Source: an uncultured Spirochaetales bacterium (GTDB lineage Bacteria; Spirochaetota; Spirochaetia; Sphaerochaetales; Sphaerochaetaceae). From it: 34,973 nucleotides of DNA. Shown piece by piece: positions 1 to 34,973 of the stretch (position 1 is the stretch's first letter; each line of letters starts with the position of its first letter). The notes beneath the pieces were generated by a model, which made no database searches, was not told the origin of the DNA, and saw nothing but the letters and a program-made list of their open reading frames with translations. Location of the stretch: contig CASENB010000001.1 in assembly GCA_949289305.1 (NCBI GenBank), positions 1 to 34,973 on the forward strand, read 5' to 3'. The translations under genes were made by a program, and so were the position numbers.

Positions 1-139
1 AGGGTATGTAGCCGCTTGAGCGGCAGCCTGAAGAAGAGGGGCGGAAGGCGGTCGCATTCAGGGCGCGTACCAGCGCTTGCCGGTAGCATGCCCTTATAGG
101 GCTAGTCCAAACCACCAGCTCGGCTGGTGGTCATGATTA
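1..139 (+). mobile_element. Probable right end of an IS200/IS605-type element (structured, GC-rich)
   Basis: This stretch is GC-rich compared with the AT-rich gene that follows. It contains three hairpins: GCCGC/GCGGC at 11-24, GCCC/GGGC at 90-102, and ACCACCAGC/GCTGGTGGT around a TCG loop at 111-131. A strong imperfect-free hairpin a few bases from the junction is the usual layout of an IS200/IS605 right end, and a structured stretch there would also fit the scaffold of a TnpB-associated guide RNA (inference). All three frames are closed by stops here, so no transposase can be read; any tnpB would lie left of the window. The junction with host-like coding sequence falls at about 132-140. Confidence 0.45.
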
Positions 140-1195
140 GACGGCAAGAAACCAATACTGCTTGATGAATGGCAAATGGCTCCTGTAATGTGGGATGCGA
201 TAAGGTTTTATTCCGATAAAAATTTTGGGGAACCTGGGTGCTTTATCCTAACAGGATCTACAGCTCCATTAAAAGAAGATTTAGATAAAATTAGACATAC
301 ATGGACAGGCAGAATAGCAAGTATTGTAATGCGTACTATGAGTCTTTCTGAATCGGGAGATTCTACAAATGAAGTATCTCTTTCTTCTCTAACTTCAAAT
401 GTATCAGAAATAAGCGGTCGTTCTGTTTTGGAGCTTGAAGATGTTGCAAAAGTTCTTGTAAGGGGCGGCTGGCCTTTAGCTGTTAAGGGAAAAGACTATA
501 CTGGAGAATATGCAAAAAGTTATATAGATGCAATATGTTCTCGTGATGCTTCTAGAGTATCGGAAGTTAATATCGATGCTGATGTTATGAGATCGTTGCT
601 AAATGCTATATCACATTCTGTATCTACTGCAACATCGCTGCAGACAATAAGAGCTGATATGGCTGAGAATAATTCAAAAATAGGGGAGAATGGAATTTAT
701 TCATATTGGGAAGCTCTAAGGAAATTATTCATTAGTGAGGATTTGGAGGCTTGGAATCCGAATTTGCGTTCTAAAACGGTGATTAGAACTACTGCTGTAA
801 GACATTTTACAGATCCTTCTATTGCAACTGCATCTTTAAATGCAACATATGCTGACCTTTTAAACGATCCTAGAACTTTTTGTTTTTTATTTGAATCTTT
901 GTGTATAAGAGATTTAAGAATATATGCAGATCAATTAGGTGCAAAAATAAGACATTACCATGACAAATCAGGGCTTGAAGCAGATTCGATTATGGTTTTT
1001 GATGATGGAAGATGGGCTGCTTTTGAGATAAAACTTGGTCAACATTGGGTGGACGAAGCATCAAAAAATCTTTTAAAACTTAAAGAAAAAGTTTCTAGTG
1101 AGCCAATATTTCTTATGGTAATTGTTCCTGATGGTTTTGCTTATAGAAGAGATGACGGGGTATTTGTAGTTCCTATAACGTGCCTTTGCCCTTAG
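137..1195 (+). pseudogene. 5'-truncated AAA-type ATPase with DUF4143 domain
   Basis: The reading frame opens after a stop at 134-136 and immediately encodes Lys-Lys-Pro-Ile-Leu-Leu-Asp-Glu-Trp-Gln. This is the Walker B region of the DUF4143 ATPase family, followed by the conserved ILTGS sensor motif. The upstream third of the family, with the P-loop, is absent and is replaced by the hairpin-rich sequence at 1-135. The C-terminal part keeps the PD-(D/E)XK-like element (ADSIMVFDDGRWAAFEIKLG, ending in the E-x-K signature). An internal ATG at 176 could be a start, but the product would lack its nucleotide-binding loop. Read as a gene broken by an insertion; functions of this family are poorly defined (often suggested to be toxin- or defence-linked). 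Confidence 0.75.
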
Positions 1196-1267
1196 TTTAA
1201 TTGCACAATCTTATACCAAAAATCATTGCTTATAGCGTAAGTAAATAATCTTAAAATGTGATAATTC

Positions 1268-1296
1268 TTGACAGAAAAAAAATAGACTATTCATAA
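1268..1296 (+). promoter_or_regulatory. Putative promoter of the lipoprotein gene
   Basis: A consensus -35 TTGACA lies at 1268-1273. With a 17-nt spacer the -10 would be TCATAA (1291-1296), which is a poor match, so only the -35 element is convincing. Confidence 0.4.
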
Positions 1297-1363
1297 CTTA
1301 TCTGGGGAGTAGTAAATCATTATGTCTAATTCCTCAAAATTATTAAAAAAGGAGATAAGTACT

Positions 1364-1906
1364 ATGAAAAAGTTTTTAGTACTCTTGTTGGCGTTAATGT
1401 TGGCTTTTACATTAATTTCTTGCGATGATAATCCTAACGACGATCCTACTTCAAATGCACCTAAAGTAAATACTACCGTAGATGACATCGAAAAGTATTT
1501 CCCTACAGGAGAAGGTAGTCCAGAGAGTGCAAGCATTATGTCGAGCGTTCTTACAGATTCTTTGTCAACTACAATTTATTCTGACATTGCAGAGCGGGGA
1601 GTTGAATTTCCATCTAAGGGAGAGGCAATTACATACAAATTAGAAGGTGCGACGGTTATCTTCGATTATACAGGTAGTAGTCCTTTAACAAAGATAACTG
1701 CTAATGGATTTGTTGGTTCTTCCAGTTATAACGAATACAAATACGAGTTCTGGGGAACAGCAGAAGGGTATGGAGAAAATATTAATTATAATCTTATTGT
1801 AGAAATTAATGATAAAGCTGTATTCTCTTTTGTACTAAAACCTTCAGAGTCAGGATATGTTGCTACAATCGATGATGAAGATTTTAATGTAACTATCAAC
1901 AATTGA
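1364..1906 (+). CDS. Small predicted lipoprotein
   Basis: The product is 180 aa. The start at 1364 is chosen because GGAG (1351-1354) sits nine bases upstream and because it places a lysine-rich n-region directly before a hydrophobic segment and the lipobox Leu-Ile-Ser-Cys (Cys at residue 21 or so). The mature part starts with an Asp/Asn-rich linker (DDNPNDDPTSN), typical of a tether, followed by a probable beta-rich domain. An upstream in-frame ATG at 1322 exists but would bury the signal peptide. I do not recognise the family. It is a single-gene unit between the broken ATPase gene and pcnB and is expected to be membrane-anchored. Asp after the lipobox Cys would by the enterobacterial rule favour inner-membrane retention, but that rule may not apply here. 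Confidence 0.8.
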   Translation: MKKFLVLLLALMLAFTLISCDDNPNDDPTSNAPKVNTTVDDIEKYFPTGEGSPESASIMSSVLTDSLSTTIYSDIAERGVEFPSKGEAITYKLEGATVIFDYTGSSPLTKITANGFVGSSSYNEYKYEFWGTAEGYGENINYNLIVEINDKAVFSFVLKPSESGYVATIDDEDFNVTINN

Positions 1907-1934
1907 TTTATGTAATTAGTTATTGTTTTTGATA

Positions 1935-1962
1935 TGCCCCTTCAGTTTGTTGGGACATTTTT
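1935..1962 (+). terminator. Weak hairpin plus T-run after the lipoprotein gene
   Basis: TGCCCC at 1935-1940 can pair imperfectly with GGGACA at 1952-1957 (one C/A mismatch), followed by TTTTT. The hairpin is weak. Confidence 0.25.
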
Positions 1963-1977
1963 AATCTTTCAAGTATC

Positions 1978-3258
1978 TTGAAAGGCATTGATCGTTTAAA
2001 TAAAATAAAGGAGATGTTTACACGATATAAGCAACAGGGCGACAAGGAAGTAGTTGTTGCTAGGATTTACTCATCTAAAGAACATACTGTAAGAAATAGT
2101 CAAATCGACAAAGATGCACTTTGGGCTATAAGGAAGATTCAGGCTCAGGGGGCGGAGGCTTATATTGTCGGCGGGGCGGTAAGGGATATGCTGCTTGGAA
2201 GAAAGCCTAAGGATTTCGATATCGCAACATCACTTTCCCCTAGACAGGTTCAGAAACTGTTCTGGAACGCACGTATAATTGGAAGGCGCTTCCGTATAGT
2301 CCACTTATATTTCAATCATGATAAAATCATAGAAGTCACGACGTTCAGAAGTGATGAAGAGAACTTTGAAGAGGGAAACAACAATATCTTTGGAACTATT
2401 GAGCAGGATGCGAAGAGAAGGGATTTCTCAATTAACAGCCTGTATTACAATCCTCAGAACGGACAGCTTTTAGATTTTAACAATGCGATGCCAGACTTTA
2501 AAAAGAGGGTTATAAGGAGTTTAATTCCCCTTGAGTATTCGTTCTCAGAAGATCCTGTACGTATGCTAAGGGCAATCAAATACCATGTTACGACAGGCTT
2601 CTCTTTGAAATGGGATGTAAAGCGTGCAATCAAAAGAAACAGCGAGAATTTATCTCATGTGTCAACATCACGTTTAACAGAGGAAGTAAGCAAGATCCTC
2701 AATTCCGGTTGTACAAGATCTATTTTTTCTGAGATGAAGAAGTATAAGCTTCTCTCATATCTTCTTCCATGTCTTTCTGTTTATATCGGATACCCGGAAG
2801 TTGACAGGGCTCTCGACGTCATGGATGAATACGTCAGGGAGTGCAAAAGAGAGAACAGGGACATAGAAAAATCAGTGCTATTCTCTAGATTCTTAAAACC
2901 TTTAATCGTTCTTGATCATCCTCAGGATTTAAGTTCTGAAGAGAGGCAGAAAGAGGTGTTCCGTCAAATAAAAGTGTTGCTTTCCCCTATGACGCCTCCA
3001 AATTATGAGATTGAAAGGGCAGCAGAGCTTATCTTGGAAGAGATGGGTTATAAGGTTAAGTCAAAGTCGAAGGCTGCAGCGGCCAAGGTTCAGGGTAAGA
3101 AGCCCGGACGCATCATAGGAAGAAAAAACGCTGCACAGGAAGAACTCTCTAAGCCAAAGAAGAAGAAAAAGAAAGTAAAAAAGAAGGTTAATGCATCAAT
3201 TCCGTTTGATGAGGAAGCTCCAGTTGCACAGACTTTAGCAGAAAGCCACGACCTCTAA
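1978..3258 (+). CDS. pcnB: Poly(A) polymerase, PcnB type (class II nucleotidyltransferase)
   Basis: The protein (up to 426 aa) adds 3' poly(A) tails to RNA and so marks it for decay. The N-terminal half carries the nucleotidyltransferase signature GGAVRD and the metal-binding KDFDIAT. The following IIGRRFRIVHL segment matches the motif used to tell PcnB from CCA-adding enzymes, so poly(A) polymerase is preferred over a tRNA nucleotidyltransferase. Next come the neck and body helices with SEDPVRMLRAIKY. The last 60 residues form a lysine-rich tail (KPKKKKKKVKKK) that probably binds RNA. The start is uncertain: TTG at 1978 has no clear ribosome site, while ATG at 2014 has AAGGAG immediately against it, which is too close. 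The gene ends by overlapping the stop of the convergent gene by a few bases. Confidence 0.88.
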   Translation: MKGIDRLNKIKEMFTRYKQQGDKEVVVARIYSSKEHTVRNSQIDKDALWAIRKIQAQGAEAYIVGGAVRDMLLGRKPKDFDIATSLSPRQVQKLFWNARIIGRRFRIVHLYFNHDKIIEVTTFRSDEENFEEGNNNIFGTIEQDAKRRDFSINSLYYNPQNGQLLDFNNAMPDFKKRVIRSLIPLEYSFSEDPVRMLRAIKYHVTTGFSLKWDVKRAIKRNSENLSHVSTSRLTEEVSKILNSGCTRSIFSEMKKYKLLSYLLPCLSVYIGYPEVDRALDVMDEYVRECKRENRDIEKSVLFSRFLKPLIVLDHPQDLSSEERQKEVFRQIKVLLSPMTPPNYEIERAAELILEEMGYKVKSKSKAAAAKVQGKKPGRIIGRKNAAQEELSKPKKKKKKVKKKVNASIPFDEEAPVAQTLAESHDL

Positions 3259-4109
3259 CCCCATTCTTCGATTTCAATAGTGACGTTTTTAAGCATTATT
3301 CCGCCGTATTTTTCAAGGCATTCCGTAATGTATTCCTGCAAGTCTGAGATCGTAGTGCTCATATAATGTCTTAGCGGAAGCTGGAGAGTTACGTATATAG
3401 AGTAGGTTGAGTCCGAATTTTTAACGCCTCTGGCTTTTTTCACTTTTATTACCGGATCATAATCTCCTATCGAATGCTTGACCATCTGGGTTATTGCCTC
3501 TTCAGAAATCTCTTCCTTATCTGGACGTGAAAACTCTGGACGGACTATAGTTTTTTCATATCCCTCTTTCTTAATTGGGTTTTTGTTCTTTCTGAAGATT
3601 TTCATTGAATCATATACTATCTGTGGATAGCTTCTCGTTATTTCGATGCTTGGAACAGGAATTACGTGTTTGCCTTCTGTAAAACGAATTCTCATCGCAG
3701 TCTCTATCTCTTCTGCCGTTGCTACATCTTCAATGTGTATGATTTTCTCCGCTTGCGGCAGTTCGAGACGCTTTGTGATTTTATTTATCATCTTCTCGCT
3801 TGTTCCGATGATGAGAATTTTCTTATATTTCTGTTTTTGCAGGGCGTTCATTACCTGATCCCGATGTTCGTCATCGTCAAATACGGCAGTGCGGACTGCG
3901 CTAATAAAATTAGGATCCCTTTTCGCCGAGTGTCCTGCTACTATCTTATCCCCTTTGATCAACAGTCCATCGTCTATTATCAAATCTATATGGTATTTTG
4001 CGGCAACAAGCTTGCTATGGTAGCTTTTTCCAGTTCCGGAGCGGCCTACGAGTGCATAGACTTTCACTCCGTTTATCTTGCTGAACGCAAATTTAAAGAA
4101 CCGATTCAT
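3255..4109 (-). CDS. P-loop ATPase with C-terminal Asp23-like domain
   Basis: The N-terminal part begins directly with a Walker A motif (VGRSGTGKS, about residues 20-28 from the ATG at 4109), then a probable nucleotide-dependent domain ending near residue 160 (ILIIGTSEKM; RFTEGKHVIPVPSIEI). The last 80 residues (EEAITQMVKHSIGD to NVTIEIEEW) resemble the Asp23/DUF322 fold: a repeated beta-alpha unit ending in a Val/Ile-rich strand. I know of no assigned function for such a combination. A TTG at 4145 would add 12 residues, but neither start has a clear ribosome-binding site. No signal peptide or membrane segment is visible, so the product is probably cytoplasmic. It is monocistronic and convergent with pcnB, with overlapping stop codons. 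Confidence 0.75.
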   Translation of the reverse strand: MNRFFKFAFSKINGVKVYALVGRSGTGKSYHSKLVAAKYHIDLIIDDGLLIKGDKIVAGHSAKRDPNFISAVRTAVFDDDEHRDQVMNALQKQKYKKILIIGTSEKMINKITKRLELPQAEKIIHIEDVATAEEIETAMRIRFTEGKHVIPVPSIEITRSYPQIVYDSMKIFRKNKNPIKKEGYEKTIVRPEFSRPDKEEISEEAITQMVKHSIGDYDPVIKVKKARGVKNSDSTYSIYVTLQLPLRHYMSTTISDLQEYITECLEKYGGIMLKNVTIEIEEWG

Positions 4110-4231
4110 AGAAACTATTGTATGAAATTTAGTAACTGCGGTCAAAGGCTTTTCACGATATTAATCTATCGATAATAATTTACCTATATCAATATTTCAT
4201 CCGTTTTTAACATCTTTCTTTCTAATAGAAT

Positions 4232-4260
4232 TTGCATAAGAAGAAAGTTTGACTTAAAAT
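4232..4260 (+). promoter_or_regulatory. Putative promoter of the rnf operon
   Basis: TTGCAT (4232-4237), a 17-nt spacer, then TAAAAT (4255-4260). This leaves a leader of about 27 nt ahead of the ATG at 4294, which carries AAAGGAG. Confidence 0.55.
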
Positions 4261-4293
4261 AAATCATCTATAAAGCTAAGCAAAGGAGAAAAT

Positions 4294-5604
4294 ATGAGCC
4301 GAATTTCCACGTTCAAGAGGGGTGGAGTTCATCCTCTTGACAGGAAGGAGCTTTCTAAGGACAAACCTATTGAAAAGCTTAACCTTCCAGGAGAGTTGCT
4401 TTTATCCATGTCACAGCATTTAGGAGCGCCAGCAACCCCGCTTAAAAAGAAGGGGGACAGCGTTAAAAGAGGTGAGAAAGTAGGAGAGGCATCTTCCTTT
4501 ATTTCTGCAAACGTCCACAGCCCTGTGGATGGCGTTGTTACAGATGTAAGGAATGTGCGTCTTGCTAACGGAGCTGTGGCCCCGGCCCTTGTAATCAAGG
4601 TGGACGAGAACCAGGATGATAGCATCTTTGATGCGACATACGACTATAGTTCCTTATCAAGTGAGGAGCTTTTAGCCATCGTAAAAGATATGGGCATCGT
4701 AGGAATGGGAGGAGCAACATTTCCTGCCCACGTAAAATTTTCTATTCCGAAAGGGAAGACCGTAGATGCCCTCGTTGTCAACGGGGTAGAGTGCGAACCC
4801 TATCTTACTTCAGATTACAGAACGATGCTTGAGAGGACAGATAAAGTTCTTGAAGGGATCATGATCATCTCTAAGATCGTAAAAAGCGAAAGGATTATGA
4901 TCGGTGTTGAGATGAACAAGATGGATGCGGTTGCCCGTCTAGAAGAGAGAATAAAGGCTCTTGGCTATCCAATTGAGGTGGTCGCACTTAAAGTAAAGTA
5001 CCCTCAGGGAGATGAAAAACAGCTATTAAAGGCGACAATTGGAAAAGAAGTTCCATCTGGAAAACTTCCGCTTGATATTGGGGCTGTCGTTGCAAACGTA
5101 AGCACATGTTATGCTGTCTATGAGGCAGTTGTACATCATAAGCCGTTAATAGAGCGCGTAGTATCTGTAACAGGGGAGAGCGTCAATGAGCCTAAGAACA
5201 TCCTAGCTCCTATGGGTGCAAAAGCATCAGATCTGTTTAATCAGGCAGGAGGCTTGAAAGACGACATCAATAAGCTTATCTCTGGCGGTCCTATGATGGG
5301 CTTTGCATTTGCCCTAGAAGAGACGCCTATAACAAAAGGCAGCGGCGGCCTTCTAGCCCTTCCTGTTATGATTGCGAAAGATACAATGCCATGCGTTTCA
5401 TGTGCAAAGTGCGTAGAGCACTGTCCTATGGGTCTTATGCCTAATAAGATGTTTAGAAACATCAAATACGGAAATTATGATAAAGCTATGGAGCTTGGAC
5501 TGATGGATTGTAAGGAGTGCGGATGCTGCGCATACTCGTGTCCGTCTCATATTCCGCTAGTTCAAGGCTTCAAACTTGGTAAGAAGATGGGGAGGAAGAA
5601 ATGA
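4294..5604 (+). CDS. rnfC: Rnf complex subunit RnfC (electron-input, Fe-S and flavin/NADH binding)
   Basis: RnfC is the peripheral subunit of the ferredoxin:NAD+ oxidoreductase, on the cytoplasmic face, that exchanges electrons with NAD(H). The 436-aa protein starts with the RnfC barrel-sandwich region (FKRGGVHPLDRKE), then the glycine-rich GMGGATFPAHVKF and the VVNGVECEPYLTSDYR segment of the NuoF-like nucleotide/FMN fold. Two [4Fe-4S] clusters close the protein: Cys367-x2-Cys370-x2-Cys373-x3-Cys377 and Cys406-x2-Cys409-x2-Cys412-x3-Cys416. The length fits the short RnfC form without the long Ala/Lys-rich tail of enterobacteria. The ATG has AAAGGAG upstream. It is first of six genes in the order C-D-G-E-A-B, with the next start overlapping its stop. 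Confidence 0.96.
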   Translation: MSRISTFKRGGVHPLDRKELSKDKPIEKLNLPGELLLSMSQHLGAPATPLKKKGDSVKRGEKVGEASSFISANVHSPVDGVVTDVRNVRLANGAVAPALVIKVDENQDDSIFDATYDYSSLSSEELLAIVKDMGIVGMGGATFPAHVKFSIPKGKTVDALVVNGVECEPYLTSDYRTMLERTDKVLEGIMIISKIVKSERIMIGVEMNKMDAVARLEERIKALGYPIEVVALKVKYPQGDEKQLLKATIGKEVPSGKLPLDIGAVVANVSTCYAVYEAVVHHKPLIERVVSVTGESVNEPKNILAPMGAKASDLFNQAGGLKDDINKLISGGPMMGFAFALEETPITKGSGGLLALPVMIAKDTMPCVSCAKCVEHCPMGLMPNKMFRNIKYGNYDKAMELGLMDCKECGCCAYSCPSHIPLVQGFKLGKKMGRKK

Positions 5605-6680
5605 TGAAAAGCGTAACAGTAAGTCCTCACGTGCATTCGTCTCTATCTACCGATAAGGCGATGCTCTATGTAATTATTGCACTTCTTCCTTCTGCTCTTT
5701 GGGGAGTTTTTGCATTCGGCTTAAGGGCTTTGATAGTTCTTTTAGTCTCAATCGTATCTGCAGTTTTAACCGAGTACCTTCTTGGAAAGGTAAGCAAAGA
5801 GAATACTATAAAAGACTACTCTGCAATCGTTACAGGACTTCTTGTAGGAATGAACATGAGTCCTATTATTCCTCTTTACATCCCTGTTATCGCATCGGTA
5901 TTTGCAATTGCGGTAGTTAAGTGGACTTTTGGAGGGCTCGGATGCAACTGGATGAATCCCGCTCTTGCCGGAAGAGTTTTCGTATTCTTCAGTTTCTCAA
6001 GCAAAATGAGCACGTTCGTAAATCCTTGGTATGTTTATAAGCCAATTGATTCTGTTTCATCTGCTACCATGCTTTCTACGATTAAGACTGCAGTGCAGGG
6101 AGGGGCAAGTGGAGCTAATGTTGATATCCTATCCTCTGCATCAATTGCAATGAGCCATTTTGGTTCTAACGTGGAAAACGCAACAGGAATAAATGGGTAT
6201 GTAGTCGATGCCTTCTTCGGCAATATTGCAGGATGTATCGGAGAAGTCAGCGCACTGCTTCTTTTGGTTGGAGGAATCTTCTTAATCGCGAAACATATAA
6301 TCACATGGCACATACCTGTTGTGTTCATAGGATCTTTTGCTGTTTTAAGCTGGATCTTCGGAGGACTTCCAAAGGGCTTAGGGCTCTTTAGCGGAGAAGT
6401 GGTTCTTCCTGTTCTAACAGGAGGTTTGATGCTAGGTGCGTTCTTCATGGCAACAGACTGGGTAACAAGTCCTACGACGAAGAAGGGCGAAATCATTTAT
6501 GCCTTCGGCTGTGGGTTCTTTACTTTCCTTCTAAGGTACTTTGCATCCCTTCCTGAAGGCGTTTCCATTGCAATTCTTCTAATGAACATTGTTGCTCCTA
6601 CGATCGACAGGTACATCAAGCCTAAGAAGTTCGGTTATGTCAAACCAGAGAAAAAGAAGAAAGGAGGAGAGAGTAAATGA
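5601..6680 (+). CDS. rnfD: Rnf complex subunit RnfD (flavin-bearing membrane subunit)
   Basis: The 359-aa integral membrane protein belongs to the NqrB/RnfD family and has many hydrophobic segments. The sequence Asp150-Ser-Val-Ser-Ser-Ala-Thr156 matches the family site where FMN is joined covalently to the threonine. GCNWMNPALAGR and ATDWVTSPTTKKG are conserved family loops. Translation starts at ATG 5601 (or the next ATG at 5604), overlapping the rnfC stop in an ATGATG sequence, so it is probably translationally coupled. It passes electrons across the membrane to RnfG in the ion-pumping cycle. The C-terminus is Lys-rich (EKKKKGGESK). Confidence 0.95.
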   Translation: MMKSVTVSPHVHSSLSTDKAMLYVIIALLPSALWGVFAFGLRALIVLLVSIVSAVLTEYLLGKVSKENTIKDYSAIVTGLLVGMNMSPIIPLYIPVIASVFAIAVVKWTFGGLGCNWMNPALAGRVFVFFSFSSKMSTFVNPWYVYKPIDSVSSATMLSTIKTAVQGGASGANVDILSSASIAMSHFGSNVENATGINGYVVDAFFGNIAGCIGEVSALLLLVGGIFLIAKHIITWHIPVVFIGSFAVLSWIFGGLPKGLGLFSGEVVLPVLTGGLMLGAFFMATDWVTSPTTKKGEIIYAFGCGFFTFLLRYFASLPEGVSIAILLMNIVAPTIDRYIKPKKFGYVKPEKKKKGGESK

Positions 6681-7231
6681 AACAGATTCTAAAAACCGGC
6701 TTAATCCTCTTTCTTATCTGTGCAGTTTCAGCAGGGCTCTGTGGTATTGTAAACAGCGTTACAGCCCCTGTTATAGCAGAGAATCTTCTTGCTGAGAGAA
6801 TGGCGGCGCTATCTGTCGTAGCTTTAGATTATCAAGTGGGATCGGAGATCGAAATAAACGACAGCAATGCAAACGTTGCATATGAACTCTTAAATGGTGA
6901 AGAGCAAATTGGCTACATATTCGAACTCAATGCTACTGGATATGGCGGTGCTATGACGATTATCGCATCGTATTTAAACGATGGAGAGCTTGTAAGTGCG
7001 AAGCTTACGAGCAACAGCGAGACTCCGGGGCTTGGAAAGAATGCTGAGAACGACTCTTATATGGCGATGTTCACAGGAAAGGGCGGAAGCACGCCTCTTC
7101 CTGCAAGCACATCCGATCTTTCTAGTGAGGATGCCGCTGCAGTCAGTGGCGCATCTGTTACGTTCTCAGGAGTTTCTCAGGCTTTAAGGAACGGTTCTGC
7201 TTTAGCTAAGAGCTTAGGAGGTGGAGTATGA
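6677..7231 (+). CDS. rnfG: Rnf complex subunit RnfG (exported FMN-binding subunit)
   Basis: The protein is 184 aa with one N-terminal membrane anchor (about residues 5-27) and an extracytoplasmic FMN-binding domain of the NqrC/RnfG family. TGYGGAMTIIASY and SNSETPGLG are the conserved family blocks. The flavin site reads Val-Ser-Gly-Ala-Ser160-Val-Thr, so the residue that normally accepts FMN is serine rather than threonine. The start overlaps the rnfD stop in an ATGA, and the stop overlaps the rnfE start in the same way. FMN attachment would need an ApbE flavin transferase, which is not in this window. Confidence 0.94.
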   Translation: MKQILKTGLILFLICAVSAGLCGIVNSVTAPVIAENLLAERMAALSVVALDYQVGSEIEINDSNANVAYELLNGEEQIGYIFELNATGYGGAMTIIASYLNDGELVSAKLTSNSETPGLGKNAENDSYMAMFTGKGGSTPLPASTSDLSSEDAAAVSGASVTFSGVSQALRNGSALAKSLGGGV

Positions 7232-7854
7232 GCGGCCACATGAAAGAACTGACAAAGGGTATTTTCAAAGAGAACCCTACATTTATAATCATGCTTGGAA
7301 TGTGCCCGACACTTGGCGTTTCCACGATGGTATCTAACGCAATCGGAATGGGGGTTAGCGTTATATTCGTTCTCACTTGTTCGAATATGGCAATTTCAGC
7401 ATTAAGAAAGATAATCCCTGATACTATCAGAATTCCGTCTTATATCGTAATTATCGCATCGTTTGTTACGATAGTCGAAATGGTGTTGCACGCTTATGTG
7501 CCGTCGATATATGCGGCTCTTGGCGTGTATCTGCCACTAATCGTTGTAAACTGCATAATACTTGGTCGTGCAGAGGCGTTTGCAAATAAGAATACCGTAC
7601 TTGACAGCGCGCTTGACGGAATTGGAATGGGAGTAGGATTTACGCTTTCTCTTTCTTTAATCGCTTTGATAAGAGAAGTGCTTGGAAGCGGAACAATTAC
7701 GCTTTTTGCCATCGGATCATTTGATGGTGTTATCGAAATCCCTCTTCTACATGAATCTCCTATTGGCGTTATGACGCTCGCAGCCGGCGCTCTTCTGGTA
7801 ATGGGCTATTTGAAAGCGTTCTTCCAGTGGAAGACTGCAAGGGGTGCTAAATGA
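7228..7854 (+). CDS. rnfE: Rnf complex subunit RnfE (membrane subunit)
   Basis: The 208-aa integral membrane protein of the NqrD/RnfE family starts with KGIFKENPTFIIMLGMCPTLGVS, a typical family N-terminus that includes the conserved Cys involved in the intramembrane iron site shared by RnfA and RnfE. GCxx-type residues and GMGVGFTLSL in the C-terminal half also match. Six membrane segments are expected, in inverted pseudo-symmetry with RnfA. It is joined to its neighbours by ATGA overlaps on both sides. Confidence 0.95.
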   Translation: MSGHMKELTKGIFKENPTFIIMLGMCPTLGVSTMVSNAIGMGVSVIFVLTCSNMAISALRKIIPDTIRIPSYIVIIASFVTIVEMVLHAYVPSIYAALGVYLPLIVVNCIILGRAEAFANKNTVLDSALDGIGMGVGFTLSLSLIALIREVLGSGTITLFAIGSFDGVIEIPLLHESPIGVMTLAAGALLVMGYLKAFFQWKTARGAK

Positions 7855-8444
7855 GCTACATTGGAATTTTAATCACATATATTTTTATTCAGAACTTCAT
7901 CTTGGTTCAGTTCATGGGACTATGCCCGTTTATAGGTGTAAGCAAGAACAGCGAAAGCGCAATCGGAATGGGAATTGCTGTAACTTTCGTTACTGCAATT
8001 GCATCCGTTGTTTGCTATGCTGTGCATACGTTTCTCCTTGTTCCATTTGAACTGGAGTATTTAAGGACGATCGCATTCATCCTCGTTATTGCTGCTCTCG
8101 TACAGTTTGTCGAGATGGTAATAAAGAAGATGAGCCCGTCTCTTTATCAAGCGCTTGGAATCTATCTTCCGCTCATTACTACCAACTGTGCAGTTCTTGG
8201 TATTGCGATTATCAACATTGATGAAGGATATAATCTTTTAGAGTCTTTCACTGCTGGAGTTGCAGCAGGTCTTGGATTTACCCTTGCTATCATACTGATG
8301 AGCAATATCCGAGAAAAGCTTGAGATGACTGCGGTTAGAAAGGTATTCAAAGGCGTTCCTATCACATTTATCTCTGCAGGCCTTATGGCGCTTGCGTTCA
8401 TGGGCTTTGACAGCTCGTTAATTACGAATTTAGGATTGGCATAA
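7851..8444 (+). CDS. rnfA: Rnf complex subunit RnfA (membrane subunit)
   Basis: The 197-aa membrane protein of the NqrE/RnfA family has NFILVQFMGLCPFIGVSK at its N-terminus, including the conserved cysteine, and the family block LPLITTNCAVLG with the second conserved cysteine in the middle. GLGFTLAIILMSNIREKL is the conserved C-terminal loop. It pairs with RnfE in the membrane core. The start overlaps the rnfE stop (ATGA), and rnfB begins ten bases after its stop. Confidence 0.96.
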   Translation: MSYIGILITYIFIQNFILVQFMGLCPFIGVSKNSESAIGMGIAVTFVTAIASVVCYAVHTFLLVPFELEYLRTIAFILVIAALVQFVEMVIKKMSPSLYQALGIYLPLITTNCAVLGIAIINIDEGYNLLESFTAGVAAGLGFTLAIILMSNIREKLEMTAVRKVFKGVPITFISAGLMALAFMGFDSSLITNLGLA

Positions 8445-8453
8445 GGGGGAGAG

Positions 8454-9245
8454 ATGGCGATTTTTCTAGCGTTTATTGTAATTGCGGTTTTAGGCCTTGT
8501 GCTTGGAATAGGTCTTCAATTCGCAGAAGGAAAGCTTAAGGTTGAAAAGGATGCAAAGCTTGAGGAGCTTGAGGCGGCAATGCCTGGCGCAAACTGCGGA
8601 GGCTGCGGTTTTGCAGGTTGTTCAGCTTATGCCGAAGCCGTTTACAAAGGGGATGCTGAGGCAGGATTATGCAGTCCTGGAGGTGCCGAGCTTGCAAAAA
8701 AGATGGGAGACATCCTTGGCATAAAGGTAGAGGCGAAAGAGAGGGAAGTTGCATTCATTTTCTGCCAGGGATCTGCAGACGTTACGAGCACCGAATTTAA
8801 TTATTCTGGTATGAGCGACTGCAATGCGGCGTCTCTTTTACACGGGGGGCCTAACGGATGTAAGGAAGGATGCCTTCACTTAGGATCATGCATGGCAGTC
8901 TGTCCTATTGGGGCTATAAGCCGAAGAGAGGACGGGCGTCTTGTCGTTGACAAGGAGAAATGCATCGGATGCAAGAAATGTACGAAGATTTGTCCTAACG
9001 GCGTGATAAAGATGGTTCCATATTCTGCTAAATATCTTGTAGCATGTAATAACCATGAAAGTGGTGCTAAAGTGAGAACCTATTGCCAAGTTGGGTGCAT
9101 AGGATGCAAAATGTGTGAGACTAAGGTTGAGAACTCTCCGTTTAAGGTCGATTCCTTCCTCAGTTCTAACGATTTTGCAAAAGATCAGAGCAACGCTTCT
9201 AAAGCTTGTGAGATCTGTCCTAAAAAATGTATTGTTGAGAGGTAG
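8454..9245 (+). CDS. rnfB: Rnf complex subunit RnfB (ferredoxin-interacting Fe-S subunit)
   Basis: The 263-aa protein has a single N-terminal membrane helix (residues 1-25) and then a run of iron-sulfur sites. The first is the family cluster GANCGGCGFAGC with a fourth Cys at LCSPGG. Next are two ferredoxin-type motifs, CLHLGSCMAVCP and CIGCKKCTKICP, and a further cysteine set, CQVGCIGCKMC and CEICPKKC. RnfB takes electrons from reduced ferredoxin. The ATG at 8454 follows GGGGGAG. It closes the rnf cluster, which is therefore complete. The gene after it begins two bases beyond the stop. Confidence 0.96.
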   Translation: MAIFLAFIVIAVLGLVLGIGLQFAEGKLKVEKDAKLEELEAAMPGANCGGCGFAGCSAYAEAVYKGDAEAGLCSPGGAELAKKMGDILGIKVEAKEREVAFIFCQGSADVTSTEFNYSGMSDCNAASLLHGGPNGCKEGCLHLGSCMAVCPIGAISRREDGRLVVDKEKCIGCKKCTKICPNGVIKMVPYSAKYLVACNNHESGAKVRTYCQVGCIGCKMCETKVENSPFKVDSFLSSNDFAKDQSNASKACEICPKKCIVER

Positions 9246-9247
9246 AA

Positions 9248-11080
9248 GTGAAAGTCGCTATAGGCATGTACACAACATTAAGTCTATCAGCACCGGCGCC
9301 CGCATTCAAACGGGCGCTTTCACTCATATACCAGCCGGTGCTCCGCCTTCTTTATAACAGCGGCAACGTAAAATTCAATCTTTATCAGTCAAGCGGGGTT
9401 ATGAAGTATTTTGAAGATAACAACCCTGAAGTAAACATGCTTTTATCAGCTTTATGCAAGAGGGGAGATCTTGAAATTCTCTCTGGAAGCTACAGCCAGT
9501 CGATCATCGGCCTTAATCTTCCAAAAGATAGGGGAAGGCAGATAGAAAAGATGACGACATCAATTAGGCGCACATATGGATCTAAAGCGCGTACCGCATT
9601 TTTTTACGGACAGATATGGTCGCCTCAATTTATATCGACTTTAAACAACTGCGCGCTTTCATCTGTTGCTATCTCAAGCTATAAGGCAACTGACAAGCAT
9701 ATTCTTTTTTCTTCTTGTTCGATTATGAACGAGCTTGGAAAGAGGGTTAAGATAATCCCGATTGATGATGAGTTTTCATCTCTTGTTTCAAAGTACGCAC
9801 AGCGCATAATAGATTTTTCTTCTCTAAAAAAACAGAGCGAGGAGATAATCAACGCTTTAAAAGAAGATGATGAGATATTTATATTCATAAACCTCGACCA
9901 GCTGCTGCAGGGCTTTGCTCTTTCAAGCGAAGAGGACGAGGATACCTCATCCTATATTCCGCATCTGATTAATCTATTGAAAGAGAAGGGTGCAAAGCTT
10001 GTAAACGTATCGGAATTCGAGGCTAAAGGTCCTTGTTATCTTGACTCCGGTTGGTACGGTAGGGATTCATCTGCGCTCGGTCTTAATTCTTTTAACGAGA
10101 TATTCGTAAAAGATGGAACGAACAGATACCTTTTAAACAGGCTCTTTTACACAAGCGATGCTCTTTCATCATTTAAAAAGGACAAGGACATTAAAAGGCT
10201 TTGCGAGGAGTATATCGCATCTGCCGGTTCAGGCCCTCTATTTTTGTTTGATCCGCAATGCGGACCTCTTAGGACAAGCGAACGCGAGATTTTCTGGAAC
10301 GCTCTTATAAGCGTTGAAAAGCTTTTATACCAGTCAAGCGACATATCCCTTTCATATGAGGCGGAACTTGAGGATCTAGGGAAAGGAAATTATTTTTCAA
10401 GAAACGGAAACTACACTGTCGTTTATAGTCCGTTTGGTGCGTCTGTCGTTGAATTCGATCTAATGGACAAGGCGATGAATGTAATCGATGCGAAATCTCC
10501 TTTCGAGAAGAATCCTGAAATGAGGAGCATGAAGCACTCTTTTTCTGAAAAAATTACAACCGACTACGATATTTATAATACTTCCGGTTTTATTTTTGAA
10601 TTAAAAGAGGTCAATAAGACTAAAAGCGACTACATCTTCAGCTTGCAAAATAGCAGCCTGCCATTCGATATAGAGAAGCATTATAAGCTCAGAAACCAGA
10701 CATTCAGCCTGGAGAGCACTATATGCCTTAAAGAGGATGTGAAGGGTGGGCAGTATTCTCTTTCTTGTTACTTGATGCTTCCAGATTTAATCAACTTAAG
10801 CGAGGAGCAGAACAGGGCGGCCCTTCTTGGAAGGCTTGACAACATAAAGACGATGAGAGCATTCAGCGAGAGAAGCGATGTGCAGCTAGTCTTTACAAGT
10901 ACTTCGAATTTTTCTGTAAAACAGGATGTAAGAAAGCAGAGCCAGTTCACAGTACTTGGCAAGGAGAGCTTTAACCTATATAACAAACTTACCTTCTCTT
11001 TCCCATTTTCAGGAGACAGGGGGGAGAGCTTCACATTTAAAATGATACTTAGAAGCACAGATAACAAAGTTAAGGAGTAG
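9248..11080 (+). CDS. GH57-fold protein (4-alpha-glucanotransferase-like) without recognisable catalytic residues
   Basis: At 610 aa the protein has the layout of GH57 alpha-amylase/4-alpha-glucanotransferases. It has a (beta/alpha)7-type N-terminal part (YQPVLRLLYNSGN, SSGVMKYFE, GDLEILSGSYSQSIIGLNLPKDRGRQIEKM) and a C-terminal beta-sandwich like DUF1926 (TVVYSPFGASVVEFDLMDKAMNVI). The active-site signatures are missing. The N-terminal His-x-His motif is replaced by MYTTLS, and the segment that normally reads W-L-P-E-R-V-W with the nucleophile Glu is FFYGQIW (residues 118-124), with Gly at the Glu position. It may therefore bind glycans or act as a regulator or scaffold rather than as a hydrolase (inference). 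It lies in tight spacing between rnfB and prfB. There is no signal peptide. Confidence 0.78.
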   Translation: MKVAIGMYTTLSLSAPAPAFKRALSLIYQPVLRLLYNSGNVKFNLYQSSGVMKYFEDNNPEVNMLLSALCKRGDLEILSGSYSQSIIGLNLPKDRGRQIEKMTTSIRRTYGSKARTAFFYGQIWSPQFISTLNNCALSSVAISSYKATDKHILFSSCSIMNELGKRVKIIPIDDEFSSLVSKYAQRIIDFSSLKKQSEEIINALKEDDEIFIFINLDQLLQGFALSSEEDEDTSSYIPHLINLLKEKGAKLVNVSEFEAKGPCYLDSGWYGRDSSALGLNSFNEIFVKDGTNRYLLNRLFYTSDALSSFKKDKDIKRLCEEYIASAGSGPLFLFDPQCGPLRTSEREIFWNALISVEKLLYQSSDISLSYEAELEDLGKGNYFSRNGNYTVVYSPFGASVVEFDLMDKAMNVIDAKSPFEKNPEMRSMKHSFSEKITTDYDIYNTSGFIFELKEVNKTKSDYIFSLQNSSLPFDIEKHYKLRNQTFSLESTICLKEDVKGGQYSLSCYLMLPDLINLSEEQNRAALLGRLDNIKTMRAFSERSDVQLVFTSTSNFSVKQDVRKQSQFTVLGKESFNLYNKLTFSFPFSGDRGESFTFKMILRSTDNKVKE

Positions 11081-11083
11081 AAC

Positions 11084-12182
11084 ATGTTTTTAGAGAACAA
11101 AGCAGAATTTGACAACGTAAAAGAAGAAGCCTACCAAGTATGGAGGCGTCTTTGAAGAGAGTAATATAGAAGACGAGATAAAAAAAGAGGAAGAGAAGAC
11201 CCTTTCTCCCGATTTCTGGAACGATAAGGAAAACGCAGAAAAGACATATCAGAAATTGAATATGTTGAAAGACAGCTATTATCCATGGAAGGAGATGATT
11301 GGAGAAATCAACGATCTTGAAGAGCTTATCGATCTCTATTCATCTGAAGAGGATATCGATCTGGAAAATGAATTAAAAGGCCAGATAGCCAAGCTGGTTG
11401 AAAAATTCAAGCCTCTTAAGACAAAAACGCTTTTAGACGGGGAGTTCGATAAGAACAACCTTTATCTTTCAATCCATTCAGGAGCCGGCGGCACTGAAGC
11501 CTCTGACTGGGCGTCCATGCTCATGAGAATGTATTTAAGATGGACAGAGCGCCATGGATTTAAAAGCGAGATTCTTGATTTAGAAGAGAATGAAGGCGGA
11601 ATTAAGAGCGTGACAATCAAAGTGGACGGGGCGTACGCATTCGGCTATCTGAAAGGGGAGGCGGGAGTTCATCGCCTTGTAAGAATAAGTCCATTTGACG
11701 CTCAAAAGAGAAGGCATACCTCTTTTGCAAGCGTTTACTGCTCAGCTGAGGTGGATGACACGATTGAGATAGATATCAAGCCTGAGGACTATAGGCTTGA
11801 CACTTATAGAGCGGGAGGGGCCGGCGGCCAGCATGTTAACAAGACAGACAGTGCTGTTAGAATCACCCACTATGCTACAGGCATCGTCGTACAATGTCAG
11901 AATGAAAGAAGCCAGCTTATGAATAAGGAAATGGCTTTCAAGATGCTTAGAAGCAAGCTCTATGAGTATTATCAGAGAGAGAAGGAGAAGGAAAGAGAGA
12001 AGAATGCGATTGCCAAAAAGGATATCGCATGGGGAAGCCAGATCAGAAGCTATGTGTTTCAGCCTTACACTCTCGTAAAGGATCATAGGACGAATTACAG
12101 TACAGGAAACATACAGGCTGTAATGGATGGAGATCTCGATGATTTCATCGAAAGCTATCTGCACTGGCAAAAAGAAGATTAA
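11084..12182 (+). CDS. prfB: Peptide chain release factor 2, expressed through a programmed +1 frameshift
   Basis: RF2 reads UGA and UAA stops and triggers peptide release. Reading from ATG 11084 gives 23 codons ending Arg-Arg-Leu, then an in-frame TGA at 11153. Skipping one T there restores the frame (Glu-Glu-Ser...) and gives a protein of 365 aa, the usual RF2 length. The stop-codon recognition tripeptide Ser-Pro-Phe (RISPFDAQKRRHTSF) marks RF2 rather than RF1, and RAGGAGGQHVNKT carries the catalytic GGQ. A plain ORF reading would start at 11256 and miss domain 1. The start lies three bases after the preceding stop, with AAGGAG within the end of the previous gene. The gene overlaps the next one by 44 bases. 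Confidence 0.96.
11142..11155 (+). promoter_or_regulatory. Programmed +1 frameshift site of prfB
   Basis: The site has a Shine-Dalgarno-like GGAGG (11142-11146), a three-base spacer, then CTT TGA (11150-11155). This matches the classical RF2 autoregulatory arrangement: low RF2 slows termination at UGA and lets the CUU tRNA slip forward by one base. Confidence 0.95.
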
Positions 12183-13365
12183 ACTATTTATAGCTCTCTT
12201 GTTTGTTTTCATAGGCACGGCCTTTGCAGAGAGCTATAACATAGGACTTGTAATTGAAAGCGATGCCAGCATAGCTTATGTCGATCGTTTCTCTGCTATG
12301 CTGTCTTTCTCATCTGGCGAAGTTGTAAATGAGGAGCTTCTAAAAGCGGCAAGAAGCAAGGACATAAGAGGAGAAGTCATAGAGTATGAGAAGGCGTTCT
12401 CTTCTGCAGTGAAAAACGAAGAGGATGCGTCCTTAATAAGACGTAATGTCAGGGACAAAAGCGTATATGCCTCTAATGTAATTACATTGGATTTAGACGA
12501 GAACGACTTGTATTACGTATCTCTATCCGATGAGGCGGCAATAAGGTATATAAAACATATAAACGATCTTGACGAGCTTTATTACATAAGAGTTGAAACT
12601 GACAGGGGGTTGAGCGATGTCGAGATCTTTTTAGACGGAACTCCTTTGTTTCATTTCATTTACTCTGAATTTGTTGAAACAAGTGCGGAGGAGGAGATAT
12701 TGAAATATCTGACTTTGCGTTATAAAGGATCTGATTATACGCTTTTAAGGTTTGATGGGACGATGGGTGTAAGCATCTATGCGGACTCTGCGTTAGCTTC
12801 CCGCTACAGATCATATGTTCTTCTTCCTTTCGGCCTTCATAGGATAAGACTTCAGAGCCCGGGATTTGAGCCGTACGAGACAGACTACGTTGCAGCTTCG
12901 AGTTTTGATACTTTAAACTACGAAATGACAGAGCTGTCATCCGGAGCGCTGTTTATTTCAACAATCCCTTATTCAAATGAGATATATTATCAGGGACAGA
13001 TTGTCGATAGCGGTTACGTAATGGATGCGACATATCCATTCTCTCTGATTGTAAACAAGGATGGATACGAGACGAGATCCCTTCAGTCCGATAGCGCTGA
13101 GAGTTCCCTTGTAACAGTTCTTCTTCCAAGCGAACTTTATTTAAGCGAAAGAACGGAAGAAAAAAAGAACGAATTCTATACCCATCTCCTGATTACATTG
13201 CTCTCATTTGGCAGCTCTGTTGCAACCGATGTTGTCGCAGATGTCTATTCTCTTGATTATTTAAGACCGTTGACTGTAGCATTTCAGGGATTTAGCGTGA
13301 TAGAGTTAGTAAGGACTGTTACAGCGCTTTTTGAATACAGGGATTCACTTTCATACGGAATATAA
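12139..13365 (+). CDS. Exported PEGA-like surface or periplasmic protein
   Basis: The product is 408 aa. ATG 12139 is chosen because GGAG (12129-12132) lies six bases upstream; ATG 12127 is in frame but lacks such a site. A signal peptide (KKIKLFIALLFVFIGTAFA, cut before ESYN) follows a short n-region. Residues of about 170-330 contain two beta-rich units resembling PEGA domains (FGLHRIRLQSPGFEPYETDY; YPFSLIVNKDGYETRSL), which are common in cell-surface proteins. Two short hydrophobic stretches near the C-terminus (LITLLSFGSSVATDVVADVY) might touch a membrane. The function is unknown. The start lies inside the end of prfB, so translation is probably coupled, and ftsY starts ten bases after the stop. 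Confidence 0.75.
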   Translation: MISSKAICTGKKKIKLFIALLFVFIGTAFAESYNIGLVIESDASIAYVDRFSAMLSFSSGEVVNEELLKAARSKDIRGEVIEYEKAFSSAVKNEEDASLIRRNVRDKSVYASNVITLDLDENDLYYVSLSDEAAIRYIKHINDLDELYYIRVETDRGLSDVEIFLDGTPLFHFIYSEFVETSAEEEILKYLTLRYKGSDYTLLRFDGTMGVSIYADSALASRYRSYVLLPFGLHRIRLQSPGFEPYETDYVAASSFDTLNYEMTELSSGALFISTIPYSNEIYYQGQIVDSGYVMDATYPFSLIVNKDGYETRSLQSDSAESSLVTVLLPSELYLSERTEEKKNEFYTHLLITLLSFGSSVATDVVADVYSLDYLRPLTVAFQGFSVIELVRTVTALFEYRDSLSYGI

Positions 13366-13374
13366 GGAGGCCAT

Positions 13375-14256
13375 ATGGCATTTTTTAAAAAATTTGGGGA
13401 GAAGTTAAAATCATTATTCACTACAAGAAAGATAGACGAATCCTTTTTCGAGGATTTGGAAGATACATTGATCGAAGGCGATTTAGGAGCAAAGCTTACA
13501 GAAGAGATCAGCAGCGAGCTTAGAAAGAAGGCAAAGGAGGAGAAAGCGACAAGCGAGGATTTGCAGCGCCTTATGAAGGAGCTTTTAAGCCCGTATTTAA
13601 AGACGCTTAAGCCTGAAGTGAGCAGAAGAAGCGACGATCCGACAGTCTTCATGATGCTAGGCGTTAACGGAGTTGGAAAGACGACGACTATTGCAAAGCT
13701 TTCGAAACTATATAGCAAGAGCGGGGACAAAGTACTTCTTGCCGCTGCGGATACTTTCCGCGCTGCCGCTGTTGATCAGCTTGAAATCCATGCGGATCGC
13801 CTTAATATGAGGATTGTTAAATCAAAGACAGGGGCAGACCCTGGTGCTGTGGTTTATGATGCGATTACAAGCGCAAGGGCGCAGGGTGAAAACTTAATTC
13901 TTGTTGATACCGCAGGAAGAATGCATAATAAGGAGAACCTCTTAAAAGAACTTGGAAAGATAGACAAGGTAATAAAAGCAAGAGGAATAAAGGAAGAGAA
14001 CTATTACAGATTCCTGGTAATCGATGCGACGACAGGACAAAACGGGCTGTCTCAAGCGATCCTCTTTAATCAAGTGGTGCCTCTTTCTGGAATAATACTT
14101 ACAAAGTACGACAGCCTTGCAAAAGGAGGGGCTCTTGTGCAGATTGGAAAACTTTTAGACGTTCCTATCGCATTCGTATGCACAGGTGAAAGATATGATG
14201 ATATCAAGCCATTTGATAAAGAAGAGTTCTTAAACGCTCTGGTAGGCCTTAATTGA
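13375..14256 (+). CDS. ftsY: Signal recognition particle receptor FtsY
   Basis: FtsY is the membrane-associated GTPase that docks SRP-bound ribosomes. The 293-aa protein is the compact form: N domain (residues 1-85) and G domain, without the long acidic A domain of E. coli. The P-loop is GVNGVGKTT (residues 96-104). The insertion-box motif AADTFRAAAVDQL, the G3 motif DTAGR (178-182), and TKYDSLAKGG are all present. An amphipathic, basic N-terminus (FFKKFGEKLKSLF) probably contacts the membrane. ATG 13375 is preceded by AAGGAGG. The stop overlaps the next start as TTGA. Confidence 0.96.
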   Translation: MAFFKKFGEKLKSLFTTRKIDESFFEDLEDTLIEGDLGAKLTEEISSELRKKAKEEKATSEDLQRLMKELLSPYLKTLKPEVSRRSDDPTVFMMLGVNGVGKTTTIAKLSKLYSKSGDKVLLAAADTFRAAAVDQLEIHADRLNMRIVKSKTGADPGAVVYDAITSARAQGENLILVDTAGRMHNKENLLKELGKIDKVIKARGIKEENYYRFLVIDATTGQNGLSQAILFNQVVPLSGIILTKYDSLAKGGALVQIGKLLDVPIAFVCTGERYDDIKPFDKEEFLNALVGLN

Positions 14257-15131
14257 AAATAGTTCTGCTTCTTTTCTTATTTTCAACTTCCTCAATCTTT
14301 GCTTCTTACTTTGAAAGCAATGCGCTTTTTATGAGACTAGGGGAGAAGGAAGCCTTAGATGGCGTTGGGTACGAATTAGAAGTTTCAGATGAAGCAGAAA
14401 CGCTTTATCTGGATTCTGAAGAAGTTGAGAGAAGGATTTATGGCGATTCAGGCTATAAGGTGATTAAAGACGGAAAGGAGGGGGAGTACGTTCTAGATGA
14501 GCAAGGACGCATCGTAGAAGAGATATACGATGGCTTTATAAGGCGTAATTATTACTCAGGCGATGGACTTCTATTGACTTCTGTTTTAAGCGACGGGGAT
14601 GAGATCGTAGACTCTTCTTCTTATTATTATGACAGCTCGGATTCGATAGTAAGAGTCGATACGCTTAACTCGTCATACATATTCTCCGATGACGGTTTTT
14701 ACTTCTCAACGCCGACAGAAGATTCATCCTACATCCTTGAGAATATGAGATCAGCCATAAAAGGAAGCAGTACGGTATCAATTAACAGCGACGGATCTCT
14801 TAGCGTCAGCGAAGACGACGGACTTATAAGGACGTATGACGTAAACGGGCTTCTTATATTTGAAGAAGGTGATGATTATGAGGTCTCATATCTTTACGAT
14901 GCTAACGGAGAGCTTGAAAGAATCGAAAGAAGGGATGGCAGCGTCTATACTATCAGCGAGTATGAAGACGGAGTCCTCGAAAGCCTTAGCGAATATATCG
15001 ATGGAACTATAAGCAGAATTATCACCTATACAGACGGCATAAGGGAAATTAGGTATAAAGACGGACTTGAGTATGCTGAGGTTTTATACGATGATGATAA
15101 GAGTACGATCATAGGACTTAGGATGCTTTAA
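14253..15131 (+). CDS. Exported protein with YD-type beta-hairpin repeats
   Basis: The 292-aa product starts with a signal peptide (MKIVLLLFLFSTSSIFAS) from a TTG codon whose last two bases form part of the ftsY stop TGA, implying translational coupling. After residue 60 it is made of short tandem hairpin units such as GKEGEYVLDEQGRIVEEIYDG, SYLYDANGELERIERRDGS and SYIDGT-like turns, resembling isolated YD/RHS or YwqK-type repeats. Asp and Ser are very abundant. No catalytic motif is evident. The function is unknown; the position just upstream of a LolCDE-like transporter suggests an envelope role (inference). Confidence 0.7.
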   Translation: MKIVLLLFLFSTSSIFASYFESNALFMRLGEKEALDGVGYELEVSDEAETLYLDSEEVERRIYGDSGYKVIKDGKEGEYVLDEQGRIVEEIYDGFIRRNYYSGDGLLLTSVLSDGDEIVDSSSYYYDSSDSIVRVDTLNSSYIFSDDGFYFSTPTEDSSYILENMRSAIKGSSTVSINSDGSLSVSEDDGLIRTYDVNGLLIFEEGDDYEVSYLYDANGELERIERRDGSVYTISEYEDGVLESLSEYIDGTISRIITYTDGIREIRYKDGLEYAEVLYDDDKSTIIGLRML

Positions 15132-15132
15132 G

Positions 15133-16188
15133 ATGTTGTTAAGACTCATTTACCGCTATTCGTTCTCTTTGTATAACAGGCACTTTCGATCAAGTGTGAA
15201 AATAAGCTTAACATATGCTCTGACGCTTTTCCTTATAACGATAATAATGGCGGTGATGGCATCCCTTCAAAGCCAGAGATTTGACTCTATCAGGGATGTG
15301 AAGAGTTTTGACATAACGGTTGAAAATGGAGATCTTGAAGAGATTGAAAGCCTGTATCCTGATGCTTCCGTGTTTTCATATTCAGAAGGCTATGCCTTGA
15401 TAAACGGAAGGGCGTTCATAATAAGGTATGTCGATGAAAGCTATGACGGAGGAATAAACATCCTCTTCGGCGATGATTCCGGACTCATTTTAAGCTATTC
15501 GTCCTACATGGCTTTATCTAATAACGTACGTCTTTCACGCCTTGGCGGAAATAGGACAAGACGGAGCCTTGATAATATCGACATAGCCGTTTCCGGAGTT
15601 TTTAACAGCAGTATGGGATCGTCTTTCGATTCATACTACGCTTTTCTTCCCAAAAGCTATGCCACTTCTTTCGATAAGGAGTATGTCGCAATAAAGGGAT
15701 GCGACGATACCTCTGCATTGGATAGCATGAAAATAGGGTACGAGACATGGAAGGAAAAAGAGGCGACGCTGTACTCTGCGTTCATGCTTGAGCGCTATTT
15801 AATGCTTTTAGTTCTCTTCGTCCTTTTATTGATCGTCTATATTGAGCTTAGACAGGAGGCGAGGATCTTTTTAAGAAACAAGAAGAGCGAGGCTTACGAG
15901 CTTTTTATTTCAGGTCTTGAGGATAAAAAGATTGCATTCGTATTCATTCTTTCATTTCTGCTGATTCTTTTTTCAGGCGCTCTATTAGCTCTTTTGACAT
16001 CTTATTTAGCTCTTCCTATCTTATCTTCGTTTATGAGGATGTCTTTCTCGTACTACAAGGAAGTAAATATCGATTTGAAGATGTTCATAATAATTAATGT
16101 TGCGTTTTATATTATTACATCATTGACTGTTTTATCTTTTTTCAAAAGGAGTTTCAAAAAGAGTATCAGGGAGGGCCTTGATGAGTAG
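15133..16188 (+). CDS. LolC/FtsX-type ABC transporter permease (first)
   Basis: The 351-aa protein shows the MacB/LolC topology: one membrane segment near residues 27-47, a large extracytoplasmic domain (about 50-220), and three membrane segments in the last 130 residues (LMLLVLFVLLLIVYIEL; FVFILSFLLILFSGALLALL; MFIIINVAFYIITSLTVLSF). It forms a set with the ATPase and second permease that follow, so the likely task is moving lipoproteins from the inner membrane or similar envelope substrates. The overlap with the ATPase start is eight bases. Sequence matches to characterised LolC are not strong by eye, so the substrate is not fixed. Confidence 0.82.
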   Translation: MLLRLIYRYSFSLYNRHFRSSVKISLTYALTLFLITIIMAVMASLQSQRFDSIRDVKSFDITVENGDLEEIESLYPDASVFSYSEGYALINGRAFIIRYVDESYDGGINILFGDDSGLILSYSSYMALSNNVRLSRLGGNRTRRSLDNIDIAVSGVFNSSMGSSFDSYYAFLPKSYATSFDKEYVAIKGCDDTSALDSMKIGYETWKEKEATLYSAFMLERYLMLLVLFVLLLIVYIELRQEARIFLRNKKSEAYELFISGLEDKKIAFVFILSFLLILFSGALLALLTSYLALPILSSFMRMSFSYYKEVNIDLKMFIIINVAFYIITSLTVLSFFKRSFKKSIREGLDE

Positions 16189-16849
16189 CTATGTAATGGA
16201 GGCTGAAAACCTTTATAAGAAGTATGGGGATCTAGAAATCATAAAGGGGACGTCTTTAAAAATTAAAGAGGGGGAGAAGGTTGCGATAGTAGGTAAGAGC
16301 GGAAGCGGTAAGAGCACCCTTTTAAACCTTCTTGCGCTCCTAGACAGGAAGGACGGCGGCAAGATCTACTACAGCGGAAAGGACAGCGACGATTTCAAAG
16401 ATGAAGAGATTGTAAGGCTGAGGAAAGGCGTAATTTCATTCGTCTTTCAAAACTCCCTGCTTTTTGAGGACTTTTCGGCAAAAGAGAATATTCTCTTAAC
16501 TCTTTCGATTTCAGGCATAGGGAAAAAAGAGGCAGAAGAGAGATCAGAGTCTCTGCTTTCTCTAGTTGGATTGAAAGACAGGATGAATCATAGGCCGCGC
16601 GAGCTATCGGGAGGGGAAAGACAGAGGGTCGCTATTGCTAGGGCCGTCTCTACCTCTTCTAGCCTGATCTTTTTTGACGAACCTACCGGCAGCTTGGACG
16701 AGGAGGCGAAAAAGAGCGTCGAAGATCTTCTTTTTTCTTCCTCTCTGCTTGAAAAGAAGGCTGCTTTGATAGTTACTCATGACAAGGATTTGAAGGATAG
16801 GGCAGATACGGCCTATCTTTTAAGAGGGGGAAGGCTTGAGAAGATCTGA
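16181..16849 (+). CDS. LolD-like ABC transporter ATPase
   Basis: This 222-aa ATPase has Walker A GKSGSGKST, the Q-loop in FVFQNSLLFEDFSA, the ABC signature LSGGERQRVAIARA, Walker B SLIFFDEPTGSLD and the switch histidine in VTHDKDL. The GERQR and DEPTGSLD forms are those of the LolD/MacB subfamily. ATG 16181 has GGGAGGG upstream; a TTG at 16178 is adjacent but less likely. The gene sits between two permease genes with overlaps on both sides. Confidence 0.92.
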   Translation: MSSYVMEAENLYKKYGDLEIIKGTSLKIKEGEKVAIVGKSGSGKSTLLNLLALLDRKDGGKIYYSGKDSDDFKDEEIVRLRKGVISFVFQNSLLFEDFSAKENILLTLSISGIGKKEAEERSESLLSLVGLKDRMNHRPRELSGGERQRVAIARAVSTSSSLIFFDEPTGSLDEEAKKSVEDLLFSSSLLEKKAALIVTHDKDLKDRADTAYLLRGGRLEKI

Positions 16850-17975
16850 TGCGTCGCTTTACGTAAGAAGGAAGTGCGGAGAAAAAATGGGGCTTTCTTA
16901 TAAGGCTTCGTTCTTAAGCCCGGCCATTTTAATCATCCTCGTTTCATTTATATTGAATTTCTCATTAATATTTACAGAGAGCATGGCTCATGGGCTAAAT
17001 GGCATATTGATCTATCTTGGATCTGGAAACATTAAGGTCTTCGCAGAATATGAGCCCGAGGTAGATGGCGAAAAGTTTTTCATCAAAGAATCTTCGTCTC
17101 TTGCATTTTCCGAGAGTTCTACAGCTCCGCTTTTTTTGAAAGCTGTGGATTTCGATACGTATTTTACATCAGAAAAGAAAAAAATACTCAATTTGAATCA
17201 AATCGGCGAAGATGGATTAAATCCGATAATAATGAGCGAAAGGGCTTTAAGCGAACTTTCATTGAATGTAGGGGATAGGTTTACGGCTCTCATTTATGAA
17301 GCTGAGAGGGATCGCACCCGTCCTGTTCTTTTTACAGTCTCATCTTCTTTTAATACCGGTTACAGCGAATTTGATTCATCTCTTGCATTCGTACCGTTTT
17401 CAATTCTTGACAGTCCTGTCTTTACGGAGATCATCATAAACGACAAGGCAAATGAGGACGGTGTTCTTGCTGAAATACTGGATTCAGGATACAGCGCCGC
17501 ATCATATAAAAGAATATACGCATCTCTTTATAACAACATTGAGCTTAGTCTGAATACGCTTTATCTTGTATTCCTTCTTCTTGCGCTTCTTGCCGCATTT
17601 TTCTCTTCAAACATTTCGTTTAACTATATTGAACGCGATAAGAAGGATATAGCATTGCTATACCTTGCAGGGCTTTCTTTGAAAGATATAAAGACGATAT
17701 ATGTAAAGATAACGATGGCCGTCGTTATCTTTTCTCTGGCATTTGGTCTTGCTCTTGCCGTAGCATTCTCTTTTTTTAGCCCGTCTTTATTATCATTGCT
17801 GTCTTCAAGCGGATTTAGAGCGTTAGATGCGTACCTTCTATCTTTCGATATAATCATGCCATTATCCAGGCTTATTCTAATCAACGCATTCCTTCTTTTA
17901 TGTTCGTATCTATCTCTTACCGTATCTTTAAGATCAATTAGAAGATCGAGTATTAAAGATCTGTTGTCAACATAA
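16836..17975 (+). CDS. LolC/FtsX-type ABC transporter permease (second)
   Basis: The 379-aa protein has the same topology as the first permease: a membrane segment near residues 28-50, an extracytoplasmic domain, and three C-terminal segments (TLYLVFLLLALLAAFFSSN; VVIFSLAFGLALAVAFSFF; LILINAFLLLCSYLSL). YIERDKKDIALLYLAGLSLKDIK is the typical FtsX cytoplasmic loop that meets the ATPase. It starts at TTG 16836 after GGGGGAAGG; ATG 16888, with GGAG upstream, is an alternative that would remove 17 residues. Two different permeases around one ATPase suggest a LolCDE-type heterodimer. It is the last gene of the long run beginning with rnfC. Confidence 0.85.
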   Translation: MRRSDASLYVRRKCGEKMGLSYKASFLSPAILIILVSFILNFSLIFTESMAHGLNGILIYLGSGNIKVFAEYEPEVDGEKFFIKESSSLAFSESSTAPLFLKAVDFDTYFTSEKKKILNLNQIGEDGLNPIIMSERALSELSLNVGDRFTALIYEAERDRTRPVLFTVSSSFNTGYSEFDSSLAFVPFSILDSPVFTEIIINDKANEDGVLAEILDSGYSAASYKRIYASLYNNIELSLNTLYLVFLLLALLAAFFSSNISFNYIERDKKDIALLYLAGLSLKDIKTIYVKITMAVVIFSLAFGLALAVAFSFFSPSLLSLLSSSGFRALDAYLLSFDIIMPLSRLILINAFLLLCSYLSLTVSLRSIRRSSIKDLLST

Positions 17976-17992
17976 TTTCCTTCTGATATATT
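17964..17992 (+). promoter_or_regulatory. Promoter of rnz predicting a leaderless mRNA
   Basis: TTGTCA (17964-17969), a 17-nt spacer, and TATATT (17987-17992). The last base of the -10 is seven bases from ATG 17999, so transcription should start at or within a base of the start codon. No Shine-Dalgarno sequence is present. The -35 overlaps the end of the permease gene. Confidence 0.65.
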
Positions 17993-17998
17993 TTCATT

Positions 17999-18922
17999 AT
18001 GAATTTTGAAGTCTTTAGTATCGGAACTAGCGGCATGATGCCCCTTCCAGGGCGTTTTCTAACTTCAGCATTAGTAAGGAGAGAAGGTTCGCTCTTTCTT
18101 TTTGACGCAGGGGAAGGTACGCAGGTCTCGCTAAGGCTTTTGAATTTGAAGTGGAAGAAGATCGATGCGATCTTCATATCCCATATGCATGCGGATCACG
18201 TTACAGGACTACCTGGGCTGTTAATGCTCTCAAGCCAAGTCGATAGGGAAGAACCTCTTTATATTTTCGGCCCTGAAAAACTTAAAGAGTACGTAGATCA
18301 GAATAGAAGAATCCTCGACATGTATATTAATTATGATATCGTAGTAATTCCAGCCAAAGAGGGCGTTGTATACGAAAAAGAGGATTTTGCCATAAACGCA
18401 TACCGCCTAGATCATACGAAGCCGTGTTTTGGCTACAGTCTTGTTGAGAAAAAAAGAAAAGGGGAGTTCTTTCCTGAAAAGGCAGAGGCCCTAGGAGTTG
18501 AGAAAGGGCCTTTATGGGGGAAGCTTCAAAGAGGAGAGAGCGTAACGCTTGCAAATGGAAATGTTGTGCATAGTTCTGATGTGATGGGGAAGGAGAGGGA
18601 AGGCAGGAAGTTCAGCTACATTACGGACACTTTGTATTTCCCTTCTATTTCAGACTTTGTAAAAGACAGCGACATACTTTTTTGCGAGGCTATGTTTGAA
18701 GACGCTTTAAAAGAAGACGCAAAAGATAAGAAACATATGACTGCGAAAGAGGCTGCGTATATAGCGCGGGATGCGAATGCGAAGATGCTTTGCCTGCAGC
18801 ATTATTCACCGCGTTATTCAAATTCAGAGTTAAGCATTCTTTTGGATGAGGCGAAAAGCGTATTCAATAACACCATACTTACTAAGGACAGAATGCGTTT
18901 TGAGATTCCTCTTAAAGATTAA
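17999..18922 (+). CDS. rnz: Ribonuclease Z
   Basis: RNase Z cuts the 3' trailer from tRNA precursors. The 307-aa protein is a metallo-beta-lactamase-fold enzyme of the short RNase Z type. His62-Met-His64-Ala-Asp66-His67 is the zinc motif. The family N-terminus (GTSGMMPLPGRFLTSALVRREGSLFLFDAGEGTQ) is clear, YITDT holds a further metal ligand, and LCLQHYSPRY supplies the C-terminal histidine. The start is taken as ATG 17999 and appears leaderless. This matters because the tRNA gene in this window does not encode CCA, so tRNAs here need 3' processing and CCA addition. Confidence 0.93.
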   Translation: MNFEVFSIGTSGMMPLPGRFLTSALVRREGSLFLFDAGEGTQVSLRLLNLKWKKIDAIFISHMHADHVTGLPGLLMLSSQVDREEPLYIFGPEKLKEYVDQNRRILDMYINYDIVVIPAKEGVVYEKEDFAINAYRLDHTKPCFGYSLVEKKRKGEFFPEKAEALGVEKGPLWGKLQRGESVTLANGNVVHSSDVMGKEREGRKFSYITDTLYFPSISDFVKDSDILFCEAMFEDALKEDAKDKKHMTAKEAAYIARDANAKMLCLQHYSPRYSNSELSILLDEAKSVFNNTILTKDRMRFEIPLKD

Positions 18923-18944
18923 AAAAGGCCCGATCGGGCCTTTT
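18923..18944. terminator. Bidirectional intrinsic terminator between rnz and the Val/Pro/Glu-repeat gene
   Basis: A perfect 14-bp palindrome GGCCCGATCGGGCC is flanked by AAAA on the left and TTTT on the right, so it can end transcripts from both strands. It begins immediately after the rnz stop and lies 20 bases from the stop of the minus-strand gene. Confidence 0.9.
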
Positions 18945-18964
18945 CTATTGTAAAGAGTGAAAAC

Positions 18965-20131
18965 TTATTTCAATGCTTTTTTCAAGCTTTGAAGAAGCTT
19001 CGCAGCATCTCCATCCTTATACTGAACTACGGCAAGCGGTTCAAACATCCTTAGGGCATATCTGACATCTCCTTCGTTATAGAGAGGAAGAACAACGAAT
19101 ACCGTTCCGTCTTCTTGATCGAATGCTAGAGTATCTTCGCCGAAGAACTCTTCGATAGACATGCTTGTAAAGTTCTCTCTTGCCTTAATTGCAACAACAG
19201 ATAGATCATAGCCAAGAGTTTTTGCCGCTTCGATTTCCTCGTTTATGGTCTCTTCAAGGTTAAGGTATTTTACTTCTTTCTTAGTTTCAGCTCTTTCAGT
19301 CTTTTTCTCAACTTCTACTTCAACTGGAACTTCTTTGACAACCTCTTTTTCAACCTCTTTGACTACTTCGATTGGAACTTCCTTGATGACCTCTACAGGC
19401 ACTTCAACAATCTTTTCGACGATCTTCTCAACCGGTACCTCAACAGGAACTTCCTTGACAACTTCTTTTTCAACGATTTTCTCAACCGGTACTTCGACCT
19501 CTTTTATAACTTCTTTTTCGACGATCTTTTCAACTGGTACTTCGACTTCTCTAACGACTTCGACAGGAACTTCCCTTATCACCTCAACCGGAACTTCAAC
19601 TGCCATCTCGGCTGAGTCGATATCTTTTTCAACTTGTACTTCCTTAACGACCTCAACCGGTACTTCTTTTATTACTTCTTTTACGACTTCGACAGGAACT
19701 TCTCTAACAACTTCCTTGACGACTTCAACCGGAACTTCTTTTATTATCTCTTTTACGACTTCGACAGGAACTTCCTTTATCTCAACTTTAACCTCATCTT
19801 TCTTCGTATCGAATGAAGCTAAATTAATGGTTGCAGCAGGATCGTCGCTTGCGTCCTTGTATAAAGGCTTGTCATATGAGTTTGGAGGAAGCATGTCTGA
19901 CTTGTCTTCCGCTTCGTCGTTTCTTCTTCCGACAATTAACCCGATTTGAATTAAAATTAGGCCGACGAGAACTGGGAAGATTCTGATTAAGGCATTATAA
20001 ATCGCTTCGTTTGATATCTGATACGCCGGCACCAGATAGAGAAGGAATATTAAGGCAAATATTCCAATTACGATAGCAGAAATAACCACGCTAGAAATAA
20101 TAAGTTTCAGAGAACTGTTAGACTTAGACAC
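18965..20131 (-). CDS. Membrane protein with a long Val-Pro-Val-Glu/Lys-Glu repeat region
   Basis: The protein is 388 aa. Two membrane segments (residues about 8-34 and 47-66) are followed by a cytoplasmic or periplasmic linker. Then about 180 residues (110-290) are built almost wholly from units like VPVEVVKEV and VPVEKIVEKEV. The last 95 residues form a globular domain (LNLEETINEEIEAAKTLGYDLSVVAIKARE...FVVLPLYNEGDVRYALRMFEPLAVV). Its strand pattern is reminiscent of a degenerate GGDEF-type fold, though no GGDEF motif is present (weak inference). Start GTG 20131 with GGAGG seven bases upstream. The repeat probably makes a stiff spacer. Similar Val-Pro-Glu-rich repeats occur in other spirochaete proteins as I recall, but no function is established. 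Confidence 0.75.
   Translation of the reverse strand: MSKSNSSLKLIISSVVISAIVIGIFALIFLLYLVPAYQISNEAIYNALIRIFPVLVGLILIQIGLIVGRRNDEAEDKSDMLPPNSYDKPLYKDASDDPAATINLASFDTKKDEVKVEIKEVPVEVVKEIIKEVPVEVVKEVVREVPVEVVKEVIKEVPVEVVKEVQVEKDIDSAEMAVEVPVEVIREVPVEVVREVEVPVEKIVEKEVIKEVEVPVEKIVEKEVVKEVPVEVPVEKIVEKIVEVPVEVIKEVPIEVVKEVEKEVVKEVPVEVEVEKKTERAETKKEVKYLNLEETINEEIEAAKTLGYDLSVVAIKARENFTSMSIEEFFGEDTLAFDQEDGTVFVVLPLYNEGDVRYALRMFEPLAVVQYKDGDAAKLLQSLKKALK
19300..19790 (-). repeat. Degenerate in-frame coding repeat (Val-Pro-Val-Glu-Val units)
   Basis: Many copies of a 27-36 nt unit encode VPVEVVKEV or VPVEKIVEKEV. Synonymous variation between copies shows that selection acts on the protein sequence, not the DNA. 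The units are contiguous without unique spacers, so this is not a CRISPR array. Confidence 0.9.
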
Positions 20132-20217
20132 AATTTCCTCCGTTTTTTCCTTTTGCGTATTGTTTAACTTATGCCCTATATGTATGTCATACCCCTAAAA
20201 TATCCCACACAAATATA

Positions 20218-20246
20218 TTGCATGTTAAATCAAAGAATATTATAAA
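20218..20246 (+). promoter_or_regulatory. Promoter of the FtsB-like gene (near-leaderless)
   Basis: TTGCAT (20218-20223), a 17-nt spacer, TATAAA (20241-20246). The ATG at 20259 is 12 bases past the -10, so the leader would be about six bases. There is no ribosome-binding site. Confidence 0.6.
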
Positions 20247-20258
20247 CTAAGAAATAAC

Positions 20259-20675
20259 ATGATAGCAAGAACGAAATTGCTTACTTTTATTATAAGTTTC
20301 TTAGCTTTTTTTTCTATCTTAGTAACGCTTTTAGGTGAAAATGGTTACATAGTGAATAGAGAGTTAAGGGCAAGGGCCTCTGTTTTAGAGCAGAGAGAAG
20401 AGAAGAAAAGGGCTGAAATAGACGCTTTAAAAAGTTTGAGAGATGAAGAGATAAGTACTTCTGAGATAAATCAGGACTACGAGGTGCTTGTAAGAAATAA
20501 GATGTCGGACGGAATTGACTATAGCGGCCTCATAAAAGAGGATGAAACTTCATTTGATGGCATTAGTAAGTTTGTTTTGGCATTTTTCAGTGCGGTTTTT
20601 GCTTTTTCAGCTACTTTTATTATAAATTTTGTCGAGGTTAGAAAAAATGGAAGCAAAGATAATAGAAAAGAATGA
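20259..20675 (+). CDS. FtsB/DivIC-like small membrane protein with an extra C-terminal membrane segment
   Basis: The protein is 138 aa. An N-terminal membrane helix (residues 5-24) is followed by GENGYIVNRELRARASVLEQR and a Glu/Lys-rich coiled coil (residues 35-70). This matches the septum formation initiator family, in which Gly-x-Asn-Gly directly after the membrane helix is conserved. Unlike classical FtsB or DivIC (about 100 aa, one helix), it has a second hydrophobic segment near the C-terminus (residues 105-128, FVLAFFSAVFAFSATFIINF). The role would be in the divisome, but that rests on the family resemblance only. It overlaps the next gene by 29 bases. Confidence 0.6.
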   Translation: MIARTKLLTFIISFLAFFSILVTLLGENGYIVNRELRARASVLEQREEKKRAEIDALKSLRDEEISTSEINQDYEVLVRNKMSDGIDYSGLIKEDETSFDGISKFVLAFFSAVFAFSATFIINFVEVRKNGSKDNRKE

Positions 20676-21207
20676 TGAGAACTTGTTGCAGATAGCGGAC
20701 TATTTTAATCGCGGCCTTGTTGGTGCGATTGTGACAGATACGATCTACGGTCTTTCTGCAATTGTAAACGAAGAGACGAAAGAGAGGATCTTTGAGATTA
20801 AAAACAGACAAAAAGGTAAAAACTTCATTGAGCTTATGACTTTAAATGATCTGAAAAATTCCTCTTTAGACGTTCCTGAAGTTCTATTTGATGTCTATCC
20901 AGAGTCTTTAACCGCTATTTTGAGCGATAAAAGCGGAGGAACGAAAGCAATTAGAGTACCAAAAGACGAATATATGTTGAAGTTATTGGAACTAACAGGG
21001 CCGCTTTTTTCAACTAGCGCTAACATTTCAGGCGAAAAAAGTCTTCTGAATTTCTTCGATATCTATGATACTTTTAAATCCTCTTTAGATTTCATAGTTA
21101 AATCGGACGATGTAAGGGAAGCTCTAGCTTCTACCATGATAGACATGAGTAAAAAGCCTTACCGTATTATAAGGCAAGGCTCTTTTGACGCATCGTCTCT
21201 TATCTAG
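20647..21207 (+). CDS. tsaC: YrdC/TsaC-type threonylcarbamoyl-AMP synthase
   Basis: The enzyme makes threonylcarbamoyl-AMP from Thr, bicarbonate and ATP for t6A37 in ANN-decoding tRNAs. At 186 aa it is the single-domain YrdC form without the Sua5 extension. TDTIYGLSAIV is the substrate-binding N-terminal motif, IKNRQKGKNF holds the Lys/Arg residues, AIRVPKDEY and LFSTSANISG complete the active site. ATG 20647 is chosen over TTG 20629 because GAGG lies ten bases upstream and it matches the family N-terminus. The partial replacement of the usual KxR-Pro block by NRQKGK is a small deviation. The partner TsaB/D/E genes are not in this window. Confidence 0.88.
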   Translation: MEAKIIEKNDENLLQIADYFNRGLVGAIVTDTIYGLSAIVNEETKERIFEIKNRQKGKNFIELMTLNDLKNSSLDVPEVLFDVYPESLTAILSDKSGGTKAIRVPKDEYMLKLLELTGPLFSTSANISGEKSLLNFFDIYDTFKSSLDFIVKSDDVREALASTMIDMSKKPYRIIRQGSFDASSLI

Positions 21208-22492
21208 TTATTTTCCTAGCTTCCATATAGTATCTTTTCTCGTTCGCATGTCCTATGCTGAACGTCTTTCTTGGAAAAGATCCCTCTTTTATGACGGTTT
21301 CAAAAAATGTGGACTTGTCTACATCAGGCAGAATGACGCCGATGTTGTTGTCCTCCTTTGCTATTCTTTCAACGACCTGGGAGCCGTGAACATAATCGAT
21401 CTGGCACTTATCCTTTAAGCTGTCTATCAAGCTTTGCATTAGTGATGCGGAGATGAAATGCTTCGATCCTTTTGCTGTTGCTACTTCATATCCGTCTTGC
21501 GTTATAATTCCGAACTTAAGGCCGCTGCCTTCTCTGTTAATCTCTTCTGTAAGGATGTCAAGGCTCTCGACCTTTTCCTTCTTAAGGCTTCTCACAAACT
21601 TTAATATCACATCGTCAAATGTTTTCTCATCAAGAGAGTAGAATATTCTGTGTATGGGTTCGAAAAGAAGAGCATCGTCGTATATGTTCTCAATCTCTAC
21701 AAGGGCATAGCGTGATGCGCTCTTTTTTGCCTCTTCCTCCCCAATTTCTTTTTTCCAATCTTCATAACAGCTTTTAGCTGTGGCTAGACTGTGGTTGCCG
21801 TCTCCCATCGCAAAGAGAAGAGGATTGTTCTTGTCTAGGCCGTTATAAAGATCTTCAAGGGCAGAGTAGATCTGCTCCTTGTCCTCTTCTTTTTCGATTA
21901 AGTATCCTTCAAGGTATCCTCCATTGAGCATCAGCGGTGTCGAATATACTTTTTTCAGATTATCCGTCCTATCCTTAAACGGCTCTATGACGCTTCTTTT
22001 TTCATCGCTTATCAAGACCATGATGTGAGGAAGTTCAAGAGGTGCATCCTTTCTTATCTCCTTTCTTGGAGGAATGCGTTCTAGAATCGTTCCCTCTGTG
22101 GCTCGAACAAGGCTTTTAGAGTCCTTGCTGTAGTCGTATTTTTCAAGATCAAGAGCTCCGACGATTCCATATCTCGTCCCGCTTTCGGTCTCTCTTTTAA
22201 CGAAGATGAAGGAATCCTTATATTCGTCGAATATATCTTCTTCAAGATATTTGTTCATTTCGCTTACGATATTCTTTATTCTCTCTTCTTTGTTTCCATC
22301 CTCAAGGTATACTTCAGCAAAAGTTATTTTCGCAGTAGACGGATCTGATGCCACTATGTTTTCAACTTCCGCCCAGTATTCTCTCTCGGCCGTATACTGG
22401 TCGCAGGCGATGCTTGCCCATTTGAAAGCGTTGACTTCTTTTTTAGGAAGAAGGATGTCGGTTGCAATAAAGCCTAAATCTTCTTTTTTCAT
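21200..22492 (-). CDS. DUF1015 family protein
   Basis: The 430-aa protein is full length for DUF1015. Conserved blocks include ACDQYTAEREYWAEVE near the N-terminus (residues about 29-45), EGTILERIPPRKEIRKDAPLELPHIMVLI in the middle, and AMGDGNHSLATAK, the family His motif, at about residue 230. The biochemical function is not established. ATG 22492 is well supported by GGAGGAAAT. It is convergent with tsaC, overlapping its end by eight bases, and divergent from thiN with a 69-bp gap to the chosen thiN start. Confidence 0.88.
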   Translation of the reverse strand: MKKEDLGFIATDILLPKKEVNAFKWASIACDQYTAEREYWAEVENIVASDPSTAKITFAEVYLEDGNKEERIKNIVSEMNKYLEEDIFDEYKDSFIFVKRETESGTRYGIVGALDLEKYDYSKDSKSLVRATEGTILERIPPRKEIRKDAPLELPHIMVLISDEKRSVIEPFKDRTDNLKKVYSTPLMLNGGYLEGYLIEKEEDKEQIYSALEDLYNGLDKNNPLLFAMGDGNHSLATAKSCYEDWKKEIGEEEAKKSASRYALVEIENIYDDALLFEPIHRIFYSLDEKTFDDVILKFVRSLKKEKVESLDILTEEINREGSGLKFGIITQDGYEVATAKGSKHFISASLMQSLIDSLKDKCQIDYVHGSQVVERIAKEDNNIGVILPDVDKSTFFETVIKEGSFPRKTFSIGHANEKRYYMEARKITR

Positions 22493-22561
22493 ATTTCCTC
22501 CACTTTACGCTGTATATTAATAATGGTAGATTGGATTTTAACCCTCTTCAAGGAGAAAAAC

Positions 22562-23191
22562 ATGCAAAAATCTCTTATTCTCATCGGAGGCAGAGGACCG
22601 GATAACATTGATTTCCTGGATCTGAGCAGATACGGCAAGATAATTGCAGCAGACAGCGGTTATGATCTTGCAAAAAAACTAAATATAAAGCCAGATATCG
22701 TAGTAGGTGATTTCGATTCGACAGAATACAAAGCCGAGCTTTTAAATCTTGGATTTGAAATGTGTCCGCGTGATAAGGACGATAGCGATTTTACCCTTGC
22801 GCTAAGAAAAGCAAAAGGGGAGTATGATCTTTTAGGAGGGGGAGAAGGAAGGCTTGACCATCTGATCTCGATATTCTCCACATTCTTGAACTTTTCTCCT
22901 CCGACTCTTTGGCTTACGAAAGAAGATGTTATTTTTTCTTCCACATGTTTTAAAGCGGAAGTTAAAAAGGATTCTACTTTATCTTTTTTCCCTGCTTCGT
23001 TAGATGAAAAAACAAAAGTTAGCACTTCAGGCCTAGTTTGGGACTTAAAAGATGATGAAGTGTCGCTATCCTTTTTGTCCCTTTCTAACAGGGCAAGATG
23101 CGAAGAAATTGAAATAAGGTCAGAGAAAAAGTTATTTATCCGCTTTGATATGGACATTTTTAAATCGGGGTGTAAAATAATTTCATGCTGA
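22562..23191 (+). CDS. thiN: Thiamine pyrophosphokinase
   Basis: The enzyme makes thiamine diphosphate directly from thiamine and ATP. The 209-aa protein shows ADSGYDLAKKLNIKPDIVVGDFDS at the N-terminus with the catalytic Asp cluster, DKDDSDFTLALRKAKG, then GGGEGRLDHLISIFSTF, which is the substrate-binding family motif. The start at 22562 has CAAGGAG seven bases upstream; an in-frame ATG at 22523 does not. No thiamine-diphosphate riboswitch is seen in the short leader (the conserved CTGAGA core is absent). A small membrane protein gene overlaps its end by seven bases. Confidence 0.9.
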   Translation: MQKSLILIGGRGPDNIDFLDLSRYGKIIAADSGYDLAKKLNIKPDIVVGDFDSTEYKAELLNLGFEMCPRDKDDSDFTLALRKAKGEYDLLGGGEGRLDHLISIFSTFLNFSPPTLWLTKEDVIFSSTCFKAEVKKDSTLSFFPASLDEKTKVSTSGLVWDLKDDEVSLSFLSLSNRARCEEIEIRSEKKLFIRFDMDIFKSGCKIISC

Positions 23192-23535
23192 ACTATAGAA
23201 GACTAATAGCTTTCACATCGAGAGTGCACACGTATTTGACTGTTCTTTATATCGTGGTGTTTTCTCTTTTTTTCCTCTCGATGCAGCTGAATAACAACGA
23301 GATACTATTCAACATGCTTTCAACGCTTTCATATGCAATTGGATGGACGATAACCCTTCTAGGCTTTTTTCTGCTATTAGCTTCAATTCACATATCATTT
23401 CAAAGCAAGGTCCTTGCATTAGAACCTTTTATTTTGACTGTATTACGCTTGGCCCTGTATTTTGTTTTATCGTTAATACTCGCTTTTATTGTTGAGATAA
23501 CAAGCGACGGGCTTAAAATCGGGATAAGAATATGA
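23185..23535 (+). CDS. Small three-helix membrane protein
   Basis: The 116-aa product has hydrophobic segments at about residues 15-32, 44-67 and 80-104 with short polar loops. I do not recognise a family. Start and stop overlap the adjacent genes (seven bases with thiN, four with aroH), so it is translated as part of this three-gene unit. Context does not fix a role. Confidence 0.7.
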   Translation: MLNYRRLIAFTSRVHTYLTVLYIVVFSLFFLSMQLNNNEILFNMLSTLSYAIGWTITLLGFFLLLASIHISFQSKVLALEPFILTVLRLALYFVLSLILAFIVEITSDGLKIGIRI

Positions 23536-23900
23536 AGAAAACAAGTTATGCGATAAGGGGTGCTGTCCAAGTTCCATTCGACAGTATCAAAGAGATTAAC
23601 AGCGCGGTTAAAGAGCTTATGGAAAAGATCTATAGTCTTAATAAGATAAGCGAGGAGGATGTTGCATTCGTCCTCTTTTCTCAGACTTCCGATCTTAAAA
23701 GCAAGAATGCCGCCTCTGCTTTTAGGGAGACAGGAATGGCAAGCAAGACTCCTCTTTTCTGTGTCGGCGAGGCAGAGATTGCAGGCATGATGAGGCACGT
23801 CATAAGGGTTTTAGTCTACATAGGCCACGAGGAGATTAATCCTGTTTGTCCTGTCTATATAAACGGAGCGGAGAAGCTTCGCCCCGATTTTTCTAAATAG
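23532..23900 (+). CDS. aroH: Monofunctional chorismate mutase, AroH type
   Basis: The enzyme converts chorismate to prephenate for Phe and Tyr synthesis. The 122-aa protein lines up with the Bacillus-type AroH fold. Arg9 (in AIRGA), Cys77 and Glu80 (in CVGEAEIAG), Arg92 (in RHVIRVLVY), Tyr109 and Arg117 fall at the positions of the known Arg7, Cys75, Glu78, Arg90, Tyr108 and Arg116 with a shift of one or two residues, so the active site is intact. It is the last gene of the thiN unit, and its end overlaps the convergent MATE gene by eight bases. Confidence 0.92.
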   Translation: MKKTSYAIRGAVQVPFDSIKEINSAVKELMEKIYSLNKISEEDVAFVLFSQTSDLKSKNAASAFRETGMASKTPLFCVGEAEIAGMMRHVIRVLVYIGHEEINPVCPVYINGAEKLRPDFSK

Positions 23901-25254
23901 ACCTTCTTCTCTCTAGAATCCTATTAAGAGACGTGTAGAAAAGAATTGTCGATACTATTCCACTTGTTAAGTCGGCAATCGGTTCTGACAGGAACGCGCT
24001 CTCTGCTCCAAAGATGGAGGGAAGGGTTATAAGAGCGATGAAGAATATCGTCTTTCTTCCAAGCGACAATGGAAGAGAGTACCTTACTTCTCCAAGGGCA
24101 GTAAAAGCATCTACATTGCTGTATTGGAATGCGATAGGGATTATCATGGCCTCGAATATGACGAGGTATTTAGCACTGGTTTCCACAACAAGGCTGTCCG
24201 TTGTGAAGAGACGCACCAGATCCTCTTTGAAAAGCAGTAAGATTAATAGCATCAGGCTTGCGTAAACGACAGCATAAAGCTGTACGATAGCAGCGGCTTT
24301 CTTAACCCGCTTTTTATCGTTTGCACCGTAGTTATAGCTTAAAAGCCCCTGGCAGCCTGCAGTGATTCCTCCAAGCGGATTCATCACGAGGAGGTGAAAA
24401 CTCTGTATGATCGCCGATGAGGTTATGAGAAGATCCGCATTCTCCTTGCCATATATTTTTAGCATAGTGTTAAGAAGTATCATCAACAGGCTGTCGGTTG
24501 CGATGATTATAAAAGGAGAGAGTCCGAATTTTACGATTTTTGCAGTTATCCTCTTAACTCCATCGACTTTTTTTATTTTAAGACGAAGAAGTTTTGCTTT
24601 TTTTACTATGAAGAAAAGGGTTAAGAACGCCTGTAACGCCTGGCTTATAACGGATGCTATTGCAGCTCCTTTCACGCCAAGAGAGAATGTGAAGATAAAT
24701 ATAGGATCCAAGACTATATTGGCCAGTGTCGCACTTAAGACAGCAACCATCGCCTTTCTGCTTTCTCCCTGGTTTATAAGGTAGGATGCTAGGCCGTTTG
24801 CAATTATTACGAAAGGCGTTCCATATAAATAATACCTTAGATATTCCTCTGCGTATGCTATGTTAGCCTCTGTTGCCCCGAATGCCGACAGCAGCGGCAC
24901 TCTAAAGAAATAGAAGATAGGAAACAGGATTAGCGAAAGGAGTATTAAAAGATACAGTGCGGTGTTTAGAACATCCGATGCGCCTTTTTTATCGCCTGAG
25001 CCAAGCTTCATCGCCATTATAGGCGAGCCTCCAAGTCCTATAAGAACGCTGAACGAACTGACTAAAGAGGTAAGCGGGGATGCGATTCCGACTGCGGCAA
25101 GAGCCTCGCTTCCTATTATTTCTATGTGTCCTATATACATTCTGTCCACAATTGAGTAAAGAACCTGTACCGCCTGAGATATTGCAGTCGGCAGGCTAAG
25201 CTTTAAACAAAGCGGGAATAAAGGATCATTTTTTAAGTCTATTTCTTTTTTCAC
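23893..25254 (-). CDS. MATE family multidrug/Na+ antiporter
   Basis: The 453-aa protein has the expected twelve hydrophobic segments and the typical N-terminal MATE block (PLCLKLSLPTAISQAVQVLYSIVDRMYIGH, with G..ALAAVGIASPLTSL following). The mid-protein linker and a second lobe starting with FGLSPFIIIATDSLLMILLNTML match the pseudo-symmetric MATE fold. The substrate cannot be told from sequence. GTG 25254 is favoured because the promoter places transcription initiation on it; TTG 25257 is one codon upstream. It is divergent from avtA. Confidence 0.9.
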   Translation of the reverse strand: MKKEIDLKNDPLFPLCLKLSLPTAISQAVQVLYSIVDRMYIGHIEIIGSEALAAVGIASPLTSLVSSFSVLIGLGGSPIMAMKLGSGDKKGASDVLNTALYLLILLSLILFPIFYFFRVPLLSAFGATEANIAYAEEYLRYYLYGTPFVIIANGLASYLINQGESRKAMVAVLSATLANIVLDPIFIFTFSLGVKGAAIASVISQALQAFLTLFFIVKKAKLLRLKIKKVDGVKRITAKIVKFGLSPFIIIATDSLLMILLNTMLKIYGKENADLLITSSAIIQSFHLLVMNPLGGITAGCQGLLSYNYGANDKKRVKKAAAIVQLYAVVYASLMLLILLLFKEDLVRLFTTDSLVVETSAKYLVIFEAMIIPIAFQYSNVDAFTALGEVRYSLPLSLGRKTIFFIALITLPSIFGAESAFLSEPIADLTSGIVSTILFYTSLNRILERRRSI

Positions 25255-25260
25255 CAAGCC

Positions 25261-25289
25261 AGTATAGCTAGATTGTTTTTCTCTGTTAA
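25261..25289 (-). promoter_or_regulatory. Promoter of the MATE gene predicting a leaderless mRNA
   Basis: On the minus strand TTAACA (25289-25284), a 17-nt spacer, TATACT (25266-25261). The first base of GTG at 25254 is seven bases past the -10. There is no Shine-Dalgarno sequence. Confidence 0.6.
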
Positions 25290-25301
25290 GCTCTTTTCAT
25301 C

Positions 25302-25331
25302 TTGAAGAAAAATAAGAGTGCGTTTTAATAT
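25302..25331 (+). promoter_or_regulatory. Promoter of avtA predicting a leaderless mRNA
   Basis: TTGAAG (25302-25307), an 18-nt spacer, TAATAT (25326-25331), then ATG at 25337. Initiation about seven bases after the -10 falls on the start codon. No ribosome-binding site is present. Confidence 0.5.
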
Positions 25332-25336
25332 TGGCT

Positions 25337-26602
25337 ATGCAATTATCTGATTTCGGCAAAAAGCTTACAGAGCGATCTGGAATACTCGAACTAATGGACG
25401 ATTTGGGGCGTCCTTTGAAGGATGGCATAAAGACGTATCCATTAGGAGGGGGAAATCCGGCTCGAATAGAAGAAGTCTCTTTGATGTACGAAAAGAGGCT
25501 TAAGGAAATGATAGAATCAAAAGAGATCTTAGCTGTGCTCTCTGCATACGATGCGCCTCAGGGACGCCTTTCGTTCATAGATGATTTAGCCTGCTATTTT
25601 TCATCTAAATACGGATGGCCTCTAACTCGTGATAACATCGCAATTACGAATGGAAGCCAGATAAGCATGTTCTATCTATTCAATCTTTTTGCAGGGAAGT
25701 TCTCATCAGATTTTAAAACTGTGCTTTTCCCTTTAGTGCCTGAGTATGTCGGTTATGCTGATCAGGGAATTTATAAGGGGATGATGAGAAGTGTCGCATC
25801 AAAGCTTGAGTATTACGATGATCATACGTTTAAATACATCTTGGATAAGGATGCCGTAAGATCATATTTAAAAGAACATGAAGAGGTTGGCGCAATCTGC
25901 GTATCGCGTCCAACCAATCCAAGTGGAAACGTACTGCGTGATGACGAGATAGACTTCTTATCATCGATGGCTGCAGAACATGACATTCCCCTCTTCATTG
26001 ATAACGCATACGGCCTTCCTTTCCCATCTATTATTTTTGAAGATGCAAAGCTTATGTGGAATGAGAACATCATTCTTTCCATGAGCCTATCAAAAATAGG
26101 TCTTCCATCGGTTAGGACAGGAATAATTATTGCGAGAAAAGAGGTTGTTGATGCCATATCGAATATAAATGCCATATCATCATTGGCATCTGGATCGTTT
26201 GGACAGGCCCTTATCGCGCCGTTAATTACATCAGGAGAGCTTGAGCGAATTTCAAAAGATGTCGTAATGCCATTTTACAAGAAGAAGAGCGAGCTCTGTC
26301 AAAACTATATCCGCACTTTCTTTGACGGCACTGAATATTTCTTCCATAAGAGCGAAGGAAGCATCTTCATCTGGCTCTATCTTCCATCTCTTAGGATCTC
26401 GACGATCGAATTCTATAAGATTTTGAAAGACTATGGAGTAGTAACTGTTCCGGGAGAGTATTCGTTCTACGGAACGGACGATAAGGCCTATCCTCATCCG
26501 CATTACGATAAATGTCTGAGACTAAATTATTCTGCTGAAGATGAAGTTGTAAAGGAAGGGATAAAAATAATTTCTCAATTATATAGAAAATATTCAAAAT
26601 AA
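25337..26602 (+). CDS. avtA: Valine-pyruvate aminotransferase
   Basis: AvtA transfers the amino group between valine and pyruvate, linking alanine and branched-chain amino acid pools. The 421-aa PLP fold-type I enzyme matches E. coli AvtA along its length: FGKKLTERSGILELMDDL, PLGGGNPARI, TNGSQISMFYLFNLFAGK, FPLVPEYVGYADQG, ICVSRPTNPSGNV, and the Schiff-base Lys253 in SLSKIGLPSVRTG. ATG 25337 is chosen over TTG 25331 on family fit and promoter distance. It is a single gene followed directly by a strong terminator. Confidence 0.95.
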   Translation: MQLSDFGKKLTERSGILELMDDLGRPLKDGIKTYPLGGGNPARIEEVSLMYEKRLKEMIESKEILAVLSAYDAPQGRLSFIDDLACYFSSKYGWPLTRDNIAITNGSQISMFYLFNLFAGKFSSDFKTVLFPLVPEYVGYADQGIYKGMMRSVASKLEYYDDHTFKYILDKDAVRSYLKEHEEVGAICVSRPTNPSGNVLRDDEIDFLSSMAAEHDIPLFIDNAYGLPFPSIIFEDAKLMWNENIILSMSLSKIGLPSVRTGIIIARKEVVDAISNINAISSLASGSFGQALIAPLITSGELERISKDVVMPFYKKKSELCQNYIRTFFDGTEYFFHKSEGSIFIWLYLPSLRISTIEFYKILKDYGVVTVPGEYSFYGTDDKAYPHPHYDKCLRLNYSAEDEVVKEGIKIISQLYRKYSK

Positions 26603-26628
26603 GAAAAAACTTAAATGAAGTTTAAAAT

Positions 26629-26654
26629 AGGCGGCATCATGTGCCGTCTTTTTT
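26629..26654 (+). terminator. Intrinsic terminator after avtA
   Basis: The left arm GGCGGCA (26630-26636) pairs with TGCCGTC (26642-26648), with one G-T pair and a five-base loop, followed by six T. Confidence 0.9.
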
Positions 26655-26742
26655 GTTCACAGTATTACTCAAAAGCGACACATTCTATTCATTTTTTCAT
26701 CACCATCATAGGCGATATTAATAGCAAGAAGGAGAGGAAAAA

Positions 26743-27903
26743 ATGAAAAAGAAAACTTTATTAGTATTATTAATATTGGTTTTAAGCTTTTCTACAGTTT
26801 TCGCATCCAGTGCCAACGAACTATATCAAGAGTTTTCAACTAAGATTGAAAGTAGCGATCTAAGAGGTGCGATCGATACTTATTCAAGTTTAAAAGATAG
26901 AAGTCAGAGCGAAATGCAAAGCGCGTCAAAGAGCATGGATAAGGCTTTGAAGAAAGGCAATATGGAGCTCTTTCTAGAAGCAAGGGATGAGATGAATAAT
27001 CTTTATTCCTATGATATTACAAAAGAGCAGAGCGATGCGCTTCTTGCCTTAATCGTTGAAGAGGATGAAGAGCAGGCTCTTAGCGATGCAAAGTGGCTTT
27101 ATGAGAATTCATCTTACTATAGTCCGACTTTAAGCCTAGATTATTCTGTAAAGGGCGACGGATATTCTTATAGCTATACGTCATCCGTATGCATTGAGCC
27201 AGGTTCTGATGTGACGCTTCCTGATCAGGAGTCCATCGGTGCAAATGCTAACAAGCTCGGCTATTTGGCAGGCTGGGGCGTAACAGAGAATGAGGTTACA
27301 TACGCGCCAGGAGAGACTATCAAGATGCCTTTGACAGATCAGAACCTTTATGCTATTTGGCAGAACAGCGTAAGCTTTACAGACTCTAAGACAAATCTTG
27401 ATCAGATGAATGAGAATGTAAAGGAAGGGGATGAGATCCAGATTCCTCAGCTAAGCGCGACAGAGGACGGAAGCGTATTTATCGGATGGTACGATGCAAC
27501 AACCGGCGAGTTCCTTGGACCTGAAGAGGAAGTTTATAAGGTAAGGGGAAATGGTGCTAAGTTCAGTGCAATATATGCAGATCTTGCAATCGGCAATGTA
27601 AAGACCAGTCCTTATTCGACTCTTCCAAGAAACACTCAGGTAACGCTAAGTTTTACTGTAGAGAACACAGGAGATGAGGATATGGATAACCTCACAGTAA
27701 AAATTGAGAGTTCTGATGCCTCTCTCTCTGTTTTAACTGATGAGCTTTATTTCAGAAGACTTCCTGCAGGATGCACTGGAAGCGTATCTACGAAAGTAGT
27801 ATACACAGGCAGCGAGAGCTCAAGAAGCATACCGCTTACAATAACGGTAACGGATGAGAACAATAACAGCTGGACTGAGAGCTTCAGTCTTACAAGCAAA
27901 TAA
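26743..27903 (+). CDS. Exported protein with InlB-type beta-grasp repeats
   Basis: The product is 386 aa. A clear signal peptide (MKKKTLLVLLILVLSFSTVFAS) follows a strong GGAGAGG site. Residues 25-125 form a helical, Glu-rich domain. Residues 140-270 hold two units resembling Listeria-Bacteroides (InlB B-type) repeats: GSDVTLPDQ...LAGWG...YAPGETIKMPLTDQNLYAIW, and a shorter one with GDEIQIPQL...FIGWYDATTGEF...AIYAD. The last 95 residues form an Ig-like domain (TLSFTVENTGDEDMDNLTVKI). Such repeats usually mark cell-surface proteins. No anchor or catalytic motif is seen. It is monocistronic, with terminators on both sides. Confidence 0.8.
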   Translation: MKKKTLLVLLILVLSFSTVFASSANELYQEFSTKIESSDLRGAIDTYSSLKDRSQSEMQSASKSMDKALKKGNMELFLEARDEMNNLYSYDITKEQSDALLALIVEEDEEQALSDAKWLYENSSYYSPTLSLDYSVKGDGYSYSYTSSVCIEPGSDVTLPDQESIGANANKLGYLAGWGVTENEVTYAPGETIKMPLTDQNLYAIWQNSVSFTDSKTNLDQMNENVKEGDEIQIPQLSATEDGSVFIGWYDATTGEFLGPEEEVYKVRGNGAKFSAIYADLAIGNVKTSPYSTLPRNTQVTLSFTVENTGDEDMDNLTVKIESSDASLSVLTDELYFRRLPAGCTGSVSTKVVYTGSESSRSIPLTITVTDENNNSWTESFSLTSK

Positions 27904-27913
27904 AGTGAAACGT

Positions 27914-27940
27914 GGCGTGCTTTAAGCGGCACGCCTTTTT
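27914..27940 (+). terminator. Intrinsic terminator after the InlB-repeat gene
   Basis: GGCGTGC (27914-27920) pairs perfectly with GCACGCC (27929-27935), followed by TTTTT. Confidence 0.9.
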
Positions 27941-27962
27941 ATAAAAATTTTGAAAAAACATA

Positions 27963-27991
27963 TTGCAATTGTTTTATTTTCTTGCTATGTT
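27963..27991 (+). promoter_or_regulatory. Promoter of tRNA-Thr
   Basis: TTGCAA (27963-27968), a 17-nt spacer, TATGTT (27986-27991), about 19 bases ahead of the mature tRNA 5' end. Confidence 0.6.
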
Positions 27992-28009
27992 ATCAACGTT
28001 GCAAAAAAC

Positions 28010-28083
28010 GCCTCCTTAGCTCAGCTGGCCAGAGCACGTGATTTGTAATCTCGGGGTCGTTGGTTCGAATCCGACAGGGGGCT
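28010..28083 (+). tRNA. tRNA-Thr (anticodon TGT)
   Basis: A full cloverleaf can be drawn. Acceptor GCCTCCT pairs with AGGGGGC (one T-G pair), the D stem is GCTC/GAGC, the anticodon loop TTTGTAA gives TGT for Thr ACN codons, and the T arm GTTGG-TTCGAAT-CCGAC is perfect. The anticodon stem CGTGA/TCTCG has a T-T mismatch in its middle. CCA is not encoded, so it is added after transcription. Confidence 0.93.
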
Positions 28084-28094
28084 TAAACAAAGAG

Positions 28095-28122
28095 ATAACT
28101 CCTAACTGGAGTTATTTTTTTT
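28095..28122 (+). terminator. Intrinsic terminator after tRNA-Thr
   Basis: ATAACTCC (28095-28102) pairs with GGAGTTAT (28108-28115) around a five-base loop, followed by seven T. Confidence 0.9.
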
Positions 28123-28244
28123 GCCTCAATGAATGCAAATAATATATTGGTACTTCTTATCTTTTTTATTTTATTACGAACATTTTTAATTTTTTATGTA
28201 ATTCATTAATTGAGTAATAAAATTTTTTTTGCCCAAAATTACGA

Positions 28245-28324
28245 ACATAAAAAATATATCAAAAAATATATTGACATATTTAATTTGCTGTGTTAAATTA
28301 TCATTGTACATAAAAAATATATCA
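28245..28324 (+). repeat. 17-nt direct repeat bracketing the cassette promoter (possible operators)
   Basis: ACATAAAAAATATATCA occurs identically at 28245-28261 and 28308-28324, 63 bp apart start to start. The first copy lies just upstream of the -35 and the second lies at the predicted transcript start and ribosome site. A shorter repeat, ATTACGAACAT, occurs at 28173-28183 and 28238-28248, 65 bp apart, and the second copy of that overlaps the first 17-mer. Confidence 0.7.
28271..28299 (+). promoter_or_regulatory. Promoter of the AT-rich three-gene cassette
   Basis: Consensus TTGACA (28271-28276), a 17-nt spacer, TAAATT (28294-28299). Initiation near 28306 gives a leader of about 37 bases, with AGGAG ahead of ATG 28343. 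Confidence 0.65.
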
Positions 28325-28342
28325 TCAAAAGGAGTGATTTAT

Positions 28343-28783
28343 ATGCAATATTATATAATTACTGCTGCTTGCGGACATGTTGGAAGAGGAAAATATATAA
28401 GCGTTGATTTTCCTGTTACTGCTTCTTCTGTAAAAGAGGCGACTAAGATTTGTAGAAACATACCTCGCGTAAAACACGGGCATAAGAATGCAATAATCAA
28501 AGTAAAAACTGTTTCTTATTTTGAGTATAGGGATCAAGTTTTCTCAAATAAAGAAAATCCTTTCCTAACTTCTAAGAACAAAAAAGAGTGTTTGATGGCT
28601 GGATTCTGTTATGATTGTGTTGAGGATATGGATAATCTAAAACGTTCAACAAATTGGAAGCCGCGTAATGATAAGCAATATGAATCAATGAAGCAGAGGA
28701 AACATTGTAAAAACAATATGGCTATGTACAATGATAAACTTAATAGAAAGGAGATTTCATATGAAATTGGATTCGCTGTGTGA
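28343..28783 (+). CDS. Unknown 146-aa protein, first gene of the AT-rich cassette
   Basis: ATG 28343 has AGGAG at 28330-28334 upstream; longer in-frame reading from 28229 runs through the promoter and is rejected. The first 70 residues look like a compact alpha/beta domain (YYIITAACGHVGRGKYISVDFPV, then EATKICRNIPRVKHGHKNAIIKV). The rest is charged, with Cys residues in GFCYDCVEDM and a Lys/Arg/Asn-rich C-terminus. No signal peptide or membrane helix is present. I do not recognise the family. Its stop lies 23 bases inside the HsdS-like gene, so the two are probably translated together. Base composition is much more AT-rich than the core genes. Confidence 0.7.
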   Translation: MQYYIITAACGHVGRGKYISVDFPVTASSVKEATKICRNIPRVKHGHKNAIIKVKTVSYFEYRDQVFSNKENPFLTSKNKKECLMAGFCYDCVEDMDNLKRSTNWKPRNDKQYESMKQRKHCKNNMAMYNDKLNRKEISYEIGFAV

Positions 28784-29339
28784 TGTTATTTCTGGGCAGA
28801 TTACATCTAGACTAAAAGGGAAGGAAGATGATTCTGACACTAGAAAAATAGAAATGAAAGTTCTTATTCCCAAAGCTATAAAAGATGGGCGAGTGGATCA
28901 TGAAGCATTAGTAATAGAGACATTTTCTAAAAAACCTTCTGAAAATAATATAACAAAGGAAGGCGATATAGTTTTTAAGCTGTCTTCTCCGTATGGAGCT
29001 GCTTATATCGATAAAGAAGATGAAGGCCTTCTTATTCCTTCATTTTGTTGTAGGATGACAAATATTAGAGAAATCGACCCATTATTTTTGGTTATGTATC
29101 TTAATAGTGAATCTGCAAAGTATCAGTATGTAACTGCTTGTGGCGGAGCCGTAATACCAATTCTTAAAATAAGTAGTGTGAGAAATCTTGATATTATTGA
29201 TGTCTCTAGAGAAGAGCAGAAAGATATCAGCGCTAGATATAGAAACATCATCAAACTAAAAAAACTTGTAGAATATGCCTATAATCTTGAATTGGCAAAT
29301 TTTGAGTACGCATTTGGGAGAGAAAAAAATGTTAAATAA
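28761..29339 (+). CDS. HsdS-like single target-recognition-domain protein
   Basis: The 192-aa product begins at ATG 28761 after AAAGGAG. It resembles one half of a type I restriction specificity subunit: a DNA-recognition domain with KEGDIVFKLSSPYGAAYI (the usual GDI-then-hydrophobic core of HsdS), a PSFCCRMTN strand, YLNSESAKYQY, and VIPILKISSVRNLDII, followed by a helical stretch (residues 150-185, EEQKDISARYRNIIKLKKLVEYAYNLE) like the HsdS conserved spacer helix. A full HsdS has two recognition domains and is about twice this length, so this one may act as a dimer. It overlaps the next gene by 11 bases. No HsdR gene is nearby. Confidence 0.75.
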   Translation: MKLDSLCDVISGQITSRLKGKEDDSDTRKIEMKVLIPKAIKDGRVDHEALVIETFSKKPSENNITKEGDIVFKLSSPYGAAYIDKEDEGLLIPSFCCRMTNIREIDPLFLVMYLNSESAKYQYVTACGGAVIPILKISSVRNLDIIDVSREEQKDISARYRNIIKLKKLVEYAYNLELANFEYAFGREKNVK

Positions 29340-30636
29340 AAGGACTCGTGATGAACTTCGCAGGATAGGTGCTTTATTCCCTAATGTAGTGGAAAGTGAA
29401 ACATCTCTTGAAAGTTATCTTTGCTTCATTACACTTAAGTATGTTGCAATCAAGGGCTTAGGAATGAAGGATGTATCTGAATTTTCTAGTTATAATAAAG
29501 TAGCAATGTTTTTTACCAATCCAACTGCAATTGGATATCCTGCAAAAGATATTGAATTAATTATTAAAAATCTCGAAAAAATCACAGGTGAAAACCTTAA
29601 TGTTATTCGATTTAGATTTTCAGAGCAGTCATTTGCTTTTTTTATAAACAATATTGATTTTAGTCTTATCCCTGGTTGGAATTTAGGAATGTTAAATGGA
29701 GAACAGAAGGAAATAGAATTGCATGATGTAGTAGCTGCAACGAATTATCTTTCTGTAATGTATTATTCTCGTTATTCTGCAAATAGTGCATCACTTGCCT
29801 TATATTCTCTGGCTTCTACATTGCTTAATGTTAGTTCTGATGAAGTATTTGCTGATTATGTTGCAGGTCGAGGAATTTCAACTTTTGAAATTACAAAAGG
29901 AAAAGCAAAAAAATATATACTTTATGATATAGTAAAAAAGAATAGTATCATTTTGTTTTCAATCTTATTTGATATTAAAGATTTTAAAATTAATATTAGA
30001 AGCCTAGAGTCTGAAGTTTACGAAGAGAATGTAGCTGATAAGATATTCATGGAACCTCCTTTAGGCCTCGTTGCTTTATCTCAAGAATTCTCATGCGATG
30101 ATCTCTCGACAAAAGATGCAGGAGGAATGAGTATCATTCGTGCCGTAAAGGCTTTAAGAAATAACGGAATTGCTGTAATAGCTGTTACTGGATCATATTT
30201 AACTAGTGCAAAATTTTTATCTGTTAGAGAGTTCTTAATGAAAGAAAATCTTCTTAATGCTGTAATATCATTACCTGCTAGTTGGTATAATTCAACTGTT
30301 AAGACTAATTTATTGATTTTATCTAAAACAAATAATAAAGAAGTTATATTCATTGATGCATCTAATTATAAAATTGATCTTGAAAAAGATATTTACATTA
30401 ACGAAGAAGGAGTTAATATTTCACCTCGGATTAATGAGATAATACAAGAGAAAAAGATTTCGGCAATTTCAAATATTGTTCCTTATGTTAATGTTAATCT
30501 TGATAGTTTTTCTCCTATGTTATATCTGAATCCAGAACCGCAAAATGATATATCCAAAGAAGAGATCAAGGCTCGACTAGCAACAACTTATGAGGAAATT
30601 GCACGAATCATTAAGCAATTATCAAATGGAGTATAG
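29329..30636 (+). CDS. Compact HsdM-like protein with degenerate methyltransferase motifs
   Basis: The 435-aa product starts at ATG 29329, with GGGAG upstream, inside the end of the HsdS-like gene. The fold follows type I N6-adenine methylases. A helical N-terminal region (1-150) is followed by the SAM-binding region, the catalytic region, and IIRAVKALRNNGIAVIAVTGSYL...LLNAVISLPASWYNSTVKTNLLILSK, which are the standard motif V-VIII landmarks. Motif I, normally D-P-x-C/A-G-S/T-G, reads Asp176-Tyr-Val-Ala-Gly-Arg-Gly. Motif IV, normally N-P-P-F/Y, reads Glu242-Pro-Pro-Leu. Loss of the catalytic Asn and of the aromatic residue suggests no methylation, so a DNA-binding or sensing role is more likely (inference). 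There is no restriction subunit alongside. Confidence 0.78.
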   Translation: MLNKRTRDELRRIGALFPNVVESETSLESYLCFITLKYVAIKGLGMKDVSEFSSYNKVAMFFTNPTAIGYPAKDIELIIKNLEKITGENLNVIRFRFSEQSFAFFINNIDFSLIPGWNLGMLNGEQKEIELHDVVAATNYLSVMYYSRYSANSASLALYSLASTLLNVSSDEVFADYVAGRGISTFEITKGKAKKYILYDIVKKNSIILFSILFDIKDFKINIRSLESEVYEENVADKIFMEPPLGLVALSQEFSCDDLSTKDAGGMSIIRAVKALRNNGIAVIAVTGSYLTSAKFLSVREFLMKENLLNAVISLPASWYNSTVKTNLLILSKTNNKEVIFIDASNYKIDLEKDIYINEEGVNISPRINEIIQEKKISAISNIVPYVNVNLDSFSPMLYLNPEPQNDISKEEIKARLATTYEEIARIIKQLSNGV

Positions 30637-30793
30637 AGGTATAGAGAAAAAACTAATCGCATTATACACCTGTTTGAGAATTGATGTTTTGTTTTGTATC
30701 GATAAAAAAAGAAATAATAATAAACCATCTGAAGAAAGAATGAATGCAGATGTGTATAATAATTTGCATTCGCAACAGAACGCAACATATTCC
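30637..30793. other. AT-rich spacer without a supported gene
   Basis: Short open frames occur on both strands but have no ribosome sites, start inside the HsdM-like gene, and their products are low-complexity Asn/Lys-rich. I see no repeat, RNA gene or clear terminator here. Confidence 0.6.
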
Positions 30794-30822
30794 TTGCTTA
30801 CTTTCATCTTTAATGTTATGCT
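30794..30822 (+). promoter_or_regulatory. Promoter of ygeW
   Basis: TTGCTT (30794-30799), a 17-nt spacer, TATGCT (30817-30822), followed by GGAGG (30838-30842) and ATG 30848. Confidence 0.6.
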
Positions 30823-30847
30823 GAACTTAGATATTTTGGAGGTCTAA

Positions 30848-32050
30848 ATGGCTATAAGCAAAAGTGAAATCGAAGCAAAAATTTGCTCCCTTGCATCGCT
30901 AAACAGCGAGGGTATGTATCTTAATGATTTCTTCCATACTTGGAAAAAGAGTGACGATGAGATTGCAGCAACATTCCTGGTAGCTGAAATCTTAAGAGGA
31001 CTAAGAGAGAACAACATCTCTAGTAAGGTTTTCGATTCTGGCCTTGGTATCAGCATCTTCCGCGATAACAGTACGAGAACTCGTTTCTCTTTCGCATCTG
31101 CATGTAACCTTTTAGGCCTGGAAGTACAGGATCTTGATGAGAAGCTTTCTCAGATTGCTCATGGAGAGACTGTCAGAGAGACAGCAAACATGGTTTCTTT
31201 CATGGCTGACGTAATCGGAATCAGAGACGATATGTATATCGGAAAGGGCCATACATATATGAAGACGGTTGCCGACGCTGTTGCAGAAGGGTATAATGAC
31301 GGGGTTCTTGAGCAGAGACCGACGCTTGTCAACCTTCAGTGCGATATCGACCACCCGACGCAGTCAATGGCAGACATGCTCCATGTAATCAACTACTTTG
31401 GAGGAGTTGAGAATCTAAAAGGCAAGAAGATTGCAATGACATGGGCTTACTCACCATCCTACGGAAAGCCGCTCTCAGTTCCTCAGGGAATTATCGGACT
31501 CTTTACAAGATTCGGAATGGACGTAGTTCTAGCCCATCCAGAGGGATACGACATCATGAGCGATGTTGAGGACGTTGCAAGAGAGAACGCAAAGCGCTCT
31601 GGCGGATCTTATAAGAAAGTATCAAGCATGGAAGAGGCGTTCAAGGATGCTGATATCGTATATCCAAAATCATGGGCTCCGTTTGCAGTAATGCAGGAAA
31701 GGACAAAGCTTGTTGAAGAGGGCAAGTTCGACGATCTTAAAGATCTTGAGAAGAGATGCCTTGCAAACAATGCGAAGTTCAAGAACTGGACATGCTCGGA
31801 AGAGCTTATGAAGACAACGAAAGACGGAAAGGCGCTTTACATGCACTGTCTTCCTGCCGACATCAGCGGTGTAAGTTGCAAAGAGGGCGAGGTAGATGCA
31901 TCCGTATTCGATCGCTACTTAACACCGCTATATAAGGAAGCATCCTATAAGCCATATATCATCGCAGCAATGATCTTCCTATCAAAGTTCAAAGATCCAT
32001 CTGCAAAACTTACTGAACTTCTTAACAGAGGACAGAAAAGAGTATTATAA
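30848..32050 (+). CDS. ygeW: Knotted carbamoyltransferase YgeW
   Basis: The 400-aa protein matches E. coli YgeW nearly end to end. NSGLGISIFRDNSTRTRFSFASACNLLGL carries the carbamoyl-phosphate motif Ser75-Thr-Arg-Thr-Arg79, then IAHGETVRETANMVSFMADVIGIRDDMY, LVNLQCDIDHPTQSMADM, KIAMTWAYSPSYGKPLSVPQGIIGL and ALYMHCLPADISGVSCKEGEV. The family is a relative of ornithine and aspartate carbamoyltransferases with a C-terminal knot; its true acceptor substrate is unsettled, and in enterobacteria it lies in a purine/amino-acid catabolism cluster. Here it stands alone, with its own promoter and terminator. Core-like codon and base use contrasts with the AT-rich cassette before it. Confidence 0.95.
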   Translation: MAISKSEIEAKICSLASLNSEGMYLNDFFHTWKKSDDEIAATFLVAEILRGLRENNISSKVFDSGLGISIFRDNSTRTRFSFASACNLLGLEVQDLDEKLSQIAHGETVRETANMVSFMADVIGIRDDMYIGKGHTYMKTVADAVAEGYNDGVLEQRPTLVNLQCDIDHPTQSMADMLHVINYFGGVENLKGKKIAMTWAYSPSYGKPLSVPQGIIGLFTRFGMDVVLAHPEGYDIMSDVEDVARENAKRSGGSYKKVSSMEEAFKDADIVYPKSWAPFAVMQERTKLVEEGKFDDLKDLEKRCLANNAKFKNWTCSEELMKTTKDGKALYMHCLPADISGVSCKEGEVDASVFDRYLTPLYKEASYKPYIIAAMIFLSKFKDPSAKLTELLNRGQKRVL

Positions 32051-32089
32051 GATGAATAAAATAGCTAGCTTCGCGCCAATGTCATTAAG

Positions 32090-32152
32090 TTAGGCATTTC
32101 CAGAGCCTAATTCGAAAGGTTCTCCTAGTTTTGAAAAACAGGGGAGCCTTTT
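32090..32152 (+). terminator. Hairpins after ygeW, the second with a T-run
   Basis: TTAGGC/GCCTAA pair at 32090-32110. Then GGTTCTCCT (32118-32126) pairs with AGGGGAGCC (32140-32148), including two G-T pairs, and TTTT follows at 32149-32152. Confidence 0.75.
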
Positions 32153-32284
32153 ATTTGAGCCCGTAAGTCAAGAAGAAAAGATAGACGAGCAATTCTGGAT
32201 TAAAACGATTGACAAAAGTGCATGAAGAGATGAACCTTGGAGTACAAGGTTTTTAAAAAGATCTTAATATGTGAGCGCCCTGAG
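32153..32284. other. Intergenic stretch at the left edge of the IS scar
   Basis: A hairpin AACCTTG/CAAGGTT with a short T-run lies at 32233-32254. AGCGCCCT (32274-32281) and AGGGCGCT (32306-32313) form an inverted repeat that spans the end of the IS110-like fragment. No gene is supported. Confidence 0.5.
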
Positions 32285-32455
32285 TTACTGTGGAAGGTAA
32301 GAGGAAAGGGCGCTTAGTTTATAACCAGCAAGCTTGGTCTTAAGCTTCTCGCAGTTATACTCCTTTGCAGTGCAGTAGATGTCATGGTGATGAAGGAGAG
32401 CAAGCCCTATCCTGAGCATATGGTTGGCTACTGCCACTGCCGCCTTGCCTTGTCC
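32285..32455 (-). pseudogene. C-terminal remnant of an IS110-family-like transposase
   Basis: The minus strand, in a frame different from the neighbouring ISL3 gene, reads about 56 residues: GQGKAAVAVANHMLRIGL, then ALLHHDIYCTAKEYN, ending SALSSYLPQ before a stop at 32285-32287. The Gly-Lys-Ala plus helical AVAxANHMLRI pattern resembles the last helices of IS110/IS1111 transposases. Only this tail remains. The rest is replaced by the ISL3 fragment at a junction near 32440-32455. Confidence 0.4.
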
Positions 32456-33251
32456 TTATGCTTTCTTGCTTCATCCAGCCTGACTGTTCCAAGAACATCC
32501 TTGCCGAACTGCGCCTGCATGTGGTAGCGGTCGTAGACTATCCTGGCATGCGGCAGATTCTCACTTATCAGTGCATTGTATGAGGCATTCATGTCTATTG
32601 CCACGGCCTCGACCTCTGAAAGGTAATCCATATCTATTTCATGGAAGAAGATAGTAAAGTCTGCCTTAGTCCTTCCTTTTCCTACCCAGATAACATCCCC
32701 GGTATCGAGATCCATGATGCATGTTGTATACCTGTGCCCCTTGTGGAAGGCGAATTCATCCACTGCCAGATGCTTCGGTTTGCCAAGAAGCTTCCGCCTT
32801 CTGTCTGCAACTGCCTCGTCCATGATCTGCTGCTGTATGTGTTTTATCGTATCCCAGTGCACCCCTGTGATCTTCTGGACGGTTGAAATAGGTATGTTGA
32901 AGCGCAGGAATGAGCTTATCCATGATGCGGCACGCTCACTTATCCTCGTCTCCGGATACTTGAATGGAATCTCCTCGCAGAATGTCCTTGCACAGCTCTG
33001 ACATCTGTACCGGTGGTAGCTTATCTCAAGATCCTGTCTCGTTCCAGTATAGACCGGCATGTCCCTCAGCCTCATGCTGCAGCTGCCCAGGACATGCACA
33101 TGTCCTTTGCAGTAGGGGCACCTTTCTTCTGCTGTTCCCTTCCTGCTGCCAGATGCAGTACCAGCCGATGCCTGTCTTCTGCTATCTCTGTATTGTCGTA
33201 TTCATATGGTTGAAGTGATGGGTTATTTGCTATAATTTGTTCTAAGAGCAT
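32428..33251 (-). pseudogene. ISL3-family transposase, frameshifted near the 5' end and truncated at the 3' end
   Basis: The main open part (ATG at 33099 to 32428, 223 aa) has the ISL3 layout: the end of a zinc ribbon (CQSCARTFCEE), a helix-turn-helix (ISTVQKITGVHWDTIKHIQQ), and the first catalytic Asp in LAVDEFAFHKGHRY, then the second Asp in AVAIDMNASYNA and IVYDRYHMQAQF. The reading stops shortly after RLDEARKHKDKAR, about half a normal ISL3 protein, so the final catalytic Glu is missing. Upstream, the N-terminus (MLLEQIIANNPSLQPYEYDN, from 33251) and the zinc ribbon ERCPYCKGHVHVLG lie in different frames, so a frameshift between about 33130 and 33220 is required. Non-functional as it stands. 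Confidence 0.8.
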
Positions 33252-33303
33252 GTGTTCGTCCTATGTTTTGTGTGGTAACTAAACTTTAGAACTCACATGC
33301 TCT
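33244..33303. repeat. Inverted repeat at the outer end of the ISL3 remnant
   Basis: AGAGCATGTG (33244-33253) and CACATGCTCT (33294-33303) are perfect inverted copies around a 40-base loop. One arm overlaps the predicted transposase start; the outer arm is the probable element terminus. No matching end is found on the left side of the remnant. Confidence 0.5.
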
Positions 33304-33366
33304 CTTTTTCAATCTCTATCCCTTAATCCCTCAACTTTCCGTGAAGAACCAAAATTTATAAATCTT

Positions 33367-34491
33367 TTAATACTTATCGGATTTTATATTATTACAATGC
33401 TTGCATAGCATCTGTAAGTTTGAAATATCTGTCTTTCCGCCTTTTGACCAAGGCTTGATATGGTCTCCTTCCATTTCATCAATCTTGAAGTGTTGTTTGC
33501 ATACGGTGCAGATGCCTTTTTGCTGATTATATACCGTTATTTTGTCATCTTCATCGAACTGTCTTAAACTAAGGAGTCTGCCAGCGTAAGGATCCTTATC
33601 CTTGCTGAGAAGGTATTCATAGATTCCTTTTTTGTTTTGAACTTCTTTATCCTTATGCAATTTGTCTGTTTCCCTTCCCATCTCAGACGAATTGTATTTG
33701 TTCTTGCCATATTTATTATAGAGATGGCACCAATCAAGACCTAACATGTCTTTGTAATAGTTGGGAAAGATCTTTTCTATCCAGTTGATAACGTCTTGAA
33801 AATACTGCCATAGCTCATCTGCATCCTGATCGCTTTTATGAGCCGCCATGTAGTCGGTAATATCATTTAAACCTTGGTATTCGCAAATGCCCTTTAAAGC
33901 TTTTTCCAAAAGCTCCTGCCTGTTAGGGTCTCCCTTTATGTATCTATCAGACAGCCCTTTTGCGGCGCAGGTGCGTTTAGAAAAGTGGAATTTCGCATCA
34001 GTAAGCCAAGGTCCCGTATATGAGATATTCCTCAGCTCTTGAGGCGAGAGTTTTACTCCAGCTATATTTACGGTCTCAAACCAAGCAAGCTTTTCCGATT
34101 CCGTGCCTTCACAGACATATACCATGAAGTCATAATCCATCAACGCATTATATTTATCATCTGGAAGAGAGTCGTAATAGTAGCTTTTCCCATCAAGCGT
34201 AATAGCAAACTGGTGGGATAGAAACTTCATGACAGAGAGTGTTCTCTGCTGACCGTCCATGACTTCAAAAGTATCATCACTAGTTTTAGCCCAATACATT
34301 ACATTCAATGGATATCCTTTGATTGCAGTCTGAATAACAGCCTCAGCTTGGTCAATTTCATATACATACTCTCTTTGGTACGGAGGTCTGATGGAGAGCT
34401 TTCCATTGTAAGCAAAAACCCCATCATCGCCCTTATCAACGTAGCCGTTAAAAACATCTCTAACTTTAATATTTCTCTGTTCTATTTTCAT
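33367..34491 (-). CDS. DUF262 plus HNH nuclease (GmrSD-like restriction or defence protein)
   Basis: The 374-aa protein has an N-terminal DUF262 domain: IRPPYQREYVY (about 34-44) and Asp79-Gly-Gln-Gln-Arg-Thr84, the ParB/Srx-like nucleotide-binding and cleavage signature of GmrS-type proteins. It ends with an HNH domain: Cys328-x2-Cys331, Gly-Asp343-His344-Ile, and Cys363-x2-Cys366-Asn, with LxxLCxxCNxxK typical of HNH nucleases. The middle part is helical. DUF262-HNH proteins are common in phage defence. ATG 34491 has GGAGG five bases upstream. It lies directly after an EcoRI-type methylase reading frame, so the pair may form a restriction-modification unit (inference). Confidence 0.85.
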   Translation of the reverse strand: MKIEQRNIKVRDVFNGYVDKGDDGVFAYNGKLSIRPPYQREYVYEIDQAEAVIQTAIKGYPLNVMYWAKTSDDTFEVMDGQQRTLSVMKFLSHQFAITLDGKSYYYDSLPDDKYNALMDYDFMVYVCEGTESEKLAWFETVNIAGVKLSPQELRNISYTGPWLTDAKFHFSKRTCAAKGLSDRYIKGDPNRQELLEKALKGICEYQGLNDITDYMAAHKSDQDADELWQYFQDVINWIEKIFPNYYKDMLGLDWCHLYNKYGKNKYNSSEMGRETDKLHKDKEVQNKKGIYEYLLSKDKDPYAGRLLSLRQFDEDDKITVYNQQKGICTVCKQHFKIDEMEGDHIKPWSKGGKTDISNLQMLCKHCNNIKSDKY

Positions 34492-34733
34492 TTAGCCTCC
34501 GTCTTTTAATTACTATTCGCTTATATAATGGACGCTTATTTATTACTGGTCCATTCCAAAGCTTTTCTTCTCCTTTTATTATTGTAGGCGTATCCCAGCT
34601 TAAAACATACCCTTCATCTTTTTTGTTTTCAATTGAACTGTTATTATAGCTTCCTATAATTTCAAATTCATCAGGGTTATATTTGTCGAGAAAAGTAATA
34701 GGAACTCCCATCAAGCCGTTACACCTTCCTCTT
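34466..34733 (-). pseudogene. Orphaned second C-terminal end of an EcoRI-type adenine methylase
   Basis: The frame reads RGRCNGLMGVPITFLDKYNP, then DEFEIIGSYNNSS, and ends IVIKRRRLNENRTEKY. This is a second, divergent copy of the methylase end encoded at 34719-34973. It has no start codon or ribosome site of its own, and the open frame above it is antisense-like overlap with the first copy. It runs into the DUF262-HNH start, overlapping by 26 bases, as a native upstream gene would. The insert WDTPTIIKGEEKLWNGPVI makes it longer than the first copy. Confidence 0.75.
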
Positions 34734-34973
34734 AATGAAAATTCTGCTGTACATGCGTTTCCCGTTGATGTATCCTCGTCCTCTGTCGATTTCGAGAGTA
34801 TATTCGTTTCCGACAATCTCGAATTGCTCTGGGTTGTATCTATCGAGGAATGTGATTGGGACTCCCATGATACCATTACATCTTCCTCCTGATGACAATC
34901 CTGAAGTATGGAGTATGAAAGACGGAGTCTTGTCGGCTACCAAGGATGAATCCATTTGGACAAAGACCCAATA
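34719..34973 (-). CDS. EcoRI-type adenine-specific DNA methyltransferase, C-terminal part (runs off the window)
   Basis: The frame is open from the right edge of the window to TAA at 34719-34721. It reads YWVFVQMDSSLVADK, then GGRCNGIMGVPITFLDRYNP, EQFEIVG and GRGYINGKRMYSRIFIKRKV. The block GVMGVPITFLDKYNP with a terminal short beta-hairpin and K-R-K end is characteristic of EcoRI-type m6A methylases as I know the family. The catalytic domain lies outside the window. Position and orientation place it upstream of the DUF262-HNH gene. Confidence 0.75.
   Translation of the reverse strand, partial: YWVFVQMDSSLVADKTPSFILHTSGLSSGGRCNGIMGVPITFLDRYNPEQFEIVGNEYTLEIDRGRGYINGKRMYSRIFIKRKV

Follow-up and report, generated by a model that had tools for sequence, protein, structure and literature searches.

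The window, by which is meant the whole stretch of 34,973 nucleotides analysed here from an uncultured Spirochaetales bacterium, carries behind a tRNA gene three genes that overlap in series, by 23 bp and then by 11 bp (Table 1). They encode a small protein, a half-HsdS termed S' and an HsdM-like protein termed M', for which a start 18 codons further upstream gives a version of 453 residues. The trio is AT-rich, with a GC content of 30–33% and GC3 values of 18–27%; five other window genes that were checked have a GC content of 40–46% and GC3 values of 39–46%. The description of three overlapping AT-rich genes after a tRNA, given in an earlier note on this DNA, is borne out by the open reading frames with their Shine-Dalgarno-like sequences, the base composition and the tRNA, while the start proposed there for the cassette, position 28245, falls in the first promoter repeat and not in a gene. 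A carbamoyltransferase gene (OTCace domains) lies 211 bp downstream of M'. The host genome comprises 2.27 Mb in 30 contigs and is 86% complete.

Table 1. Features of the cassette and its promoter region, in window coordinates
Feature	Position	Strand	Basis and remarks
tRNA-Thr(TGT)	28010..28083	+	landmark upstream of the cassette; membership in the cassette not implied
Promoter-flanking repeat, copy 1, GAACATAAAAAATATATC	28243..28260	+	just upstream of the -35 element; kindred elements in L002, L054 and L056
Predicted sigma-70 promoter	28271..28299	+	TTGACA, N17, TAAATT, with TG before the -10 element; between the repeats
Promoter-flanking repeat, copy 2, GTACATAAAAAATATATC	28306..28323	+	just downstream of the -10 element, near the expected transcription start
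Small protein gene, 146 aa	28343..28783	+	CGHVGR...PRVKH family; no Pfam family above cut-off
Half-HsdS (S') gene, 192 aa	28761..29339	+	one target-recognition domain
HsdM-like pseudo-methylase (M') gene, 435 aa	29329..30636	+	motif I DYVAGRG, motif IV EPPL

The 192 residues of S' hold one recognition domain, and not the two of a type I HsdS. The match to Methylase_S (18.9 bits) stays under the cut-off of 22 and that to the PADLOC Specificity_I profile reaches an E-value of 8e-11, so that the HsdS-like protein with a single recognition domain announced in the earlier note is indeed present. M' scores 38.5 bits against N6_Mtase (cut-off 20.4), and its four nearest relatives (P0002–P0005) are each 435 residues long and 47–48% identical to it, which makes it more than a chance reading frame. 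Its predicted model matches type I M subunits (Foldseek, best E-value 2e-11), the best fold match being PacII M1M2S. M' and S' also show weak profile similarity to the MADS subunits MAD2 and MAD5 (PADLOC E-values 8e-9 and 2e-13). Membership in MADS was considered and rejected, as both proteins fall far below the NCBIfam cut-offs, with 13.7 of 720 and 19.0 of 400 bits.

Judged from its sequence, M' is a member of a pseudo-methylase family. Its motif IV reads EPPL in place of the NPP(F/Y/W) of HsdM and of 'type 1½' methyltransferases, and the alteration runs through the family: the twelve members encoded as separate genes, 423–449 residues long and equally altered, read EPPL (window), DPPL (four), DPPF (two), DGPI (two), DFPL, DGPL and DGAI, and NPP(F/Y/W) occurs in none of the 29 M' proteins (12 separate and 17 fused to S', described below). 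Among the HsdMs of such loci it is found in ten out of eleven, the eleventh (L182) having NMPF; the HsdM of L186 has the motif together with an unusual motif I. The PP pair itself is also lost in L054, L056, P0007, P0034 and P0035. Near-canonical variants occur among both separate members (DPPF in P0003 and P0006) and fused ones (NPSY in L142, NYPF in L143 and L153), and for some members the predicted inactivity is not certain. Motif I tells a different story, since the DYVAGRG of the window is still compatible with D-x-x-x-G-x-G and the G-x-G is kept in 11 of the 12 separate M'. The motif conservation check proposed in the earlier note thus upholds its presumably dead HsdM on the strength of motif IV, changed family-wide, and withdraws motif I from the evidence.

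The search for the same three-gene order, also suggested there, succeeded. When genome contigs were scanned for the small protein, 85 loci were confirmed and 80 of these kept; in three (L002, L054 and L056) the small protein is followed by S' and then M', and some of the remainder stop at a contig edge. L002, the closest relative locus, belongs to an uncultured Spirochaetaceae bacterium of the same genus as the window, and L054 to the Acholeplasmatales. Identity to the window M' is 48% in L002, 26% in L056 and 19% in L054; for S' it is 33–34% with L054 and L056, and an alignment of the four S' sequences has 32 invariant positions. Directly behind the trio, L002 carries genes for a 613-residue HsdM with intact motifs (DPACGSGG, NPPF), a 373-residue HsdS, an AbiJ_NTD4 protein and a 1052-residue HsdR, and L054 carries genes for a 527-residue HsdM, a 382-residue HsdS and a 1052-residue HsdR; both HsdRs were confirmed by Pfam. 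In L056, no hsd gene is present in the ~0.9 kb between M' and the contig end. In L002 and L054 the trio therefore heads a type I operon; in the window it is an orphan. Its distribution is patchy, as a close M' and the small protein occur in the same two of 100 related genomes, that of the window and G028, of the same genus; fifteen others of the 100 have M' matches with E-values of 1e-9 or worse.

The absence of HsdR claimed in the earlier note holds for the window and for the 86%-complete host genome, in which neither a PF04313 (HSDR_N) search with positive controls nor a search with the HsdR protein of a relative, run without one, gave a match, a result that incompleteness keeps from being absolute. 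The rest of this assembly yielded no second DNA N6-methylase, the one other N6_Mtase match being a protein of 735 residues, which we take to be the rRNA methylase RlmKL. A Methylase_S search of the genome gave nothing; the same search missed the window S', so a divergent half-HsdS could escape it. For the earlier note, an HsdR nearby would have marked an ordinary or decaying type I system. None is seen in the window; L002 and L054 do have an HsdR nearby, which there speaks for R-M regulation and not for decay. What had been called an undescribed cassette is thus a real and conserved pairing of S' and M' that is not free-standing, since it heads complete type I operons in two relatives.

A search with an S' profile through 395 genomes of the class of L054 (27 with a match at 1e-8) uncovered a second form of the module, with M' and S' joined in a single protein of 526–611 residues. 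The analysis covered seventeen of these fusions, drawn from 16 genomes and including one from the genome of L056. In 11 of the 17 loci the fused gene lies upstream of type I genes, and in seven of these 11 a gene of ~175 residues stands between; some of the HsdM, HsdS and HsdR references used here were checked with Pfam and the other assignments were made by blastp to these. R-M genes thus follow the module in L002, L054 and 11 of 17 fused loci, and none follow the window trio. Among the six remaining fused loci, L204 has housekeeping genes downstream (by eye), a pattern of gene lengths like that of L204 recurs in L205 and L208, and no hsd genes are seen within the stretch fetched for L203, L211 and L215. 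The small protein has no match within the stretches searched of the fused loci. In L174–L176, the genes downstream of a half-S encode an HsdM whose motifs are canonical and a full S.

Each of the four trios has a sigma-70-like promoter bracketed by a direct repeat (GWACMTAAAAAAYATWTC-like), copy 1 preceding the -35 element and copy 2 following the -10 element, with spacings of 63 (window), 63, 70 and 80 bp. The window promoter is predicted from its consensus match, at 10 of 12 positions. For each of the four trios, 60 dinucleotide shuffles all stayed below the observed repeat score. The same holds for 10 of 79 promoters tested, six of which belong to other operons (L011, L014, L022, L033, L034 and L042); upstream repeats are therefore not unique to S'/M'. 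The repeats of these six differ in sequence from the window type. A matrix built from the two window copies ranked L002 (22.4 bits), L056 (18.7) and L054 (11.5) first to third among 103 upstream regions from which the window was excluded (25 from fused or half-S loci and 78 from small-protein loci, of which 75 lack S'/M'), the next scoring 10.5 with one copy only. Because the 75 regions of other small-protein operons rank below, the window-type repeat goes with S'/M' and not with the small protein. In genomes G000, G028, G100 and G101, the consensus has four zero-mismatch matches, all at trio promoters; as it derives from these very copies, this shows the absence of other strong sites and is not independent proof. 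With two mismatches allowed, the count is comparable to that of the reversed control, and the L054 copies, which differ from the consensus at three positions, are missed by the pattern search. The dyad of the trio repeat is weak at best (ANATR-N5-YATNT, by eye) and would suit a symmetric dimer poorly.

Fused and half-S loci carry different repeats, several of which are interrupted palindromes around the promoter. Two copies each are found of a TGGTTATCGATAACCA-like repeat in L143, of a ACGGATATTAATATCC-like repeat in L158, of ATTACGTTT...AAACTTAAA in L166 and L168, and of TGCTTTT-N6-AAAAGCA in L181. A promoter-flanking repeat score of at least 14 was reached by 11 of 28 module promoters versus 9 of 282 distinct control promoters (Fisher 4e-8), and by 6 of 23 when the four trios and one near-duplicate were left out (p 3e-4). 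This test was devised after a first one without promoter placement had come out weak (3 of 28 above the 95th percentile of the controls, Fisher 0.21; Mann-Whitney 0.002). At a score of at least 13, the fused loci divide according to their R-M linkage, with eight of 11 linked against none of five unlinked loci tested (controls 14/282); two of the eight, L161 and L167, have low-complexity AT-rich repeats, and the linked loci L142, L157 and L162 show no clear paired repeats. Similarity of recognition domains correlates weakly with that of upstream regions (rho 0.10, p 0.048), a relation confounded by kinship.

The small protein, suggested in the earlier note as an effector or partner, is not confined to the cassette. 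Its family heads several unrelated types of operon, including ones with class III ribonucleotide reductase genes and others with pairs of helix-turn-helix proteins, and in four loci it is fused behind LRR-like repeats (by eye). C-G-H-V-G and PRVKH are invariant in 21 aligned members and do not occur in every wider locus. Its predicted fold (pLDDT 80) has weak matches that include the RNA polymerase epsilon subunit and T7 Gp2. These may be taken as a lead, and a co-regulator touching RNA polymerase is our guess for its role. No helix-turn-helix family of Pfam matches any of the three trio proteins.

Taken together, these observations make it probable that S' and M' form a methylation-dead DNA-binding complex that represses its own operon through the two promoter-flanking repeats. 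The position of the repeats suggests repression of the shared promoter; both this repression and DNA binding by S'/M' are inferred. As neither S nor M of type I enzymes binds DNA alone (PMC3874165), M' would be retained so that the single-domain S' can read DNA. The two probably assemble as an (M'S')2 dimer, in the manner of the 'type 1½' enzyme M.AhdI. With copy 2 occupied, close to where transcripts are expected to begin, transcription would be blocked, and copy 1 would contribute cooperativity. In the relatives, the entire R-M operon would come under autogenous control; the orphan of the window would regulate itself and the 146-residue protein, and might silence incoming R-M operons that bear the same repeats. 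The sequence-specific complex imagined in the earlier note, as a repressor or a sensor of foreign DNA, is thus consistent with the repeat layout as far as a regulator is concerned. Foreign-DNA sensing is less likely, since the trio heads complete R-M operons in two relatives and its target is likely to be its own (R-M) promoter. In all, the observation of that note is confirmed and its interpretation partly supported. Behind the trios of the window and L056 no hsd genes are seen, so that the presumed target is missing there.

Other readings of the module have to be weighed. M' and S' may be auxiliary subunits of type I enzymes, M' pairing with the true HsdM as PacII M1 does with M2, or S' with HsdS, and altering specificity or stoichiometry, in which case the window copy would be a leftover. 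The direct placement of M' before hsdM in L002 and L054, the PacII M1M2S fold match and the half-S genes before a canonical HsdM and a full S in L174–L176 all speak for this. It is nevertheless unlikely, for PacII M1 and M2 are described as keeping NPPF and NPPY (PMC9613975), of which the motif IV comparison finds neither the one nor the other in any M', the promoter repeats would be left unexplained, and the trios of the window and L056 are intact with no hsd genes visible downstream. We hold it similarly improbable that the repeats and promoter are read by the 146-residue protein or a host factor while S'/M' does something else, such as sensing foreign DNA. The small gene does come first behind the promoter, and strong upstream repeats do occur in six other operons of its family; these six repeats differ, however, the window type tops the ranking in S'/M' operons alone, and fused loci without a small-protein match have repeats in eight of the 11 R-M-linked cases.

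Nor does much speak for an active M', that is, an unusual 'type 1½' amino-methyltransferase marking its own promoter. Such an activity would agree with the retained G-x-G of motif I and with the DPPF of P0003 and P0006, D in place of N being found in other adenine methylases. The EPPL of the window, however, has neither Asn/Asp nor an aromatic residue, and the loss of the PP pair in five other members makes this reading quite improbable. Decay of the window cassette is likewise unlikely. That it is the leftover of an hsd operon would fit with the lack of HsdR or another DNA N6-methylase in the 86%-complete genome, and has very little probability given that all three reading frames and both repeats are intact, that the 12 separate M' are similarly short and equally altered, two of them beside an intact hsdM, and that the window shows no trace elsewhere of the HsdM, HsdS or HsdR of L002 (tblastn, best E-value 0.46).

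The proposed repressor complex of S' and M' has parallels in several known systems. The 'type 1½' gamma-methyltransferase M.AhdI is described as two M and two single-domain S subunits reading interrupted palindromes, and M.XmnI as a homodimeric fused M~S enzyme of the same type, fused M~S dimers also reading interrupted palindromes (PMC3874165). The module shares with them the architecture, either a separate M with a one-domain S (window type) or an M~S fusion, and the interrupted palindromes in several fused-type promoter repeats; it differs in having lost NPP(Y/F/W) in every M' and in lying, at many loci, on the promoter side of another, complete R-M system. PacII M1M2S (PMC9613975) likewise has two different M-type subunits per type I locus, but both of these are described as catalytic, and M' has an S' of its own. 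Among R-M controllers, HsdC of Mycoplasma gallisepticum acts on promoter repeats of a type I operon, with binding shown (PMC5282649), and RptR does so with binding and repression shown (PMC12255303). The resemblance lies in a gene before a type I operon and operator-like repeats in the shared promoter, control being proposed here. C proteins, HsdC and RptR, however, are small proteins of helix-turn-helix or similar type, whereas the proposed reader is a half-HsdS with a pseudo-methylase. In the type II methylases Ecl18kI, SsoII and EcoRII, an added repressor or helix-turn-helix part acts on the enzyme's own genes (PMC12707154). As we propose for M', a methylase polypeptide there controls its own R-M genes; in the present case it is the recognition subunit that would do the reading, without any additional domain in sight. 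The module would add to the known class of R-M controllers one made from R-M parts.

A wider generalization is conceivable and should be regarded as tentative. A dead M with a single recognition domain, split or fused, may represent a class of regulators derived from the type I methyltransferase core, reading operators and heading type I R-M operons in Firmicutes, Mollicutes and spirochaetes; the CGHVGR protein of the split form would contact RNA polymerase, and orphans would act as immunity switches silencing incoming R-M operons with the same operator. Type I restriction systems need restraint on entering a new cell. If S'/M' binds the repeats, cells have made their switch out of the very machinery by which a restriction enzyme recognizes DNA, with the methylase part out of action. 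Recognition domains would then come together with their predicted target sites as a naturally occurring collection, allowing the specificity of half-HsdS proteins to be deduced directly. Some genes for an 'N-6 DNA methylase' or a truncated 'HsdS', otherwise taken for enzymes or debris, would also acquire a function.

The CGHVGR small protein, the family to which the 146-aa protein of the window belongs, also occurs within a recurrent gene island (L011, L014, L022, L024, L033, L060 and similar loci). The NrdD cluster occurs at 19 loci, and strong palindromic repeats are present in some promoters of this type of island. Its genes were typed with Pfam in L033 only, where the island contains a DUF4238 protein, proteins of ~270 aa, a 73-aa protein and the CGHVGR small protein; it also encodes an NrdG-like radical SAM protein, NrdD, a metallophosphatase, a nucleoside-kinase-like protein and an LRR protein carrying an N6/N4 DNA methylase domain. 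At L026, L036, L037, L038, L057, L062 and L063, two long proteins, one of 474-524 aa and one of 347-385 aa, come after the small protein; both have an N-terminal HTH, which was checked with Pfam at L036 alone. At that locus the pair is followed by a fusion of nuclease and methylase (HSDR_N_2 + N6_Mtase).

At loci L174-L176 and L180-L182, an HsdM gene lies directly behind a half-HsdS gene. Motif IV of this HsdM is NPPF or NPPY (NMPF in L182), HsdS-like and HsdR-sized genes are close by, and promoter repeats occur in some of these loci (L180, L181).

Where pseudo-methylase and half-HsdS are fused in one protein, a conserved protein of ~175 aa separates the fusion from the hsd genes at L206, L207, L210, L212, L213, L214 and L216. 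It carries the motifs GPxPH, GDxSS and YPxV, and the two members scanned matched no Pfam family. Behind the fused proteins of L204, L205 and L208 stand apparent housekeeping genes, which in L204 were judged by eye to be pseudouridine-synthase-like, cytidylate-kinase-like, S1-like and Der-like; paired promoter-flanking repeats are absent at these three loci.

Neighbours and additional repeat of the trio (small protein, half-HsdS and HsdM-like protein)
Feature	Location	Strand	Remark
Exact 11-bp repeat ATTACGAACAT, first copy	window 28173-28183
Exact 11-bp repeat ATTACGAACAT, second copy	window 28238-28248
223-aa ORF	window 32428-33099	minus	judged by eye to resemble a section of a transposase; lies just past the carbamoyltransferase gene
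GmrSD-type restriction protein	L054:7400-9814		directly upstream of a trio and its type I operon

The second copy of the 11-bp repeat overlaps promoter repeat 1 of the window, and the first may represent an extra half-site.
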